The notes beneath the pieces were generated by a model, which was not told where the DNA came from, made no database searches, and was given only the letters and a program-made list of their open reading frames with translations. The translations under genes were made by a program, and so were the position numbers. DNA of 64,000 nucleotides, taken from Candidatus Edwardsbacteria bacterium RifOxyA12_full_54_48 (GTDB lineage: Bacteria > Edwardsbacteria > AC1 > EtOH8). Location: assembly GCA_001777915.1 (NCBI GenBank), contig MFFN01000004.1:62001-126000 (forward strand). Reading direction: 5' to 3'. Position 1 is the stretch's first letter. Each line of letters begins with the position of its first letter. This document shows, in pieces, positions 1 to 64,000 of the stretch.

Positions 1-2
1 TT

Positions 3-344
3 CTGATCGGCCCCGGCCGCTGGGGATCCTCCGATCCCTGGCTGGGCATCCCGATCAAATGGAACCAGATCAGCCGGGCCAAGACCATGGTCGAGGTCAG
101 CCTGCCCAATATGAACGTGGATCCCTCACAGGGCTCGCACTTCTTCCAGAACATGACCTCGCTGAGGATCGGCTATTTCACCGTGCCACTGGACCCGGAG
201 CACGGCGGTATGGACTGGAGCCGGCTGGAGCACGGGCCGCTGGTCGGCGAATCGGAGAATGTCCGCCACCTGCGGTTTGCCAAGCCGCTGACAGTGATGA
301 TCGACGGACGCACCGGCCACGGAGTGATCCTTGATCCTCAGTAA
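3..344 (+). CDS. PEP/pyruvate-binding (PEP synthase-like) protein, C-terminal end only
   Basis: The gene enters from outside the window; an open frame runs from base 3 to TAA at 342-344 (113 residues visible). It carries the motif GPGRWGS followed by about 45 residues and GSHFFQNM, the same C-terminal module as in the complete protein at 1832-4132 (MGPGRWGS ... GTHFFQDL). The two are therefore paralogues separated by one TPR gene. The family is annotated as PEP/pyruvate-binding domain proteins related to PEP synthase and pyruvate phosphate dikinase. The catalytic N-terminal part lies outside the window, so activity cannot be judged. An internal ATG at 87 is not the real start because the homologous module begins upstream of it. 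Confidence 0.75.
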   Translation: MIGPGRWGSSDPWLGIPIKWNQISRAKTMVEVSLPNMNVDPSQGSHFFQNMTSLRIGYFTVPLDPEHGGMDWSRLEHGPLVGESENVRHLRFAKPLTVMIDGRTGHGVILDPQ

Positions 345-365
345 GCTATCGAGCCTTAAAATATA

Positions 366-1760
366 ATGAAGAATGTCTGTAGATTCAATAACCTCTGGCG
401 GGAGAACCCCGGGGCCCGGCCCGTATTCTATCCCCATCAGCTATTGGACCGGAAGGCCTCGGTGCTTGAGGTGGTGGGCAGATGGAACGAGGCCGAAGCG
501 ATCTTCCGGGCCAATCTGGAATGGGTCCAGGCAAGCAATGATCCGGAGACGATCGCCTGTGACCAGAACGGGTTGGGCAATATTTTACGGCTGAAGGGTC
601 TTTATCCCCAGGCGCTGGCGCTTTTTGAAGAAGCCTACAGGATCTCGTCCGTCTCGGAGGACAAGCCGGGGGTCTGGAAATCACTCATCAACATGGGCAT
701 GGTCTATTTCAACCAGGGCATATACCCAAAGGCCATGGAATGCTACCGGACCAACTTCGGCATTGCCGAGGCCCTGGGGGACGCACCCAAAACCGGCCGA
801 ACCTACCTGATGATGGGAAATGTTCATCTGTATCAGGGGGAGTATTCAAGCGCCCTGGACTGTTATCAAAGATCCCTGGCGATACTCACCGAGGCCGATG
901 ACCGGCAGAACATCAGCTCGCTTATGAACAATATGGGGCTGATCCACATGGAACAGGGGGATTATCCCCGGGCCCTGGAATTGTACCAAAAGGGGCTGGC
1001 CCTTCACCGCAGCCTGGGCAACAAGAAGGGGATCAGCAACGCCATCGGCAACATGGGCCTTCTTTATATGCAGCAGGGCGACTATGCCAGATCCCTGGAA
1101 TGCTATCACCAGCAGATGGCTATCTCCCAGGAGCTGGGGGACAGGAGGAATCTGGGGATATCGGCCGGCAATATGGGCATTGTCTACATGGATCAGGGAG
1201 ATTACGCCAAAGCCTTGGAATCATACCGGCAAAGCCTGGACATTGCCCAAGAGCTGAATGATCAGGAAAGCATCGGAATAACCATGGGCTCGCTGGGGGA
1301 GCTTTATAACAAGCTGCAGGATCCCCGCCAGGCCGGGCAGCATTATGATCAGGCCATTGCCATTGCCCGACAATTGCAGCTCAAATTCTACCTGTGCAGT
1401 TACCTCCATTCCAAGGCCGATCTGCTTTTCACCCAGCAGAAGGTCCCCCAAGCCGAGACCCTGAACGCCGAAGCCCTGCAGATCGCCCAAGAGATAATGG
1501 TCCCGGACATTGTTTTCAGCTGCCGGATCCTGCAGGCGGACATCCTGGGCCTGACCCAAAAGGGCCGGGCCCGGCAGCTGCTGGAAAATATGCTGACGGA
1601 AGCAACGGACGACCGGCAGCTGGCAGACCTGAATCACCACCTGTATAAAATCACCGGCGTTAACGAGCATCGGACCGAAGCCCTGGGACTGTATCGTGCT
1701 TTGCACCAAAAAACTCCCAAGGCCCAGTATCGGGACTGGATCGCCGAATTGGATAGTTGA
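366..1760 (+). CDS. TPR-repeat protein (kinesin light chain/LGN-like TPRs)
   Basis: 464 residues with at least six tandem tetratricopeptide repeats of about 40 residues. The repeats share a pattern close to NMGxxYxxQGDYxxALExY followed by an acidic or polar turn such as ELGD. This type of TPR array usually builds a protein-binding superhelix. No signal peptide or catalytic domain is visible, so a cytoplasmic scaffold is likely. It lies 21 bp after the upstream PEP-synthase-like gene and 71 bp before its paralogue, so the three probably form one transcription unit. No clear Shine-Dalgarno precedes the ATG at 366, so the exact start is uncertain. The binding partner is unknown; a role with the two flanking PEP/pyruvate-binding proteins is inference. 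Confidence 0.8.
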   Translation: MKNVCRFNNLWRENPGARPVFYPHQLLDRKASVLEVVGRWNEAEAIFRANLEWVQASNDPETIACDQNGLGNILRLKGLYPQALALFEEAYRISSVSEDKPGVWKSLINMGMVYFNQGIYPKAMECYRTNFGIAEALGDAPKTGRTYLMMGNVHLYQGEYSSALDCYQRSLAILTEADDRQNISSLMNNMGLIHMEQGDYPRALELYQKGLALHRSLGNKKGISNAIGNMGLLYMQQGDYARSLECYHQQMAISQELGDRRNLGISAGNMGIVYMDQGDYAKALESYRQSLDIAQELNDQESIGITMGSLGELYNKLQDPRQAGQHYDQAIAIARQLQLKFYLCSYLHSKADLLFTQQKVPQAETLNAEALQIAQEIMVPDIVFSCRILQADILGLTQKGRARQLLENMLTEATDDRQLADLNHHLYKITGVNEHRTEALGLYRALHQKTPKAQYRDWIAELDS

Positions 1761-1831
1761 GCCGTGACGCTGAGACCTTGGCCCGTCAAGCATATCATCC
1801 CAGATTGAATAACAGCCATCAAGGAGCCCAC

Positions 1832-4132
1832 ATGAACAGCCACAAACCCGAATGGCAGGTGATAGTTGACCTGCTGCGAGACACCAATCCCATCCTGCTC
1901 AACCGGATCGGCCGCAAAATGATGAACTATCTCTACAAGCGCAACATCTCCCGGATCGAGGAACTGATGAAGCGCCTGGACTCCACCTCCACCGACTGGG
2001 AGTACAGCGAGAACCAGCCCATGCCCCGCCTGAACCAGGTATTGCTGCAGGAGATCATGGACGAGGTGTTCACCATCGCCGCCCAGGAGGTCAACGCCGA
2101 GGAGATCTCCCGGATGATCAGCCTGTGGGTCAAGCATGAGCAGGCCCGCTTCCTGGCCATGGCCGCTGAAAAAAGGGACGTCTCCCTGGCCGAGATAACG
2201 GAGGCCGTCACCCGCTTCAGCCTGATGCCCGACGCCCAGAAGAGCCTGTCGCCCGAGGAACGCATCGGGGTCAGGGTGGCCCTGATCCGGCGCTTCTTCA
2301 GCGAGGACCTGGATTATATCAACACCACCAAGCGATATGTGACGGTGTTCGATTTCGCCCCGGTGCTATCCCGCACCATCGGCCCGGCCATCGGCAATGG
2401 CAAGCTGGGCGGCAAGGCGGCCGGCCTGTTCCGGGCCGAGAAGATCCTGCTGGCCGCCAAGAAGAACACTATCGCCCTGCGCAACCTGACCATCCCCAAG
2501 ACCTGGTATGTCACCTCCGACGGCATCCTGGACTTCCTGCATTTCAACGCCCTGGAGGAGATGCCCACCATCAAGTACCGCGATCCGGTGGAGATCCGCC
2601 AGGAGTACCCCTACATCGAGCAGATCTTCAAGAACTCCTCCATGTCGCCGGAGATCATCGCCGGCCTGAGCCTGGCCCTGGACGATTTCGGCGACCGTCC
2701 GCTGGTGGTGCGCTCCTCCAGCCTGCTGGAGGACACCCTGGGCTCCTCCTTTGCCGGAAAATACAAGAGCCTGTTCGTGGCCAACCAGGGCACCAAGCGC
2801 GAAAAGCTGGAGGCCCTGATCGACGCCATCGAGGAGGTGTACGCCAGCGTCTTTGGGCCGGACCCCATCGAGTACCGCCGGGAGCGGGGCCTGCTGGACT
2901 TCAACGAGGAGATGGCCATCGTCATCCAGGAGGTGGTGGGGCAGCGGGTGGGCCGTTATTTCTTTCCGGCCTATGCCGGGGTGGCCTTCAGCTCCAACGA
3001 GTTCCGCTGGTCGCCCCGCATCAGGCGGGAGGACGGCATCATCCGTCTGGTGGCCGGGCTGGGCACCCGGGCGGTGGACCGGATGGGCGACGACTATCCG
3101 GCCCTGGTCTGTCCCGGCCAGCCCGGCTTGAGGGTGAACGTCAGTCCCGAGGAGATTATGTGGTATTCCCAGAAGAACATCGACGTCATCAACCTGACCA
3201 CCCGCCGCTTCGAGACCATCAACTTCGAGAAGCTGGTGCAGGAGTTCGGCCAGGAGTATCCGGCCCTGCCCCAGATCATCTCCATCTACCAGGACGGGCA
3301 GCTGTCCACCCCGGTGGGCACCATGATAGATTACGACAAGGGGGCCCCGGTGGTCACCTTCTCCAAACTGCTGACCCACGGCCCCTTCATCCCCCAGATC
3401 AGGGCCATACTGGAGATCCTCAGCAAGGAGCTGGGCTGGCCGGTGGACATAGAGTTCGCCTGCGACGGTGACATCCACAAGCTGTACCTGCTGCAGTGCC
3501 GGCCCCAGAGCCAATCGGGCGGGGTGCACAACATCCCGGTGCCCAAGGATGTGCCCCGGGACGATATTCTATTCACCGCCGACAAGTTCGTCACCACCGC
3601 CCAGGTGGAGGACATCGAATACCTGGTCTACGTTGACCCGGCGGAATATGATTCCCTGCCCACCATGGAGGAATTGATCCAGGTGGGACGGACCATCGGT
3701 GAGCTGAACAATAAGCTTCCGCGCCAGAAGTTCATTCTGATGGGGCCGGGCCGCTGGGGCAGCCGGGGAGACATCAAGCTGGGGGTGCGGGTGGGCTATT
3801 CGGACATCAACAACACCGCCATGCTGATCGAGGTGGCCAAGAAGAAGAAGGATTACGTGCCGGAGGTCTCATTCGGCACCCATTTCTTCCAGGACCTGGT
3901 GGAGGCCAGGATCCGCTATCTGCCGCTGTATCCCGACGAGAAGAACATGGTGTTCAACGAGAAGTTCTTCCAAGACGCGCCGAACCTGCTGAAGAGGATA
4001 CTGCCGGAATTCAAGAAGCTGGAAAAGGTCATCAAGGTGATCAATGTCTCCAAGATGATGGCCGACGCCACCGTCTCGGTGATCATGGACGGCGACAACG
4101 ACCAGGCGCTGGGGTTCATAAAAAGAAAATAG
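1832..4132 (+). CDS. PEP/pyruvate-binding domain protein (PpsA/PPDK N-terminal-like)
   Basis: 766 residues from ATG 1832, which has AAGGAG 5-6 bp upstream; an in-frame TTG at 1757 overlaps the previous stop and lacks such a site. The central region carries the PEP synthase/pyruvate phosphate dikinase nucleotide-binding signature (PLVVRSSSLLEDTLGSSFAG, about residue 290). The C-terminal part has GPGRWGS (about 638) and GTHFFQDL (about 683), shared with the partial paralogue at 3-344. The phosphohistidine swivelling domain and PEP-binding TIM barrel of true PEP synthase are not recognisable, so full PEP synthesis is unlikely. A regulatory or phosphotransfer role using the ATP-grasp module is possible. 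The N-terminal 170 residues are of unknown function. Confidence 0.8.
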   Translation: MNSHKPEWQVIVDLLRDTNPILLNRIGRKMMNYLYKRNISRIEELMKRLDSTSTDWEYSENQPMPRLNQVLLQEIMDEVFTIAAQEVNAEEISRMISLWVKHEQARFLAMAAEKRDVSLAEITEAVTRFSLMPDAQKSLSPEERIGVRVALIRRFFSEDLDYINTTKRYVTVFDFAPVLSRTIGPAIGNGKLGGKAAGLFRAEKILLAAKKNTIALRNLTIPKTWYVTSDGILDFLHFNALEEMPTIKYRDPVEIRQEYPYIEQIFKNSSMSPEIIAGLSLALDDFGDRPLVVRSSSLLEDTLGSSFAGKYKSLFVANQGTKREKLEALIDAIEEVYASVFGPDPIEYRRERGLLDFNEEMAIVIQEVVGQRVGRYFFPAYAGVAFSSNEFRWSPRIRREDGIIRLVAGLGTRAVDRMGDDYPALVCPGQPGLRVNVSPEEIMWYSQKNIDVINLTTRRFETINFEKLVQEFGQEYPALPQIISIYQDGQLSTPVGTMIDYDKGAPVVTFSKLLTHGPFIPQIRAILEILSKELGWPVDIEFACDGDIHKLYLLQCRPQSQSGGVHNIPVPKDVPRDDILFTADKFVTTAQVEDIEYLVYVDPAEYDSLPTMEELIQVGRTIGELNNKLPRQKFILMGPGRWGSRGDIKLGVRVGYSDINNTAMLIEVAKKKKDYVPEVSFGTHFFQDLVEARIRYLPLYPDEKNMVFNEKFFQDAPNLLKRILPEFKKLEKVIKVINVSKMMADATVSVIMDGDNDQALGFIKRK

Positions 4133-4138
4133 AGATTT

Positions 4139-4657
4139 TTAGTAGACGTATAACACAGGGTGGCTTCTTTGTTAACCCATGCAGGGCAAAGTGGAAACTA
4201 GGGATAAACGGATAAATAGTTAACAGATGTTAAAGGCTAGTATTATGAGATATATTTATATTCTGTTTTGTATGTGTCTTTCCCTTTTTAGTTGTGCATC
4301 ACCTCAAAACAAAACTCATATTACATACAAGCATATAAAAGAACATGGAGTAAAAAAACAAAGGGGCGTTATAAAGGGCAAAGTCTATGGATATTACAAA
4401 TATTATCATGAACACAAAGGTACTAATCAACCTTTGCCAGGTGCTGCCGTAAAGGTGCAAAACACAAATCTAGGTGCGGCTACAACACTTAACGGCACAT
4501 ACGTTATTGATAGCCTTGATTATGGCACTTACTCTATAACAGCATCAATGATGGGTTTTACAACGGAGACAATAAATAATGTAAAAGTATTTCCTGATAA
4601 AATTACTTATATCGAAATTTATTTAATGGAAATTCCGGGCATTATATATTAGTAGAC
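4139..4657. repeat. 9-bp direct repeats bracketing the AT-rich lipoprotein gene
   Basis: TTAGTAGAC occurs at 4139-4147 and again at 4649-4657, just outside or overlapping the stop of the AT-rich lipoprotein gene. The pair could mark an insertion or be chance in AT-rich DNA. No transposase or integrase is nearby. Confidence 0.35.
4245..4652 (+). CDS. AT-rich lipoprotein with carboxypeptidase regulatory-like domain
   Basis: 135 residues from ATG 4245 (a second in-frame ATG lies at 4227). The N-terminus is a lipoprotein signal with hydrophobic core and LFSC lipobox. Residues about 45-125 resemble a carboxypeptidase regulatory-like/TonB-plug-associated beta sandwich: GxVxG, PLPGAAVKV, a Thr/Asn-Gly turn, YGTYSITASMMGF and a final beta-strand region. 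Such domains sit on the outer membrane or periplasmic surface. Base composition is clearly AT-richer than both neighbours, and 9-bp direct repeats (TTAGTAGAC) bracket the gene, so lateral acquisition is plausible. No operon partner. Confidence 0.7.
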   Translation: MRYIYILFCMCLSLFSCASPQNKTHITYKHIKEHGVKKQRGVIKGKVYGYYKYYHEHKGTNQPLPGAAVKVQNTNLGAATTLNGTYVIDSLDYGTYSITASMMGFTTETINNVKVFPDKITYIEIYLMEIPGIIY

Positions 4658-4726
4658 ATTTTTAACTTACAGGAAAGGTAAAACACACGGTTTGATAAAT
4701 CCTCTGTTTTATTGATTCTAAATCAT

Positions 4727-4756
4727 ATTGTCAGGAAACCTGTCATTCCTGACAAT
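4727..4756. repeat. Perfect 11-bp inverted repeat, possible terminator
   Basis: ATTGTCAGGAA at 4727-4737 and its exact complement TTCCTGACAAT at 4746-4756 enclose an 8-base loop. It lies 75 bp after the lipoprotein stop and could fold as a transcript-end hairpin, although it lacks a clear U-tract. The remainder of 4653-4919 shows no gene. Confidence 0.5.
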
Positions 4757-4919
4757 CTTATAACTGAATTCACCTTTCCCGTCGGCTACCATGAATTCCA
4801 TTCAAAACAACTCTTAAACTTCCAGATTAACCGTCCGTACTCCTTTGGGTATGCCAGATACTAAGATCTGCTGTGCTGCCTATCAACAAGATCAACTCCG
4901 AACACAAACAAGAACACAC

Positions 4920-4946
4920 AAAGCCCCCGCTTTTGGCGGGGGCTTT
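4920..4946 (-). terminator. Hairpin AAAGCCCCCGC / GCGGGGGCTTT
   Basis: An 11-bp GC-rich stem with a 5-base loop lies 24 bp after the stop of the minus-strand gene at 4971, placed as its intrinsic terminator. Nearly the same stem recurs at 5615, 5908 and 46086. Confidence 0.75.
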
Positions 4947-4970
4947 ATTAATTTTCGTTATTATTGCCCG

Positions 4971-5528
4971 TCAGATCTTCCACTCCACCCTATAGCGGCA
5001 CACCGCGCCGCCGGTGGCCCGGCATTCCTCCTCGATTATTTTTATATCCCTGGCCCCACACATCTTCAGGGCCTCCTTGTACCAGCCCACCACCGTCAGG
5101 CAGTCGGGGATGGAATAGGTCTCGGCCTTATGGGTGGTGATCACCCCGGAATTGGGCCCGGTGGCCTGGTAATCCCGGTAGCCGGTGTCGTAATAGAACT
5201 TGTAGATAGAGCCGGTCTTCTTCATGAAAGACTGCGGATCGCCCGGCGCCAGGAAGGTCCGGTGTTCCTTGGCCAGGCTCTTCTGGGCCGACTTGGCCCC
5301 CAGCTGCTCGAACACCAGGTTGTCGCCCTTGCCCAGCACCTTGACGATGGCCTTGTCGATATGGTCGCCTATCTCGAAGGGATACCACTGGCTGGAGAGG
5401 ATGGATTCGCCTATCAGCTGCCGGTCCTCCTGGGCCAGGCCGTTGAGCACCTTTTCCCAGGCCCCCTGGCCGAAGTTTTCGTTCACGAATTCCTTGCGGG
5501 CGGCTATGATCATGCCCTTGATCTTCAT
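4971..5528 (-). CDS. V4R/heme-NO-binding-like or DUF2378-like protein
   Basis: 185 residues from ATG 5528, chosen because GGAGG lies 4 bp upstream; a TTG at 5546 in the same frame is not supported. The opening pattern MKIKGMIIAARKEFV and NFGQGAWEKVL resembles the myxobacterial DUF2378 (TIGR02265) and heme-NO-binding-like families. The C-terminus (ECRATGGAVCRYRV) resembles the V4R small-ligand-binding fold. No heme-ligating His can be assigned with confidence. A sensor or ligand-binding role is inference. It is a single-gene unit bounded by GC-rich hairpins. The partial gene at the right end of the window (63449) has a similar C-terminal region. Confidence 0.55.
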   Translation of the reverse strand: MKIKGMIIAARKEFVNENFGQGAWEKVLNGLAQEDRQLIGESILSSQWYPFEIGDHIDKAIVKVLGKGDNLVFEQLGAKSAQKSLAKEHRTFLAPGDPQSFMKKTGSIYKFYYDTGYRDYQATGPNSGVITTHKAETYSIPDCLTVVGWYKEALKMCGARDIKIIEEECRATGGAVCRYRVEWKI

Positions 5529-5614
5529 GGCCTCCGTTCTCTGCAATGTTCAAGTGTGATTATAGAGGACCTCGCTTCTAAAGTCAATGGTATCGATATA
5601 GCTAGTTGACAGCC

Positions 5615-5641
5615 AAAGCCCCCGCTTTCAGCGGGGGCTTT
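5615..5641 (-). terminator. Hairpin AAAGCCCCCGC / GCGGGGGCTTT, second copy
   Basis: 11-bp stem with loop TTTCA, 45 bp downstream of the small lysine-rich gene on the minus strand. It is the second of three near-identical hairpins within 1 kb. Confidence 0.7.
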
Positions 5642-5685
5642 GATATTTCCGTGATTGGAATTGCTTACTGGCCGGATCCAGTTTT

Positions 5686-5787
5686 TTACTTGCCCGCTTT
5701 TTTAGCCTTCTTGGCCAACCGTTTTTCCATCAGGGATTTCCCGGCTTTCTTTTTACCGTCCTTTTTAATGTCCTGATCTTTAGCCAT
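5686..5787 (-). CDS. 33-residue lysine-rich small protein
   Basis: ATG at 5787 with GGAG about 8 bp upstream, TAA at 5686-5688. The peptide begins MAKDQDIKKDGKKKAG and ends MEKRLAKKAKKAGK; 15 of 33 residues are lysine and there are no aromatic residues. It has its own near-consensus promoter (5839-5867) and its own downstream hairpin, so it looks like a genuinely expressed monocistronic gene rather than a chance frame. Such a basic peptide could bind nucleic acid or the ribosome, but no family is recognised. It was found by reading the strand, since it is shorter than usual ORF cut-offs. Confidence 0.65.
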   Translation of the reverse strand: MAKDQDIKKDGKKKAGKSLMEKRLAKKAKKAGK

Positions 5788-5838
5788 GGTCCTTCTCCGC
5801 TTTTAAAATTATATTTTGTCCCGGCCTTTAATGAGGCA

Positions 5839-5867
5839 ATTGTATATCCCCGCTTGTTTTTTGTCAA
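5839..5867 (-). promoter_or_regulatory. Sigma-70 promoter of the small lysine-rich gene
   Basis: On the minus strand TTGACA (5867-5862), a 17-bp spacer and TACAAT (5844-5839): one mismatch from full consensus. The -10 box lies about 51 bases before the ATG at 5787. Confidence 0.8.
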
Positions 5868-5907
5868 CATATTTTTTATGTTCAAATAGCTGTGCTTCAA
5901 ACAAACC

Positions 5908-5934
5908 AAAGCCCCCGCTTACAGCGGGGGCTTT
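5908..5934 (-). terminator. Hairpin AAAGCCCCCGC / GCGGGGGCTTT, third copy
   Basis: 11-bp stem, loop TTACA, 45 bp after the gdhA stop on the minus strand; placed as the gdhA terminator. Confidence 0.75.
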
Positions 5935-5942
5935 TAGGTAAG

Positions 5943-5978
5943 TCCCTCTCCCACAGGGGGAGGGATTTAGGGTGGGGT
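5943..5978. repeat. Interspersed CCCTCTCC...GGGGAGGG repeat
   Basis: CCCTCTCCC-ACA-GGGGGAGGG followed by a TTAGGGTGGGGTC tail. It abuts the gdhA stop codon and belongs to a family with further copies at 23039, 23166, 23854, 23970, 25247, 26665, 26698 and 30177. Confidence 0.6.
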
Positions 5979-7337
5979 CTATACCACGCCCTGGGCCACC
6001 ATGGCCTTGGCCACTTTGACGAACCCGGCGATGTTGGCGCCCGCCAGATAATCGCCCTTGGTGGCGTAGGTCTCGGAGGCGTCCAGGCACTGCTGGTGGA
6101 TGGCCTGCATGATCCGCTGCAGCTTCTGGTCCACTTCCTCCCGGTTCCAGTACCAGCGGGAGCTCTGCTGGGCCATCTCTAAGCCCGAGGTGGCCACGCC
6201 GCCGGCGTTGGCCGCCTTGGCCGGTCCGTACAGCACGTTGTTGTCCTGGTAGATCTTGATGGCCGCCAGGTCGGAGGGCATGTTGGCGCCTTCGGAGACC
6301 AGGAAGCAGCCGTTCTTGACCATGGCCTGGGCATGCTCGGCATTGATCTCGTTCTGGGTGGCCGAGGGGAAGGCGCAGTCGAACTTGATGCCCTGTTCCT
6401 TGACCACGTCCCAGACGCTCTTGCCCTCGTAATACTTGGCGCTCTTGTACTTGTCGGCGTATTCCTTGGCCCGGCCGCGCTTGACCTCGGCCAGCTCCAT
6501 GACGTATTTCAGCTTCTCGGCGCTGATGCCCTCCTCGTCGATGATGGTGCCGCTGGAGTCGGAGATCGACAGGGCCTTGCCGCCCAGCTGGTTGATCTTC
6601 TCGATGGTGTACTGGGTGACGTTGCCCTTGCCGGAAACTATGCAGCGCAGGCCCTTGTAATCCTTCTTGCGGGTGGCCAGCATCTCGGCCCCGAAATACA
6701 CCGACCCGTAGCCGGTGGCCTCGGGCCGGATCAGCGATCCGCCGTACTCCCGGGCCCGGCCGGTCAGCACGCCGGTGAACTCGTTGCGGATCTTTTTATA
6801 ATATCCGTACAGGTAGCCTATCTCCCGGCCGCCCACTCCGATGTCTCCGGCCGGCACGTCCACGTCGGCTCCGATGTGGCGGAACAATTCGCGCATGAAG
6901 GACTGGGTGAACTTCATCACCTCCAGGTCGCTCTTGCCCTTGGGATCAAAATCCGAGCCGCCCTTGCCGCCGCCCATGGCCAGGGTGGTCAGGCTGTTCT
7001 TGAATATCTGCTCGAAGCCCAGGAACTTGATGATCCCCAGGTTGACCGAGGGATGGAAGCGCAGGCCACCCTTGTAGGGCCCGATGGCGTTGTTGAACTG
7101 GACCCGGAATCCCTTGTTGACCTGGACCTCGCCCTTGTCGTCCACCCAGGGCACCCGGAACATGATCACCCGGTCCGGCTCGCAGATCCGCTCGTAGATC
7201 TTCCATTTGACGAACTCGGGGTGCTTGGCTACGGTGGGCTCCAGGGTCTTCATGACCTCCTCTACCGCTTGGTGGAACTCCGGCTCTCCCGGATTCTTGG
7301 CCTTGACCTTGGCGATCACGTCGGTGATGTGGGACAT
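5979..7337 (-). CDS. gdhA: Glutamate dehydrogenase (hexameric, E. coli GdhA type)
   Basis: 452 residues. Catalyses reversible reductive amination of 2-oxoglutarate to glutamate. Diagnostic segments include PYKGGLRFHPSV, MGGGKGGSDFDPKGKS, ADVDVPAGDIGVGGREIGY and GGSLIRPEATGYG, all typical of the 50-kDa-subunit, usually NADP-linked family; the Rossmann part (VSGKGNVTQYTIEK) follows. The start is ATG 7337: AAGGAG sits 6 bp upstream, whereas the in-frame ATG at 7343 touches the Shine-Dalgarno. A perfect consensus promoter precedes it and a hairpin follows, so it is monocistronic. Its neighbour Nfn-type genes could supply or use NADPH; this link is inference. Confidence 0.96.
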   Translation of the reverse strand: MSHITDVIAKVKAKNPGEPEFHQAVEEVMKTLEPTVAKHPEFVKWKIYERICEPDRVIMFRVPWVDDKGEVQVNKGFRVQFNNAIGPYKGGLRFHPSVNLGIIKFLGFEQIFKNSLTTLAMGGGKGGSDFDPKGKSDLEVMKFTQSFMRELFRHIGADVDVPAGDIGVGGREIGYLYGYYKKIRNEFTGVLTGRAREYGGSLIRPEATGYGSVYFGAEMLATRKKDYKGLRCIVSGKGNVTQYTIEKINQLGGKALSISDSSGTIIDEEGISAEKLKYVMELAEVKRGRAKEYADKYKSAKYYEGKSVWDVVKEQGIKFDCAFPSATQNEINAEHAQAMVKNGCFLVSEGANMPSDLAAIKIYQDNNVLYGPAKAANAGGVATSGLEMAQQSSRWYWNREEVDQKLQRIMQAIHQQCLDASETYATKGDYLAGANIAGFVKVAKAMVAQGVV

Positions 7338-7411
7338 TGGCATCTCCTTAAAAGTTAATGGTTAAAAGGGGCATTGTTATAAAATAACATTTGGGGCTCG
7401 TTAAACTTTGT

Positions 7412-7440
7412 ATTATATATCCTTAATTTCAAAGTGTCAA
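7412..7440 (-). promoter_or_regulatory. Perfect-consensus sigma-70 promoter of gdhA
   Basis: Minus strand TTGACA (7440-7435), 17-bp spacer, TATAAT (7417-7412). Exact match to both hexamers; the -10 box is 75 bases upstream of the gdhA start. Confidence 0.88.
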
Positions 7441-7471
7441 GACAAATATAACCGGTTTTTGGGGCTCTCTT

Positions 7472-9289
7472 TTAGCGCCAGGCGCCCTGTTTCTCTTTCA
7501 GATAACCGTGCATATCATCGGCCGCCAGCCGGGCCATGCCCATGGCCGAAATGACGGTGGCCGAGCCGGTGACGATGTCCCCTCCGGCCCAGACCCCCGG
7601 CAGGTTGGTGCGGCCCGCAGGCGTCAGCGGTTTGATGTATCCCATCTGGTTCCTCTCGATGTCGGGGAACCCGGAAAAGACCACCGGATTCGGTCCGGCA
7701 CCCACCGCCACGATCACCAGGTCGGTGTCTATCAAAAAATTCGATCCGGCGATGGGTATCGGCCTGGGGCGGCCCGAGGAATCCGGCTCGCCCAGCTTCA
7801 TCTGGACGCATTCTATCTGTCGCACCCAGCGCTGATCATCGCCGATGAACCGCACCGGATTGGTCATCAGCCGGAATCTTATGCCCTCCTCCTCGGCATG
7901 ATGGATCTCCTCCAGCCGGGCCGGCATCTCGCTCCGGGAGCGGCGGTAGACGATGGTGGCCTCCCGGCTTCCCATCCGCAGGGCGGTCCGGGCACAGTCC
8001 ATGGCCACGTTTCCGGCGCCCACCACCACCACCTGGCGGCCCTTGGGGGCCGGAGTGTCGTAATCCGGAAAGGCATAGGCCTTCATCAGGTTCAGCCGGG
8101 TGAGATATTCGTTGGCCGAATAGATGTTGCACAGGTTCTCACCGGGGATGCTCATGAACACCGGAAGACCGGCCCCCACCGCCAGATAGACGGCCCGGTA
8201 GCCCATCTCTCGAAGGTCGTTCAGGTCGAACAGGCGGCCGATCAGGGAATTGAGTTCGATCTTGACCCCCATCCGGCGCAGGTAGTTGATCTCGGCCTCC
8301 ACGATGGCCTTGGGCAGGCGGAATTCGGGAATGCCGTAGACCAGCACCCCTCCAGGCTTGTGCAGCGCCTCGTACAGGGTGACGCTGTAACCCTTGCCCA
8401 CCATGTCGGCGGCCAGGGTCAGGCCGGCCGGCCCGCTTCCCACCACTGCGATTTTGATTTCGTTGGCCTGAGCCTTTCTGGGGATCACCACCGACTGTGT
8501 CTCCCGCTCCATATCGGCCGCAAAACGCTCCAGGCTGCCGATGGCCACCGGGGTCTCCTTCAGGGCCAGGATGCAGTTTTTCTCGCACTGGTCCTCCTGG
8601 GGGCAGACTCGTCCGCAGATGGCCGGCAGGGCGTTCTTCTCCTTGATCTTCTGGGCGGCCTCGGCGAATTTCTCCTGCTTGATCAAGCCGATGAACCCGG
8701 GAATGTCTATGTCCACCGGGCACCCTACGCGGCACTTGGGATCCTTGCAGTTCAGGCAGCGGTGGGCCTCGATCAGGGCCGTCTCCCTGGTGAACCCGTA
8801 GGGCACCTCCTGGAAATTGCGGATCCTCAGGAGCGCATCCTGTTCCGGCACCCTCTGCCGGGCCACCTTGGGTTTGATCCTCAGCTGGTCGGCCCGGGAT
8901 ATCCCGTGCCAGTGGCAGCCGACCTTGGTGCAGATATAGAACGGTATCAGCCGGGAATGGACGGTGATCATTATCTTGGCGGCCGGAGAATCGCATTCCC
9001 CGCAGTGGGCCCCGGGCTCTATCAGCGAAGCCTGGCACAGGGGGCAGGACAGATCCTCCATCACCTGGCCCTCGGCCAGCTCCAGTCCGGACCGCTGTTC
9101 AAACTCGTCCACCTTGGGGCTTAAAAACAGCTCATCCTTCCGCCCCCCGGAAGTGATATTCAGGCGGAACCAGGTCTTATTGGACTTCGGCTCGTAAAGG
9201 TTCAGCCCCTGGTGGCAGTGCGGACAGTAGATGGTGAACTCGGTGCCGGGGGCGATCTTGTCGAGCTGGTCTTTCTTCAATTCTGACAT
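7472..9289 (-). CDS. nfnB: NfnB/GltD-like NADPH oxidoreductase with N-terminal zinc-ribbon module
   Basis: 605 residues. The C-terminal 450 residues are the NfnB/SudA/glutamate synthase small-subunit fold. They have Cys clusters for two [4Fe-4S] centres (CLNCKDPKCRVGCP; CGRVCPQEDQCEKNC), the FAD loop GSGPAGLTLAA (about 305) and the pyridine-nucleotide loop GAGNVAMDCA (about 445). In Nfn this subunit pairs with NfnA, encoded just upstream, to couple ferredoxin, NADH and NADPH. Unusual is the first 130 residues: C22/C25, C82/C85, C96/C99, C120/C125/H128. This is the same module found twice in the protein at 10141-11004. The start ATG 9289 follows the nfnA stop by 13 bp; an in-frame start at 9352 would overlap nfnA. 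Confidence 0.88.
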   Translation of the reverse strand: MSELKKDQLDKIAPGTEFTIYCPHCHQGLNLYEPKSNKTWFRLNITSGGRKDELFLSPKVDEFEQRSGLELAEGQVMEDLSCPLCQASLIEPGAHCGECDSPAAKIMITVHSRLIPFYICTKVGCHWHGISRADQLRIKPKVARQRVPEQDALLRIRNFQEVPYGFTRETALIEAHRCLNCKDPKCRVGCPVDIDIPGFIGLIKQEKFAEAAQKIKEKNALPAICGRVCPQEDQCEKNCILALKETPVAIGSLERFAADMERETQSVVIPRKAQANEIKIAVVGSGPAGLTLAADMVGKGYSVTLYEALHKPGGVLVYGIPEFRLPKAIVEAEINYLRRMGVKIELNSLIGRLFDLNDLREMGYRAVYLAVGAGLPVFMSIPGENLCNIYSANEYLTRLNLMKAYAFPDYDTPAPKGRQVVVVGAGNVAMDCARTALRMGSREATIVYRRSRSEMPARLEEIHHAEEEGIRFRLMTNPVRFIGDDQRWVRQIECVQMKLGEPDSSGRPRPIPIAGSNFLIDTDLVIVAVGAGPNPVVFSGFPDIERNQMGYIKPLTPAGRTNLPGVWAGGDIVTGSATVISAMGMARLAADDMHGYLKEKQGAWR

Positions 9290-9302
9290 GAGCGGCTCAT
9301 TA

Positions 9303-10139
9303 TCATTTGGCTCTGATTGAGAACAGGAGCGAGGTCTTCTCGTCCCTGCCATAGGTGTTGTTGCGCTGGATCAGTTCGTCGAAATCCACCTGATGCCCGT
9401 CAAAGTGCGGCCCCTCGACGCAGGCGAACCTGGTCTTGCCCTCCACCGACACCCGGCAGGCCCCGCACATTCCGGTGGCGTCCACCATCACCGGGTTCAG
9501 GCTGACCAGGGTCTTGATGTTGTACAGCTTGGTCTGCTGGCACACCGCTCGCATCATCACCAGCGGACCCACCGCGATCACCAGGTCGATCGGCTCGGGA
9601 TCGTCACGCTCCACCAGGGTCTTCAGGGCGTCGGTCACCAGACCGTGCATCCCGTAGCTGCCGTCGTCGGTGACGACGATCAGCTGCTGGCAGAGGTTTT
9701 TCATCTCATCCTCCAGGATCAGAAGGTCCCGCTCCCGGGCGCCGATGATGCCCACCAGCTTGTTGCCGGCAGCCCCATAGCCCTGCAGCAGGTGATGCAG
9801 CACCGCAATGCCCGAGCCGCCGCCTATGCCGACGACTGTCCCCAGTTTGGTGAACTCCTCGGTGACGCCCAGCGGGCCCACCAGGTCCTTGATGGCGTCG
9901 CCCACCTTGAGCGAACCCAGCAGGGCGGTGGATTTCCCGATCACCATGAAGATGATGGTGATGGTGCCGTGCGACAGGTCCTTGTAGGCCACGGTCAGGG
10001 GGATCCTCTCGCCGGTCTCGTTGATCCTCAGCACTACGAATTGCCCGGGCTTGATCTTTCGGGCGATCTGGGGGGCCTCCACCGTGATCAGCACCATGTT
10101 GCCCTTGGCCAGTTCCTGGCGGTCTATTATCGGATACAT
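9303..10139 (-). CDS. nfnA: NfnA-like FAD/NAD-binding [2Fe-2S] subunit
   Basis: 278 residues; the ferredoxin-NADP reductase-like subunit of the Nfn/sulfide dehydrogenase family, related to dihydroorotate dehydrogenase electron-transfer subunits. FAD-binding beta-barrel first (KPGQFVVLRI, ERIPLTVA), then an NAD-binding GIGGGSGIAVLHHL loop. The C-terminal [2Fe-2S] motif is DATGMCGACRV ... FACVEGP. Its start lies 1 bp after the stop of the zinc-ribbon gene, suggesting translational coupling, and nfnB follows 13 bp later. Together they could act as an electron-bifurcating NADH:ferredoxin:NADP+ oxidoreductase. Bifurcation itself cannot be read from sequence. Confidence 0.92.
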   Translation of the reverse strand: MYPIIDRQELAKGNMVLITVEAPQIARKIKPGQFVVLRINETGERIPLTVAYKDLSHGTITIIFMVIGKSTALLGSLKVGDAIKDLVGPLGVTEEFTKLGTVVGIGGGSGIAVLHHLLQGYGAAGNKLVGIIGARERDLLILEDEMKNLCQQLIVVTDDGSYGMHGLVTDALKTLVERDDPEPIDLVIAVGPLVMMRAVCQQTKLYNIKTLVSLNPVMVDATGMCGACRVSVEGKTRFACVEGPHFDGHQVDFDELIQRNNTYGRDEKTSLLFSIRAK

Positions 10140-10140
10140 C

Positions 10141-11004
10141 TTACCACTCCTGGCTGTCTTCCAGCATTATCATTTTGGTGTCCTCCCCCGAGATCCCGTG
10201 CCAGGTGCAGCCCTTGCGGAGGCAGATGAAGAAGGTGATAAGTTTGTGCATGGCTCCCACCGTGACCTTGGCTATCCGCGATCCGCACCGGTCGCATTTC
10301 TTAAGCTTCTCCAGCAGGGAGTGGTCGCAGTGCGGGCACCGCAGGTCCCTGACCTCCTCCCCGTGGGGTATCTCGATGGTCGAGCTGTTGGTGAACACAT
10401 TAAGATAGGGCGATAGCAGCAACATCCCTTCTTCCCCGCCCCGGCCCACCACCGTAAAGGTCAGCGAGCAGTGATTTATCAAGGTATGCTTGCAATGCGG
10501 GCAATAGGACTGCAGAAAGCTGCCGCTGGCCATGATCTCTTTTGCGTCTGGCTCCTCGACTGCCGGCCCTTTCCTGCCTGGCAGGACTTGCTGCCGATCC
10601 CCGCCCAGGGCATAGGTGTCGTAGAACTTGGTCAGGGCCTTGTTCAAATCCTCGAACTCCAGGAAGTGTTTCTTGCACCCCTTGCGGGAACAGATGAAGA
10701 CCTTGCCCCCCTCCTCCAGCATCAGCGGCACCATCGGGGCGCCGCAGACCTCGCACTGGTTGGAGCTCTTCAATGCCGCCTGGCAATGGGGGCATGATAT
10801 CCTGACCAGGGCATCCTGGGCGATGGGAAACTCGCTTTCCACCTTGTAGCTGCCATAGACCGGCGAGAGCCTCAGCCAGCCTTTCTTTCCCCGGATATCA
10901 ACCCTCAAGCCGATGGCGGGCTGGCCGTCGACCTTGTGCGCCTTATCCATCAGGCTTTTGCGGCAGGACGGGCACTTTACTTTCAATGCTACCTGAGAAG
11001 CCAT
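10141..11004 (-). CDS. Tandem zinc-ribbon-module protein, first gene of the nfn operon
   Basis: 287 residues made of two copies of one Cys/His module. Copy A: C11/C14, C71/C74, C84/C87, C105/C110/H113. Copy B: C168/C171, C223/C226, C237/C240, C261/C266/H269. Each copy reads CxxC, about 50-60 residues with an LxLSP strand, CxxC, 9-10 residues, CxxC, about 17-20 residues, C-x4-C-x2-H. That could hold two metal sites (zinc or iron). A third copy is the N-terminus of the NfnB-like protein. Start ATG 11004 has AAGGAGG 7 bp upstream. No known family is recognised. It may be a metal-binding adaptor or electron-transfer partner of Nfn; this is inference from operon position and the shared module. Confidence 0.8.
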   Translation of the reverse strand: MASQVALKVKCPSCRKSLMDKAHKVDGQPAIGLRVDIRGKKGWLRLSPVYGSYKVESEFPIAQDALVRISCPHCQAALKSSNQCEVCGAPMVPLMLEEGGKVFICSRKGCKKHFLEFEDLNKALTKFYDTYALGGDRQQVLPGRKGPAVEEPDAKEIMASGSFLQSYCPHCKHTLINHCSLTFTVVGRGGEEGMLLLSPYLNVFTNSSTIEIPHGEEVRDLRCPHCDHSLLEKLKKCDRCGSRIAKVTVGAMHKLITFFICLRKGCTWHGISGEDTKMIMLEDSQEW

Positions 11005-11184
11005 GCTTTCGCCTCCTTCTTCTGAATTTAGCCGGTCCTTAACTATTTATTACACTACAATACTTTCCCTGAAGACACAATAAGGGATATCCTGATTTCT
11101 GGCTTCGAAATACCTTAGCTGCCGAATATCGAATATTTTATGCATCCGGACTAAATTTTCGGACCAAACCATTGTTTCCTATTT

Positions 11185-12825
11185 TCAGTACTTGGCCGCG
11201 ATCGGCATCCGGCGGCCGCCGCCGAAGGCCTTGCCGGTGACCTTGATCCCCGGGGCCGACTGCCGGCGCTTGTATTCGTTCTGCCGGACGGTTCTTGCCA
11301 CCCACTCCACCGTATCCCTGTCCAGCCCCTGGCCAACCAGCTGGTCGACCGACAGATCGTCTTCCAAATACCCCTCCAGTATCCTGTCGAGGATCTCATA
11401 TGGCGGCAGGGTGTCCTGGTCCTTCTGGCCGGCCCTCAGCTCGGCCGAGGGGGGCTTGGTGATCACGGCCCGGGGAATGATCTCCCGGTCCCGGTTGATG
11501 TGTTCGGCCAGCCGGTAGACGGTGGTCTTGGGGACATCCGATATCACCGCCAGCCCGCCGCTCATGTCGCCGTAAAGCGTGCAGTAGCCCACCGCCAGCT
11601 CGCTCTTGTTGCCGGTGGTCAGCACCAGGCGGCCGAACTTGTTGGAGAAGGCCATCAGGATGTTGCCCCTTATCCGGGCCTGGATGTTCTCCTCGGCGAT
11701 GTCCGGCGCCCGGCCCTCGAAATGCGGCTCCAGTATCTCCAGATATTTTTCATAGACCTCGGTGATGGATATCTCCTTGAGCGCGATGCCCAGCTTGTCT
11801 GCCAGCTTGCGGGAATCATCCACGCTTCCCTGCGACGAGAAGGGCGAGGGCATGGTGATGCCCAGCACGTTGTCCGGCCCCAGGGCCTGGGCGGCGAGGG
11901 CCGCCACCACCGCCGAATCGATCCCTCCGGAAAGCCCCACCACCGCCTGGTTAAAGCCGCATTTGCGGAAATAATCCCGCACCCCCAGTTTCAAGGCTGA
12001 ATATATCGATCCGATCTCATCCTGAACCGGAGGTTCGACAAATTTGCCCGGCAGGGAACTGTCGATGATCACCACCTCCTCCTGGAATGCCGGCAGCCAC
12101 CAGGCCATTTGCCCGTTTTTGTCCACCCCGAAGCTCCGGCCGTCGAACACCAGCTCGTCGTTTCCGCCGACCTGGTTGATATAGATGAACGGCAGACCGT
12201 GTTTTTTGGCGTGCCGTCCGATCAGCTCGAACCTGGTCCTTTCCTTGCCGGCTTCGAAGGGCGAGGCCGAGATGTTTATCAGCAGGCTGGCCCCCATCTT
12301 GGCCAGGTCGGCCACCGGGTCGTAATCGTAAGGCTTGCGCTTGGGCCACAGCTCGGGATGGTTCCAGGCGTCCTCGCAGATGGTAATGCCCAGCTTTTCG
12401 CCCTTGAAATCGACCAGCCCCGCCGAATCCGCCGGGTCGAAATACCTGGCCTCGTCGAAGACGTCATAGCTGGGCAGCAGGGTTTTATGGCGGCAGGTGC
12501 ATTTACCGTCGTGGATGAGAACCGCCGAGTTGAAAAGTCCTTGGCCGGTATCCCGGCCGGCGGCGGTGGGAGCACCGAAGATAAACCCTGTCTCCGGGTG
12601 ATCCAAGGAAGCCTCCGTCAGGTCCTTGATGGCGGCGGCGCAACGCTGTATGAACCAGGGCTTCTCCAGCAGGTCCCGTGGCGGGTAGCCGGTCAGGAAC
12701 AGCTCGGGAAAAATTATCAGGTCGGGCCTCTGGGCCCTGGTCTGGGCCAGGATGCCGGTGATCTTCTTGGCATTTCCCTCAATATCGCCCACCAGTGGGT
12801 TAAGCTGACAGATGGTTATCTTCAA
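11185..12825 (-). CDS. nadE: Glutamine-dependent NAD+ synthetase
   Basis: 546 residues; final step of NAD biosynthesis, amidating deamido-NAD+ with ammonia from glutamine. The N-terminal nitrilase-like glutaminase domain has E41 (PELFLTGYPP), Lys in HKTLLP and Cys in GITICEDAWN. The C-terminal synthetase domain has the ATP pyrophosphatase loop GLSGGIDSA (about 298). Start is TTG at 12825: a stop lies two codons upstream in frame, and MKITICQLNPLVGD is the expected N-terminus. It has its own promoter at 12919-12947, with a leader of about 90 bases. NAD supply suits the neighbouring NAD(P)-linked redox enzymes. Confidence 0.96.
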   Translation of the reverse strand: MKITICQLNPLVGDIEGNAKKITGILAQTRAQRPDLIIFPELFLTGYPPRDLLEKPWFIQRCAAAIKDLTEASLDHPETGFIFGAPTAAGRDTGQGLFNSAVLIHDGKCTCRHKTLLPSYDVFDEARYFDPADSAGLVDFKGEKLGITICEDAWNHPELWPKRKPYDYDPVADLAKMGASLLINISASPFEAGKERTRFELIGRHAKKHGLPFIYINQVGGNDELVFDGRSFGVDKNGQMAWWLPAFQEEVVIIDSSLPGKFVEPPVQDEIGSIYSALKLGVRDYFRKCGFNQAVVGLSGGIDSAVVAALAAQALGPDNVLGITMPSPFSSQGSVDDSRKLADKLGIALKEISITEVYEKYLEILEPHFEGRAPDIAEENIQARIRGNILMAFSNKFGRLVLTTGNKSELAVGYCTLYGDMSGGLAVISDVPKTTVYRLAEHINRDREIIPRAVITKPPSAELRAGQKDQDTLPPYEILDRILEGYLEDDLSVDQLVGQGLDRDTVEWVARTVRQNEYKRRQSAPGIKVTGKAFGGGRRMPIAAKY

Positions 12826-12918
12826 TTTTCAATTCCCTAAAATAATTTAAGCCAGGGTTTATATATACTTTGTGAACTTTGCGTCTTTGCGGTAAAAAAC
12901 CCTCCTGTCCTGAACATT

Positions 12919-12947
12919 AAGATACCTGAATTCAAAATCAATGTCAA
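12919..12947 (-). promoter_or_regulatory. Sigma-70 promoter of nadE
   Basis: Minus strand TTGACA (12947-12942), 17 bp, TATCTT (12924-12919). The leader to the TTG start is about 90 bases and contains a CGCAAAGACGCAAAG segment, a short motif also seen in part near 43750. Confidence 0.65.
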
Positions 12948-12963
12948 GCAGGATTTTCTAAAC

Positions 12964-12992
12964 AAAAAGCCGTGGCTTATGTAAGCCACGGC
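12964..12992 (-). terminator. Intrinsic terminator of the VWA gene
   Basis: GCCGTGGCTTA / TAAGCCACGGC, an 11-bp perfect stem with a 2-base loop, followed on the minus strand by TTTTT. It lies 19 bp after the stop at 13011. Confidence 0.9.
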
Positions 12993-13010
12993 TTGAAATG
13001 AATTTGATGG

Positions 13011-14900
13011 TCAATCCTGCTTCACCGCCAGCTGGCTGGCGGCCTCCACCAGCTTGATGAACTCGGCCCGGTACCCCTCGGTGTCATTCCCCCGGGAATT
13101 TCTGGCCAGCTCCAGCACCTGCCTATAGCTGGCCTTTCCCTTGTGCTCCGAATCCCTCAGCAGCAGGCCGAACTCGGCCACCGCCGAGGCGAAGCGCAGG
13201 TCCTCGGGAAGCATGGCCAGATCCGCCCCGCCGTCACGGACCGGTTTGGATATCAGCTGGCTGGTCTGCCCGTCGGGGTCCTTGTAGCGCAGTTTAACCG
13301 TCATCAGTTCTCCGGAGAAGCTGCCGCTGGGCTTTGCCTCGACCTTCTGATATTTGAGGTCGTCTACCTTGGATATTCTTTCCTTCGACCCGGCCGGCAC
13401 CAGCTCGTAGAGCGCGGTGACGGTATGGCCCACCCCCAGCTCCCCGGCGTCCTTCTTGTCGTCGTTGAAATCCTCCTTGTTGAGCATCCGGTTCTCGTAT
13501 CCGATCAGCTTGTAGGCCTTGACCCGGGCCGGGTTGAACTCCACCTGGATCTTGACGTCCTTGGCGATGGTGAACAGGGTCCCGGCCATCTGGTTGACCA
13601 GCACCTTTTTGGCCTCGGTGATGTTGTCGATGTAGGCGTAATTGCCGTTGCCCTTGTCGGCCAGCTGTTCCATCCGGGAATCCTTCAGGTTGCCGCTGCC
13701 GAAGCCCAGCACCGAAAGATAGATGCCCTCCTCCCGCTTCTGCTCGATCATCCTGATCAGCTCGGAGGTGCTGGAGACCCCCACGTTGAAATCGCCGTCG
13801 GTGGCCAGTATCACCCGGTTGTTGCCGCCCTTGATGAAGTTCTCCTTGGCCGTCCGGTAGGCCAGCTGGATCCCGGCCGCGCCGGCGGTGCATCCCCCGG
13901 CCTCCAGCTTATCGAGGATGTCCAGTATGGCCTTCTTGTCTTTCCCCGAGGTGGACGGCAGGACCAGGCCCTCGGAGCTGGCGTAGACCGCAATGGCGAT
14001 GCGGTCGTTGGGGCGGAGCTGATTGACCAGCATCTTGAAGGCCGACTTCAACAGGGGCAGTTTGTCGGGGCTCTGCATGGATCCGGAGACGTCTATCAGG
14101 AAGACCAGGTTGCTGGGGGGCAGTTTATCGCGGGATATCTCCCGGCCCTTGATCCCTATCCTCACCATCCGGTGTCCGTTGTTCCAGGGGCAGGGGCCGG
14201 CATCGGCTATGATGGAGAAGGGACGGCCGTCGTCCGGCAGGGGATAATTATAATCGAAGTAATTGATCAGCTCCTCTATGCGTACCGCATCCTTGGGAGG
14301 CAGCTGGCCGTAGTTGAGAAAGCGGCGGACGTTGGCATAGGAGGCCGGGTCGACGTCGATGGAGAAGGTGGACAGCGGGTTCTGGGTGACCTCCAGAAAG
14401 CGGTTCTCGTAGATCCGGGAATATTCCTCGGTGTTGTAGTCCGGCGGAAGATAATAACCGCCGGTTTGGTCGCAGACTGAAGGCGCCATTTCGCAACAGG
14501 CGATCTTGGAAGAGCGCGAAGCCGGAAATTTTGCCTCATCCTTGACCAGCCCCAGGTTCTGCAAAAGTGTTTTGCCCTGTTTCTTCAACTTGAATTCCAC
14601 CTTTACCGTGGAGTTGGTCTTCACCTTGACCTTTTGGGTCTGGCTTTGATAGCCGGCCAGGCTGGCCTCCACCTTGTAACTTCCTTCCGGCAGCCCGGTG
14701 AACTGGTAATGTCCGATCTTATCGCAAACCGCAATATAACCGGTGCCGGGTATTGTTACCGTGGCTCCTGACAATAATTTGGAACTGGCATTATCCCTTA
14801 CCGTACAATCGATAATGCCTGTCCCGGCGGCGCCGATAAGGCTGGCCGAGATCAAGGCCAGCCCCGCGGCTGCGATCAGGGGGGAGATCCTGCTTTTCAT
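13011..14900 (-). CDS. VWA-domain protein, YfbK-like, with carboxypeptidase regulatory-like domain
   Basis: 629 residues. Order: signal peptide (about 1-24); a carboxypeptidase regulatory-like beta domain (about 30-108: LSGATVTIPGTG, LPEGSYKVEASLAGYQ); a linker with several Cys; a YfbK-type N-terminal region (STFSIDVDPASYANVRRFLN); a von Willebrand A domain with MIDAS motif DVSGSMQS and ATDGDFNVG; and a C-terminal DUF3520-like part. The VWA metal site normally binds Mg2+ and mediates protein contacts on the cell surface or periplasm. GGAG lies 8 bp before ATG 14900. It stands alone, between a terminator and a nitroreductase gene with its own terminator. Confidence 0.88.
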   Translation of the reverse strand: MKSRISPLIAAAGLALISASLIGAAGTGIIDCTVRDNASSKLLSGATVTIPGTGYIAVCDKIGHYQFTGLPEGSYKVEASLAGYQSQTQKVKVKTNSTVKVEFKLKKQGKTLLQNLGLVKDEAKFPASRSSKIACCEMAPSVCDQTGGYYLPPDYNTEEYSRIYENRFLEVTQNPLSTFSIDVDPASYANVRRFLNYGQLPPKDAVRIEELINYFDYNYPLPDDGRPFSIIADAGPCPWNNGHRMVRIGIKGREISRDKLPPSNLVFLIDVSGSMQSPDKLPLLKSAFKMLVNQLRPNDRIAIAVYASSEGLVLPSTSGKDKKAILDILDKLEAGGCTAGAAGIQLAYRTAKENFIKGGNNRVILATDGDFNVGVSSTSELIRMIEQKREEGIYLSVLGFGSGNLKDSRMEQLADKGNGNYAYIDNITEAKKVLVNQMAGTLFTIAKDVKIQVEFNPARVKAYKLIGYENRMLNKEDFNDDKKDAGELGVGHTVTALYELVPAGSKERISKVDDLKYQKVEAKPSGSFSGELMTVKLRYKDPDGQTSQLISKPVRDGGADLAMLPEDLRFASAVAEFGLLLRDSEHKGKASYRQVLELARNSRGNDTEGYRAEFIKLVEAASQLAVKQD

Positions 14901-15005
14901 CTTCGTTTCTCCGGTTTATGGGTTGATTATTAAGTTGACTGCCCTATATACGCCCTGCCGGAGAAAAATATTCCCAACATTTTATTTTTCTTGGATACAA
15001 TACGG

Positions 15006-15029
15006 AAAGCCCCGGTTTCCCGGGGCTTT
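15006..15029 (-). terminator. Terminator of the nitroreductase gene
   Basis: AAAGCCCCGG-TTTC-CCGGGGCTTT, a 10-bp stem 20 bp after the stop at 15049 on the minus strand. Confidence 0.8.
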
Positions 15030-15048
15030 GGTAAATTATTGATACTAT

Positions 15049-15627
15049 TTAATATTCCTTTATGATCATCTCGCTGAGCGATCTTTTCGGTACATGGTGC
15101 GCCTGCTTGTCGTCCCGCCAGTATTTTATGCTTCCGTTGACCGCCACATCGTCGATCACCACCGTCTCAGCCGGTTTGCCCAGGGCTATCACCAGCGGTA
15201 TCTCGTATTGTTCGTCGATCTCAAGCGCCTTTCTCAACCCCTCCCGGTCCACCGATGCCAGCAGGCAGCCGCCCAAACCCTTCTCCACCGCGCCTAAAAG
15301 GATGCTCTGGGCGCAGATCCCGGCATCGTAATGCAATTTGCTGGGGCAGACGGAGGTGTCCCACAACATGATCATATAGGCCGAAGGCCGCTGGCCCTGG
15401 GCCGGACCGTTCCAGTCCTTCAGGTATTTGGCCCAGGCCATGAACGGAAATATCTTTTCATTGGTATCGATATTGGAGACCAGTATATATTTCAGCGGCT
15501 GAAGATTCCCGGCCGAACCGGACAGCCTGGCCAGTTCCGCCAGTTCCCGCAGGGTAGGCAGATCGATCCTGTGATCCTGGTCGAACCTCCGATAGCTCCG
15601 GTTCTTTAGGATAATGTCTTTTAACAT
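15049..15627 (-). CDS. Nitroreductase-family FMN oxidoreductase
   Basis: 192 residues, the usual length for single-domain FMN nitroreductases. The N-terminal RSYRRFDQ and SAGNLQPLKYILV segments are the FMN-phosphate and ring-contact regions; DAGICAQSILLGAVEKGLGG is the dimer-helix region, and EIPLVIALGKPAE the conserved C-terminal strand. These enzymes use NAD(P)H to reduce nitro groups, quinones or flavins; the natural substrate is unknown. It carries its own terminator, and an interspersed inverted repeat lies upstream at 15658, so it is probably transcribed alone. Confidence 0.9.
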   Translation of the reverse strand: MLKDIILKNRSYRRFDQDHRIDLPTLRELAELARLSGSAGNLQPLKYILVSNIDTNEKIFPFMAWAKYLKDWNGPAQGQRPSAYMIMLWDTSVCPSKLHYDAGICAQSILLGAVEKGLGGCLLASVDREGLRKALEIDEQYEIPLVIALGKPAETVVIDDVAVNGSIKYWRDDKQAHHVPKRSLSEMIIKEY

Positions 15628-15657
15628 GATTTTATCTATTTTTCGGATTCATTCAAC

Positions 15658-15688
15658 TGTAGGGGATGGTTTCAAACCACCCCCTACA
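15658..15688. repeat. TGTAGGGG...CCCCTACA inverted repeat
   Basis: Arms TGTAGGGG and CCCCTACA enclose a central TGGTTTCAAACCA; almost fully self-complementary. A second copy with the same outer arms lies at 25159-25189. Confidence 0.7.
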
Positions 15689-15712
15689 GGATATCATGCC
15701 ATGAATAAAAGG

Positions 15713-16921
15713 TTATTTCTTCCCCTTAAAAACAAACCTCCCACCCTTGTTGATATACCCCCACACCCCCCCGGTGACGCTGCCCTTGGGGTTCATCTCC
15801 CCGCCGATGTTCACCAGAGCCAGCCCGTCTTTAAAATCCCAGGCGAAATCGAATTTATTATCGATGACCATCCGGCCCTTCCGGTCTATGAAGCCCCACC
15901 TGCCGCCGGCCACCATGCCGTTCTCGTTCATCTTTCCCCCTTTGTTGACCAGGGCCAGCCCCTCGGAAAAATCCATGGCCCCGTCGTACTGGGGCACGAT
16001 CACCACTTCACCGGTCCGGTTGATATAGCCCCGCTTGCCGCCCACCCTGACCGCCGCCAGGCCTTCATGAAAATCGGAGCCGGCATCGAAATGCGGAGCG
16101 ATGGCCAGCGCTCCGGAAGTGTCAATATAGCCCCATTTCTGGCCGCTTTTGACCGAGGCCAGCCCTTCCGAAAAGGCGTTGGCATCCTCGAAGTATAATT
16201 GGCTGATCTTGTTGCCGGACCTGTCTATGAACCAGATCTTGTCATCCAGCCGCACCACCGCCCGGCCCTGGGAGAAATTGGAGGCGTAGACGTATTGAGG
16301 CTCAATGACCATTTTCCCGGTTTGATCTATATACCCGTATTTGTCATTCTCCCTCACCGGGGCCAAGCCCTCGGAGAAGTTCCGGGCGTCATTGTATCTT
16401 ATTTCTACGGCGGCCTTGCCCTGCTGGTCTATGTATCCATACCTATCGTTCAGCCGGACCAGGGCCAGTCCCTGGGAAAAACTGCGGGCATCGTCGTACT
16501 GCGGTTCGACCACCATCTTGCCCTGGCGGTCGATGTACCCCCGTTTGCCGTCCGACAACAGCCCCAGCTCGTTGACCTTCCCGCCGATATTGACCAGCGC
16601 CAGCCCCTGGGAGAAATCCTTGGCGTCATCGAACTGCGGATTGATGACGATCCTGCCCTTGGGTTCTATGTAGCCCCATTTGCCGCCGATCACATAGCCC
16701 ATCTCGTTCTTGCTGCCGCCGATGTTGACCAGGGCCAGCCCTTCCGAAAAATCGAAGGCCCAGTCGAACTCCGGCTTGATGGTCATCCTGCCCCGGGCGT
16801 TGATATAACCGAATTTCCCGGCAGACATGACTGGAAAAAGCTTGACCTGCTCATCGGCCCCGATGGCCAGCGGCCCGGCCATTACGATCAGGCCCGCTAA
16901 AATGACAACCACCTTTTTCAT
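15713..16921 (-). CDS. Secreted WG-repeat protein
   Basis: 402 residues. ATG 16921 is preceded by GGAGGGTAAG; a longer in-frame start at 16993 would overlap slyD. A signal peptide (about 1-23, ending LAIGADE) is followed by ten repeats of about 38 residues with the pattern GKWGYIDxxGKMVIEPQYDDAxxFSEGLALV, the WG (KWG) repeat typical of exported proteins in Bacteroidetes, Leptospira and others. Repeat 6 is degenerate (WFID). The structural role is unknown. It follows slyD by 19 bp, so the two are co-transcribed. Confidence 0.92.
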   Translation of the reverse strand: MKKVVVILAGLIVMAGPLAIGADEQVKLFPVMSAGKFGYINARGRMTIKPEFDWAFDFSEGLALVNIGGSKNEMGYVIGGKWGYIEPKGRIVINPQFDDAKDFSQGLALVNIGGKVNELGLLSDGKRGYIDRQGKMVVEPQYDDARSFSQGLALVRLNDRYGYIDQQGKAAVEIRYNDARNFSEGLAPVRENDKYGYIDQTGKMVIEPQYVYASNFSQGRAVVRLDDKIWFIDRSGNKISQLYFEDANAFSEGLASVKSGQKWGYIDTSGALAIAPHFDAGSDFHEGLAAVRVGGKRGYINRTGEVVIVPQYDGAMDFSEGLALVNKGGKMNENGMVAGGRWGFIDRKGRMVIDNKFDFAWDFKDGLALVNIGGEMNPKGSVTGGVWGYINKGGRFVFKGKK

Positions 16922-16940
16922 CTTACCCTCCGTCAGTGTG

Positions 16941-17489
16941 TTACTTATCCTCGCAGCCCCCGCAGCAGCTCCCTTGTTCGTGATCGTGGTCATGGTCGTG
17001 TCCGCAGTCGCCGTGCCCGCCGCCGCAGCCCCCGCAGCCTTTATGATAGCCCTCCGGCACCTCTCCGGCTTCGATCAGTTTGAGGTCGAAGGTCAGGTCC
17101 TTGCCGGCCAGGGGATGGTTGGCGTCCAGGGTGGCGTGGGTCTGGCTTAGGGCGGTGATGGTCACCGGGACCTGCTGGCCATCCTCCATGCTCAAATGGA
17201 CCCGCTTGCCCAGCTCCGGTTTGGCATTGGGGCCGAACTTGTCCAGTTCCACCTCCACCACCATTTTGGCATGATGCGGACCGTAGGCCTGATCGGCCGG
17301 AATGGTCACCTTCTTGCTCTGGTTCAGCTTCATGCCCTCGATGGCCTGGTCGAATCCCGGGATCACCTGGCCCGAGCCCAGAATAAATTCCAACGGATCG
17401 CCGCCTTCGGAGGTATCGAATACCGTTCCGTCGCCAAAGGTCCCGGTGTAGTGCACTTTTACCAGATCGCCTGATTTTGCCTGAATCAT
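16941..17489 (-). CDS. slyD: SlyD-type FKBP peptidyl-prolyl isomerase
   Basis: 182 residues. FKBP prolyl-isomerase core with VKVHYTGTFGDGTVFDTS and GSGQVIPGFDQAIEGM; an insert-in-flap chaperone domain in the middle; and a Cys/His-rich metal-binding tail after residue 150 (GCGGCGGGHGDCGHDHDHDH and a CC pair). SlyD proteins speed prolyl isomerisation, act as chaperones and deliver nickel to hydrogenase or urease maturation. No hydrogenase is in this window, so here a general folding or metal-storage role is as likely. GGAAG precedes ATG 17489, and a promoter is seen at 17555-17583. It heads a two-gene unit with the WG-repeat gene. Confidence 0.94.
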   Translation of the reverse strand: MIQAKSGDLVKVHYTGTFGDGTVFDTSEGGDPLEFILGSGQVIPGFDQAIEGMKLNQSKKVTIPADQAYGPHHAKMVVEVELDKFGPNAKPELGKRVHLSMEDGQQVPVTITALSQTHATLDANHPLAGKDLTFDLKLIEAGEVPEGYHKGCGGCGGGHGDCGHDHDHDHEQGSCCGGCEDK

Positions 17490-17554
17490 CTGTTCTTCCT
17501 TGTTATCATTGAAATTTCTCTCGCCTTTAGAATAAGGGAGTTTTGCTGTTTTTA

Positions 17555-17583
17555 AGGATAATCTATTTGCCGTGGTATGTCAA
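17555..17583 (-). promoter_or_regulatory. Sigma-70 promoter of slyD
   Basis: Minus strand TTGACA (17583-17578), 17 bp, TATCCT (17560-17555), about 65 bases upstream of the slyD ATG. Confidence 0.7.
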
Positions 17584-17600
17584 TTGATATTTTCAAACAA

Positions 17601-17638
17601 GTAAACGGCCCAGACATAATGTCTGGGCCGTTGTTTAC
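17601..17638 (-). terminator. Hairpin terminating the Nuo/Nfn-type operon
   Basis: GGCCCAGACA-TAA-TGTCTGGGCC with flanking GTAAAC/GTTTAC extension, 10 bp after the stop at 17649 on the minus strand. The stem is strong; the U-tract is weak. Confidence 0.7.
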
Positions 17639-17648
17639 AGGATTCAAA

Positions 17649-20600
17649 TTACCGGATCAGTCCCTCTTTCTTCTTCAGCTCGGCCGCCTTCTTCTCCATC
17701 ACATCCGAAGCGAACCCGGCAGCGATGGCCTTGCCCTTCTTCAAAGTGGGCAGGCCGAATTGCTTTTGGCCGGCCTTTCCCTGGGGCAGGTTTGGCAGGG
17801 CTGAGCCTCCCAGCTCTATCAGCACCTGCTTGGTGGTCTTCCCTGAAGCCGGCTTGATGCCGGCCTTGAGGTGCTGCAGCCTCCCCTCGCTGTTGACGAA
17901 ACTGCCGTCGCTCTCGGCCCAGGCTGAGACCGGCAGGACAATGTCGGCCAGCTTGGCGGTCTCGGTCAGGAACAGGTCGCAGACAATGAGCTTTTCCAGC
18001 TTGGCCAGAGCGGTCTTGATCTTGTCCCCGTTCTCCAGGCTGCCTGCCGGGTCCTCGTTGAGCAGCACCGCTGCCTTTATCTTGCCCTTCAGTATCCCGG
18101 AAACATCGATGTTGACAAAGCGGTCCACCCCGTTGGCGTTGGCCTTGGCCCGCAGGGCGATGAAATTCTCCGGAACATCCATCAGCAGAAGGATGTTGGC
18201 AATGGCCTTGATGGTTTCGGGATCCACTGCATCGGCGTTGAATGCCAATATTGAATTCTGGTCTTCCAACAGCAGTTTGGCCAGGCTCTCGATATCGGCC
18301 TTCTTCCATCCGCTGTTGGTTGTCACCGCGGCGGCGCTGAGCTTGCCCAGGACCTTGGCCAGTTCCTTGTATCCGGGATATTTGGACCGGCACTTGGCCA
18401 GCAGGGCTTTGAGCAGGCCGTTCAGGGCGAAGGACAACCCGCCTTTTTTAATGACCAGTTCCTGTGCGGCGATCTCGCCCAGCTTGGTGGCCTTCTCCTG
18501 CAGGGAGTAAACCTTGGATCCTTGTTTGACCGCCTTTCTGATCATCTGGGAGAACACCGGATGCTCGGCATAGGCATCGGACCCGATCAGGAAAATGGTC
18601 TTGGCCTCGGACAGCGACTGGTAACCCCTGCCGTTGGCCTTGCCCAAAATATTCTCCATGGCATTCATCAGCCGGCCGTTATCGACGCCGGCAAAGCTGC
18701 CGAACTGTTTGACGCCCTTCTTCTCGGCCCAGGAGCGCAGGCCCTCGGCCTCTTCGAGGCTGGTCCGGCCGGAGGCGAATACCGCCACCGAATCCGGCCC
18801 GTATTTTTTTACCATGGCGTCTATATCCTGGTTGACCTTGCTTACGGCCTCGGGCCAGGCGATCTTCTGGTGCTTGGCTCCGGCCTTGGCCAGCGGTTCG
18901 GCCAGACGCTCCGGACTATGAAGCAGTTCGAACCCGAACTTGCCCTTGAAGCACAGCGAGCCTTTATTGACCGGGCTGTCCTCGTTGCCGGTGACCCGGA
19001 CCACCTTGTTGTCCATTATATTCAGGTCCAGGCCGCAGCCCACTCCGCAGAAGGTGCACACCGAGGGGATCTTATCCATCTTCCAGGGCGAGGGCTTGAT
19101 GTGCCGCACCCTTTCGGTCAGCGCCCCCACCGGGCAGGTCTCGATGCAGGCTCCGCAGGACACGCAGGGCGACTCGGGATAGGGCTTCTCCATGGTGGGC
19201 GCCACGATGGCGTTGAATCCGCGGTAGACGAAGCCCAAAGCCGCCGCCCCCACCACCTCCAGGCACATCCTGACGCAGCGGCCGCACATCACGCACTTGC
19301 TCTGATCGCGCACCAGGAAGGGATGGCTGTGGTCGATGGGATGCTGCTTGACCTCGCCCATGAAGCGCTGGACCATCACGTCGTAGACCGTGGCGTAGTC
19401 ACGCAGCTTGCACTCCTGCATGTCGGCGCAGCCGCACCCCAGGCATCGCTTGGCCTCCTCGATGGCGGTGATACGGGAGAAGCCCTTCTCCACCTCGTCG
19501 AAATTCCTTCTTTGGGAGGGCTCCAGCATCGGCATCTTGGCCTTGGCCTTTTTGGGCTCATCGGCGAACAGCTCCTTGGGCACCTGGTTGATCTTGCCCT
19601 TGGTGATGTTGTATTGTTTTGCTTTCTTCTCGGTCTTGTCGTATCTCAGGTATTTGTCGATCGCCAGGGCCGCCTTGCGGGCCCCTCCGATGGCCTCCAC
19701 CACGGTGGCCGCCCCGGTGGCCATGTCTCCGGCGGCAAATATCTTGGGATCGGCAGTGGCCCCGGTCTCGGGGTCGGTCTCTAGGGTGGTCCAGCGGGTC
19801 ACTTTCAGATTGTGATTCTCGCCCAATCCGGACAGGTCGGGGCTCTGCCCGATGCAGGAGATGATCAGGTCGGCCTCGATATGGAAATCTGAATTTTGGA
19901 CCGGCACCGGACGGCGGCGGCCCGAAGCGTCCGGCTCGCCCAGCTCCATCTTCTGGCAGGAGATGGCCCCGTTCTGGTCGTGGGTGCAGGCGATCACCCG
20001 GGTGGGGGCGGTCAGGAACTGGAACCTGACCCCCTCGTGCTTGGCCTCCTCGATCTCGAAGGGATTGGCTGGCATCTCCTTTTCCGAACGGCGGTAGACG
20101 ATGAACACCTCCTCGGCCCCCAGCCGCAGGGAGGTCCGGGCGGCGTCGATGGCGGTGTTGCCGCCGCCGATCACCGCCACCTTCTTCCCCACGTTGAACT
20201 TCTCGCCCATGGTCAGGCGCTTCAGAAAATCTATCCCGGCCACCACTCCGCGGTCCTCCTCGTTCTCCACCCCCATCCTGGAGGAGGCGTGGGCCCCCAT
20301 GCCCAGGAATACCGCGTCATACTGGTCTTTCAGGCCCTCCAGGTCGATATCCTGGCCTAATCTTTGGTTGTATTTTATCTCCACCCCCAGGTCGGTGATG
20401 GTCTTGACCTCCTGGTCCAGCACCTCCTTGGGCAGGCGGTACTGCGGAATGCCGTAGCGCAGCCATCCGCCGGACTTGGGCAGGGCCTCGTAGATGGTGA
20501 CCTGATGGCCCTTCTGGCGCAGGTAATAGGCGGCGGTCAGCCCGGCCGGGCCGGCCCCCACCACCGCCACCTTCTTGCCGCTGTTGGGCGCCACCGGGGG

Positions 20601-21152
20601 CAGGTACGGCTGGCCGGAGTTGAGGTCAAGATCGGCCGCATGCCGCTTGAGGTAGCATATGGACACCGGCTCCTCCACCAGGTTGCGGCGGCACTCGGTC
20701 TCGCAGGGATGCGGGCACACCCGGCCCAAGCTGGCCGGAAGAGGCAGGGTCTCCTTGATCAGCTTGATGGCCTCGGCCTCCATGCCGTTGGCTATCAGCG
20801 CGGTGTAGCCCTGGACGTCGCAGCCGGCCGGGCAGGTGTCCACGCAGGGCCCGATGCAGTCGCCGGAGTGGTTGGACAGCAGCAGTCCCAGCGCCATCTG
20901 GCGGGCGGCCCTCACCCGGTCGTTGTCGGTCTCCACCACCATCCCGTCCATCACCTTGGTGGCGCAGGCCGGCACGAAGCCCCGGGCGTTCTTGACCTCC
21001 ACCAGGCACACCCAGCAGGAGCCGTAGGGCTCCAGCTTGCTGTCGTGGCACAGGGTGGGGATGAAAGTTCCCTGGTCCCTGGCCACCTCGACTATGGTCT
21101 GATTGGAATCGCAGGCGATCTGTTTGCCGTTGAATGTGATGTTTATCTGCAT
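17649..21152 (-). CDS. NuoG-like/NfnB-like/molybdopterin-oxidoreductase-like fusion subunit
   Basis: 1167 residues. Order: N-terminal [2Fe-2S] ferredoxin (C35, C46, C49, C63); a Cys cluster H95/C99/C103/C107/C111 merging into the GltD/NfnB iron-sulfur region (CPHPCETEC); FAD loop [11 protein letters not shown] (about 198-208); NAD(P) loop [11 protein letters not shown] (about 326). Then come two [4Fe-4S] motifs ([11 protein letters not shown] near 620, [14 protein letters not shown] near 668) and a molybdopterin-oxidoreductase-like domain from about 690 ([24 protein letters not shown]). No Cys or Sec molybdenum ligand is evident, so this last domain may be structural as in NuoG. There are no H-cluster motifs. 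With the NuoF and NuoE partners it resembles the Stn-type ferredoxin-dependent transhydrogenase. The start follows the NuoF stop by 2 bp. Confidence 0.85.
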
Positions 21153-21154
21153 TT

Positions 21155-22993
21155 CTACCTCACCTTTATGGCGTCGAATTTACATTTGGTCACGCAATTG
21201 CCGCACTTGATGCAGGCCTCCTGGTCTATCACGTGGGGTTTCTTCACCTGTCCCGAGATGGCCGTCACCGGACAGACCCTGGCGCAGGCGGTGCAGCCCA
21301 CGCATTTCTCGGGTACGACCTCGTACTTCAGCAGTTCCTTGCAGGAATGGGCCGGACACCTCTTCTCCTTGATGTGGGCTTCGTACTCGTCACGGAAATA
21401 TTTGACGGTGGTCAGCACCGGATTGGGCGCGGTCTGTCCCAGCCCGCACAGCGAAGAGATCTTTATCTTCTCGGCCAGTTCCAGCAGCAGCTCGATGTCG
21501 CCCTCTTTGCCCTGTCCCTTGGTGATCCGTTCCAGGGTCTCCAGCATCCGCTTGGTGCCCACCCGGCAGAAGGTGCACTTGCCGCAGGATTCCTTCTGGG
21601 TGAAATCCAAAAAGAACCGGGCGATGTCCACCATGCAGGTGGTGTCGTCCATCACCACCATGCCGCCCGAGCCCATGATGGCCCCGGTCTGGCCCACCGA
21701 ATCGTAGTCCACGATGGTGTTGCCCAGGGCCGCTGGGATGCAGCCGCCCGAGGGGCCGCCCATCTGCACCGCCTTGAAGCTGCGGCCGTCCTTGATGCCG
21801 CCGCCCACCTCGTGGATGATCTCGTTGATGGTGATGCCCATCGGCACCTCCACCAGACCGCCCCGGGCGATCTTGCCGGCCAAAGCGAATACTTTTGAGC
21901 CCTTGCTCTTCTCGGTGCCCAGCGAGGCGAAGGCCGCCGCCCCGTTGAGGATGATCCAGGGCACGTTGGCGAAGGTCTCCACGTTGTTGATGTTGGTGGG
22001 CTTGCCCCACAGGCCGGACACCGCCGGGAAGGGCGGCCTCAGACGGGGCATCCCCCGCTGGCCCTCGATGGATGCCATCAGGGCCGTCTCCTCCCCGCAG
22101 ACGAAGGCCCCGGCCCCCTCCTTGATCTTCATCTCGAAGCAGAACTTGGTGCCCATGATGTTCTGGCCCAAAAAGCCTTTCTTCTTGGCCTGCCCGATGG
22201 CCAGCTTCAGCCGCTCCACCGCCAGGGGATATTCGGCCCGGACGTAGAAATAGCCCTCGTCGGCCCCGATGGCGTATCCGGCGATCAGCATCCCCTCCAT
22301 CACGTTGTGGGGGTCGCCCTCCAGCACCGAGCGGTCCATGAAGGCCCCGGGGTCGCCCTCGTCGCCGTTGCAGACGATGTATTTCTTGCCGCCCTGGGAG
22401 CCCCGGGCGAACTGCCATTTGCGCCCGGTGGGGAAGCCGGCCCCGCCCCGGCCCCTTAAGCCCGAATCCAGCACCTCCTTGATGACCTGGTCGGGCGACA
22501 TCTTCCTGAGGGCCTTCTCCAGGGCCTGGTACCCGCCGTGGGCCATGTAATCCTCTATCTTCTCGGGATCCATCTGGCCGCAGTTGCGCAGCACGATCCT
22601 CTTCTGCTTGGCATAAAAGCTGTCGTCCGGCAGGGCCCGGTCGCTGGCCCTCACCAGCCATTCGGCCACCGGCTGGCCCTGGGTCAGATGCTGGTCGACG
22701 AAGCGCGGCATCCTGTCCGGGGTCATGTTGCCGTAGGTGTAGACCTGGCCGTTCTTGTGGTGGACATCCAGCAGTACTTCGCTGTAGCACATGCCCACGC
22801 AGCCGGTGTCGGAGACCTGGACCTTGAGCCCGGCTTTTTTGAGATTCTCCATCAGGGCGGCCTTGACCTTGTGGCCGCCGGCCGCAATGCCGCAGCTGCC
22901 CAGGCCCACCACTATCCGGAAGTCCGGCGCTGACGGCTTTTTTACGGCCTTCTTTTTGGGAAGGGTTTTGGCTTTAGAGGTCGCTTTTTTCAA
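21155..22993 (-). CDS. NuoF/HydB-like NADH-binding flavoprotein subunit
   Basis: 612 residues, longer than NuoF because of extra domains. After a lysine-rich N-terminus (1-22) comes a thioredoxin-like ferredoxin domain (C34, C65, C69). The NuoF core has FMN/NADH motifs [16 protein letters not shown] and [15 protein letters not shown], then an SLBB part and the [4Fe-4S] motif [13 protein letters not shown] (about 471). The C-terminus holds two [4Fe-4S] ferredoxin motifs ([23 protein letters not shown]). This is the HydB architecture of bifurcating hydrogenases and Stn transhydrogenase. Start is TTG 22993 with AAGGAGG upstream. The gap to the NuoE gene holds three interspersed repeats. Confidence 0.94.
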
Positions 22994-23038
22994 GACAGGA
23001 TCCTCCTTGTATATGAAGTAATTTTACAATCCATGGGC

Positions 23039-23204
23039 CTCTCTCCGTTGCGGGGAGAGGTTGGAGAGGGGTCAGAACCGGATTCCCGGTTTCTCGGGAA
23101 TGACACGACAGTAATAAAATTCTGCAATGATCCGTGTTTATCCGTGTCCCATTTCTTAATAACATCCCTCTCCTAATGCTTTAGGGGAGGGTTAGGGTGG
23201 GGTC
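23039..23204. repeat. Repeat island between NuoE- and NuoF-type genes
   Basis: Within 166 bp lie three unrelated inverted repeats: CTCTCC...GGGGAGAGG with purine tail (23039-23074), GGATTCCCGGTTTCTCGGGAATGAC (23080-23104) and CCCTCTCC...GGGGAGGGTTAGGGTGGGGTC (23166-23204), which runs into the NuoE stop. Between them is a CCGTGTTTATCCGTGT segment. Confidence 0.7.
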
Positions 23205-23685
23205 AGTACTCCTTTACCGCCTTGATGGCGCTCTCCGGGGTCAGCCGGCCGAAGGTGTCGTTGTCCACCATCATCACCGGGGCAAGACTGCAGCAGCCCA
23301 GGCAGGCCACCGATTCCACCGTGAACTTGCCGTCGGCGGTGGTCTCCCCGTCCCTGACGGTGAGGCCGGCCTCGATGGCCGCGCTGACCTTCTCGGCCCC
23401 CCCCACGTGGCAGGCCGTCCCGTGGCACACCCGCACCAGATGCTTCCCTATGGGCTTCAGGCGGAACTGGGTGTAAAAAGTGGCCACCCCGTATATCTGG
23501 CTCAGCGGTATCGCCAAACCCTCGGAGATGGCCCTCAAGCTGTCCTGCGACAGGAAACCCAGCGCCACCTGCACCTCCTGCAGCACCGGGATCAGCGCCC
23601 CCTTGTTGCCCCGGTATTTGGCCAGGACCCGGTTGATCTTCCCGATATCGGGATTGGTCTTGGTCTTTCCAGCAGCCTTCTTCAT
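23203..23685 (-). CDS. NuoE/HydC-like [2Fe-2S] subunit
   Basis: 160 residues, the normal NuoE size. The four ligands of the thioredoxin-like [2Fe-2S] cluster are visible: C87 and C92 (CHGTACHVGG), C128 and C132 (CLGCC). Helical N-terminal part with GALIPVLQEVQVALGFL is typical. It forms the NADH-input module with the NuoF-like protein encoded downstream. First gene of the three-gene operon, with a promoter at 23725-23753. The 209-bp gap to the next gene is filled with repeats, which is unusual for a stoichiometric complex. Confidence 0.95.
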   Translation of the reverse strand: MKKAAGKTKTNPDIGKINRVLAKYRGNKGALIPVLQEVQVALGFLSQDSLRAISEGLAIPLSQIYGVATFYTQFRLKPIGKHLVRVCHGTACHVGGAEKVSAAIEAGLTVRDGETTADGKFTVESVACLGCCSLAPVMMVDNDTFGRLTPESAIKAVKEY

Positions 23686-23724
23686 ATATCTCTCGCATTT
23701 TTATGTTGTTTAACATGGAAAGGC

Positions 23725-23753
23725 ATTTTAACATATAGCCTGCCGCAGTTCAA
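23725..23753 (-). promoter_or_regulatory. Promoter of the NuoE/F/G-type operon
   Basis: Minus strand TTGAAC (23753-23748), 17 bp, TAAAAT (23730-23725), about 40 bases before the ATG at 23685. Confidence 0.65.
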
Positions 23754-23853
23754 GACAATTTTATATGCGACATTTCCTTTGACTCCACGTTAATGTTTAT
23801 CGTATAATTTCCCCTGTTGCCAAGCAAGGCAATAACCTTTTCAACATCAACAG

Positions 23854-24014
23854 CCCTCCCCTTGATCCCCTCCTTGATCAAGGAGGGGACGGGGGGTGGT
23901 CTATGGGTTTTACACAATAAGCCCTTAAAACTAGGGTCGCTTAATTTATGAACCAGAGACTTCAACTCAACCCCTCTCCCTCTTCTCTTTAAAAGAGAAG
24001 GGGATAAATGGGGA
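23854..24014. repeat. Two GC-rich interspersed hairpin repeats in a 371-bp gap
   Basis: The intergenic stretch 23686-24056 holds no gene. It carries CCCTCCTTGATCAAGGAGGG flanked by pyrimidine and GGGGGGTGGTC tails (23854-23901) and CCCCTCTCCC with TTCTCTTTAAAAGAGAA (23970-24014). These belong to the CCCCTCC/GGAGGGG family scattered over 23-31 kb. Confidence 0.65.
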
Positions 24015-24056
24015 TGAGTTTGTATGAAATCAATTATATTTACAATGATACCATAG

Positions 24057-25148
24057 ATGACCTCCCAGATACCAAAACCCTCCCCCCGCCTGCTGCATAT
24101 CGACTGGGTCCGCGGCCTAGCCGTGCTGTGGATGATCCGGGGCCATGTGATGGACGCCTTTCTGTCGCCGGCCTTCCGGCCGTCCCGGGCCTTCGACATA
24201 TGGCAGATGCTGGGCGCCTACACCGCCCCGGCCTTTCTTTTTTTGGCCGGGTTGTCGGTGGGCCTGAGCTATGCCAAGATAGACCAGATGGACATCCCTT
24301 TCGGCAAAAGGCTGTGGTTCTCCACCCGCCGTGGTTTGGAGATACTGGGCATAGCCTACCTGTTCCGGCTGGAGGAATACCTGCAGTGGGTGCCGTACTC
24401 GAAGTGGCGGGACCTCCTGAGGTTCGATATCCTCAACAACATCGGGGTGTCGCTGGTCCTACTGGGACTGCTTTTCGCGGTGATACAAACCAACCGCCAG
24501 AGATACTGGGCCCTGGCGCTGACAACGGTGCTGGTGGCCCTGGCCTCCCCGGCGGTCTGGAGCTCCCCGGCCATAAACTCGCTGCCCTGGTTCATAGGAA
24601 ATTTCTTCAACTCGGCCGTGGAGTACGGGCACTTCCCTGTCTTCCCGTATTTTGTTTTTGTGCCGGCCGGGGCCATGGTGGGCCTGCTGACCAGGCGATT
24701 CCGGGGCGACAAATTGAAGCTGATCCTCCTGCACTACGGGCTGATCGCCGCCGGGATGCTGCTGATGCTGGGCGGGATCTGGGCCGCCGTCAGCATCCCC
24801 CATTCCCATGGCTGGATATTGTTCTACAACAGTCCGGAATATTCCTTTATCCGGATAGGGATGCAGGCCGTGCTGCTGTCGGGATGTTTCTTCCTGTGCC
24901 TGTTGTTCAAAGCGGAGAGCTTCTCCTTCATGCGGCTGATGGGCCGCCACTCGCTGATGGTCTACTGGGTGCACATCGCCCTGGTCTACGGCCGGCTGAC
25001 CTCCGGCCTGCAGAGAAATTTGGATTGGCCTCAGGCCATATTGGCCCTGGTCCTGACCGTGGCCCTGATGATCCTGCTGGCCTGGACGGTGGAGAATTGG
25101 GCCAGGATAAGACCCCGCCTGCCCTTTCCCGCGAAATACACGAAATAA
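24057..25148 (+). CDS. Multi-pass membrane acyltransferase-like protein (DUF1624/HGSNAT-like)
   Basis: 363 residues with about ten hydrophobic segments. The N-terminal signature RLLHIDWVRGLAVLWMIRGH, with Arg-Gly-Leu and a membrane-proximal His, is shared by DUF1624 and the heparan-alpha-glucosaminide N-acetyltransferase and acyltransferase-3 superfamily. Later segments include LEILGIAYLFRLEEY and LMGRHSLMVYWVHIALVY, the latter typical of the last conserved helix pair. Such proteins move acyl groups across the membrane to sugars or lipids; the substrate is unknown. No Shine-Dalgarno is evident at ATG 24057, so the start is approximate. It is isolated between repeat clusters. Confidence 0.75.
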   Translation: MTSQIPKPSPRLLHIDWVRGLAVLWMIRGHVMDAFLSPAFRPSRAFDIWQMLGAYTAPAFLFLAGLSVGLSYAKIDQMDIPFGKRLWFSTRRGLEILGIAYLFRLEEYLQWVPYSKWRDLLRFDILNNIGVSLVLLGLLFAVIQTNRQRYWALALTTVLVALASPAVWSSPAINSLPWFIGNFFNSAVEYGHFPVFPYFVFVPAGAMVGLLTRRFRGDKLKLILLHYGLIAAGMLLMLGGIWAAVSIPHSHGWILFYNSPEYSFIRIGMQAVLLSGCFFLCLLFKAESFSFMRLMGRHSLMVYWVHIALVYGRLTSGLQRNLDWPQAILALVLTVALMILLAWTVENWARIRPRLPFPAKYTK

Positions 25149-25158
25149 TGATTATGAC

Positions 25159-25403
25159 TGTAGGGGCGGGTTTAAAACCCGCCCCTACATAACATGAAAA
25201 TATCCTGTATAACGTGGGGACATGGCGCGCCATGTCCCTATGCGTTTCCCTCTCCCATCGGGGGAGGGGCAGGGGAGGGGTCAGACGTCGAAAATGATCT
25301 CCGCCGTATAACCATCTTTCGTCCTTTCTGCTCTCAATCCGTGGACGGCACTGTCACCCATTCGGCTTGTCAGGCAAGCTGGCCATCTCAGGGTGACAGT
25401 GCC
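25159..25403. repeat. Cluster of four inverted repeats in a 416-bp gap
   Basis: The gap 25149-25564 shows no convincing gene. It holds TGTAGGGGCGGG/CCCGCCCCTACA (25159-25189, second copy of the 15658 family); a perfect 22-bp palindrome GGGACATGGCGCGCCATGTCCC (25216-25237); a CCCTCTCC/GGGGAGGGG repeat (25247-25284); and GGCACTGTCACCC / GGGTGACAGTGCC arms (about 25346-25403). The promoter of the M42 gene follows. Confidence 0.7.
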
Positions 25404-25492
25404 GCAAGATGCAGGCAGCCGGACACGCCTGCCTGCACTGCAAAGGAACTTATCCCAAATTTCGTCCCCTGTCAATTTATTTTTGCTATTGG

Positions 25493-25521
25493 TTGACTCT
25501 GCCCCAAAAGTGCTTTATAAT
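25493..25521 (+). promoter_or_regulatory. Promoter of the M42 peptidase gene
   Basis: TTGACT (25493-25498), 17 bp, TATAAT (25516-25521). The start codon is 43 bases downstream. Confidence 0.82.
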
Positions 25522-25564
25522 TTATTGTACATTCAGCTGACAAACAACAAATCTAAGGAGCATC

Positions 25565-26584
25565 ATGGAGCGCATCGTCGAGATCCTGAGGGACATGGAG
25601 GCCATTCACTCTCCTTCCGGATTCACCAATCAGATCATGGGATACATTGAGGTGCTGGCCCAGGGCGCCGGGGTAAGCACCAAACGGACCAATAAGGGCG
25701 GCCTGGTGGCCGGAAACCATCCCCACCCCCGGCTGGTGGTGGCCGGGCATGTGGACACCCTGGGGGCCATGGTCAGCGGCATAAACTCCGACGGCAATCT
25801 TTCCCTCACCAAGATCGGCGGGCCCATCCTGCCGTCGTTCGAGGGCGAGTATGTCACCATCCGGACCGTCTCCGGACGCGAGTTCCGTGGGACCCTGCTG
25901 CTGAACAACCCCGCCGCCCATGTCAACGACGAGGCCGAGAAGACCGTCCGCAAGGCCGAGAACATGCACATCCGGCTGGACGCCGAGGTGGCCAAGAAGG
26001 AGCAGACCGAGGCTTTGGGCATCCGGATCGGCGATTTCATCTTCTTCGACCCCCGCTTCGAGTACACCGAGACCGGCTACATCAAATCCCGCTTTCTGGA
26101 CGACAAGGCCGGCTCGGCCGCCATGCTGGACGCCATGCTGACCCTGGGGGCCGAGAAGCTCAAAGCCATCCCGGTGGCCTTCTTCTTCTCCAATTACGAG
26201 GAGGTGGGGCACGGAGCCGCCTCCGGCCTGCCGGAGACCGCGGTGGAGATGCTGGTAACAGATATGGGGGTGGTGGGCGAAAAGGTGGAGGGCGATGAGA
26301 GCTCGGTGTCCATCTGCGTAAAGGATTCCACCGGGCCGTATGATTACGGCATCCGCTGCAAGCTGACCGAACTGGCCGAGAAGAACAAGATACCGCACAA
26401 GCTGGACGTGTTCCCCCACTACGGTTCGGACGGCTCGATTGCCTTGATAGCCGGGTACGATATCCGGGTGGGGCTGATCGGCCCCGGGGTCTCGGCCAGC
26501 CACGGCATGGAGCGGACCCATTTGAAGGGCCTGAACGCCACCCGGGACCTGATGCTGGCGTATATACGGGAGACCCTGGGATAA
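25565..26584 (+). CDS. M42-family aminopeptidase (glutamyl aminopeptidase/FrvX-like)
   Basis: 339 residues, typical M42 length. Co-catalytic metal ligands are visible in order: His of AGHVDTLGAM, Asp of RFLDDKAGS, the catalytic and ligand Glu pair of NYEEVGHGA, Asp of VTDMGVVG and His of SASHGMERT. These enzymes form dodecameric tetrahedral particles that trim short peptides in the cytoplasm. AAGGAG lies 4 bp before ATG 25565, and a strong promoter sits upstream. A monocistronic unit in a repeat-rich region; it may feed amino-acid fermentation, which is inference. Confidence 0.94.
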   Translation: MERIVEILRDMEAIHSPSGFTNQIMGYIEVLAQGAGVSTKRTNKGGLVAGNHPHPRLVVAGHVDTLGAMVSGINSDGNLSLTKIGGPILPSFEGEYVTIRTVSGREFRGTLLLNNPAAHVNDEAEKTVRKAENMHIRLDAEVAKKEQTEALGIRIGDFIFFDPRFEYTETGYIKSRFLDDKAGSAAMLDAMLTLGAEKLKAIPVAFFFSNYEEVGHGAASGLPETAVEMLVTDMGVVGEKVEGDESSVSICVKDSTGPYDYGIRCKLTELAEKNKIPHKLDVFPHYGSDGSIALIAGYDIRVGLIGPGVSASHGMERTHLKGLNATRDLMLAYIRETLG

Positions 26585-26664
26585 CCATCCCTAATTCTCA
26601 GACTGTCACCCTGAGAAAACCAACCTGCCCGGCAAGTTGAATGGGTGAGGGGTGGTCTATTTTG

Positions 26665-26808
26665 CCCCTTCCCGAAGCGGGAAGGGGTTTCTTATTACCC
26701 CCTCCGCATCGGAGGGGGCAGGGGGCGTGCATTGCGAGAATACTGCGTAGCTTTTCTTATGAAGCAATCCACACGACCGTTTTGTCATTCTCGCGCAGGC
26801 GGGAATCC
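26665..26808. repeat. Three interspersed inverted repeats
   Basis: CCCCTTCCCGAAGCGGGAAGGGG (26665-26687, arms only), CCCCCTCCG/CGGAGGGGG with a purine tail (26698-26727) and GTCATTCTCGC...GCGGGAATCC (26784-26808). The 271-bp gap contains no gene. Confidence 0.7.
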
Positions 26809-26819
26809 AGTAATAATAA

Positions 26820-26846
26820 AAAAGGGGCGCTAACAGCGCCCCTTTT
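26820..26846 (-). terminator. Terminator of the XRE regulator gene
   Basis: GGGGCGCT/AGCGCCCC with poly-A/poly-T flanks on both sides; on the minus strand it ends in TTTTTT, 10 bp after the stop at 26856. Confidence 0.88.
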
Positions 26847-26855
26847 GCTTTTATA

Positions 26856-27182
26856 TTATTCACAAATTTCTTTTACAACCCGATTTACTAAATCCAGTTT
26901 TTCTATACTTTGTTTGGATAATTTATCAGTTATTTCAATTATTATTTTCTTCTTCCGCTCAGGTCCTTCGGAAATATTGAAAATATCAGCGATAGTTACA
27001 TTTAAAGCATTTGCTATTCTTGAAATTGTTTCTATGGTTGTGTTTATTTCTCCCCTTTCTATCTGTCCGATATATTTTTCATGAATGGATGCCTTCACTG
27101 CAAGCTTATCTTGAGTAAAACCGGCATCTTTACGTAGCTTTTTTATTCTCTGTCCAATCAATTTTAAATCTTTATCAGCCAT
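26856..27182 (-). CDS. XRE/Cro-CI family transcriptional regulator
   Basis: 108 residues. The helix-turn-helix fills residues 8-68: IGQRIKKLRKDAGFTQDKLA, then HEKYIGQIERGEINTTIETI. A charged C-terminal helix (EKLDLVNRVVKEI) probably dimerises. AGGAG lies 6 bp upstream of ATG 27182. It is transcribed away from two AT-rich lipoprotein genes. The shared 147-bp intergenic region contains a perfect 8-bp dyad overlapping the lipoprotein -35 box, so this protein is the obvious candidate repressor. Composition is AT-rich, unlike the chromosome around it. Confidence 0.92.
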   Translation of the reverse strand: MADKDLKLIGQRIKKLRKDAGFTQDKLAVKASIHEKYIGQIERGEINTTIETISRIANALNVTIADIFNISEGPERKKKIIIEITDKLSKQSIEKLDLVNRVVKEICE

Positions 27183-27247
27183 ACAATGCTCCTATTTCTT
27201 GCACTTATAGTAGCATTAAAGCCGATTATATTTATACCATATTATAT

Positions 27248-27273
27248 CTATACTTTTCTCTTGACAAGTATAG
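27248..27273. promoter_or_regulatory. Candidate operator CTATACTT-N10-AAGTATAG
   Basis: Perfect 8-bp inverted half-sites at 27248-27255 and 27266-27273, overlapping the -35 hexamer (27261-27266) of the lipoprotein promoter. Position and symmetry fit a binding site for the divergently encoded XRE dimer. Confidence 0.6.
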
Positions 27274-27290
27274 TTTAATAGTGATATTAT
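27261..27290 (+). promoter_or_regulatory. Promoter of the lipoprotein pair
   Basis: TTGACA (27261-27266), 18 bp, TATTAT (27285-27290), 40 bases before ATG 27330. Confidence 0.72.
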
Positions 27291-27329
27291 TTCTAAAATG
27301 ACATTAATAACTAATGAAAGGATCCAAAT

Positions 27330-27710
27330 ATGTTTCACAAAAGACTTTTAACCTTGGCGTTTATATTTGGTTTAGGAATTATTGGCTGCGCCACAACACA
27401 TATGACAAAAATGGATAGCGAAACTCGGCAACCCACAACTAATGTTGATATCTATACGGATAAAGCAAGCGTTAAAGTACCTTATAAAGAAATCGCTATT
27501 CTTAATGCTGAAGGCGGCGCTTATGCTTCCCCAGAAAAGGTTATGAATTCGTTAATTAAAAAAGCTAAAAAAATTGGTGCCAATGCAATTATATATGGTG
27601 GTCAGGGGAGTAAGACCAATATGTCCACGTTAGGTGGTGGTTTGTCTGCAAATACGGTCAACACTGCCGCTGCAATTGCAATTGTTTATTTAAATGAAAC
27701 CCCAAAATAA
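27330..27710 (+). CDS. Small AT-rich lipoprotein (YbjQ/DUF4156-like)
   Basis: 126 residues. Lipoprotein signal with hydrophobic core and lipobox IIGC; mature part about 106 residues. The segment VPYKEIAILNAEGG ... KVMNSLIKKAKKIGANAIIYGG resembles the YbjQ/DUF4156-type fold, in which a conserved alpha helix precedes GANAI. It ends in a Gly- and Ala-rich region that may lie in or on the membrane. AAGGA precedes ATG 27330. Under the operator shared with the XRE gene and co-transcribed with the Bor-like gene 39 bp downstream. Function unknown; envelope stress or surface role is possible. Confidence 0.72.
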   Translation: MFHKRLLTLAFIFGLGIIGCATTHMTKMDSETRQPTTNVDIYTDKASVKVPYKEIAILNAEGGAYASPEKVMNSLIKKAKKIGANAIIYGGQGSKTNMSTLGGGLSANTVNTAAAIAIVYLNETPK

Positions 27711-27749
27711 AAGGCTTTAAACCATTAACTAAATTTAAGGAGAACCCAA

Positions 27750-28064
27750 GTGAAAAAAATATTGGCTTCCTTACTAATCGTAGCCTTCTGTATTTCAATG
27801 ATAGGATGCGCTACCATTAAAGTGTCCGGCAATGCACAATTAGCCCCAAACACTTCTGTTGGCGAAAAGATTGCATCCAAGCGTGTATGGTATCTTTTCT
27901 GGGGCTTAGTACCATTAAACAACAATTCAACAGATAGCGTAATTCCACCGAATTCTAAGGTTAGAGTTGAAACAAAATATACACCTCTGGATTTTATCTT
28001 TAATATCTTTACTAGTGCCTTAACTATCAATTCCTTTACAGCAGAAGTTTACGAAGTAAAATAG
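27750..28064 (+). CDS. Bor-like small lipoprotein
   Basis: 104 residues from GTG 27750, with AAGGAG 7 bp upstream. Lipobox MIGC at about residue 20. The body has KRVWYLFWGLVPLN and a hydrophobic FIFNIFTSALTINSFTAEVYEV end, reminiscent of the phage lambda Bor/Iss serum-resistance lipoprotein family, whose C-terminus also has a GxxxxITLGIYTP-like stretch. The similarity is by eye and moderate. Second gene of the XRE-controlled pair, closed by a strong terminator. The prophage-like combination of XRE regulator and Bor-like lipoprotein suggests horizontal transfer. Confidence 0.65.
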   Translation: MKKILASLLIVAFCISMIGCATIKVSGNAQLAPNTSVGEKIASKRVWYLFWGLVPLNNNSTDSVIPPNSKVRVETKYTPLDFIFNIFTSALTINSFTAEVYEVK

Positions 28065-28084
28065 ATTACTATAATATCTTAAAG

Positions 28085-28113
28085 AAAAAGGGGCGTTATA
28101 AACGCCCCTTTTT
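28085..28113 (+). terminator. Terminator of the lipoprotein pair
   Basis: AAAAAGGGGCGTT-ATA-AACGCCCCTTTTT, a 13-bp perfect stem ending in T5, 20 bp after the stop at 28064. Confidence 0.92.
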
Positions 28114-28598
28114 GTATTTCCATTTTCTCCTTGAAATCCCCCACCTTTTCATATATAATAAGATTTTATGCGGCAACCGGTATCATGCTTTGCCGCAATA
28201 CGGAGAAGCAGGATCGCTTCACTTCGAAAGTAGCATAATTTGCCAACCTCAGTGCAGGCTGCAGTCAGGCATTACGCCGCCTGGCAATTACCGTGCTTCC
28301 CTAAAGGGCAAAAGACAAGAACGCTAGTGTCGCCTTTGCTCTGCCGCTGGTCTAAGGCGGCCGTTAAGAATTTGCCGCTGTCTGAGCGCAGCGAGTCCGG
28401 TAAATTCAGGCCGACGGCCTGGGGCCGCCAAGCAGAGCAACAGCGACGAGCTTTGGTCTTTTTGGTTCTTTTTCTGTTTTGTCGACACAAAAGAGAAAAA
28501 GAACGTTGGTACTTTCGGTAGTGGATCCCCGGTCAAGCCGGGGATGACATGCGGATTCGGGGTCAAAACAAACTTTTAATATAAAAAGGTTTACCAAA
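28114..28598. other. Non-coding stretch with repeat elements
   Basis: No gene is supported in these 485 bp. Contents include a long imperfect inverted repeat at 28465-28504, whose outer arms are GTTCTTTTTCT and AGAAAAAGAAC around TTTTGTCGACACAAAA, and the GGATCCCCGG...CCGGGGATGAC repeat at 28523-28548. Short open frames here read through low-complexity, self-complementary DNA and lack ribosome sites. Confidence 0.6.
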
Positions 28599-30155
28599 AT
28601 GTCTGAAAAGACCATTGAACAGATAATCAAGGCCCTGGAGGACCAAAAGGCGGTCATCTGCGACGCCGACGGCAAGCGGGCCGCCAAACAGCACGACAAG
28701 GGCAAGCTCTCGGCCCGGGAGCGCCTGGACCTTCTGCTGGACCCCCAGAGCTTCGTGGAATTCGACGCCTTCGTCAAGCACCGCTGCGACAACTTCGGCA
28801 TGGACAAGGTGGAGATCCCGGCCGACGGCGTGGTCACCGGCTACGGCACCATCGAGGGCCGCCCGGTGTTCGTCTTCTCCCAGGATTTCACCGTAACCGG
28901 CGGTTCTTTGGGCGAGGCCCATGCTTTAAAGATCGTCAAGATGCAGGACATGGCCCTTAAGATGGGCGTCCCGGTCATCGGCATCAACGATTCCGGCGGA
29001 GCCCGCATCCAGGAGGGGGTGGATTCCCTGCGGGGCTACGGCATGATCTTCTTCCGCAACACCCGGGCCTCGGGGGTGATACCGCAGATCTCGGTGATAC
29101 TGGGACCCTGCGCCGGCGGCGCGGTCTATTCCCCGGCCATCACCGATTTCGTGTTCATGGTGGACAAGGTCTCCAACATGTACATCACCGGCCCCCAGGT
29201 CATCAAGGCGGTGATGGGCGAGGACGTGGGGCTGGAGGAACTGGGCGGGGCCCAGGCCCACAACGCCGTCTCCGGCAACGGCCATTTCATCTATTCCTCG
29301 GAGGAGGACTGCTTCGCCGGGGTCCGCCAGCTGATCACCCTGCTGCCGGCCAACAATCTGGAGGATCCGCCGGTGGTGGAGACCGATAACGGGCCCGCCG
29401 GCCCGGACCTGGCGATGCGCGATATAGTCCCGGTCAATCCCAAGATGCCCTACGACGTCAAAGACATCATCGCCCGGGTGGTGGACAACGGGGACTTCCT
29501 GGAGGTGCACCAGCTTTACGCCCTCAACATCGTGGTGGGGCTGGGCCGCATCGCCGGGCAGACGGTGGGCATCGTGGCCAACCAGCCGCAGGTCCTGGCC
29601 GGCTGTCTGGACATCAACTCGTCCGACAAGGCCGCCCGCTTCATCCGCTTCTGCGACGCCTTCAACATCCCGTTGGTGACCTTCGTGGACTGCCCCGGCT
29701 ACCTGCCCGGCAAACAGCAGGAGCACGGCGGCATCATCCGCCACGGCGCCAAGATATTGTTCGCCTACTCCGAGGCCACCGTGCCCAAGATCACCGTCAC
29801 CCTGCGCAAATCCTACGGCGGGGCCCACATCGCAATGTGCAACAAGGACCTGGGCAGTGATCTGATGCTGGCCTGGCCCCAGAGCGAGATCGCGGTGATG
29901 GGCGCCTCCGGCGCGGTCAATGTGATCTTCCGCAAGCAGATCGACGCCGCCGGTGACAAGGAGAAGCGCCGCCTGGAGCTGATAGAGGAATACGAGACCA
30001 TGTTCTCCAACCCCTACGAGGCCGCCAAGCGGGGCTACGTGGACGCGGTGATCCCGCCCGAGGACACCCGGGCAAGGATCGTCTCGGCCCTGGCCATACT
30101 CAAGACCAAGCGCGAGCAATCCCCGGCCAAGAAGCACGGAAATATTCCGCTGTAA
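28599..30155 (+). CDS. mmdA: Carboxyltransferase beta subunit (methylmalonyl-CoA/propionyl-CoA type, 12S-like)
   Basis: 518 residues, the standard size of MmdA, PccB and transcarboxylase 12S. Two crotonase-type halves are visible: GKLSARERLDLLLDPQSF at the start; DSGGARIQEGVDSLRGYG and GPCAGGAVYSPA (first oxyanion region); then FVDCPGYLPGKQQEHGGIIRHGAK and SYGGAHIAM (second). It moves CO2 between biotin and propionyl/methylmalonyl-CoA. It is followed by a small MmdE-like gene, a biotin carrier and a 5S-like carboxyltransferase, but no membrane beta subunit. A soluble transcarboxylase (methylmalonyl-CoA:pyruvate) is therefore favoured over a sodium-pumping decarboxylase. AAAGG precedes the ATG. 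Confidence 0.94.
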   Translation: MSEKTIEQIIKALEDQKAVICDADGKRAAKQHDKGKLSARERLDLLLDPQSFVEFDAFVKHRCDNFGMDKVEIPADGVVTGYGTIEGRPVFVFSQDFTVTGGSLGEAHALKIVKMQDMALKMGVPVIGINDSGGARIQEGVDSLRGYGMIFFRNTRASGVIPQISVILGPCAGGAVYSPAITDFVFMVDKVSNMYITGPQVIKAVMGEDVGLEELGGAQAHNAVSGNGHFIYSSEEDCFAGVRQLITLLPANNLEDPPVVETDNGPAGPDLAMRDIVPVNPKMPYDVKDIIARVVDNGDFLEVHQLYALNIVVGLGRIAGQTVGIVANQPQVLAGCLDINSSDKAARFIRFCDAFNIPLVTFVDCPGYLPGKQQEHGGIIRHGAKILFAYSEATVPKITVTLRKSYGGAHIAMCNKDLGSDLMLAWPQSEIAVMGASGAVNVIFRKQIDAAGDKEKRRLELIEEYETMFSNPYEAAKRGYVDAVIPPEDTRARIVSALAILKTKREQSPAKKHGNIPL

Positions 30156-30176
30156 TTCCCTTCCGGGTACTGTTAA

Positions 30177-30222
30177 CCTCCCCCGTCCCCTCCTTGTTCA
30201 AGGAGGGGATCAAGGGGTGGTC
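30177..30222. repeat. CCCCTCCTTG...CAAGGAGGGG repeat inside the carboxylase operon
   Basis: CCCCTCCTTG-TT-CAAGGAGGGG with flanking pyrimidine tract and ATCAAGGGGTGGTC tail, 22 bp after mmdA. A GTG in the tail (30217) opens the reading frame of the next gene but is probably not its start. Confidence 0.75.
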
Positions 30223-30258
30223 AAAGAAAATGTAAGCATTATAAAAACCAAACCGGAT

Positions 30259-30450
30259 ATGTTGATGCAGAAAAAATCACAGATCCCCCCCGAGGTCCAG
30301 ACCGCCATCGCCGCCGCGCTGGGGCAGTATCTTAAGGATGACAAACTGGGCTACCACATAGTTTCCATGAAGCCGGTCCAGCAGAACCGGATCAGCCTGT
30401 GGGCCCTGACCGGCCGCCAGGAGATCATGACCGGATACCGGAAAAAGTAG
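30259..30450 (+). CDS. Small OadG/MmdE C-terminal-like subunit
   Basis: 63 residues from ATG 30259 (another ATG at 30265; an in-frame GTG at 30217 lies in a repeat). The core IPPEVQTAIAAALGQYL ... YHIVSMKPV ... WALTGRQEIM resembles the soluble end of decarboxylase gamma subunits and the Veillonella MmdE epsilon subunit, with Ala-rich helix, basic strand and W-GRQE. In those enzymes it stabilises the complex. It has no membrane helix here, which fits a soluble transcarboxylase-like enzyme. It lies between mmdA and the biotin carrier gene. Confidence 0.7.
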   Translation: MLMQKKSQIPPEVQTAIAAALGQYLKDDKLGYHIVSMKPVQQNRISLWALTGRQEIMTGYRKK

Positions 30451-30504
30451 GATATAAACCTGATCCACTGACCATCCAAGACAGCAAAGCTTAAAGATTA
30501 TCTT

Positions 30505-30529
30505 GTCATTCCTGCGGAAGCAGGAATCC
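30505..30529. repeat. GTCATTCCTGC...GCAGGAATCC repeat
   Basis: 25-bp inverted repeat of the ATTCC-N-GGAAT family, in the gap before the biotin carrier gene. A spurious upward extension of that gene reads through it. Confidence 0.75.
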
Positions 30530-30571
30530 AGCAGAAATCAAAACATTTCAAATAAAAACAATGAGGATGCT

Positions 30572-30967
30572 ATGTCTCGCAAGTATATCGTCAAGGTCAA
30601 CAACAAGGCTTATGAGGTTGAGGTTGAAGAGGTCGGCAAAAGGTCCGCCCCCCCGGCACTGCCGGTACAGGCCGCTCCCCGGACCGTGATGGTGGCGCCG
30701 CCACCCGCCCCCGGCGCCCCGGCCAAGGCCGCCCCGGCGGCCGTGGCCGCCGGACAGAAGGCGGTCCAGGCCCCCATGACCGGCACCGTAATCAAGATAC
30801 TGTGCCAGGTGGGCCAGGAGGTCAAGGATGGCGACGTCCTGCTGAAACTGGAGGCCATGAAGATGGAGACCTCCATATCCTCCCACCTGGCCGGCAAGGT
30901 CTCGGAGATCAGGGTGGCGGAAAGGCAGTCTGTGAGCTCCGGCGAAGTATTGGTGGTGCTGGCCTGA
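30572..30967 (+). CDS. Biotin carboxyl carrier protein (transcarboxylase 1.3S/MmdC-like)
   Basis: 131 residues from ATG 30572 (GAGG 5 bp upstream). An N-terminal strand (SRKYIVKVNNKAYEVEVEE) is followed by an Ala/Pro-rich flexible linker of about 40 residues. The biotinyl domain follows, with the lysine in EAMKMET, 35 residues before the C-terminus, and APMTGTVIKILCQVGQEV. The biotin arm shuttles CO2 between the 12S-like and 5S-like subunits encoded on either side. No biotin carboxylase gene lies in the window, consistent with a transcarboxylase that needs no ATP-driven carboxylation. Confidence 0.95.
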   Translation: MSRKYIVKVNNKAYEVEVEEVGKRSAPPALPVQAAPRTVMVAPPPAPGAPAKAAPAAVAAGQKAVQAPMTGTVIKILCQVGQEVKDGDVLLKLEAMKMETSISSHLAGKVSEIRVAERQSVSSGEVLVVLA

Positions 30968-31003
30968 TCTGCTGCAATCCTGTAATTTCAAGAGGTAGTC
31001 AAG

Positions 31004-32521
31004 ATGTCTAAGAAGCCGGAAACCAGATCCGATATAAAAAAGGGCGGCCCGGAAGAACATATCGTCAATATCACCGAGACCGCCTTCCGGGACGCCCACC
31101 AGAGCCTGATCGCCACCCGGATGCGCACCCAGGACATGATCCCCATGATCGAGAAGATGGACCAGGTGGGCTACTGGTCCTTCGAGATGTGGGGCGGCGC
31201 CACCTTCGACACCATGCTGCGCTTTCTGGACGAGAATCCCTGGGACCGGATCAGGATATTCAAGAAGCACGCCAAGAAGACCAGGCTCCAGATGCTGCTG
31301 CGGGGGCAGAACCTGGTGGGCTACAAGCATTATGCCGACGATATCCTGGAGCATTTCATAAAGAAGGCCGCCGAGCTGGGGATCGATGTCTTCCGGGTGT
31401 TCGACGCCCTGAACGACATCCGCAACATGGAGAAGGCCATCGTCACCGCCAAAAAGACCGGGGCCACCGTTCAGGGGGCCATCAGCTACACCCTGAGCCC
31501 GGTTCACTCCATAGACGGCTTTGTGAAATTCGCCCGGGAGCTCAAGGAACTGGGCTGCGACATCATCACCATCAAGGACATGGCCGGGCTGATCTCCCCA
31601 GCCTCGGCCCGGGAACTGGTGGGCAAGCTGAAAAGCGAGGTGGGATTGCCGGTATGCCTGCACTCCCACTGCACCACCGGAATGGCCCCCACCTCCTACT
31701 TTGCCGCCGCCCAGGCCGGGGCCGATATACTGGACTGCGCCATATCCCCCTTCGGCTCCGGCACCAGCCAGCCGCCCACCGAGACCATGGCGGAGATGCT
31801 GGACAACAGCGGGTTCGGCCTGAAGCTGGACCGATCGCATTTTCTGGAGATCGCCGAGTATTTCCAGGAGATCAAGGACAGCGCCTACCAGCACCTGATC
31901 ACCCCGGTGGCCGAGCGGGTGGACGTTCGGGCCCTGGTCTACCAGGTGCCGGGCGGGATGCTGACCAACATGGTATCCCAGCTGGAGAAGCAGAATGCCT
32001 CGGACAAGTTCGAGGCGGTGCTCAAGGAGATCCCCAGGGTCCGGGCCGAGCTGGGCTACGTTCCGCTGGTGACCCCCACCTCGCAGATCGTGGGCACCCA
32101 GGCCACCTTCAACGTCCTGGGCGGGGAAAGATATAAGATCATCATCCAGGAGGTCAAGGACCTCTGCAAGGGGTTATACGGCAAAACCCCGGCCCCCATC
32201 GACCCGCTGGTGATGAAAAAGGCCATCGGCGACGAAAAGCCCATCACCGACCGGCCGGCCGACCATATTGCCCCGGAATGGGATAAATGCAAAAAGGAGA
32301 TGGCTGGCATCTCCGATAAGGAGGAGGATATCCTGTCCTACGCCCTGTACCCGGCGGTGGCCAAGGAATATTTTGCCGTCCAGCAGGACCCCCTGAAGAA
32401 GAAGGCCCGCCAGGAGTCACTTAAGGGCGGGGTGCCCGCTCCCGACGGCCATCCCCAGCGCCGTTTCGTGATGCGGGTCAACGGCGAGGATTACGACGTG
32501 GGCATAACCGAGATAGAATAA
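31004..32521 (+). CDS. Pyruvate/oxaloacetate carboxyltransferase subunit (5S-like)
   Basis: 505 residues. TIM-barrel carboxyltransferase with ETAFRDAHQSL (metal/substrate Asp), EMWGGATFD, the carbamylated Lys of TIKDMAGL, and metal-binding HSHCTTG. The C-terminal conserved region follows (EILSYALYP-like: EDILSYALYPAVAKEYF) ending with RFVMRVNGEDYDVGI. It matches transcarboxylase 5S, pyruvate carboxylase B and OadA, but lacks the biotinyl domain, which is a separate protein here. It transfers CO2 between biotin and pyruvate/oxaloacetate. Last gene of the operon; a 20-bp palindrome follows. Confidence 0.95.
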   Translation: MSKKPETRSDIKKGGPEEHIVNITETAFRDAHQSLIATRMRTQDMIPMIEKMDQVGYWSFEMWGGATFDTMLRFLDENPWDRIRIFKKHAKKTRLQMLLRGQNLVGYKHYADDILEHFIKKAAELGIDVFRVFDALNDIRNMEKAIVTAKKTGATVQGAISYTLSPVHSIDGFVKFARELKELGCDIITIKDMAGLISPASARELVGKLKSEVGLPVCLHSHCTTGMAPTSYFAAAQAGADILDCAISPFGSGTSQPPTETMAEMLDNSGFGLKLDRSHFLEIAEYFQEIKDSAYQHLITPVAERVDVRALVYQVPGGMLTNMVSQLEKQNASDKFEAVLKEIPRVRAELGYVPLVTPTSQIVGTQATFNVLGGERYKIIIQEVKDLCKGLYGKTPAPIDPLVMKKAIGDEKPITDRPADHIAPEWDKCKKEMAGISDKEEDILSYALYPAVAKEYFAVQQDPLKKKARQESLKGGVPAPDGHPQRRFVMRVNGEDYDVGITEIE

Positions 32522-32560
32522 ACCCAGGGTGCTTATGCCGTGCCCTGATAGATAATGTAA

Positions 32561-32580
32561 GGGTTTGATTAATCAAACCC
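32561..32580. repeat. 20-bp perfect palindrome
   Basis: GGGTTTGATTAATCAAACCC, 39 bp after the 5S-like gene and 22 bp before the bactofilin ATG. It could end the carboxylase transcript or act as an operator; no U-tract. Confidence 0.55.
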
Positions 32581-32602
32581 CAACAAAAAGGAAACAAGAT
32601 CG

Positions 32603-32965
32603 ATGGATAAGAAAGTAGAGATCGGCGGAGGGCCGCTCAGCACCACCCTGGCCAAGGACACCAAGTGGAACGGAACATTGAAGGCCGAATCCGGGATACG
32701 GATCGACGGGGAGTTCGAGGGCCACCTGGAGACCAGCGGGACCCTGGTGGTAGGCAAGGGCGGCCTGGTGAAGGCCGAGATCAAGGTCAAGGATGCCATC
32801 ATCGGAGGGAAAGTGGAGGGAAACATAACAGCCGCCAGCAAGGTTGAATTGCAAAGCGGCTCGGTCATGATGGGGGACATCAAAAGCCGGGGGATCATAA
32901 TCGACAATGACGTGTTCTTCGACGGCCTGTCCAAGATGGCCGGCCAGAACGAACCCGGAAAATGA
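32603..32965 (+). CDS. Bactofilin (polymer-forming cytoskeletal protein)
   Basis: 120 residues, a typical bactofilin: short polar N-terminal tail, then a right-handed beta-helix core of hydrophobic six-residue turns (GTLKAESGIRIDGEFEG, SGTLVVGKGG, DAIIGGKVEGNI, SKVELQSGSVMMGDI), and a short polar C-terminus. Bactofilins polymerise without nucleotide and position envelope or cell-division machinery. AAGGA lies about 10 bp before ATG 32603. Convergent with the small gene at 32970, with only 4 bp between. Confidence 0.94.
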   Translation: MDKKVEIGGGPLSTTLAKDTKWNGTLKAESGIRIDGEFEGHLETSGTLVVGKGGLVKAEIKVKDAIIGGKVEGNITAASKVELQSGSVMMGDIKSRGIIIDNDVFFDGLSKMAGQNEPGK

Positions 32966-32969
32966 TCTT

Positions 32970-33209
32970 TTAGCCCACCCCGATGAATTTCACATGGCCC
33001 TCGCCCAACAGCCTCTTATTGAACAAATTGAGGTTTTGGCGGGGGCCTGATATTTTGTAATCCAGCCGCTGGCACATCAGGGTCATTTGTTTTCCGGTTA
33101 TCTGGATCTGAAGATCATGCTTGCCGGCCAGTTCCTGCAGCTTTTTTGCCAGATTGACCCAGCTGGGACCGACGATCCATTCTGCTTCGTACACCATTAC
33201 CTCATTCAT
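32970..33209 (-). CDS. 79-residue hypothetical protein
   Basis: No family recognised. The sequence is compact alpha/beta, without signal peptide or membrane segment, and Cys-poor (one Cys). It starts MNEVMVYEAEWIVGP and ends EGHVKFIGVG. Composition is similar to neighbours, and the frame is tightly packed against the bactofilin stop and the next minus-strand gene, which supports it being real. No clear Shine-Dalgarno is visible. A cytoplasmic small protein of unknown role. Confidence 0.5.
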   Translation of the reverse strand: MNEVMVYEAEWIVGPSWVNLAKKLQELAGKHDLQIQITGKQMTLMCQRLDYKISGPRQNLNLFNKRLLGEGHVKFIGVG

Positions 33210-33256
33210 ATGATGATATTTCTTTCTGGTTGGCCGGGGCTTTTTGGTCCCGGTTA

Positions 33257-34168
33257 TTATTTTGGCAGACTGTCGTTATTGGTCACAATATAAGGCAGGG
33301 TCCAGATGCCGGCCGAGTATTCGGCAGTGCTGTCACCGAACAGGCTGGAGCCCAGGAGCACATCGATCGCCGCATGCCGCACCACCGGAGCAGTGATCAC
33401 ATCCAGCTTCCAGCAGAGGCTGAATTCAAACCGGCCCTGCCTCAGCATCGGCGCCCTCAGGTGATCCACCACCCCGTTCTCCAGGACCCTCCGGTGCATA
33501 AAAGCCCAGCAGGAATCGGAAGCCTGTTCCAGGCTGGCCCAGACCGTCAGGGTGACCTCCGCCCCCTGGTAGAATATAGGCATCTCCTCCCGCCTCAGCA
33601 CCTGCCCGAACTCCTGCTGTTTGAACATCACCCTGGTCCGCAAACCCAGGTCACCCTCGATCCGGATGCTGTCTATTAAAACTTTATTGGCCGGATCGGC
33701 CGTCTGCACCACCATCGGCGAGGCCCCGTACACCCGCCAGCGGTCATTCCATTTCCTGAACCACACATACCGCAGTCCCCGGTCATCTATCGGCCTGGAG
33801 AAGGTGTCGCACACCCCGTTCTGATTGTTATCTATCACCAGGCGCCCGATAAAATCGGTGGTTATCAGGGCCGTGGCAAAGGTGCGGCTGGAGTCATAAC
33901 TGATGCTGATATAATGCGATCCGTTTTCTATGCGCCGGCGGAAATAGATATCGGATGGAAAACTGTCGCTTTGGGGAGACGGTCCGCTGAAATCGGCCAG
34001 GCCGTCGTCGGCGTAATTTGAGTAATCGGCGTAGCCCGAAGAGGAAATAAGCAGATTGATGGCTTCGTCATCGCTGAGCTCGGGAGAGGCCGGATTTGAC
34101 CTCCCGCATCCCGATTGTACGATAATTGCCAAAGATATGAAAATTAGGGGGCAAATATGCCTTTTCAT
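33257..34168 (-). CDS. Putative lipoprotein, function unknown
   Basis: 303 residues. Signal peptide with lipobox QSGC (Cys about 21), followed by a Ser/Asp-rich, low-complexity segment (YADYSNYADDGLADFSG). Then comes a beta-rich domain with IDNNQNGVCDTF, an EF-hand-like/dockerin-like calcium-loop pattern. No enzyme motif is visible. Likely anchored to a membrane facing the periplasm or surface. GAG lies about 9 bp before ATG 34168. Transcribed divergently from the hsp20 gene; the 322-bp gap between them is described with the HAIR promoter. Confidence 0.7.
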   Translation of the reverse strand: MKRHICPLIFISLAIIVQSGCGRSNPASPELSDDEAINLLISSSGYADYSNYADDGLADFSGPSPQSDSFPSDIYFRRRIENGSHYISISYDSSRTFATALITTDFIGRLVIDNNQNGVCDTFSRPIDDRGLRYVWFRKWNDRWRVYGASPMVVQTADPANKVLIDSIRIEGDLGLRTRVMFKQQEFGQVLRREEMPIFYQGAEVTLTVWASLEQASDSCWAFMHRRVLENGVVDHLRAPMLRQGRFEFSLCWKLDVITAPVVRHAAIDVLLGSSLFGDSTAEYSAGIWTLPYIVTNNDSLPK

Positions 34169-34382
34169 CGCGTTTTCTCGGTTAATATACTGTCATTAGA
34201 GGCATTAAGCTATATATAGGTTTCCAAAAAGTTGCCCTTTCCACAATTACTGATCCAGCCGGATTAAACCTACAACTACTCCCCTATGTCAAATCTTGGG
34301 CTAAACAGTAGGTTATTATTCCATATTTTATCATTATGAATTACAATAAGTTACAGCTAATAAAATTTTCATTGTCAAACCA

Positions 34383-34412
34383 CTTGACAATAAGACACTC
34401 AAGTGTTATATT
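34383..34412 (+). promoter_or_regulatory. hsp20 promoter with overlapping HspR box (HAIR)
   Basis: TTGACA (34384-34389), 17 bp, TATATT (34407-34412) form the promoter. CTTGACA-N7-ACTCAAG (34383-34403) matches the HAIR consensus CTTGAGT-N7-ACTCAAG at 12 of 14 positions and covers the -35 box and spacer. A further perfect dyad ATTGTCAA/TTGACAAT spans 34371-34391. The HspR-like repressor is encoded 0.6 kb downstream. The rest of 34169-34490 shows no gene. Confidence 0.78.
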
Positions 34413-34490
34413 ATACCAATCAGCAAGCAATATTTGATCCCTGGCTTAAATAATTTCAGGAATAAAATATTATTTTCAAGGAGGTATGAT

Positions 34491-34943
34491 ATGAGACATG
34501 ACCTGAACAAATGGGAGCCGGTGTCCGATATCGTTTCCCTTCAGGATGAGATGAACCGCCTTTTCCTGGACTTCTTCGGGCGGACCCCGGGAAGGCGTCT
34601 GGTGGGCGACAGCCTGTGGGCCCCGGTTATGGACATCGAGGAGACCCAGGACGATATCATCGTCAAGGCCGAGATCCCGGGCATGACCAAAGAGGACGTC
34701 AAGATCCAGGTCACCGGCGACATCATCACCATCTCCGGAGAGCGCAAGCGGGAGGAGGAGAACAGGGACAAGACCTACCACCGGATAGAGCGCAGCTACG
34801 GCCAGTTCCAGCGGATGATCACCCTGCCCGGCGAGGTCCAGTCGGCCAAGGCCAAAGCTTCCTACGAGAACGGGGTGTTGACCATCAAGCTGCCCAAATC
34901 CGAGGAGGTCAAGCCCAAGGAGATCTCAATTGACATTAAATGA
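34491..34943 (+). CDS. Small heat-shock protein (Hsp20/alpha-crystallin)
   Basis: 150 residues from ATG 34491, with AAGGAGG 6 bp upstream; a longer in-frame start at 34434 lacks a site. Alpha-crystallin domain from about 38: PVMDIEETQDDIIVKAEIPG, ITISGERKREEENRDKTYH, the A-x-x-x-N-G-V-L/I motif ASYENGVLTIKLPK, and an I-x-I end (ISIDIK). ATP-independent holdase that traps unfolding proteins. First gene of a heat-shock block under a HAIR operator, followed by hspR, htrA and a sigma factor. Confidence 0.95.
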   Translation: MRHDLNKWEPVSDIVSLQDEMNRLFLDFFGRTPGRRLVGDSLWAPVMDIEETQDDIIVKAEIPGMTKEDVKIQVTGDIITISGERKREEENRDKTYHRIERSYGQFQRMITLPGEVQSAKAKASYENGVLTIKLPKSEEVKPKEISIDIK

Positions 34944-34969
34944 CCACTCAAAAGACGCTTAGGATATCC

Positions 34970-34996
34970 GCTCCGGCTGAAAATATCGGCCGGAGC
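34970..34996 (+). terminator. Hairpin between hsp20 and hspR
   Basis: GCTCCGGC / GCCGGAGC arms, 27 bp after the hsp20 stop, with a loose T-rich stretch about 30 bases later. It may partly stop or stabilise the hsp20 transcript. Confidence 0.4.
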
Positions 34997-35047
34997 TGTC
35001 TTGGTATTTATGATGCTGCAATTTTTTTATTAAAAGGCTGACGATCT

Positions 35048-35353
35048 ATGCCCGAACTTCACCCCCAGACCCCCCTGTATTCCATCAGCGTGGCCGCCCG
35101 GCTGGTGGGCCTGCATCAGCAGACCTTAAGGATGTATGAGCGCCTGGGGCTGGTCTCCCCGGCCCGGATCAGCGGCCGCATCAGGCTTTACTCCCAGGCG
35201 GACATCGAGGAGATCGAGTACATAGTATACCTGGTCAGGGTGAAGCGGGTGAATCTGGCCGGGGTCCGCCTGATCCTGGAGATGGTCGAGGATCCCCGGC
35301 AGACCATCGATAATCTGCGGAAGGAACACCAAGCTCCGATAGATGCCGAATGA
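35048..35353 (+). CDS. hspR: HspR-like MerR-family repressor
   Basis: 101 residues. MerR-type winged helix with LYSISVAARLVGLHQQTLRMYERLGLV and the arm region SGRIRLYSQADIEEIEYI; the order, size and lack of an effector domain match HspR. HspR binds HAIR sites, with DnaK as co-repressor, and shuts off heat-shock genes. A near-consensus HAIR box lies upstream of hsp20 in the same orientation, so hsp20-hspR would be autoregulated. No HAIR box is seen immediately upstream of this gene. The start ATG 35048 has only a weak AAGG site. Confidence 0.88.
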   Translation: MPELHPQTPLYSISVAARLVGLHQQTLRMYERLGLVSPARISGRIRLYSQADIEEIEYIVYLVRVKRVNLAGVRLILEMVEDPRQTIDNLRKEHQAPIDAE

Positions 35354-35382
35354 TCTTATTATAATTTATAAGGAGACCTGAA

Positions 35383-36873
35383 ATGTCTGGCAGATCGAGA
35401 AAATTTCCCGCCTTTGAGCAGAGGACGGTCATGGCCGGGATCATCGGGCTGATAGCCGGCTTGATACTGTCCTCCGGGCTTAACTGGACCGCCTGTTCCC
35501 GGGCGGAGAACCCCAACCCGGCGGTGAATGCCGAATATAAGAGCCCCTTTGTGGCGGTGGCCAAAATGGTCGGACCGGCGGTGGTCAACATCCAGTCCAG
35601 GAAATACATCGAGCGGCCCGGCTACAGTTTCCAGGGGCCGTTCGAGGATCTCTTCCGGGAATTCTTCGGCGAGATCCCCCAGCGCGAACCACAGAAACAG
35701 AAGGTGGAGGGCCAGGGCTCCGGCTTCATCATCGATAAAAAGGGGCTGATCCTGACCAACAACCATGTGGTGGCCGGGGGCGGCGAGTTGACGGTGAAGC
35801 TCTCCGACAGCCGGGAATTCCGGGCCGAGGTGGTGGGCACCGACCCCCGCACCGACGTCGCGGTCATCCGGCTGAAGGGTCTCAAGACCGACCTGCCGGA
35901 TGCCGAAGTGGCCCTTCTGGGCAACTCCGACGATATCGAGGTGGGCGATTATGCCATTGCCATCGGCAACCCCTTCGGACTGGAGCGCACCGTAACCCAG
36001 GGGATCGTCTCCTTCAAGGGGCGCAGCGGCCTGCCCATCGCCGGCGGGGGGCCGCTGTACCAGGACTTCATCCAGACCGACGCCTCCATCAACTTCGGGA
36101 ATTCCGGAGGTCCGTTGACCGATATCAGGGGGCAGGTCATCGGCATCAATACTGCCATCAACCCGGCCGGCCAGGGGATCGGCTTTGCCATCCCCATCAA
36201 CCTGGCCAAGAATGTGGCCGACCAGCTGATCTCCACCGGCAGGGTGGTGCGGGGCTACCTGGGAGTGCTGCCCCAGGAGCTGACGGCCGATCTGGCCGAA
36301 GGTTTGGGCCTGAAGAGCGCCAGCGGTGTGTTGGTAGCCAAGGTGGAGGACGGCACCCCGGCCGACAAGGCCGGGCTGAAGGACCAGGATGTGATAGTAA
36401 GATTCAACGACCAGGAGACCCCCAACGTGGCCAAATTCCGCCAGGTGGTGGCCGATGCTAAAGTGGGAGCCCGGGTCAAGATGGTGATCTTCCGCAATAA
36501 AAAGGAAAAGACCATCACCGCACAGATCGGCGAGATGCCCGGCGAGGAGGTGGCCCAGGCCGGCCAGGAGAAGCCGGATAAACCATGGTTGGGGATCAAG
36601 GAAGTTATCTCGATTTCATCCGAAGAGGCAAAGGCTGCCGGCATCAAAGACAAGGAGGGCGTGGTTGTCAAAAGCATCGAAAGCGGCTCGGCGGCTGATG
36701 CTGCCGGTCTGCGGGCCGGGGACATCATCAAAAAGATCGACGGACAGACGGTAAAGACTGTCGCGGATTATTCTCAGGCCCTGGGTAGCAAGCGCCAGGA
36801 AAGCCGTCCAGTGGTATTTTTGATCAAGCGCGGAGAGGCTTTGCGATTTTTTGCCGTCAGGCCGGGAAAATAG
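35383..36873 (+). CDS. htrA: HtrA/DegP-family serine protease with two PDZ domains
   Basis: 496 residues. N-terminal transmembrane or signal segment (VMAGIIGLIAGLILSSGL), then the chymotrypsin-like protease domain with His (TNNHVV), Asp (RTDVAVIRL) and Ser (NFGNSGGP). PDZ1 is about 300-385 (GYLGVLPQEL, GTPADKAGLKDQD) and PDZ2 about 405-495 (AADAAGLRAGDIIKKIDG). Periplasmic quality-control protease/chaperone. AAGGAG precedes ATG 35383. It follows hspR by 29 bp, so it probably shares heat-shock control. Confidence 0.96.
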   Translation: MSGRSRKFPAFEQRTVMAGIIGLIAGLILSSGLNWTACSRAENPNPAVNAEYKSPFVAVAKMVGPAVVNIQSRKYIERPGYSFQGPFEDLFREFFGEIPQREPQKQKVEGQGSGFIIDKKGLILTNNHVVAGGGELTVKLSDSREFRAEVVGTDPRTDVAVIRLKGLKTDLPDAEVALLGNSDDIEVGDYAIAIGNPFGLERTVTQGIVSFKGRSGLPIAGGGPLYQDFIQTDASINFGNSGGPLTDIRGQVIGINTAINPAGQGIGFAIPINLAKNVADQLISTGRVVRGYLGVLPQELTADLAEGLGLKSASGVLVAKVEDGTPADKAGLKDQDVIVRFNDQETPNVAKFRQVVADAKVGARVKMVIFRNKKEKTITAQIGEMPGEEVAQAGQEKPDKPWLGIKEVISISSEEAKAAGIKDKEGVVVKSIESGSAADAAGLRAGDIIKKIDGQTVKTVADYSQALGSKRQESRPVVFLIKRGEALRFFAVRPGK

Positions 36874-36901
36874 CTGTTTTTTTAAGAAAGCGAATTGATA
36901 T

Positions 36902-37762
36902 ATGAGTTATCGGGAAATTGCCTATAATGACGATCCGTCGCTGGATATCTACCTCAAGGAGATCAGCCGGGTCCCCCTGCTGTCGCCGGACCAGGAGCTG
37001 GCCCTGGCCCAGCAGGCCAAGGCGGGCATCAAGGCCGCCATCGACCGGCTGACCGAGAGCAATCTGCGCTTCGTGGTGTCCACCGCCAAGGAATTCCAGG
37101 GCCGGGGGCTTTCCCTGGCCGACCTCATCAACGAAGGCAATGTGGGGCTGATGAAGGCGGTCCAGCGGTTCGAGCCGTCCCGGGGATATCGTTTCAACAC
37201 CTATGCCGTGTGGTGGATCAGGCAGGCCATGCTGAAGGCCATCGCCGAACAGACCCGGACCATCCGGCTGCCCATGAACCGCATTGAGAAGCTGACCCGG
37301 CTGAACCGGGCCATCGAGGAGATAAAGAGCGACCCCGGCTACAACGGCGCCCCGCCCACCGTCAAGCAGATATCCAAAAAGGCCAGGATCCCGGTGGAGG
37401 AGATCCGCGATCTGCTGGGTTACAGCGCCAACCAGGTCTCCCTGGATGCCCCGTTGTCGGAGGACGGCGAGACCAGTCTTTCGGAGATAGTGGAGCATCC
37501 CCGCTTCAGATCACCCGAGGAAACGTTGAAGAGCAAGACCATGGACAGCGACATCAAGCAGGCCTTTTCGGTGCTGACCCCGCGGGAGGTCAGGGTGCTG
37601 AAGCTTTATTACGGACTGGACGATAACGACCATGGAACGCTGGACTCCATTGGGCAGAAGATGAACATCTCCCGGGAACGGGTGCGGCAATTGAGGGATC
37701 GGGCACTACGGAAGATCAAACTGGCCACCGAGGGCGGCCGGCTGAAGGCCTATCTGAGCTGA
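36902..37762 (+). CDS. RpoD-family sigma factor (short, SigA/RpoS-like)
   Basis: 286 residues. Region 1.2 (DPSLDIYLKEISRVPLLSPDQE), region 2 with core-binding and -10 recognition helices (NLRFVVSTAKEFQGRGLSLADLINEGNVGLMKAV, RFNTYAVWWIRQAM), region 3, and region 4 HTH (TLDSIGQKMNISRERVRQLRDRALRKI). It lacks the long acidic N-terminus of primary sigma factors, so it may be an alternative group 2 factor or a short primary one. It sits 28 bp after htrA at the end of the heat-shock block and is closed by a strong terminator. It could widen the heat response; this is inference. Confidence 0.92.
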   Translation: MSYREIAYNDDPSLDIYLKEISRVPLLSPDQELALAQQAKAGIKAAIDRLTESNLRFVVSTAKEFQGRGLSLADLINEGNVGLMKAVQRFEPSRGYRFNTYAVWWIRQAMLKAIAEQTRTIRLPMNRIEKLTRLNRAIEEIKSDPGYNGAPPTVKQISKKARIPVEEIRDLLGYSANQVSLDAPLSEDGETSLSEIVEHPRFRSPEETLKSKTMDSDIKQAFSVLTPREVRVLKLYYGLDDNDHGTLDSIGQKMNISRERVRQLRDRALRKIKLATEGGRLKAYLS

Positions 37763-37776
37763 ATTCAGGCAATGAT

Positions 37777-37807
37777 AAAAGGGGGCGTCGTTTGACGCCC
37801 CCTTTTT
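37777..37807 (+). terminator. Terminator of the heat-shock/sigma block
   Basis: AAAAGGGGGCGTC-GTTT-GACGCCCCCTTTTT, a 13-bp perfect stem and T5, 14 bp after the sigma gene. Works in both directions, since the minus-strand gene at 37841 also ends here. Confidence 0.93.
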
Positions 37808-37840
37808 ACTGTCCCAGGATATTTCCGTCTGAAGTTCTTT

Positions 37841-38458
37841 TTATCCGAAAAGCCTGACCATATAAATTATGATTATCACCAGCAGCACCATGCAGGTGGT
37901 CTGGATGCTGCGGCGGTCGGAGCGGAAACCGGCTTTGAAATCACCCCTCTCCGGGTAAGGTTTGGGATAAGGGGTCAGACGGGGCAGCCAGCGGGGCACC
38001 GCTTTATAATATTCATCATAGACCTCCCCCAGGCTCCGGCGGATGGTGTCCTCCTCCACCGCCACGATGAAGCCATATTGTAGGGCGAAGGCTATTATGA
38101 ATACAGGCAGGAGCCAGGGGATGGCGACGGCCTCCGAGATCATCAGGGACCACTTGGACGGCCAGGCCGCCAGGCAGACCCCCAGGCTCAGCAGGAGATT
38201 GCCGACATAGAGCGGATTGCGGACATAAGAGAACGGGCCGCCGGTGATCAGATTGCCCACCCCCGGCTCCAGGGTCCGGGTGGCCCCTCCGGCGTAGGAC
38301 ACCGCCCAGATGCGGGTCAGCTCTCCGGCCAGGGCCACCAGTAGGCCCAAAGAGATGGACCATAAGGTCGGCTTGGCCAGGACCAAAGTTGCCAGCAGCA
38401 GCGGTATCGGGGTGTAGCTGCGCCATTTGAAGAACAGGTTGCCCAAGGTTGTTTTCAC
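37841..38458 (-). CDS. Isoprenylcysteine/phospholipid methyltransferase-like membrane protein
   Basis: 205 residues from GTG 38458, which has GGAG 7 bp upstream; an ATG at 38506 in frame lacks one. Four to five membrane helices. The cytoplasmic SAM-binding signature of ICMT/PEMT proteins is visible: TGGPFSYVRNPLYVGNLL, then EEDTIRRSLGEVYDEYYKAVPRWLP. The C-terminus adds an extra helix (CMVLLVIIIIYMVRLF). Substrate unknown; probably a membrane lipid or small thiol/quinone-type acceptor. Stands alone. Confidence 0.82.
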   Translation of the reverse strand: MKTTLGNLFFKWRSYTPIPLLLATLVLAKPTLWSISLGLLVALAGELTRIWAVSYAGGATRTLEPGVGNLITGGPFSYVRNPLYVGNLLLSLGVCLAAWPSKWSLMISEAVAIPWLLPVFIIAFALQYGFIVAVEEDTIRRSLGEVYDEYYKAVPRWLPRLTPYPKPYPERGDFKAGFRSDRRSIQTTCMVLLVIIIIYMVRLFG

Positions 38459-38509
38459 TTTAGGTCTCCGATTTTTAATTATTACTTCGGCAAATAAATA
38501 GCGCAATGT

Positions 38510-38565
38510 GTCATTCTCGCGAATGCGGGAATCCAGGCCTGGATGCCCGTTTTCACGGGCATGAC
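38510..38565. repeat. Back-to-back pair of ATTCC-type inverted repeats
   Basis: GTCATTCTCGC...GCGGGAATCC (38510-38534), an AGGCCT centre, then GGATGCCCG...CGGGCATGAC (38541-38565) in the opposite orientation. Together they form a larger near-palindrome. The rest of 38459-38684 shows no gene. Confidence 0.75.
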
Positions 38566-38684
38566 AACAAGGATGTTCAAAAACGGGTAAGGATTATTAA
38601 TCTATTTAATTGCCAGAGTAATATTATATAAACACCCCTGCCTGTCCTGGCGAGCATGTTTTATCAGATCCTATTTCCAGGGTT

Positions 38685-41600
38685 TCAGAGGCTGGCCTCC
38701 AGCACCGCCCCCCGATGTTCCAACTCCTTCATCACCGCCTTTTCGGCGCACCATTCCAGGCGGTTCCTGACATCCCGGAAATCGGTCTGGTCCATGTAGA
38801 TATTGCGGTAGGCGGCCACCGCCCCGCCATAATTGCCGAGGGACTCGTAGCACTGTCCCAGCAGGTAACAAACCTCCATCTGGTAACGGCTGTAGGGATG
38901 CCCCTCCAGGGGAACCTGCCTCAGCAGTTCCATGGCCGTGACCGCTTCCCGGCGTCCCCAGAAGGCCCTGGCCAGGGTAAGCACCCGGCGGTTGGCCAGC
39001 TCTTCGTCCAGCGGTTTGAAATTGAGCAGGTTTATGGCGGCATCGAATTTCTGGATGATTATCAGCTTGTTGGCCAGGTCCAGTTTTCGGAACTGGTCGT
39101 CCGGCGCCTCCTGCAGCGCCTGGTAGGATTTATCGATCTCCACCTGCAGGCGGCGGGAGGCAAAGCGACGCAGGGCGCTGAAGACCTCGTTGGCGTCGGA
39201 CATCATCCCCCGGACCTGGTCCATGGCCTCATCGGCCTTGGCCTCATCCCTCAGGGCCAGATGGGTCTCGGCCAGGAAGAAAAGGATCCTCATCCGGCGT
39301 TCGGGATCGGTCATCCTTCCGGAGGCCTGGGATAGCATGTCGCGGGCTTGGATGAATTTGCCCAGCTCAAAATAGATGGTCCCCAGCGCTTCGTAGATCT
39401 CCGGCAGCTGGGGATTGGCCGGCAGCATCTTCTCTATCTCCGCCGCCGCGGTGGGCCGGAAGGCATTGTCCAGCTCGCAGGCCCTCATATACCCGGCCAC
39501 CGCCTCGGGCAGCCGTCCCTGGTCGGCCAGGATCCGGGAGCTCAAAATGACCGCCAGCACCAGGCCGGGATCGAGGGAGACCATCTCCTCCAGCTGGGCT
39601 AATATCTTGGCCCGCTCATTTCCATCGGCCTTATATATCGCTTGGTATTCCCGGACCTCGGCCTCGGGCTGGTTATTTTTGCGGTGAAGTTCGGCCAGCA
39701 GATATCTGGCCTCCAGCAGATCCGGCTTTTCCGCGATGATGGCCTGCAGCTCATGGCCCACCGCCTCCGCCAGGCTCTGGTCCCCGGCCAGGGCGCTTTT
39801 TAGAAGCTCAATGCTCTGCTGATAATTGGCCCGCAGGCGGTATATCCTGGCCAGCAGGACCTGATTGGACAGGTTCCGGGGATCCTTCTCCTGGGATATG
39901 CGCAGCAGGCTGATGGCCTGTTCATAAAGATCGGGGTCGGCACTTACCGCCGATTCTATCAGCTGGCCGGCCTGGTCGATATCCCCGTTGACGATGTAGG
40001 CCCGGGCCAAGGCCAGGCTGATCCGGAAGTTTTCCGGGTTGGCCGACAGCAATTTTCGGTAAAGCGCCTCGGCCCCGGCAAAATTATCCGGGGCGATGTC
40101 CATCAGCTGGCTTAGCGCGGCCAGCGAGGCATCGGTATTCTTCAGGACGATATCCATCCGGGCCTCGGCCAGCAGGGCTTTGGCATTGGCCGGCTCCAGC
40201 TTCTGGATGCTTCTGAGGTCGGCGGCGATGTTCTCGGCCAGCCGGGGATCCTTCTCGCCCGCCAGCATCAATTCATCGATGGCCGGGTCGAATATCCGCT
40301 GATGCATCAGGACCCTGGCCAGAGCGTAATGCCCGGCCAGGCTGGTGACATCTATCTCCAGCAGGCGTTTCAATGATCCGGCCGCCTCGACCGACAGGGC
40401 GCCATCCAGCTCCGAGGCCTTCATCAGGCTGCCGGCCGCCTTGGTCAGTTCGCCCCTTTCCAGGGATATCTGCCCCAGCCGCAGGTATGCCCCGGCTCCG
40501 CTTTGGTCCGGCCAGCGAGAGACTATCTGCTCGGCTTTTTGGAAGGCCCGGTCCAGCAGTTTCTCCTGATATAGCAGTTCCAGCTGCAGCATCTGCAATT
40601 CGACATTGTCGGGGCTCTTCGCCAGCAGCTGGTTTAATTTTTCGGTGACCTTGGCCACCATGGTCTTGTCGTAGCGGATGGCCGACAGCAGGGCCGAGGC
40701 CATGTCCTCCATTTTCCCGTCGTCCTGATAGCTTTCGGCCAGGGCCAGCTGCAGGTGAGCCGCCTGGGGATGTTTCCGGGAGATCTCCTCCAAGGCTTTT
40801 TTGGCCGGCCGGGAAGTCCTCTCGTCCCTGGCCAGTTGTAACAGCAACTCGGCCGACCTTTGATGCTGTCCGGCCTCGGCCAGGGCCGCCGCTTTCACAA
40901 AATCTATGGCCGGGTGGGATTGTCCCGATCCCTCCAGTTGGGAGCAGATGTCGATCAAGGCGGAATTAAAATCCTGGCCGTCCAGGTAGGAGGCTCTTTC
41001 CAGGATGGGCAGATATTCGGCCCAGCTGTCCGGATGGCGCTTGGCCAGCTCCGCTCCGAACAGGGCGCTTTCCTTGAAGCGCGTTCCTTTCACCAGAATA
41101 TCCAGCAAGGCGATCATTGGTGCCATATCCGAGGGATCCTGGGCCACCATCTTCTGCAGGCCGGCCAGGGCCTTTTCCTGGGGCTCCTTTCCCAGCCCGG
41201 CCAGATAGCGGTAGACCGGTATGGCTTTGGCCCGGTCCTGCCGTATCAGGTAGCATTCCGCCAGGTAATTCAGGGCCTCTGGCTGGTCAAGGCCGGATTT
41301 CAGGATGGCGTCCAGTTTTTCCAGTGCCAGGTCCACCAGAGAGATGTCCTGGTCGACTATTTCATGTATGGCGCTAATGGCCTGGCCGTTCTGTTTGGCC
41401 GATATATAGGCATCGATGATCTTGGTGGCCGCCTCGAAATTTCCGGGGGACCTCTCCATGATCTTCCTATAGCGGCCCAGTATCTCCTCCAGCCGCTGGG
41501 GTTCCAGCTCGGCCACCCTGGCATACCCGGCCATGGCCAGATCCAGTTTGTCTGAATCGAGCGACAGGTCCCCCAACAGCATATGGGCTCCGGCCATTCC

Positions 41601-42533
41601 GGGATCCAGTTTGACGATCTCCCGCAGGGTGTTTATCCAGTTATCGACGTGCTGGCGGTCCAATGAAGCCAGTTTGCTGATCTGGGCAAAGGCTTTGGCG
41701 GCGTCCTGCTTTTGAAGATGGAGCCGGAGCGACAGGGACAGCATCTCGATATTGTCGGGATCTTGCTGGGAGAAACCCTCCAGCTTGTCGATCACCCGGT
41801 CGGCCGCCCCGCTTTTGGCCGCTTCGACATACAACTCCAATGCCCGTTCCTTCTTGTCCAGCGACAGCAGGATGTCCCCGTGCTTGAGCATGGTATCGGT
41901 GTCCCCGGGATGATAGGAGGCCAGCTTGGCCGCCGCGGCCATCACGTTGTTCCCCTCGTCCTGGGATCGGACCAGAATATTCTCCAGGATCTCCATGGCC
42001 TGGGATATCTGGCCCCGGCGCTCGGTAAGCAGGGCGGTCCCGTAATAGGTGGTCATTTCGCGGGCCACCGTCCCGGCCGGCTTGGCCGGCCCCTGATAAT
42101 GATCCAATGATTCCTTCAGCTTGTTGTATCGGGCGTACATCACGTCCACATCGTGGCTGCCCAATTCCTTGACCAGCTTCACCGCTGCATCGAAATTCCT
42201 TTTCCCCAGGTTCATCTCGAAGGCCAGATCGCCCATCTCCGGCAGCTGGCCGTCGGAGAAGAAGAACCTCTCGGCCAGCTCCATGATCTCCCCGCTGCGG
42301 CTGGGCACCAGGGTCACCGCATTCTTCAGGGCCATCACCGCATCCCGGCCCTTTTTGTCGGCCAGCTGGGCGGAGGCCAGGGCCAGCAGCAGTTCGTAAT
42401 CCTCGGCGCTGTTCTTCAGGCCCGAAGCCAACAGTTCGGCGGCCTTGGAATGCTTGCCCTCGCTCCTCAGCTTCTCGGATTTCTGCAGGATCTGGTCCTT
42501 GGTAAGTAGGAAAAAATCGGCTAATGGGGACAT
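38685..42533 (-). CDS. Giant TPR protein (1282 residues)
   Basis: Start ATG 42533 follows AAGGAG by 6-7 bp; a longer frame reaching 42611 has no site. The whole length is helical tetratricopeptide repeats (30 or more by eye) of about 34 residues: patterns such as AGAYLRLGQISLERGELTKAAGSLMKASELD, without signal peptide, membrane helix or enzymatic domain. The N-terminal MSPLADFFLLTKDQILQKSEKL may be a docking segment. Such superhelices scaffold large assemblies or gliding/secretion machines; partner unknown. It has its own promoter and is divergent from moxR. Confidence 0.88.
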   Translation of the reverse strand: MSPLADFFLLTKDQILQKSEKLRSEGKHSKAAELLASGLKNSAEDYELLLALASAQLADKKGRDAVMALKNAVTLVPSRSGEIMELAERFFFSDGQLPEMGDLAFEMNLGKRNFDAAVKLVKELGSHDVDVMYARYNKLKESLDHYQGPAKPAGTVAREMTTYYGTALLTERRGQISQAMEILENILVRSQDEGNNVMAAAAKLASYHPGDTDTMLKHGDILLSLDKKERALELYVEAAKSGAADRVIDKLEGFSQQDPDNIEMLSLSLRLHLQKQDAAKAFAQISKLASLDRQHVDNWINTLREIVKLDPGMAGAHMLLGDLSLDSDKLDLAMAGYARVAELEPQRLEEILGRYRKIMERSPGNFEAATKIIDAYISAKQNGQAISAIHEIVDQDISLVDLALEKLDAILKSGLDQPEALNYLAECYLIRQDRAKAIPVYRYLAGLGKEPQEKALAGLQKMVAQDPSDMAPMIALLDILVKGTRFKESALFGAELAKRHPDSWAEYLPILERASYLDGQDFNSALIDICSQLEGSGQSHPAIDFVKAAALAEAGQHQRSAELLLQLARDERTSRPAKKALEEISRKHPQAAHLQLALAESYQDDGKMEDMASALLSAIRYDKTMVAKVTEKLNQLLAKSPDNVELQMLQLELLYQEKLLDRAFQKAEQIVSRWPDQSGAGAYLRLGQISLERGELTKAAGSLMKASELDGALSVEAAGSLKRLLEIDVTSLAGHYALARVLMHQRIFDPAIDELMLAGEKDPRLAENIAADLRSIQKLEPANAKALLAEARMDIVLKNTDASLAALSQLMDIAPDNFAGAEALYRKLLSANPENFRISLALARAYIVNGDIDQAGQLIESAVSADPDLYEQAISLLRISQEKDPRNLSNQVLLARIYRLRANYQQSIELLKSALAGDQSLAEAVGHELQAIIAEKPDLLEARYLLAELHRKNNQPEAEVREYQAIYKADGNERAKILAQLEEMVSLDPGLVLAVILSSRILADQGRLPEAVAGYMRACELDNAFRPTAAAEIEKMLPANPQLPEIYEALGTIYFELGKFIQARDMLSQASGRMTDPERRMRILFFLAETHLALRDEAKADEAMDQVRGMMSDANEVFSALRRFASRRLQVEIDKSYQALQEAPDDQFRKLDLANKLIIIQKFDAAINLLNFKPLDEELANRRVLTLARAFWGRREAVTAMELLRQVPLEGHPYSRYQMEVCYLLGQCYESLGNYGGAVAAYRNIYMDQTDFRDVRNRLEWCAEKAVMKELEHRGAVLEASL

Positions 42534-42601
42534 CTCGTGCTCCTTGGGTTTTATGTATCCGCAATAGAAACGATCGCCATAAAAGACCGCCTTAATTTGT
42601 A

Positions 42602-42630
42602 AAATTAACATATCGGGAAAGGGATGTCAA
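42602..42630 (-). promoter_or_regulatory. Promoter of the giant TPR gene
   Basis: Minus strand TTGACA (42630-42625), 17 bp, TAATTT (42607-42602), about 70 bases upstream of the start at 42533. Confidence 0.65.
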
Positions 42631-42686
42631 GAAACAAATATCATTGCCAACGATATTCCCCGGCCCCCTGCCCGGCAAAATTTCCG

Positions 42687-42716
42687 TTGACTTATCCCTC
42701 CCCCATTTGTTAGACT
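42687..42716 (+). promoter_or_regulatory. Candidate moxR promoter
   Basis: TTGACT (42687-42692), 18 bp, TAGACT (42711-42716), 31 bases before the TTG start. Weaker than the other promoters in this window. Confidence 0.5.
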
Positions 42717-42746
42717 AATAGCCAATGATTTTAAGGAGCGCACCCA

Positions 42747-43730
<984 letters not shown>

Positions 43731-43809
43731 CAGAAGCTGATTTATCTCGCAAAGACACAAAGGACACAAAGATTCAAATACCGATACTGCAACTCCAAAA
43801 TTTACCGCT

Positions 43810-44208
43810 ATGGATTCTTTTCAAATCTCCACCGCTTACCGCAGCCAGTTTATTGACATCACCAGCCAGGTGCAGAGGCTGGTCTCCGATATTAAGATCA
43901 CCGAAGGACGGTGTCACATCTGGGTGCCGCATACCACCGCCGGGCTGACCGTCAACGAGAATGCCGACCCTTCGGTGGTCGAGGATATACTAAGACAGCT
44001 GGACCGGATGGTTCCCTGGGAGAACCACTACCGGCACGGCGAGGGCAACTCGGCCGCCCACATCAAATCCAGCCTGCTGGGCTGCCAGCTGACGGTCATG
44101 ATCAAAGGCGGCCATCTGCAGCTGGGCACCTGGCAGGGCATCTATTTCTGCGAATTCGACGGCCCGCGCCAAAGGCAGGTGTGGGTGGAGATTTGTCCTA
44201 AAAGTTGA
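43810..44208 (+). CDS. YjbQ/UPF0047-family protein
   Basis: 132 residues, the exact size of the YjbQ family. Conserved features: HIWVPHTTAGLTVNENADPSVVEDI, HGEGNSAAHIKSSLLG and the C-terminal GTWQGIYFCEFDGPRQRQVWVE. The His, Asn, Glu and second His residues form a probable metal site. The family is a homotrimer; thiamin-phosphate synthase side activity has been reported for E. coli YjbQ, but the physiological role is unclear. It lies 79 bp after moxR; the gap contains an AAAGACACAAAGGACACAAAG tract. Confidence 0.93.
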   Translation: MDSFQISTAYRSQFIDITSQVQRLVSDIKITEGRCHIWVPHTTAGLTVNENADPSVVEDILRQLDRMVPWENHYRHGEGNSAAHIKSSLLGCQLTVMIKGGHLQLGTWQGIYFCEFDGPRQRQVWVEICPKS

Positions 44209-44377
44209 GATGACAATGGCACACGGATCTGCACGGATAGATTCTTTTGGAAAAGACACATAATTGTTATAATGAACTGCCTAAATCTGCGGGAATCGTC
44301 CGGCGCCACAGTCTGCCACAATATAAGACGGCTATGGACGACGGCGTCCGTGTCCCAAAAACATCCCTAAATATTTC

Positions 44378-44406
44378 TTGACAATGCTATTCACTTATCA
44401 TATACT
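44378..44406 (+). promoter_or_regulatory. Promoter of the REC-DUF4388 gene (leaderless)
   Basis: TTGACA (44378-44383), 17 bp, TATACT (44401-44406). The ATG at 44416 begins only 10 bases after the -10 box, leaving about 0-4 bases of leader and no room for a Shine-Dalgarno. Confidence 0.78.
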
Positions 44407-44415
44407 ATTTCTACT

Positions 44416-45054
44416 ATGAGCAGTTACAAAGTGTTAGTGGCCGATGACGAGCCGAATATCGTTAAGATCATGGAGTTCGAGCTCAAGAAGAGCGGCTACC
44501 AGGTGACTACCGCCTTTGACGGACAGGAAGCCCTGGAGCTCATTAAAAACAATCCTCCGGATCTGATCCTGTCGGACATCATGATGCCCAATATGGACGG
44601 CTACGAGCTGTGCCGCGAGGTCAAAAAGGACCCCAACTTGCGGGGCATCCCGTTCATTTTCCTGACCGCCAAGACCGGCTTGGAGAACCGCATTCAGGGC
44701 TACGTGTTGGGCGCCACCAAGTACATAACCAAGCCCTGCGCCCGGCAGGAACTGCTGAAGACCATAGACATGCGCCTGCGGCTGGCCGAGGAGGCCAAGA
44801 AGCTTTTTGAGCAGAAGGCCAGGACCTTCCAGGGAGACCTCTCCATCATCTCGGTGTTCAGCCTGATTGACATGTTCTCCATCGGAGGATGGAGCGGATC
44901 TATAGAGATGACCAGCCCGGACGGCAAGAAAGGCCGGATAGACATAACCGATGCCATGCTCACCAAATACACTTTGGAGGGGCAGTCCGGTGATGAGATA
45001 TTGCCCCTGTTGCTGTCCTGGACCCAGGGAAAATTTACCGCCGAGAGATTTTAA
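44416..45054 (+). CDS. Response regulator: REC receiver plus DUF4388 output domain
   Basis: 212 residues. Receiver with acidic pocket DDE (about 10-12), phospho-acceptor Asp in LILSDIMMPNMDG (about 55), Thr in IFLTAKTG and Lys in YITKP. After an alpha-helical linker (LRLAEEAKKLFEQKA) comes a DUF4388 (PATAN-like) domain: FQGDLSIISVFSLIDMFSIG, GSIEMTSPDGKKGRIDITDAM. DUF4388 is common in deltaproteobacterial and cyanobacterial signalling and binds protein partners rather than DNA. No kinase gene adjoins; the one at 59222 has its own partner regulator. Promoter spacing predicts a leaderless mRNA. Confidence 0.92.
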   Translation: MSSYKVLVADDEPNIVKIMEFELKKSGYQVTTAFDGQEALELIKNNPPDLILSDIMMPNMDGYELCREVKKDPNLRGIPFIFLTAKTGLENRIQGYVLGATKYITKPCARQELLKTIDMRLRLAEEAKKLFEQKARTFQGDLSIISVFSLIDMFSIGGWSGSIEMTSPDGKKGRIDITDAMLTKYTLEGQSGDEILPLLLSWTQGKFTAERF

Positions 45055-45078
45055 AAACCCGCCGAACCGGCGGGTTTT
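45054..45078 (+). terminator. Terminator of the REC-DUF4388 gene
   Basis: AAAACCCGCC-GAACC-GGCGGGTTTT, a 10-bp stem starting at the stop codon, with short T-run. Confidence 0.88.
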
Positions 45079-45198
45079 ATATTAAGTAGGCACCGGTTCA
45101 TTTCAGCCCCAAGACCACCGAAATATATACCCATGTGTCGAAGCAAAGCCTTGGCAAAATAATCAGCCCGTTACAGACTGAAAATAAAGAAAAAATGA

Positions 45199-45227
45199 TT
45201 GACTTGCACTTTTTCAAAAGCTATAAT
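45199..45227 (+). promoter_or_regulatory. Promoter reading into the cassette-like region
   Basis: TTGACT (45199-45204), 17 bp, TATAAT (45222-45227). The next ATG gene start is over 170 bases away, so the leader would cross the attC-like site at 45244-45327. An 8-bp dyad AGGTGCGT (45233-45240) / ACGCACCT (45266-45273) at the expected 5' end could fold. Apart from these sites, 45079-45399 shows no gene. Confidence 0.68.
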
Positions 45228-45243
45228 TGACTAGGTGCGTTAA

Positions 45244-45327
45244 GCTAACCACTGGTTGGGGGTATACGCACCTTCTAAAGGCATCCAAAACCAAAAATAC
45301 ACGCACTTTGCAAAGCCAATAGTTAGC
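45244..45327 (+). mobile_element. attC-like site, upstream side of cassette (weaker)
   Basis: Terminal GCTAAC (45244-45249) and GTTAGC (45322-45327) are perfectly complementary. After 3-base spacers, TGGTT and AGCCA can pair with one wobble. This gives the R''-L''/L'-R' arrangement of integron attC sites, 84 bases long. The internal pairing is short, so support is moderate. Confidence 0.45.
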
Positions 45328-45399
45328 GGTGATTATAAAAAAGCCAAGAATACTTTATGGAATTTAATAGACAAATGCATCCTTTAAATGGAAAACAAA

Positions 45400-45741
45400 A
45401 TGAAAAAACTAACAGTTGCAATATTGTTTCTTGTGTGCTTCACATTGACTGGATGTTCACAAAAAGAAACAACAGAAAAAGAAATTAATACAGTAAACAA
45501 AACTGTGCAAGACACAATTAGTGTGGGATGGCCTAATGATATTAACGGACTAATCGACCATTTAAACACTTGGTATAAAGATGAGTTAGACGCTTATGAA
45601 CGTCCTAATGCTTATCCCAATCTTGCAACTAGCGGTGAAACCAATGGATGGGTTGAGGAGCATAAAAGGATGCTCAAAGAATTAGGAGCAAACGTTTTTT
45701 GGAATAAAGAAAAGAAGCGATACGAATTAGTGAAGAAATAA
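45400..45741 (+). CDS. AT-rich lipoprotein on a putative integron cassette
   Basis: 113 residues from ATG 45400 (GGA 7-10 bp upstream); an ATG four codons earlier at 45388 is possible. Lipoprotein signal (MKKLTVAILFLVCFTLTGC), a charged spacer, then SVGWPNDINGLIDHLNTWYKDELDAYERPNAYPNLAT and an end like LGANVFWNKEKKRYELVKK. No family recognised. Base composition and codon use are far more AT-rich than the genes on either side. The stop lies 5 bases before an attC-like site, the classic layout of a gene cassette. Confidence 0.7.
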   Translation: MKKLTVAILFLVCFTLTGCSQKETTEKEINTVNKTVQDTISVGWPNDINGLIDHLNTWYKDELDAYERPNAYPNLATSGETNGWVEEHKRMLKELGANVFWNKEKKRYELVKK

Positions 45742-45746
45742 CTACC

Positions 45747-45876
45747 GCTAACACGGCATCAGAAAAAACGCTGGTGCATTGCGTATTTATACAAAATCAC
45801 TGTCTTTAAACTTCATTAATGGCGGATAATGAAACGCGGCAAAAACCCGTGCTATTTCTATGCCAAACACGTTAGC
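45747..45876 (+). mobile_element. attC-like recombination site, downstream side of cassette
   Basis: GCTAAC (45747-45752) pairs with GTTAGC (45871-45876). Inside, GGCAT-C-AGAAA (45755-45765) pairs with TTTCT-ATGCC (45855-45864), leaving one unpaired C. Such an extrahelical base in an otherwise paired L''/L' stem is a hallmark of attC sites. Total length 130 bases, in the long-attC range. No integrase gene is in the window. Confidence 0.6.
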
Positions 45877-45943
45877 AGCCATTAACGGGAATATGCGTTT
45901 TATAGCCAACCCAAATAAATAACACCGCCACCATTTTCTATCT

Positions 45944-46029
45944 GGATTCCCAATCAAGTCGGGAATGACAATATAGCCGTAATGCGCCTATGGAGAGGAA
46001 TGATCCGCCTACGCTAAAGCTGCGGCGGA
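45944..46029. repeat. Two further interspersed inverted repeats
   Basis: GGATTCCCAATC...GTCGGGAATGAC (45944-45969, ATTCCC family) and TCCGCC-TACGCTAAAGCTGC-GGCGGA (46004-46029). The 220-bp stretch after the attC-like site shows no gene. Confidence 0.65.
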
Positions 46030-46085
46030 CAAGCACTCAAACTGAAACGACCATACGGGTGCAAGGATATTTGCCCTGCATGAAG

Positions 46086-46109
46086 AAGCCCCCGCCTAAG
46101 CGGGGGCTT
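46086..46109 (-). terminator. Hairpin AAGCCCCCGC / GCGGGGGCTT, fourth copy
   Basis: Same stem as at 4920, 5615 and 5908. It overlaps the last codons and stop of the radical SAM gene on the minus strand, so termination would be immediate. Confidence 0.65.
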
Positions 46110-47013
46110 TCTCGTATTCCGGCATTCTGGCCGTGAATTTTCTCACCATCTGCCCGCAGTTGCTGCCGATGAAATTTTCCTCCATGTTGCCCACCGATTC
46201 TATCACCTCATATCCCAATTTTACAAACTCACCGGCTTTTCCTTTCACCATTCCGTGAGCCTCATTTGATTCCTCAAGGCATTGCAGTTTGTTGCTGTTG
46301 GCCGTGGCCGTGGGATTAAGCGGCGTAAGCTTAATGGCAAATATTTCCGGATCGAAATAATTGGTTATCCGATCTGCTTCCACCGGGATCCCCGGCGATA
46401 GGGCGAAATTTAAGGACGGCTTGCGGCTGCCGGGACGGTAAAACCTTCTTCCGAAAGCGGCCATTTGCGGCCAGCTCATTTTGGGATAGGGTATCAGTTT
46501 ATCCCGCATTTCCAAGTCGGTGGTGTTCATGGAGAACTGCAGTTGCATATCAGAGAACCTCTGCGAGACATTCAATAATGATTCGAACCACTTATCCCGG
46601 CCGGCCGGAGCCATGGTGGCAATGCAAGGCATGGCAGCAGGATGGTTATCGGCCAGCCAATGGATGACGTCTATCACCGCATCGTTTAAAGCCGGTTCGC
46701 CCATCCGGGCAAACTGTATTTTCAGTTTTTGGCACCTTTGGGGATCCAGATCCCGGTTCTCCGATAACACGTGCTCTATCTGGCTTCTGATCTCGGGCAG
46801 CGATAGATTTCCCATGAAATCGCCCCCGGCATCGCACATCAGGCATCCCACCGGACAGCCGAACTGGCTGGAGACCACTATCACCCATTTTTTGTCCCGT
46901 CCCACGGCCGCCGGTTCGCACGAATCAACGAACTCGAGCATCCGACCGTTTTCCGACTCGGCCAAATAGACCACCGCCAGGTCCTTTCTTCCGTTCCTCC
47001 CCAGTATCTTCAT
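46096..47013 (-). CDS. RlmN/Cfr-like radical SAM protein lacking the N-terminal domain
   Basis: 305 residues. Radical SAM cluster CPVGCLMC (C-x3-C-x2-C, about 53-60) in the context VVSSQFGCPVGCLMCDAGG, typical of RlmN/Cfr methyl synthases (SSQxGCxxxCxFC). ARMGEPALN matches their GMGEPLLN motif, and the C-terminal NCGQM matches the catalytic-Cys ACGQL motif. It lacks the about 90-residue N-terminal RNA-binding domain of RlmN, so the substrate may not be 23S rRNA. GGAAGG precedes ATG 47013. The start overlaps the flavoprotein stop (ATGA), so the two are coupled. Confidence 0.85.
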   Translation of the reverse strand: MKILGRNGRKDLAVVYLAESENGRMLEFVDSCEPAAVGRDKKWVIVVSSQFGCPVGCLMCDAGGDFMGNLSLPEIRSQIEHVLSENRDLDPQRCQKLKIQFARMGEPALNDAVIDVIHWLADNHPAAMPCIATMAPAGRDKWFESLLNVSQRFSDMQLQFSMNTTDLEMRDKLIPYPKMSWPQMAAFGRRFYRPGSRKPSLNFALSPGIPVEADRITNYFDPEIFAIKLTPLNPTATANSNKLQCLEESNEAHGMVKGKAGEFVKLGYEVIESVGNMEENFIGSNCGQMVRKFTARMPEYEKAPA

Positions 47014-47897
47014 CTGTCCTTCCTTATATATTCATATGCTTCTATTGTCATTTTTATGCCGTCGCCGAAGGCGATGGCCGCCTGCTTTATTTTTGGGTGT
47101 GCTGCATCCCCGGCCAGAAAAAGACCGGCGTTCAGATATTGCCGGGCGCTGGGGGTTAAATCAGGAAGATTTCTTATACTGCCGATAGCCGTCAGACAAT
47201 GATTGAATATCTCATGAACAGCCTGGCCGGACACTGATAGAGTCGCTTCTATCCCGCCCCTGCCATCGGCCAACTTTAGAATTTCCGTTTCGTATTTAAC
47301 CCGTATCCCCAATTTCACGGCTTCCCCCCGCAGGGAATCGAAAACCCTGTCGGTTTTCGCCCTGATGGCCATGGTGACCTCAAAACCTTTCTCTGCCAGA
47401 CTGCAGGCCTGGTCGAAGGCCACCTCGCCGCCGCCGATCACCAATACCTTTTCTTTTCGCTTTCCCAGTGGGATATCCGTCCACCGGTAAAATATTTTTT
47501 TGCCCTCTAATTCCTGAGGCGCTATTTTCCTGCCGAGTTTTTTGGGCATCAGTCCGGTGGCCAATATTACCGCCCTGGTCTGATATCGCTTTTTACCGGC
47601 GTCAACTATAAAGACCCTCCGGTTAATTTCAATTGAAGAAACCAAGCCGGGAATTCTATTGACCCCGCTTTGCCGGGACTGAGCAATCAGCGAACGATAC
47701 AGCTCGGGCCCTGACTGACCGCCAGCACCGGCCAGGGGGAAATTCTCCACCCTTCGGGCCAACAGCAATCGGCTTTGCGGCTCTTTCCTTTCGATGATCG
47801 CATGCTCCATCCCCAAATGCGCCGCCTGGATCCCGGCGCCCAGGCCCGCTGACCCTGCCCCGATGATGAGTAAGTCGTATGTTTTTTTATTTCTCAT
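47010..47897 (-). CDS. Thioredoxin-reductase-like FAD/NAD(P) oxidoreductase without CxxC
   Basis: 295 residues from ATG 47897. Two dinucleotide folds: GAGSAGLGAGIQAAHLG near the N-terminus and IGGGEVAFDQACSLAEKG in the middle, then GLFLAGDAAHP near the end. No CxxC redox pair is visible, so it is not a classical thioredoxin reductase; ferredoxin reductase or bacillithiol-reductase-like roles are possible. Its start overlaps the isochorismatase stop (ATGA), and its stop overlaps the radical SAM start. It might supply electrons to the radical SAM enzyme, which is inference. A longer start through the repeat (47924) is rejected. Confidence 0.86.
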   Translation of the reverse strand: MRNKKTYDLLIIGAGSAGLGAGIQAAHLGMEHAIIERKEPQSRLLLARRVENFPLAGAGGQSGPELYRSLIAQSRQSGVNRIPGLVSSIEINRRVFIVDAGKKRYQTRAVILATGLMPKKLGRKIAPQELEGKKIFYRWTDIPLGKRKEKVLVIGGGEVAFDQACSLAEKGFEVTMAIRAKTDRVFDSLRGEAVKLGIRVKYETEILKLADGRGGIEATLSVSGQAVHEIFNHCLTAIGSIRNLPDLTPSARQYLNAGLFLAGDAAHPKIKQAAIAFGDGIKMTIEAYEYIRKDR

Positions 47898-48475
47898 GGA
47901 TTCCCGACTCCTCGGGAATGACATTCCTTTTTCTCCAATGATTTGCGAAATTCCTGAAAATTACACGTCCGACAAAAGCCATGCTTTAATGCGAGAAGCG
48001 CAGCCCGGTGATATTCTTTGCTCTTGGAACAGCAGGCATCTGTTATTATCGTTGCCCGGTAGCCCAGCATGAAACCGTGTCGCACGGTGGTATCCACGCA
48101 CAGATGGGTCATCACCCCGCAGATCACCAGATGGGTGATCTTTTCTTTTTTAAGCAGGGCGTCAAGTTTGGTCCTGAAGAAAGCCGAGAAATGTTCTTTT
48201 CTTATTTTCACTGCGCCCGGGACGACATCGATCCGGTCAAAATATTCGCTTTCCCATCCCGACGGCAGATGCTCCCAACGTTCGGCCATCAGGTTGCCGG
48301 GCTTTATTGGCGCAGTATGACTGGTATAGATGACCGGCCATTTATTCTTCCGGGCTGTTTCTATCAGCAGGTTGATCTTGGGCAGGATCTTTTTGCTGTC
48401 CGGCAGATAGGCCGGGGAGGTCTTATCAAAGAAGTAATTCTGACAGTCTATGACCAATAGTGCATATTTATTCAT
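47894..48475 (-). CDS. Isochorismatase-family hydrolase (nicotinamidase-like)
   Basis: 193 residues. Catalytic triad regions: Asp in LLVIDCQNYFF, Lys in IRKEHFSAFF, Cys in VMTHLCVDTTVRHG, with the cis-peptide GVMTHLC typical of the cysteine-hydrolase superfamily. Substrate unknown; nicotinamidase, carbamoylsarcosine amidohydrolase and others share the fold. The last nine or so residues (HSRGVGNP) and stop are encoded by an interspersed repeat, so the native C-terminus may have been extended by insertion. AAGGA lies 8 bp before ATG 48475. First gene of the overlapping trio. Confidence 0.9.
   Translation of the reverse strand: MNKYALLVIDCQNYFFDKTSPAYLPDSKKILPKINLLIETARKNKWPVIYTSHTAPIKPGNLMAERWEHLPSGWESEYFDRIDVVPGAVKIRKEHFSAFFRTKLDALLKKEKITHLVICGVMTHLCVDTTVRHGFMLGYRATIITDACCSKSKEYHRAALLALKHGFCRTCNFQEFRKSLEKKECHSRGVGNP
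47898..47922. repeat. ATTCCC repeat at a gene junction
   Basis: GGATTCCCGACTCCTCGGGAATGAC, immediately upstream of the flavoprotein ATG. On the minus strand it encodes the C-terminal tail of the isochorismatase-like protein and supplies GAGGAG and GGGA as possible ribosome sites for the next gene. Confidence 0.8.
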
Positions 48476-48508
48476 AAAATCTTCCTTTATCAGACGTATT
48501 CAACGCCT

Positions 48509-48679
48509 GTCATTCCCGCGAAGGCGGGAATCCAAGAAGCATCCGGCCAAACAAAAAAACCCAGGCCGCAGATGCGGTCTGGGTGGCTTGAAAAGCCTAG
48601 TGCATGACCGAAATTTAAATCATTTTATTCCGACGCCAATTGGCCCTTTGATCTGGATTCCCGCCTTCGCGGGAATGAC
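48509..48679. repeat. Inverted pair of ATTCCC repeats flanking a terminator
   Basis: GTCATTCCCGCG...GCGGGAATCC (48509-48533) and its reverse orientation GGATTCCCGC...GCGGGAATGAC (48655-48679) enclose 120 bp that hold the mce terminator. The whole 171-bp segment could fold as one large stem or be a small mobile unit. Confidence 0.65.
48553..48583 (-). terminator. Terminator of the methylmalonyl-CoA operon
   Basis: CCCAGRCCGC / GCGGYCTGGG 10-bp stem with ATCT loop and T7 on the minus strand. Confidence 0.9.
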
Positions 48680-48690
48680 CCTCTGGTTGA

Positions 48691-49095
48691 TTAATGGCCT
48701 TCGGAAAGCTCCAGCAGAACCCCCTTGGTGGACTTGGGATGGACGAATGCGATCCTGTGGCCGCCGGCCCCCACCCGGGGAACCTTGTCTATCAGTTGAT
48801 AGCCCTTGGCGGTCAGCTCCTCCAGGGCCTTTTCGATGTTATCCACCTTGAGGGCCAGGTGATGGATGCCCTCGCCCTTGGCCTCGATGAACTTGGCGAT
48901 GTTGCCGTCCGGCGCGGTGGACTCCAGCAATTCCACCCGGCTGTCACCCACCGGGATGAAGGCCACTTTGACCTTCTGGCTCTCCACCGTCTCGATTGCT
49001 TCCAGCGCCAGGCCTAAACCCTCGGTGTAAAATTTCTGGGCCTCTTCGAGATTTTTGACGGCGATGCCGATATGATCGATCCCTTTGATATGCAT
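48691..49095 (-). CDS. mce: Methylmalonyl-CoA epimerase
   Basis: 134 residues, standard size. Vicinal oxygen chelate fold with metal ligands His8 (GIDHIGIAV), Glu of SRVELLEST, His of GIHHLALKV and the C-terminal Glu of GVLLELSE. Interconverts (2R)- and (2S)-methylmalonyl-CoA, linking the carboxyltransferase at 28599 with the mutase. Last gene of the mutase operon, 30 bp after mscS. GAGC lies near ATG 49095, a weak Shine-Dalgarno. Confidence 0.96.
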
Positions 49096-49125
49096 GCGAT
49101 GCTCCAGTTTTTAATTTTAAATACT

Positions 49126-50184
49126 TTATTTTTTATTTACAAACAGGGTCTGGGTGGGATAGGCGAATTCGATCTTCTTTTTAGCGAAGGCCTCCATGAT
49201 GGCCAGGTTGATCTGCTGCTGAGTATCCATGTATTTCAGGTAATCCCCGCCCTCCACATAATAGACGACCTCGAAGTTAAGGCTGAAATCCCCGTAGGAG
49301 GCAAAGTGCGCCCGGTCGAAGATGGCACAGGGAATATTTTTAATGATCCCCCCTATGATGCCCGGTATCTCCTTGACCTTTGCCGCCGGAGTGTCGTAGG
49401 TAATCCCGATCTTGAACACCACCCGGCGGTTGATCATCCGCTTGTAATTGCGCAGGCGGGAATTGGTCAGGTCGGTATTGGCAAATATCAGTTGTTCGCC
49501 GCCCAAGCTGCGGACCCTGGTGCTCTTGATGCCGATGTGCTCCACCGTGCCCTGAAATTCTCCCACTATCACGAAGTCCCCGATCTCGAACGGCCGGTCG
49601 AAGAAGATGGAAAAATAGCTGAACAGGTCCCCCAGCACCTTTTGGGCGGCAAAAGCTAATGCCAGACCGCCGATGCCCAACCCGGCCACCAGGGCCGAGA
49701 CCTTGACTCCGAAGTTGTCCAACAGGATTACCAGGGCCAGGATCCAGACCACCAGCTTGAGGATGGTCAGTATTCCCCGGTAGGCCGTGTTCTGAGAGGA
49801 ATCCGCCCCACCCCGCTTCTTCCAATAGGCCTCAACGGAATAAACCGCCAGGGACAGAATGAACTTGGCCGCCAAGCATGTCAGAACAATGGCTCCGGCA
49901 ATGTTGATGGCCCTGTGCGCCATGGGAACGACATTGAGATTCTGAATACTCAGGTACACCGCCCCCAGGTAAAGCAGGGGGACGATCCTTTTATCGATGG
50001 CTTCAACCAGGCGGTCATCGAAATGGCTCTCGGTCCGGGCGGTAATTTTCTTCAGCCGGTGGATCACTATGAGATCAGCGATTTTAATTACAACAACTGA
50101 GCCGATCAAAATAGCCAGGCTGATCAGATAATCCGCAACCTGATTGTTGAAATAACTCAGTTCTATAAGCTCCCTGATCATCAT
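49126..50184 (-). CDS. MscS-family mechanosensitive channel
   Basis: 352 residues. Several N-terminal helices, then the pore-lining TM3 with Gly/Ala pattern (VSALVAGLGIGGLALAFAAQKVLGDLFS) and the beta domain FEIGDFVIVGEFQGTVEHIGIKSTRVRSLGGEQLIFANTDL, an MscS hallmark. Releases solutes under membrane tension. It sits between meaB and mce in the same direction (78 and 30 bp gaps), so it seems to belong to the methylmalonyl-CoA operon, an odd partnership. ATG 50184 and 50181 are both possible; the second has better spacing from GGGGG. Confidence 0.93.
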   Translation of the reverse strand: MMIRELIELSYFNNQVADYLISLAILIGSVVVIKIADLIVIHRLKKITARTESHFDDRLVEAIDKRIVPLLYLGAVYLSIQNLNVVPMAHRAINIAGAIVLTCLAAKFILSLAVYSVEAYWKKRGGADSSQNTAYRGILTILKLVVWILALVILLDNFGVKVSALVAGLGIGGLALAFAAQKVLGDLFSYFSIFFDRPFEIGDFVIVGEFQGTVEHIGIKSTRVRSLGGEQLIFANTDLTNSRLRNYKRMINRRVVFKIGITYDTPAAKVKEIPGIIGGIIKNIPCAIFDRAHFASYGDFSLNFEVVYYVEGGDYLKYMDTQQQINLAIMEAFAKKKIEFAYPTQTLFVNKK

Positions 50185-50262
50185 CCCCCTTTTCTATTGC
50201 CAGACATTTTTCCGGAATTTGTCCTGGTCTGGCACACATTCCTAAAACAATAGGGCTTTGGC

Positions 50263-51252
50263 CTAGCCGCCTCCGTCGGCCCCCTGTCCCCACTTATCCC
50301 ACATGGTCTCCAGCTCCAGTTCCCTCAATGCCTCCCGGGCGACGGTATGGGGATCTATGAACTTTAAATAGACCTCCTCGATGTTGTCCCTGGTGGTAAT
50401 ATCCTTGGTCATTTTTTCATGAGCCCACTTATCCAGTTGATTCAGGATCAAGGTATGGACCTCGGTGACGGCCCGGTTTCTCCGGCGGATCTCGAACTTG
50501 CCGCTGTCGTGAAGATACTTCTTGTGCTGTTCGATGGATTGGGCCAGCTCCCCGATGCCGATATTATCCTTGGCGGTGACTTTTAGGATCGGCGGCACGA
50601 AATCGTCCTCATTCATATCCCAGGTCGACAGCAGTTGTTCGATGGCCATAACACTTTTTTCCACCCCGTCACGGTCGGCCTTATTTACCACAAATATATC
50701 GGCGATCTCCATGGTGCCGGCCTTCAGCACCTGGATATCATCACCTAGACCCGGCACGGTTACCAGGACCGTGGTGTCCACCTGGCTGGCCACTTCGATC
50801 TCGGATTGGCCTATCCCCACCGTCTCGAAGATTATCATATCATAACCGGCCGCATCCAGGATCTTGGCGGAATCGGCCGTGGCCACAGCCAATCCTCCCA
50901 GATGCCCCCGGCTGCCCATGGAACGAATGAACACCCCGCTGTCGGTAGCGTGGGCCTGCATTCTTACCCGGTCACCCAAAAGGGCGCCGCCGGTGAAGGT
51001 GCTGGAAGGATCTATCCCGATAATGGCCACCTTTAAGCCCAGCTTCCGGTAATAAGCGATCATTCTGTCAACCAGGGTGGATTTCCCCCCACCGGGAGGG
51101 CCGGTGATGCCCACTACATAGGCTTGCCCGGTATGGGGATATAAGGATCTCAAAAGTTCGACAGCCTGGTAATCCTCGTTTTCAGCCAAAGTTATCGCTC
51201 TGGCTATCGAGCGGATATCCCCGGCTAGTATTTTTTGAACCAAGTTCTTCAC
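50263..51252 (-). CDS. meaB: MeaB/ArgK G-protein chaperone of methylmalonyl-CoA mutase
   Basis: 329 residues. G1 loop GPPGGGKST (about 52), switch region GDRVRMQAHATDSGVFIRS, DxxG-like ETVGIGQSE, and NKAD guanine-specificity motif VVNKADRDG. MeaB gates cobalamin loading and rescues the mutase with GTP hydrolysis. Start is GTG 51252 with no clear Shine-Dalgarno. A separate candidate promoter lies at 51282-51310. Follows the B12 subunit gene by 105 bp. Confidence 0.96.
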   Translation of the reverse strand: MKNLVQKILAGDIRSIARAITLAENEDYQAVELLRSLYPHTGQAYVVGITGPPGGGKSTLVDRMIAYYRKLGLKVAIIGIDPSSTFTGGALLGDRVRMQAHATDSGVFIRSMGSRGHLGGLAVATADSAKILDAAGYDMIIFETVGIGQSEIEVASQVDTTVLVTVPGLGDDIQVLKAGTMEIADIFVVNKADRDGVEKSVMAIEQLLSTWDMNEDDFVPPILKVTAKDNIGIGELAQSIEQHKKYLHDSGKFEIRRRNRAVTEVHTLILNQLDKWAHEKMTKDITTRDNIEEVYLKFIDPHTVAREALRELELETMWDKWGQGADGGG

Positions 51253-51281
51253 ACGTTTTTATAAAATTAATTGTTTTAAAA

Positions 51282-51310
51282 AGTATAAATCTCTTTGCGC
51301 CATTTACCAA
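51282..51310 (-). promoter_or_regulatory. Candidate internal promoter for meaB
   Basis: Minus strand TTGGTA (51310-51305), 17 bp, TATACT (51287-51282), 29 bases before the GTG start. Confidence 0.55.
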
Positions 51311-51357
51311 GTGCGGCCCGATGATGTATATCAATGATTAAAAACACATTCACTGAA

Positions 51358-51747
51358 TCAGTTTGAATTGATATAATCTATCACCGCTTTGGAGGTTGCG
51401 CCGGGGGTAAATATCTCCTTAATACCCGCCTCCTTCAATGCCGGTATATCATCGGCTGGGATAACCCCTCCGCCGAACACCTTTATATCTTCCGCCTGCC
51501 TCTGTTTCAAGATTTCCACCACTTTGGGAAACAGGGAGTTGTGAGCCCCCGAAAGACAGGACAGTCCCACCCATTGTACATCCTCCTGTATTGCCGCACT
51601 GGCAATGGCTTCCGGGGTTTGCCTCAAACCGGTATATATCACTTCGAACCCGGCGTCCCTTAGTGCCCGGGCGATGAACTTAGCCCCCCGATCGTGCCCA
51701 TCCAAGCCTGGCTTGGCGATCAAAATCCTGATCTTTTTTTCCGACAT
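51358..51747 (-). CDS. mcmA2: Methylmalonyl-CoA mutase, cobalamin-binding subunit
   Basis: 129 residues, matching the separate B12-binding subunit of two-gene mutases. The base-off motif DGHDRG (D-x-H-x-x-G, about 16-21) provides the cobalt-coordinating His. [14 protein letters not shown] and [11 protein letters not shown] are the other conserved loops around the nucleotide tail. Pairs with the catalytic subunit encoded 75 bp upstream. Confidence 0.96.
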
Positions 51748-51821
51748 ATATATTATTTCTCCCTATAGATTTCTTTTCTCCGTTCGTCCTGCTCTTGATT
51801 TTTAAGTGGGCTGAACGGTCG

Positions 51822-53603
51822 TTATAGGACCACTGATTCCCGGTATTCGCCGAATTCATCCCTAAGCACCTGGCATATTTCCCCCAGAGTGGCATATTGC
51901 TTGACCGCAGTTAAAATGAGCGGCATCAGATTATCCTTGCCTTGAGCGGCCTGGCGAATCTTTTCCAGCGAATTTTGAACCGCCGTATTATCGCGCTGGA
52001 CCTTTATCTGGTTTATTTTTATTAACTGGGCCTCGGCCACCGCCGGCGACACCTTGAGCAAGTTTTTCATCGGCTCTTCCTGAACGGTGAATTTATTGAC
52101 CCCCACCACTACCCGTTCTTTACTCTCAACATCCAGTTGATAGCGGTAAGCCGACTCCTGGATCTCACTCTGAATATAGCCTTTCTCCACCGCTCGGACC
52201 ATGCCGCCCATCTTGTCTATCTTTTTTATATACTCCAGGGCGGACTTCTCGATCTCATTGGTCTTGGCTTCGATAAAATACGACCCGGCCAGAGGATCTA
52301 TGGTGTCGGCCACTCCTGATTCATAGGCTACGATCTGCTGAGTGCGCAGGGCTATCCTTACCGATTCTTCGGTCGGCAGGGCCAGGGCCTCGTCCTTGGA
52401 GTTGGTATGCAGGCTCTGGGTGCCGCCCATAACCGCCGCCAGGGTTTGAATGGTCACCCGGACTATATTATTGTCCGGCTGCTGGGCGGTCATGGTGGAC
52501 CCGGCCGTTTGCGAGTGGAAACGAAGCATCAGCGAACTGGGCTTTTGGGCGTTGAAGCGCTCCTTCATGATCCTGGCCCACAGTCTCCGGGCCGCCCGGA
52601 ATTTGGCCACCTCTTCGAACAGGTTGTTGTTGGCGTTGAAGAAGAACGACAGCCGGCTGGCAAAATCGTCCACATTCAATCCGGTATCCAGGGCGGCCTG
52701 AACATAGGCGATACCATCGGCCAGGGTGAAGGCCACCTCTTGGGTGGCGCTGGCTCCGGCCTCCCGGATATGATAGCCCGATATGGAGATGGTGTTCCAC
52801 TTGGGCACTTCTTTGGCACAGTATTCAAAGATATCGGTGATCAGCCGCATGGAAGGCTTGGGGGGGAAAATATAGGTCCCCCTGGCAATGTATTCCTTTA
52901 AGATATCGTTCTGGATGGTGCCGTGGATCTGGGAGGGACTCACCCCCTGTTTTTCGGCGACGGCGATATACATGGCCAACAATACCGAGGCCGGGGCATT
53001 GATGGTCATGGAGGTGGATACCTTATCCAGGGGGATGCCGTCAAAAAGGATCTCCATATCGGCCAGCGAGTCTATCGCCACCCCGACCTTTCCCACCTCT
53101 CCGGTTGACATCGGATGGTCGGAGTCGTAGCCTATCTGAGTCGGCAGGTCGAAGGCGATCGACAGGCCGGTTTGTCCCTGCTGAAGCAAGTACTTGTAGC
53201 GGTGATTTGATTCGGCGGCGTCCCCGAAACCGGCGTACTGCCGCATGGTCCAGAACTTGCCCCGATACATGGTTGGCTGGACGCCTCGGGTATAGGGATA
53301 TTGCCCGGGGAAGCCCAGCTCTTTGGGGTAATCCACCTCCCCTACATCATCCGGGGTATAAAGCCGGTTGACCTCGGCGCCCGAAGTAAGCAAAAATTTC
53401 TCTTTTCTTTCGGGATATTTGGCCAGCAGCGGCGTAACGCTGTTTGATTGCCATTCGGCGATCTGCTTTTTTAGATCGTCCGGGGCGTTGGCTTTCATAA
53501 CTCCGTTCGGTTTGGAAACTTGGGCCCTTTTGCCGGGCCTTTTAAGCGCCGGATGGGGCTTTTTTATTTCCTTTTTCTTGGCTGTTTTTTTCATGGTTTT
53601 CAT
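51822..53603 (-). CDS. mcmA1: Methylmalonyl-CoA mutase, catalytic (large) subunit
   Basis: 593 residues from ATG 53603 (AGGGA 6 bp upstream). A lysine-rich tail of about 35 residues precedes the TIM-barrel: [44 protein letters not shown] and [20 protein letters not shown] are signature blocks. The Tyr/Arg of TMYRGK contact CoA substrate. Isomerises succinyl-CoA and methylmalonyl-CoA. Assignment as MCM rather than isobutyryl-CoA or ethylmalonyl-CoA mutase is favoured by the clustered epimerase. First gene of the operon, with a promoter at 53654. Confidence 0.96.
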
Positions 53604-53653
53604 ATATTCCCTGCAATATGTTGATTGATCTGTTTCACAACTTATAATCAATT

Positions 53654-53682
53654 ATTATAACACTATGGATATAAAAAAGCAA
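53654..53682 (-). promoter_or_regulatory. Promoter of the mutase operon
   Basis: Minus strand TTGCTT (53682-53677), 17 bp, TATAAT (53659-53654), 50 bases upstream of ATG 53603. Confidence 0.68.
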
Positions 53683-53703
53683 AATTTTATTTTAATTTAT
53701 TTA

Positions 53704-53732
53704 TTGACAAAATATCGCCAATCAATTATTCT
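53704..53732 (+). promoter_or_regulatory. Promoter of the ogt-pilZ pair
   Basis: TTGACA (53704-53709), 17 bp, TATTCT (53727-53732), 22 bases before ATG 53755. Confidence 0.65.
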
Positions 53733-53754
53733 TAATGTAAAGAGAGTGATAAAA

Positions 53755-54267
53755 ATGATCAGCTATACCAAAATATACTTTACCCGATACAATACGCCCA
53801 TCGGCCGATTATACCTGGCCGCCACCGACAAGGGTCTGCTTAACATTGCTCCAGAAAAGGGCTCCGAGCTGTCCTTCCTGATAGACCTGCCGATCAGGCA
53901 TTATGACCTAGTACGCAGCGAAAAACCCTTTCTGCAGATCAAAAAACAATTGGACAGATATTTTAAAGGTCAGCCGGTGGTCTTCAAATTCAGGGCCGAT
54001 ATGAGCCATGGCACCGGCTTCCAGAGAAGCGTCTGGAGGAAACTGTCCGGCCTGCTGCCCGGTCAGATGATGACCTACGGCATTCTGGCCCGGGAGATAG
54101 GCCAGCCCAAAGCTTACCGTGCCGTTGGTCAGGCGGTGGGAGCCAACCCCCTGCCGATAATCATCCCCTGCCACCGGGTGATCGCCTCCGACGGCTCGCT
54201 GGGCGGCTTTGCCTGGGGAATAAAGGTCAAGAAAAAACTGTTATCCATTGAAGGGATAGGCTTATGA
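53755..54267 (+). CDS. ogt: Methylated-DNA--protein-cysteine methyltransferase
   Basis: 170 residues from ATG 53755. Suicide repair enzyme removing alkyl groups from O6 of guanine. The acceptor Cys is in IIIPCHRVIASDGSLGGFAWG, preceded by the helix-turn-helix region FQRSVWRKLSGLLPGQMMTYGILAREIGQPKAYRAVGQAVGANP with the arginine finger. A longer frame to 53665 lies in an AT-rich promoter region and is rejected. Its stop overlaps the PilZ gene start (ATGA). Confidence 0.96.
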   Translation: MISYTKIYFTRYNTPIGRLYLAATDKGLLNIAPEKGSELSFLIDLPIRHYDLVRSEKPFLQIKKQLDRYFKGQPVVFKFRADMSHGTGFQRSVWRKLSGLLPGQMMTYGILAREIGQPKAYRAVGQAVGANPLPIIIPCHRVIASDGSLGGFAWGIKVKKKLLSIEGIGL

Positions 54268-54641
54268 AAAAGACAGCCTCGTCAAAAGAAAGAAGAAAGT
54301 TTATACGGTTGCCGGTGGAGATAAGGGTGAAATATAAAGCCCTTAAGGAGATCATTGACACCAGCGGGTTAAAACCGGCCAAGGTGAAAAACCTGAGCTC
54401 CGGGGGGATACTTTTTCATTCCGGCAAAAAACTAAGCAAGGACGATACCCTGCAGTTAAAACTTGATTTTGCCCGGGGCAAAAGCAAATACGATTTGGCG
54501 GCAATCGGACAGGTGGTGCGCTGCAGCGCATTGAAAAACGGGCAATACACCATCGGGGTGCGGTTTTTGGAGATATACTCGGACGACCTGGATTTGTTGA
54601 AGGGCTTTATCGAGAAGAAGGCAACGAGGCCGGGTAAGTGA
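54264..54641 (+). CDS. PilZ-domain protein
   Basis: 125 residues, single PilZ domain. The c-di-GMP-binding motifs are present: RRKFIR (R-x3-R, about 10-15) and NLSSGG (D/N-x-S-x-x-G, about 43-48). A c-di-GMP effector with no output domain, so it probably acts by binding a partner. Translationally coupled to ogt by a 4-base overlap; a link between DNA repair and c-di-GMP is not obvious, and the pairing may be accidental. Closed by a strong bidirectional terminator. Confidence 0.92.
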   Translation: MKKTASSKERRKFIRLPVEIRVKYKALKEIIDTSGLKPAKVKNLSSGGILFHSGKKLSKDDTLQLKLDFARGKSKYDLAAIGQVVRCSALKNGQYTIGVRFLEIYSDDLDLLKGFIEKKATRPGK

Positions 54642-54654
54642 CGGCATTCCTATA

Positions 54655-54689
54655 AACAGAAAAGGGCGGTTTTACCGCCCTTTTCTGTT
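54655..54689 (+). terminator. Bidirectional terminator
   Basis: AACAGAAAAGGGCGGT-TTT-ACCGCCCTTTTCTGTT, a 16-bp perfect stem with A-run and T-run. Serves the ogt-pilZ unit and the convergent DUF192 gene. Confidence 0.92.
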
Positions 54690-54755
54690 TCAGACCCCGA
54701 GCCCACAAAACCGATGGTTTCCCCTGCTTTGGTCCGCCAGGCTTATCATAGGCAA

Positions 54756-55229
54756 TTAAAACCTCACCTGGTCGCCGGCCTTGATCCCATTCTGCCCAAA
54801 CCACCCGGCGTTGGCCTCGATAACATAAAGGGCCGGGGCCAGCGACCGGTAGCGCGGCCCCTCATCCAGCGGCTTCATGGTCAGGATGTTGATGATCACT
54901 CCCTGTTCGGAGATGAAGGCGATGTCCAGCGGCAGATAGGTGTTCCTCATCCAGAATGACTGCATCTGGGGATACTCAAAAATGAACAGCATCCCCTCAT
55001 CCCCCGGCATAGTTTTCCTGAACATCAGTCCCTGCTCCCGGGATCGCGGGTTATCTACCACTTCCACCCATAAAACACTCTGCCCCACTGTAAGTTTGAT
55101 TCTTCCTGGTCGTTCAGACTGGACCTGATTTGTCTCGCTTGGCCTGTCATTTTCTCCAGTTTTGTGGCGGCATCCTGCCGCTGACAACAGCGACAGGATT
55201 ATCATCATTATTGTTAAATTGTTCCTCAA
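54756..55229 (-). CDS. DUF192 lipoprotein
   Basis: 157 residues. Lipoprotein signal with lipobox SAAGC (about 20). The mature DUF192 domain has the conserved REQGLMFRKTMPGDEGMLFIF, MQSFWMRNTYLPLDIAFI and the end VIEANAGWFGQNGIKAGDQVRF. DUF192 folds as a compact beta barrel; role unknown, possibly in envelope processes. The start is TTG 55229 with GAGGA just upstream; ATG at 55205 (MMIILSLL) is an alternative. Confidence 0.9.
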   Translation of the reverse strand: MRNNLTIMMIILSLLSAAGCRHKTGENDRPSETNQVQSERPGRIKLTVGQSVLWVEVVDNPRSREQGLMFRKTMPGDEGMLFIFEYPQMQSFWMRNTYLPLDIAFISEQGVIINILTMKPLDEGPRYRSLAPALYVIEANAGWFGQNGIKAGDQVRF

Positions 55230-55289
55230 TCTTCCTCGTGATTCATATGTTCCATATTGGCAATGATGGCCCGATACTGCGTAAAATTC

Positions 55290-58200
55290 TCACAAAATGC
55301 TCTGGAAATGGCTGGGCCGGTTCATGGTGCCGTCCAGCAGTTCCGAACGTTTTCTCTCCTGCTTCACATAATCGACCGATCCCCAGATCTTCAACGAGCC
55401 TGATAAACGGGTATCGCTGCCGCAGGTAAGGATCTGGGGTCCCAGGCTCAGGCAGGTCCGGGTCTCTGTCTTATGTCCGGACAGCAGCCAATATTCTGGG
55501 GCTTTCCCCTTGGGGTTTATTATCATCAGCGTGCCGTCATTTTTCTTTCCGGCCTTTGACTTGATGCCCACCAGCAGGCGACCGTCAAAACAGGCGCTAA
55601 GGCTGGAGACAGTACCGATGCCATCAGTCGTAACGGTCTCCACCTGGCCCGTCCGGTAATCAATGATGGCGATCTCTATGTTTCCCTTAGGCCCTGTGCC
55701 GGACCGGCCGACCGCCACCCTTCCTCCCGGATATCGGCAAAGACTTGCCCCGCCGGCCAGCCCGGCATCATACGACAGGGCCGAATTATTCCCGTTTTCC
55801 CAGACGATCAACCTGCCATCCGAGTCCAGGGAAAATACTCTTTTGCCCGGACCCATTTCAATCGCCGTAATGCTTCTGGCTGATAGTTTTGCCCCGCCGA
55901 CCTGACCTTCCCATTGGTTCCAGAGGCGAAGGCTGCCATCCGAATGCCCGGTGGCGATCAACTGGTCGCGGTTTGAGGCAATGGCCGTAATCGGCGGATG
56001 GTCATTCTTCCATTTGGTCAGATGCCCTTTACTTAAGGATGTGGTACCCAAGCGGCCGGCGCCGTCAATGGACCATATTTCTTCTCCCAGCACCGTAATT
56101 TGCCTTATATCTCCGCCAGGGAGACTGTGGTATTTCAGGCGATCGCCTATTCCATAGAAGGCCCCCACCTGGCCGCCCTTTCCGCCGAAGGCCACCTGCC
56201 CGGGGCCCATCAGGGCAACACAATTTACGGAGATACCGGCGGTTTCTATTGTTTCCAGAACGTGCCGGCTGGCTATAGAATTGCCGCTTTCCTTTCTGAC
56301 GAACTGCTCTTCGCTGGGCTCTATGGCCTGCCTTTCCCCGACAACTGTCTCCTGGGATAGGATATCCACGGTTTCTTCCCGCCGCCCGAATTTCTTGCCG
56401 CTGGTCGCCAATCTGCCCGTTGCCCTGCCGAACCGTCCTATCCTTATGAACCTCCCCCAGTTCTCGATCTTCCTATGCCGGAAAAGTTCCTGGATCTCTT
56501 CCCTGCCCGGCCGGGCAGGAAGGGAGTTTTCCAGCTGATATATCAGTACTCTCCCGTCACGATGAAACCTGGTCTCCCGGAGGTTCGGTTCTTCAACATA
56601 TGACAGACAGGTGGTTACGTTTTCCAACAATCCCTCGCGCTCCTCAAGGTTCATCCGCCGGGTGGAGTAGGTGGATCTAAATTTCAAAAGCACATCCAGG
56701 CGCTCCTGTTCGTTGAACAGGTTGACCAAATGGTGGAAATAGGCGTCATCCCTCCAGCCGTCCAGGATGATCAATTTTTTATCCCGGTGCTCATTCATGA
56801 ATTGCTCGAAATATTCCTCCGGATGGTCTTCCTCCTCCGACAGGGGGTAGTTCTGGTAGAATTGGGGCAGGACGCGCTTTTTCAGGAATTTCAAACCCAG
56901 CATCCGGTTAAAAATATCATTGTGGTCCGCACTGTCCCGGGCCAGATACAGAATGTCCTTTGATGCCCATCGGCCAAATCCCTCGGTCAGACACTGGCAG
57001 AAATAGGTCTTGCCAGTCCCTGAATCTCCGGTGACGGCCATTACCACCGGCGGGTGCTTTCCCATCAAATACCATAATGTCTCCGAAAGTTCATACAATC
57101 CCTGTCGACTGGGCTGCAGTGCCAATAAATCATTCCCGGCGGTGTTGTGCATCTGCAGCCGGGCAAACAGGCCCGGCAGATCCAGGTTTTTCAAACCCAA
57201 CAGGGCCTCTTCCGATACCCGGCACAGCCTGTCCTTTATCAGATCCAGCAAAACCGCAATGATCTCCGGTTCGATATTTCCGACATCACTTAACCGGGCC
57301 CGGCCTATTTTTCCCAGGGCCCAGGCCAGGGTGGCCCTTACATCCCTATCCTTGCTGTCCGCTTGGGCGGTAAGGAACGGAATGGCTGAAACCGGCGTTC
57401 TCTCCTGCTTGCCCAGAGCCCAGATGGATTCCCGTATTTCCAGGGCCGATGATCTCAGCCGCCCCTCGGCCTCTGGGCCGGACCCGGGCGATCCGGCCTT
57501 TAATTTATCCAACAAGACCCCGGCTGTCAAGGGTTCCCCCAGCCGTCCCAGTAGATACAACAGACCGGCGCTGAGATTGTCATGTTTTTGGTCCATCCGT
57601 TTCAGGAGATCGGCCGCCGTCTCGTCGCACCTTCGGTCCCGGACCTTTCCCAGGATGCAGGTAGCCTCGTACTGGATTCCGCTGGATATCGGAATGTCGG
57701 AATTGCCCAGCAGCCCCAGGCAGGGCCTTACCATGTGCTGCAGCCGGTCAACCGGCCAAGCCACGGCACCGTCGAGCTGTTCCAGGATCAGTTCGTACGC
57801 CTCGCTCCTGAGCTTTGGATCGGAGGGACCGGCCAGCAATCCTTCGACCTTACGGTTCAACCGGTCCTCCTCGGCAATCAGGCGGGATATTTTAACGAAC
57901 ATCTCGGAATCCCGCAGCAGATCATCGGCTAGCCGATCAAGGGCCTTGGCCCGAGAATATTCCTGGCCTGCCACTCCCCATCGATTGTAAGCTTCCTGTG
58001 TTTTTAAGGCGTACTCTTCGGACAGCCTTCTGCCCTGCTGGTCCCATTCGGCCACCGGCCGGCCGGCGTTATTTTTATAACAGGCGAATTCTATCAACCG
58101 GCATAAGGCGTTCAGGAATATTATCAGGGCTGCCTCAGGATTGGAGGCTGCCGGGCCCTGACCGAAGATATCTTTTATGACCTTCCAATCGGACTCCCTG

Positions 58201-58436
58201 GCCATCAGGGTTGTTGCCAGATTTTCAAGCTCGGCCTGTTGTCTGGCGCCGCTCTGCTCCCATAGCCGGTACCACAGTTCAGCGGAGGCCTTTTCCCATA
58301 CTTCGCCGGGGTCTTTCTGCCAACGCCCCTGCTCGTCCAGGAACGACATCCTGCCCGGCAGATACTCGGCCAAAAGCCGATTGAAAGCATCCACAATTTT
58401 GTTTATGCGGGGTGCCGGCATTTTAGACTTCTTCAC
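55290..58436 (-). CDS. HEAT-repeat/P-loop ATPase/WD40 multidomain protein
   Basis: 1048 residues from GTG 58436, which overlaps the REC-GcvH stop (GTGA); ATG 58421 is an alternative. Three parts: an N-terminal alpha-helical region including HEAT-like repeats (about 200-430: EATCILGKVRDRRCDETAADLLKRM, RATLAWALGKIGRA); a P-loop NTPase with Walker A GDSGTGKTYF (about 468-475) and LIILDGW as probable Walker B; and a C-terminal WD40-like propeller (about 725-1040: IATGHSDGSLRLWNQW, SLDSDGRLIVWENG, SGSLKIWGS). The P-loop part looks like uridine kinase/PRK rather than the NACHT or NB-ARC of STAND proteins. Probably the effector of the HK/REC-GcvH pair. No membrane segment. No characterised homologue is recognised. 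Confidence 0.85.
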   Translation of the reverse strand: MKKSKMPAPRINKIVDAFNRLLAEYLPGRMSFLDEQGRWQKDPGEVWEKASAELWYRLWEQSGARQQAELENLATTLMARESDWKVIKDIFGQGPAASNPEAALIIFLNALCRLIEFACYKNNAGRPVAEWDQQGRRLSEEYALKTQEAYNRWGVAGQEYSRAKALDRLADDLLRDSEMFVKISRLIAEEDRLNRKVEGLLAGPSDPKLRSEAYELILEQLDGAVAWPVDRLQHMVRPCLGLLGNSDIPISSGIQYEATCILGKVRDRRCDETAADLLKRMDQKHDNLSAGLLYLLGRLGEPLTAGVLLDKLKAGSPGSGPEAEGRLRSSALEIRESIWALGKQERTPVSAIPFLTAQADSKDRDVRATLAWALGKIGRARLSDVGNIEPEIIAVLLDLIKDRLCRVSEEALLGLKNLDLPGLFARLQMHNTAGNDLLALQPSRQGLYELSETLWYLMGKHPPVVMAVTGDSGTGKTYFCQCLTEGFGRWASKDILYLARDSADHNDIFNRMLGLKFLKKRVLPQFYQNYPLSEEEDHPEEYFEQFMNEHRDKKLIILDGWRDDAYFHHLVNLFNEQERLDVLLKFRSTYSTRRMNLEEREGLLENVTTCLSYVEEPNLRETRFHRDGRVLIYQLENSLPARPGREEIQELFRHRKIENWGRFIRIGRFGRATGRLATSGKKFGRREETVDILSQETVVGERQAIEPSEEQFVRKESGNSIASRHVLETIETAGISVNCVALMGPGQVAFGGKGGQVGAFYGIGDRLKYHSLPGGDIRQITVLGEEIWSIDGAGRLGTTSLSKGHLTKWKNDHPPITAIASNRDQLIATGHSDGSLRLWNQWEGQVGGAKLSARSITAIEMGPGKRVFSLDSDGRLIVWENGNNSALSYDAGLAGGASLCRYPGGRVAVGRSGTGPKGNIEIAIIDYRTGQVETVTTDGIGTVSSLSACFDGRLLVGIKSKAGKKNDGTLMIINPKGKAPEYWLLSGHKTETRTCLSLGPQILTCGSDTRLSGSLKIWGSVDYVKQERKRSELLDGTMNRPSHFQSIL

Positions 58437-59206
58437 GGATTCAGGACCAACAGGCTGTTCAGGTCGTCTTCCAGCTGGGTCGGGCTCACTTTTACCAGCC
58501 ATCCCCGTCCGTAAGGTTCTCGTTCCAATAAGGACATGTCGTTTTTTATCTCCTTGTTTACCGAGACGATCTGTCCCGATACCGGCATCCACAGGCGGTG
58601 AGAATGCTTTTTAGTGTCGCGGATAACAGCATAGGCTTCCCCCTGGATTATTTTATCACCCACCTCCGGAAGCTCGATGGCGGAGGCCGGTCCCAGGCCT
58701 TTCAAAAACTTATGATGAATGCCCACCGTTACCAGACCGTCCCGATCGACCTGGACCCAAGAATTATCCGGAATGCAGTACAACTGCGGCTGATGCGTTT
58801 TTATCTTCGGGTCGATTTCGACGGTTCGGTCTGTTTTTCGGCTCGCCTTTACCCGCTGGACTATATTGCGCAGGTCCTGGGGGGTGAAGGGTTTGGGAAG
58901 ATAGTCGAAAGCCCCTGCTTTTATTGATTCCACGGCTGTTTTTATCGTCGGGAATCCGGTGATCATGATGACGGCGGTCCGGGGACGCCTCTTTTTTATT
59001 GCCGCCAATACCTCCAGGCCGCTGATTCCGGGCATCATCAGATCGGTTATTATCAGATCATAGCGTTGTTTCAGATCCCTTTTCAGGGCTTCCTCGCCGC
59101 TCAAAGCGGTCTCCACCGAGCTATTTCTGTTTTCCAGTACGCTGGCGATACTTTTACAGACCGGCAGCTCATCGTCCACCACTAGTATCTTTAATTTATC
59201 GGGCAT
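58433..59206 (-). CDS. Response regulator with glycine-cleavage H-protein-like output domain
   Basis: 257 residues from ATG 59206 (GGGGGA 8 bp upstream; an ATG at 59221 directly follows the kinase stop). Receiver with Asp11/12, phospho-acceptor Asp55 (LIITDLMMPG), Thr83 and Lys105. A basic linker is followed by a complete GcvH-like barrel (about 143-257): SWVQVDRDGLVTVGIHHKFL, AIELPEVGDKI, AVIRDTKKHS, WMPVSGQIVSVN, REPYGRGWLVKV. The lysine aligned with the lipoylated Lys of GcvH is kept (Lys199, DTK), but its ESVKA context is lost. Encoded between a histidine kinase and a giant ATPase, with end-to-end overlaps. Confidence 0.9.
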   Translation of the reverse strand: MPDKLKILVVDDELPVCKSIASVLENRNSSVETALSGEEALKRDLKQRYDLIITDLMMPGISGLEVLAAIKKRRPRTAVIMITGFPTIKTAVESIKAGAFDYLPKPFTPQDLRNIVQRVKASRKTDRTVEIDPKIKTHQPQLYCIPDNSWVQVDRDGLVTVGIHHKFLKGLGPASAIELPEVGDKIIQGEAYAVIRDTKKHSHRLWMPVSGQIVSVNKEIKNDMSLLEREPYGRGWLVKVSPTQLEDDLNSLLVLNP

Positions 59207-59221
59207 CGTTTCATCCCCCAT

Positions 59222-61198
59222 TTACTGATTATCACTTATCGGCAGCCTCACCAGCACCCTGACTCCCTTGGTTTTTTGGTTGATGATCTCAATGGCTCCG
59301 TTGTGCTGCTGGATGATGCCATAGCTGATGGCCAGCCCCAGACCGGTGCCCTTAATGCCCTTGGTGGTGAAGAACGGATCGAACACCTTGTTGACGATAT
59401 CCTTGGGGATCCCGATTCCGTTGTCCTGGAAAAATATTTCGGCAAAGCGCAGATCACTCGAGACCCCGGTGCCCACCTTGAGGGTTCCGCCCTGGGGCAT
59501 GGCATCGATGGCATTGACTAAGATATTGGTAAAGACCTGTTTTATTTTATTGGCATCAACCACCACCTGGGGCAGCCGCTTATCCAGGTTTACTTTTAAA
59601 TCGATCCGGTTGAACAGCAGCTGGTTCTTGAAAAGTTTTAGCAGCATCAATATCAGGCTGTTGATATCCTCCGGCTTTTTTTCCGGCGGGCTCTGCCGGG
59701 AGAATTCCAGCAGCCTTTTGACGATGGAGCTGCAGCGGGAAGTCTCGTCGATTATCAGCTGGAGGCTTTCCTTGGTCTTGGATCGCCCCTTTATCTTTTC
59801 CGACATCAGGTGGCTGTTTATCAGGATCGAGGTCAGGGGATTATTGATTTCATGGGCGATCCCGGCTGCCATTTTGCCCAAGGAGGACAGTTTCTCGGTC
59901 TGGATTAGCTGATCCTGGGCAGCCTTCAGCTCTTCGGTTTTATCACGTATCTTTTGTTCCAGGGTCAGGGTCAATGCCCGGTATTCCCCGGTGGTCCGCT
60001 GCAGTTCGGCGGTCATTTTGTTGAAGGATTCCGACAGCTGTCCGATTTCATCCTTGGATGATATTTGAACCCTGACCGAAAGATCGCCCCCGGCCACCTG
60101 GCTGTTGGCCAAGACCAGGTCCTTGAGCGGCCCGACTATCCGGCCGGCCAGGTAATTGGCTGAGAACCATAATAATACCACCGTCAGGCCGGCTATCACC
60201 AGGAAAAGGGCCAGGGTCCTGTTTCTGAGGTCGATGTAGGGCGCCTCCAGCATGCCCACATAGAGGATGCCCACGATCTTACCGTTGATGTTCCGGATCG
60301 GCTCATAGGCCGTCCGGTACCAGTCATTGACCACGAAAGCCCGGCCTATCCAGGAGAGTCCCCGGTTAAGCACCTGGTCATATACCTCCTGTGAGACCCT
60401 GGTCCCCACCGCCCTGGCCCCGGCCGTTCCGCGGACATTGGTCGCTATCCTGAGGTCATTCATAAAGATGGTGGTGGTCCCGATGTCCTTGCCCTTATAT
60501 TTTTCCCCTTTGTAAACTATGTCTTTGACCTTGTCGACGATCTGATGATTGTTGTTCAGCAGTTTCCCGCCGTACAAGATACCTATGAACTGCCCCCTGG
60601 CATCAAACAGCGGGGAGGCGGCCATGATCATCAAACCGGATGTTTCTACCGTGTCTTTTATCTTGCGGGCCTTGGGGGTGGGGATCATATCGACCCGGGC
60701 AGCCCGGGCCAGGTCTGCCCCCTCTTTCTCCAGCTCCTGGGCTGGGATGCTTTCGGTGGCGGCAGCCGGAAGCTTATTAAGCAGGACCCAGTCGATCAGT
60801 TCATTATAAGGTTTGTCGCCGTAGGAAGCCTGATTCCTTGACCTTATTATTACCCGGCCCTTTAAATCGGTGACGGATAATATATCCAACTGCTCCTTTT
60901 CCTTTATCTTCCGAAGCTCCCTTATAAGATCTCTCCTGTTTCCCCGCTTTACCGCGTCTGTCAGATCGTATCTTTGGGCCAACAGGTACATGGTATTATT
61001 TACCATTTTTCCTTCCTGCTGGTAGATCTCCCGGGCGGTATTGAGGTCCAGCCGGACCTTGTCCTGGGCCTGCCCGATGACTGTGTTGCCGATAAGCACG
61101 ATGCCTGCCAGGGCCGAAAGGGAAACCCCCAGCAGTATGATGCTGGAAAAGCTCAGTATCAGTTTGGTCTTTAATGACAGTGCTTTGGGAAACATCAT
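59222..61198 (-). CDS. Cache-domain sensor histidine kinase
   Basis: 658 residues. TM1 (about 10-35), a large periplasmic Cache-like sensor (about 36-325; double PAS-like, with SGLMIMAASPLFDARGQFIGILYGG and YEPIRNINGKIVGILYVGM), TM2 (about 328-351), HAMP (352-405), a coiled coil, and HisKA with phospho-His about 448 (AAGIAHEINNPLTS). The HATPase has N-box NILVNAIDAM, G1 DNGIGIP and G2 GTGLGLA. Cache domains usually bind small metabolites such as carboxylates. The gene touches the regulator gene (TAA-ATG). ATG 61198 or 61195 after GAGAAGG. Downstream of an aldehyde dehydrogenase by 50 bp. Confidence 0.95.
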   Translation of the reverse strand: MMFPKALSLKTKLILSFSSIILLGVSLSALAGIVLIGNTVIGQAQDKVRLDLNTAREIYQQEGKMVNNTMYLLAQRYDLTDAVKRGNRRDLIRELRKIKEKEQLDILSVTDLKGRVIIRSRNQASYGDKPYNELIDWVLLNKLPAAATESIPAQELEKEGADLARAARVDMIPTPKARKIKDTVETSGLMIMAASPLFDARGQFIGILYGGKLLNNNHQIVDKVKDIVYKGEKYKGKDIGTTTIFMNDLRIATNVRGTAGARAVGTRVSQEVYDQVLNRGLSWIGRAFVVNDWYRTAYEPIRNINGKIVGILYVGMLEAPYIDLRNRTLALFLVIAGLTVVLLWFSANYLAGRIVGPLKDLVLANSQVAGGDLSVRVQISSKDEIGQLSESFNKMTAELQRTTGEYRALTLTLEQKIRDKTEELKAAQDQLIQTEKLSSLGKMAAGIAHEINNPLTSILINSHLMSEKIKGRSKTKESLQLIIDETSRCSSIVKRLLEFSRQSPPEKKPEDINSLILMLLKLFKNQLLFNRIDLKVNLDKRLPQVVVDANKIKQVFTNILVNAIDAMPQGGTLKVGTGVSSDLRFAEIFFQDNGIGIPKDIVNKVFDPFFTTKGIKGTGLGLAISYGIIQQHNGAIEIINQKTKGVRVLVRLPISDNQ

Positions 61199-61248
61199 CC
61201 TTCTCGTTTGATAATTGCTGTCCGGTTGGACATCCGCCGGCCGCGGCT

Positions 61249-62682
61249 TTATTTATTAAGGTTGAATATGACCATCCTCAGGGTGGTCATCTCCTCGATG
61301 GCAAATTTCGCCCCCTCCCGGCCCAAGCCGCTGTTTTTATTGCCGCCATAGGGCATGTGGTCGATCCGATAGGAGGGAAAATCATTGATCAGTATGCCGC
61401 CTACGTTGATCCTTTTGACGGCCGCCAGGGCCCGGTTGATATTGGAGGTGAATATACCGGCCTGCAAGCCGTACTGGCTCTGATCGCATTTGACAATGCC
61501 CTCTTCAAAGCTGGATACTTTTTCCACCACCGCCACCGGGCCGAATATTTCGTCCCTGACCGCTTTCATCTCCGGTTTGGTGTTGGTGAGGATGGTGGGA
61601 TAATATATATTTCCCTCTCTTCTCCCGCCGCAGATGGCCTCGGCCCCCTGGGCCACGGCTTCTTTTACCCATTCCTGGATCCGGCCGGCCTCCGATTCCG
61701 CTATCATCGGGCCGATATCGGTATCCTGGTCCAGGGGATTGCCGATCTTAAGTTTTTGGGTTCCGGCGGCGAATTTTTCCATGAATTCCGCATAACGGTT
61801 TTGGTGCACATATATCCGCTGCACAGAAATGCAGACCTGGCCCTGATTGTAAAACGCCCCCAGGATACAGCGCTTGACGGCGTAATCCATGCTTTCAATA
61901 TCTTCATCGATCACCACCGCGCTGTTGGACCCCAATTCCATGGTGAGCCTCTTCAATCCGGCATTTTTGACGATATGCTGGCCCACCTCCCGGCTTCCGG
62001 TGAAACTTATCTTGGATATCCGCTGGTCCTTGATCAGCATCTCGCCGACCTCGCCTCCCGGCCCCGGCAATAGGCTTATGGCTTCCCGGGGCAGGCCAGC
62101 CTCGATAAAAGCTTTTACCAGCTCTATCCCTGAAAGGGGGGTGGCCGTGGCCGGTTTGAGGATGACCGGACACCCGGCGGCGATGGCCGGCGCCACTTTA
62201 TGGGCCGCCAGGTTCAGGGGAAAGTTGAAGGGGGTGATGGCCGCCACCACCCCGATGGGATGCCTTTCGTAATATCCCACCCGGCCCTCGCCCGACCGGC
62301 CGGCGTCAATCGGCAGGGTCTCGCCATGAATGCGCTTGGCTTCCTCGGAGATGTATTCGAGATTCTCCACGCAGCGCTCGACCTCGGCCTTGGCGTAGCG
62401 GTAGGGCTTGCCCGCCTCGCGGGCGATGGTTACCGTAAGCTGGTCCTTCTGCCGGTCGATGATCCCGGCGGCAGAGCGGATGATGGCCGCCCGGCGGTGG
62501 GCCGGCAGTTCAGCCATTACTTGCTTTGCCGTTTCCGCGGCCGTTATCGCCTCATCGATTTGAGCGCTCTCGGCAGCGTAAACTTCGGCCATCGTTTCGC
62601 CGGTGTATTTGTCCAGCACCTTGAACCGTTTCCCTGAAACTCTTGGGTGCCCGGCGATGTTCAATTTATGAATAGGGTTCAT
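61249..62682 (-). CDS. NAD(P)-dependent aldehyde dehydrogenase
   Basis: 477 residues. Catalytic Cys in FYNQGQVCISVQR and general-base Glu in LTMELGSNSAVV; cofactor loop ITPFNFPLN ... KPATATPLSG; C-terminal GGNKNSGLGREGAKFAIEEMT. The closest-looking group is lactaldehyde/phosphonoacetaldehyde and non-phosphorylating GAPDH-type enzymes (MELGSNS). The substrate cannot be fixed from sequence. ATG 62682 has GGA upstream; the earlier TTG 62691 is less likely. In line with the signalling operon and the membrane protein gene (18-bp and 50-bp gaps), so its aldehyde may relate to the Cache ligand, which is inference. Confidence 0.92.
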   Translation of the reverse strand: MNPIHKLNIAGHPRVSGKRFKVLDKYTGETMAEVYAAESAQIDEAITAAETAKQVMAELPAHRRAAIIRSAAGIIDRQKDQLTVTIAREAGKPYRYAKAEVERCVENLEYISEEAKRIHGETLPIDAGRSGEGRVGYYERHPIGVVAAITPFNFPLNLAAHKVAPAIAAGCPVILKPATATPLSGIELVKAFIEAGLPREAISLLPGPGGEVGEMLIKDQRISKISFTGSREVGQHIVKNAGLKRLTMELGSNSAVVIDEDIESMDYAVKRCILGAFYNQGQVCISVQRIYVHQNRYAEFMEKFAAGTQKLKIGNPLDQDTDIGPMIAESEAGRIQEWVKEAVAQGAEAICGGRREGNIYYPTILTNTKPEMKAVRDEIFGPVAVVEKVSSFEEGIVKCDQSQYGLQAGIFTSNINRALAAVKRINVGGILINDFPSYRIDHMPYGGNKNSGLGREGAKFAIEEMTTLRMVIFNLNK

Positions 62683-62700
62683 ATCATCCAACCGTTTGTT

Positions 62701-63366
62701 TTACATTGCCGATTTCCTGGCCGCCTTCTGCTTGGCCAGCCCCAGGATCAGCCCCAGCGCTATGGCCAGCAGGGCCGCCGCCACCACCCGAAATTCCGGC
62801 GGCAGCATGAAATTCACCGACTGGACCGGGAGCCAGAACCAGATGATCGACCCCCCTACTATCCTGAACATATTGTCCCAGTCTATGTTTCGGTAGGTCT
62901 CGATCAGCGGCCATCTGGAGAACAATTTGCCTTTGTCGATCAGGGTGTCGGTGATCCGGTGAAAGGTCATAAAAGGAAAGCCGAACACCGCCTGAAAGAA
63001 GAACGATTTCCAAAAGGCGGTCAGCCAGGGAAATCCCCGGCCCGGCAGGTAACCCTGGTCCAGCAGGCCTTCGGTCCCGGATGAGAACAGGGGAAAGGCC
63101 AGTGTCATCATCACGCCCAACAGTCCCCAGACCAAGGCCCGCTGCCACAGCCGGATCCCGGCCAGCTGCCATTTGCCGGAGACCACCTTCCGGCTCAACA
63201 GTTCGCCCATGGTCCCCAACAGGATGAACTTGGCCATACCCATCAGATAGGGATGGGCCCGGGTGGTCATCACGAACAGTTCTCTGGTGCCGGGGATGAT
63301 CAGAATGGTCAGCACTCCGCCCAGCAGCAAGGTCCAGATCAAGGAGATGGAAACGTCCACGATCAT
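62701..63366 (-). CDS. Integral membrane protein, possibly Mpv17-like
   Basis: 221 residues with four to five hydrophobic helices. The C-terminal part (WPLIETYRNIDWDNMFRIVGGSIIWFWLPVQSVNFMLPPEFR) recalls the Mpv17/PMP22 signature: W-P, a W-x-x-x-Q-x-x-N-F-x-x-x-P core and following basic residue. The assignment is by eye and tentative. A conserved MTTRAHPYLMGMAKF N-terminal loop is also present. No Shine-Dalgarno seen at ATG 63366. Co-directional with the aldehyde dehydrogenase gene, 18 bp apart. Confidence 0.65.
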   Translation of the reverse strand: MIVDVSISLIWTLLLGGVLTILIIPGTRELFVMTTRAHPYLMGMAKFILLGTMGELLSRKVVSGKWQLAGIRLWQRALVWGLLGVMMTLAFPLFSSGTEGLLDQGYLPGRGFPWLTAFWKSFFFQAVFGFPFMTFHRITDTLIDKGKLFSRWPLIETYRNIDWDNMFRIVGGSIIWFWLPVQSVNFMLPPEFRVVAAALLAIALGLILGLAKQKAARKSAM

Positions 63367-63448
63367 ATTGTTTTATACTTCATTTCGGGATAAAACGTTT
63401 GAAATTTATTAAGTTAATCTGCGTGAATCTATGAAACCTGCGGATACG

Positions 63449-64000
63449 TTATTTTAGGTCCCCGGGCAGATGAATGGCGAACTTGCAGTGCTCGTCCCCG
63501 CTGATGATGGCCTCCAGCACTTCCACCCGAATCGGGGTCTTAAAGATCCCTTCGTAGATTCCCTTGTACCAACCGGCGCTGCAATGGCAGTATTCCTTGG
63601 AGACAACATTCTTGGTGGCCCGCATCAGGGGGCAGAAACAGGCTGCCATTTGTTTTTCGTAGGGCGTAGCGGCCTTGGCAAAGGCCTCCGGGTCGCGCGG
63701 ACTGCGGATCTCGTAGATCACGCTGCCCTCCCGGTAGGGCTGGCCGAATTTCCCCTTGTCCGCGCCCATGGCCTCCAGCACCTTATCCACGCTTTTGGTC
63801 TCGGCGTACAGCTTGGCCAGGGCATCTATCGGCCCGGTCCCGAATTCCTCGGTGAAGACGCAGGCCCGGCCCTGCATGATCTCCTCCCTGGCCGGCTGTT
63901 CCGGAACGGCCGTCTCCAGCCTCTTCATGGCTTGTTCCGACCAGACCGCGTATTCCTCCGGGCGGTCCGGGACCTTGTCATAGCCCGCGATCACGGAGTC
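63449..64000 (-). CDS. V4R-like/DUF protein, partial (5' end outside window)
   Basis: The reading frame is open to the right edge (a GTG at 63994 is in frame but need not be the start), so at least 183 residues. The C-terminal half carries a Cys-rich segment (AACFCPLMRATKNVV, EYCHCSAGWYKGIYEGIF) and a V4R-like end (VEVLEAIISGDEHCKFAIHLP). C-x-C pairs and the following Cys could bind metal or heme. A small-ligand-binding fold is inferred, like that of the gene at 4971. It lies 82 bp upstream of the membrane protein gene in the same direction. Confidence 0.6.
   Translation of the reverse strand, partial: DSVIAGYDKVPDRPEEYAVWSEQAMKRLETAVPEQPAREEIMQGRACVFTEEFGTGPIDALAKLYAETKSVDKVLEAMGADKGKFGQPYREGSVIYEIRSPRDPEAFAKAATPYEKQMAACFCPLMRATKNVVSKEYCHCSAGWYKGIYEGIFKTPIRVEVLEAIISGDEHCKFAIHLPGDLK

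Follow-up and report, generated by a model that had tools for sequence, protein, structure and literature searches.

The window, i.e. the whole stretch of 64,000 nucleotides that was analyzed, contains a short AT-rich segment between a response-regulator-like gene and a radical-SAM-like gene. GC content of this segment is ~36%, compared to 50-60% in the surroundings. The following features were assigned to the locus:

44416-45054, plus strand: response-regulator-like gene, left flank; 85-89% DNA homology in the congeners G001, G002 and G003
45104-45196, plus strand: remnant of a patchless tyrosine recombinase, with its last ~24 conserved residues (SPKTTEIYTHVSKQSLGKIISPL) followed by a 2-bp frameshift
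45199-45227, plus strand: Pc-like promoter TTGACT-17-TATAAT, 11/12 consensus positions, kept in G003
45228-45327, plus strand: putative attI-like platform site, 81% identity to the attI region of G003, common core, no hairpin beyond that of shuffles
45323-45871, plus strand: predicted gene cassette, from TTAGCGGT to G^TTAGC, with 9-nt self-complementary ends and boundary-exact differences to congeners
45388-45741, plus strand: cassette gene encoding a lipoprotein with lipobox LTGC, 117 aa (113 aa if the start is at 45400)
45744-45879, plus strand: attC-like site, R'' ACCGCTAAC at 45744-45752 and R' GTTAGC at 45871-45876, 42.6 bits with covariance model R1
45879-45970, no strand assigned: conserved right flank, in which homology with the three congeners resumes
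46096-47013, minus strand: radical-SAM-like gene, right neighbour, 72-77% identity in G001, G002 and G003

The AT-rich lipoprotein gene named in a preliminary description of this DNA was present, as were the GCTAAC/GTTAGC ends, which were located at 45244/45322 and 45747/45871. Homologues of the lipoprotein were searched for in plasmids, phages, viral contigs, relatives and 396 Bacteroidota genomes, and none was convincing; two marginal matches (E 2e-4 and 6e-4) were obtained. The start of the predicted cassette (GTTAGCGGT, from 45322) is a perfect 9-nt reverse complement of its end (ACCGCTAAC, ending at 45752), and the same closure was observed in the congener G001 (10/10) and in G005 (9/9). 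Bare GCTAAC...GTTAGC ends taken alone are weak evidence, and as a chance control two other NNTAAC...GTTANN pairs with similar spacing were found within the window.

To score the site downstream of the gene, a covariance model (R1) built from 42 sites of other species was used, with the window and its congeners left out. Over the 64-kb window R1 gave a single match at 45744-45879 (E 8.3e-9), bearing out the 130-base attC-like site that had been proposed before. No second site was detected genome-wide among the limited number of candidates scored in the genome search. The R''-R' spacing of 118 nt equals the modal value of the family described below. In folding predictions the bottom strand was more stable than the top strand (-18.5 vs -14.7 kcal/mol), with a modest folding z-score of -1.6 for this site on its own. 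Rfam yielded no match anywhere in the window; to our knowledge, no Rfam family for attC exists.

The preliminary description had further regarded an 84-base site upstream as a second attC and had suggested an attC covariance search over the contig and genome. That search supported the 130-bp site and gave no match to the 84-bp site. On neither strand did the latter fold better than dinucleotide shuffles (z +0.8 and +1.2), and its 5' GCTAAC reads GCCGAC in the congener G003. A second attC at 45244-45327 was rejected on these three grounds. In five relatives, which share the core (C/A)CA(C/A)TAGTTA, the site adjoins the 3' end of an intact or remnant integrase gene; it is therefore designated a putative attI-like site, and crossover would be expected between 45322 and 45323. 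The promoter reading into it was found as described, although consensus matches of this kind are expected by chance.

The integrase remnant at 45104-45196 had been missed earlier. Frame 45057 reads ...SPKTTEIYTHVSKQSLGKIISPL, corresponding to the C-terminus of a tyrosine recombinase including the catalytic tyrosine. The original stop codon would be TGA near 45195, which is out of frame owing to a 2-bp deletion shortly before it. Among named families, the integron integrase TIGR02249 fits the remnant best (E 5.7e-4, 23 residues aligned), and 80% identity was obtained to an intact enzyme of G003, with DNA homology starting at 45104. At the matching locus of G003, the intact integrase gene (L051:226-1428, 401 aa) is flanked by the response-regulator gene on one side and by the promoter and attI on the other, all corresponding to those of the window. 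Compared to G003, the window has lost all of the integrase but its last ~24 conserved residues. The earlier view of an integrase-less cluster holds insofar as no working integrase is present now, but not by origin, since a remnant lies directly upstream and the gene is intact in G003. Canonical IntI was not found in the genome of the window.

A comparison of strains for presence or absence of the segment, also suggested in the preliminary description, showed that the borders of the differences among congeners coincide with the predicted crossovers. Left homology with G003 extends to 45335, just beyond the attI R' box, and right homology with G001, G002 and G003 restarts at 45879-45882, just beyond the attC R' box. 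Between these platform flanks, each congener carries a different gene or cassette. In G002 (1.2-Mb contig) the last ~8 integrase codons (SPLDDLT*) are all that is kept of the gene, and they are followed by attI, a gene resembling purC and an attC that has collapsed, while G001 harbors a short integrase remnant and a duplicated platform. The array of G003 ends with a 333-aa gene that has its own attC. In G006 the platform is absent at the equivalent locus and one orphan attC lies elsewhere. In the stretches examined, neither the orphan cassette of G006 nor that of G004 had a recognizable start partner. Taken together, the platform of the window's genome appears to be dead, with the lipoprotein cassette frozen in place, and the segment is best read as the last, mobile cassette left in a decayed integron-like platform. 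The proposed gene cassette and its 130-bp attC-like site are supported by the independent covariance model, the closure of the cassette ends and the congener comparison.

Several further observations were made in these genomes. The purC-like gene (SAICAR synthase) of G002 (L181, G002:C5:1131500-1137000) has a metabolic function and has become fixed in a platform that is dead. A 42-residue fragment of a radical-SAM gene lies between the two platform copies of G001 (L048, G001:C26:2100-4420), and a similar fragment was found in G003:C56. The orphan attC-like site of G006 (L183, G006:C3:247233-247364; 47.5 bits) is accompanied by a 287-aa AT-rich gene at an unrelated locus and may represent an off-platform insertion; an integrase of the patchless family was not found in the G006 genome. 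A canonical full-length IntI is encoded at G003:C70:26420-27361 (L030:12421-13398), in the same genome as the intact patchless integrase, and a frameshifted canonical intI was found on C29 of the family member G009.

To place the recombinase, the intact integrase and its relatives were compared with IntI and the Xer proteins. The IntI patch of ~40 residues was present in 0/76 family members, and in the alignment with IntI the patch region is missing. The KGxKxR-HxLRHSFAT spacing amounts to 64 in the family (range 64-71, n=76), as compared to 106 for 13 IntI and 71 for 17 XerC/D proteins. With TIGR02249 the family integrase scored 236 against a cut-off of 265, and the match was split. The XerC and XerD profiles remained below their curated cut-offs (TIGR02224, 189 vs 335 bits; TIGR02225, 188 vs 330), while the cut-off of NF040815 (XerA, named 'site-specific tyrosine recombinase/integron integrase'; 220 bits) was passed with 233, 261 and 226 bits. 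In a tree that also included IntI, XerC/D and two archaeal XerA, the family (98/97) and IntI (100/99) are sisters (98/91; 99% of bootstraps), with XerA outside this pair and XerC/D separate. A larger tree without XerA also separates XerC/D and places IntI beside or inside the family, so that strict sisterhood depends on sampling. The nearest solved structure is the integron integrase 2A3V, both by sequence (6.6e-42) and by fold (rank 1). On sequence grounds, the recombinase of the remnant is thus assigned not to IntI but to a patchless sister family.

Intact members carry at least one N-terminal repeat (F-Y-...-LV..IK.LPG..W.K...W.IP) with a confidently predicted fold (pLDDT 90); L050 is a family member without it. 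PF07443 (HARP) matched 6/14 members (best E 1.8e-5). The N-terminal domain weakly resembles HARP of SMARCAL1 and the N-terminus of XPB; the similarity to 4o66 was E 0.003 by profile, and Foldseek gave a probability of 0.82 but E 0.06. HARP of SMARCAL1 and the XPB N-terminus are DNA-structure-recognition domains.

When 84,980 species genomes were scanned for the integrase, more than 515 relatives were obtained, from which 80 loci were kept. These are mostly from Bacteroidetes, and also from Neomarinimicrobiota, Delongbacteria, Nitrospirae, Spirochaetes and others. Within 2.5 kb of the integrase, the contig breaks off on the downstream side in 49/73 loci and on the upstream side in 10/80, an excess that is expected if assemblies break in the array. 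In L061, L084, L076 and others, small same-strand genes form chains of cassettes, and the two ends of every cassette complement each other. The R''-R' distance is most often 117-118 nt; the 116-119 bin contains 39 GTT, vs 12 in the reversed control. Applied to both strands of the 80 loci (966 kb), R1 gave 80 matches at E <= 0.01, 38 of which lie outside the training set. In 77/80 cases, 35 of them not used for training, the match lies on the downstream side of the integrase and shares its strand, a family-wide link between integrase and attC-like sites. No R1 match was obtained in the short IntI-type loci L010-L029.

Sites had been found via cassette closure and spacing and then passed through an arm-pairing filter. 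Covariation over 42 aligned sites was 0.537; shuffled sites reached 0.154 +/- 0.014 (0/500), and sites with slid partners no more than 0.137. The value of 0.537 is somewhat inflated because the 44 structure sites were partly selected by arm pairing; later model matches are unaffected. In the 42 aligned sites 80.7% of stem cells were paired vs 55.2%. The bottom strand was more stable in 39/44 sites, with a mean difference of -2.6 kcal/mol (Wilcoxon p 7e-8). In 11/12 carriers, 7 to 66 attC sites per genome were counted. Furthermore, 396 genomes were evenly drawn from the phylum of the carrier L061; since L061 belongs to the Cyclobacteriaceae, this phylum is Bacteroidota. At least one site at E <= 1e-5 was present in 190 of them. 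The attI-like sites often harbor a dif-like inverted repeat.

Two observations concern individual loci of the family. In the Cytophagales-type loci L080, L084, L092, L094 and L106, a gene for a single-stranded-DNA-binding protein (MRGLNKVTLIGNLGK...) directly follows the integrase stop codon, a neighborhood that is suggestive of recombination of folded single strands. In L070 (Adonisia turfae) an integrase and an attI-like inverted repeat are present, whereas an attC-like site was not found in the genome.

These data lead us to propose, with high confidence, that the window harbors a decayed chromosomal integron-like platform whose recombinase belonged to a patchless family that is sister to IntI and usually bears HARP-like domains. 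The ancestral enzyme would have recombined circular gene cassettes at G^TTAGC, with the folded bottom strand of the ~130-bp attC as one partner and the attI-like site beside the integrase gene as the other. By exchange of one strand at the G^TT step of the R' box, on the folded attC as well as at attI, a junction would form that is resolved by replication, as in integrons (PMC4792948). That the patchless enzyme may perform recombination between single-stranded attC and double-stranded attI is proposed by this analogy, and the HARP-like domain may help to recognize the folded site. Expression of the incoming first cassette would be driven by the Pc-like promoter. Subsequent decay in the window's genome would have removed most of the integrase and shifted the frame of the rest, leaving one lipoprotein cassette frozen behind the promoter, from which the lipoprotein is presumably expressed.

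The lack of the IntI patch and the score above the XerA cut-off would also fit a recombinase that acts on double strands in an Xer- or phage-like manner. The elements would then be IMEX-like and the 130-bp stem a regulatory or terminator hairpin rather than a substrate, and the dif-like inverted repeat often seen in attI-like sites points in the same direction. We regard this as unlikely, given that 39/44 sites share the folding strand bias and that their arms covary around conserved unpaired positions. In addition, the cassette ends are self-complementary. All three features are hallmarks of folded attC, and within an array R' and R'' come from different cassettes.

A canonical integron as the source, with an ordinary IntI, lost or located elsewhere, that inserted the cassette and an Xer-like remnant as coincidental neighbor, appears even less probable. 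IntI enzymes tolerate diverse attC sites, which is compatible with such a CALIN, and canonical intI genes occur in the congener G003 (C70) and in the family member G009 (C29). However, the remnant carries the C-terminus of the patchless family, attC lies directly downstream and on the same strand across 80 loci of this family, IntI-type loci L010-L029 lack R1 matches, and attI and promoter are common to the patchless integrase locus of G003. Canonical IntI was rejected as the main reading also because the window's genome has none and because TIGR02249 stayed below its cut-off. It is also possible that the cognate integrase is a separate one that acts in trans. The probability that chance repeats flank a horizontally acquired orphan gene without any recombination system is negligible: bare 6-nt ends do arise by chance and the lipoprotein is an orphan, but the match to an independent model (E 8e-9), the 9-nt closure, the remnant with its syntenic intact integrase and the congener differences at exact boundaries argue against it. 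A decayed platform of the patchless family is therefore the reading that we follow.

If the family recombines attC-like hairpins without the patch, the IntI patch would not have been the innovation behind cassette recombination. Escudero et al. (PMC4792948) proposed that an ancestral recombinase became able to act on folded single strands by gaining an I2-like domain. A patchless sister family that is associated with attC-like cassettes renders this proposal, and with it the origin of integrons, directly testable. Current practice relies on two profiles to recognize IntI, one of which was built on the IntI-specific domain (PMC9668308; PMC9024848). As integron searches require this extra domain, platforms of the patchless family are not counted as complete integrons: the system appears integron-like by anatomy, yet falls outside the defining IntI test. 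For Bacteroidetes only In0 were known earlier and since then one complete integron, in Salinibacter (PMC9024848; Chlorobi and Ignavibacteriae apart), as compared to attC-like sites in 190/396 sampled genomes. It is probable that integrons of a second, widespread kind exist, mainly in Bacteroidota but also in several other phyla, with a patchless IntI sister and perhaps HARP-like recognition of folded DNA. In a literature search that covered few subscription journals and no bioRxiv preprints, no published description of a patchless or HARP-bearing integron integrase with cassettes was found, and the patchless system is likely to be novel. Within one genus, the series from an intact gene via ~24 residues to shorter remnants of down to ~8 illustrates how a platform dies and freezes its cassettes.

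With integrons and sedentary chromosomal integrons, the family shares an integrase gene beside an attI-like site, a Pc-like promoter that would read into the cassettes, and one-gene cassettes in one orientation, with relatives differing at exact att boundaries. The R''/L''/L'/R' layout of attC, GTT...AAC boxes, unpaired bases and the more stable bottom strand are likewise common to both, and IntI is the closest sister of the family's recombinase. Differences are the missing IntI patch (I2 domain region), mostly combined with N-terminal HARP-like domains, the nearly constant attC length of ~130 bp, and an integrase gene that is co-oriented with the cassettes in the loci examined. intI genes are usually divergent from their cassettes, with known exceptions. 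Co-orientation is shared with inverted-integrase integrons (e.g. Treponema), which we take to encode an IntI with patch, unlike the family. The core fold and the passed NF040815 cut-off connect the family to XerA, XerC and XerD; judged by its context, however, it is not a chromosome-dimer resolvase, as attI-like sites and attC-like arrays adjoin, and it has an extra N-terminal domain and is nearer to IntI than to XerA or XerC/D. Like a CALIN, the window now has attC without a working integrase, although the default in IntegronFinder 2.0 is two attC (PMC9024848) and the window has one. It differs from a CALIN in that the cognate integrase, which is not IntI, can be identified from the remnant and the intact orthologue at the same locus.
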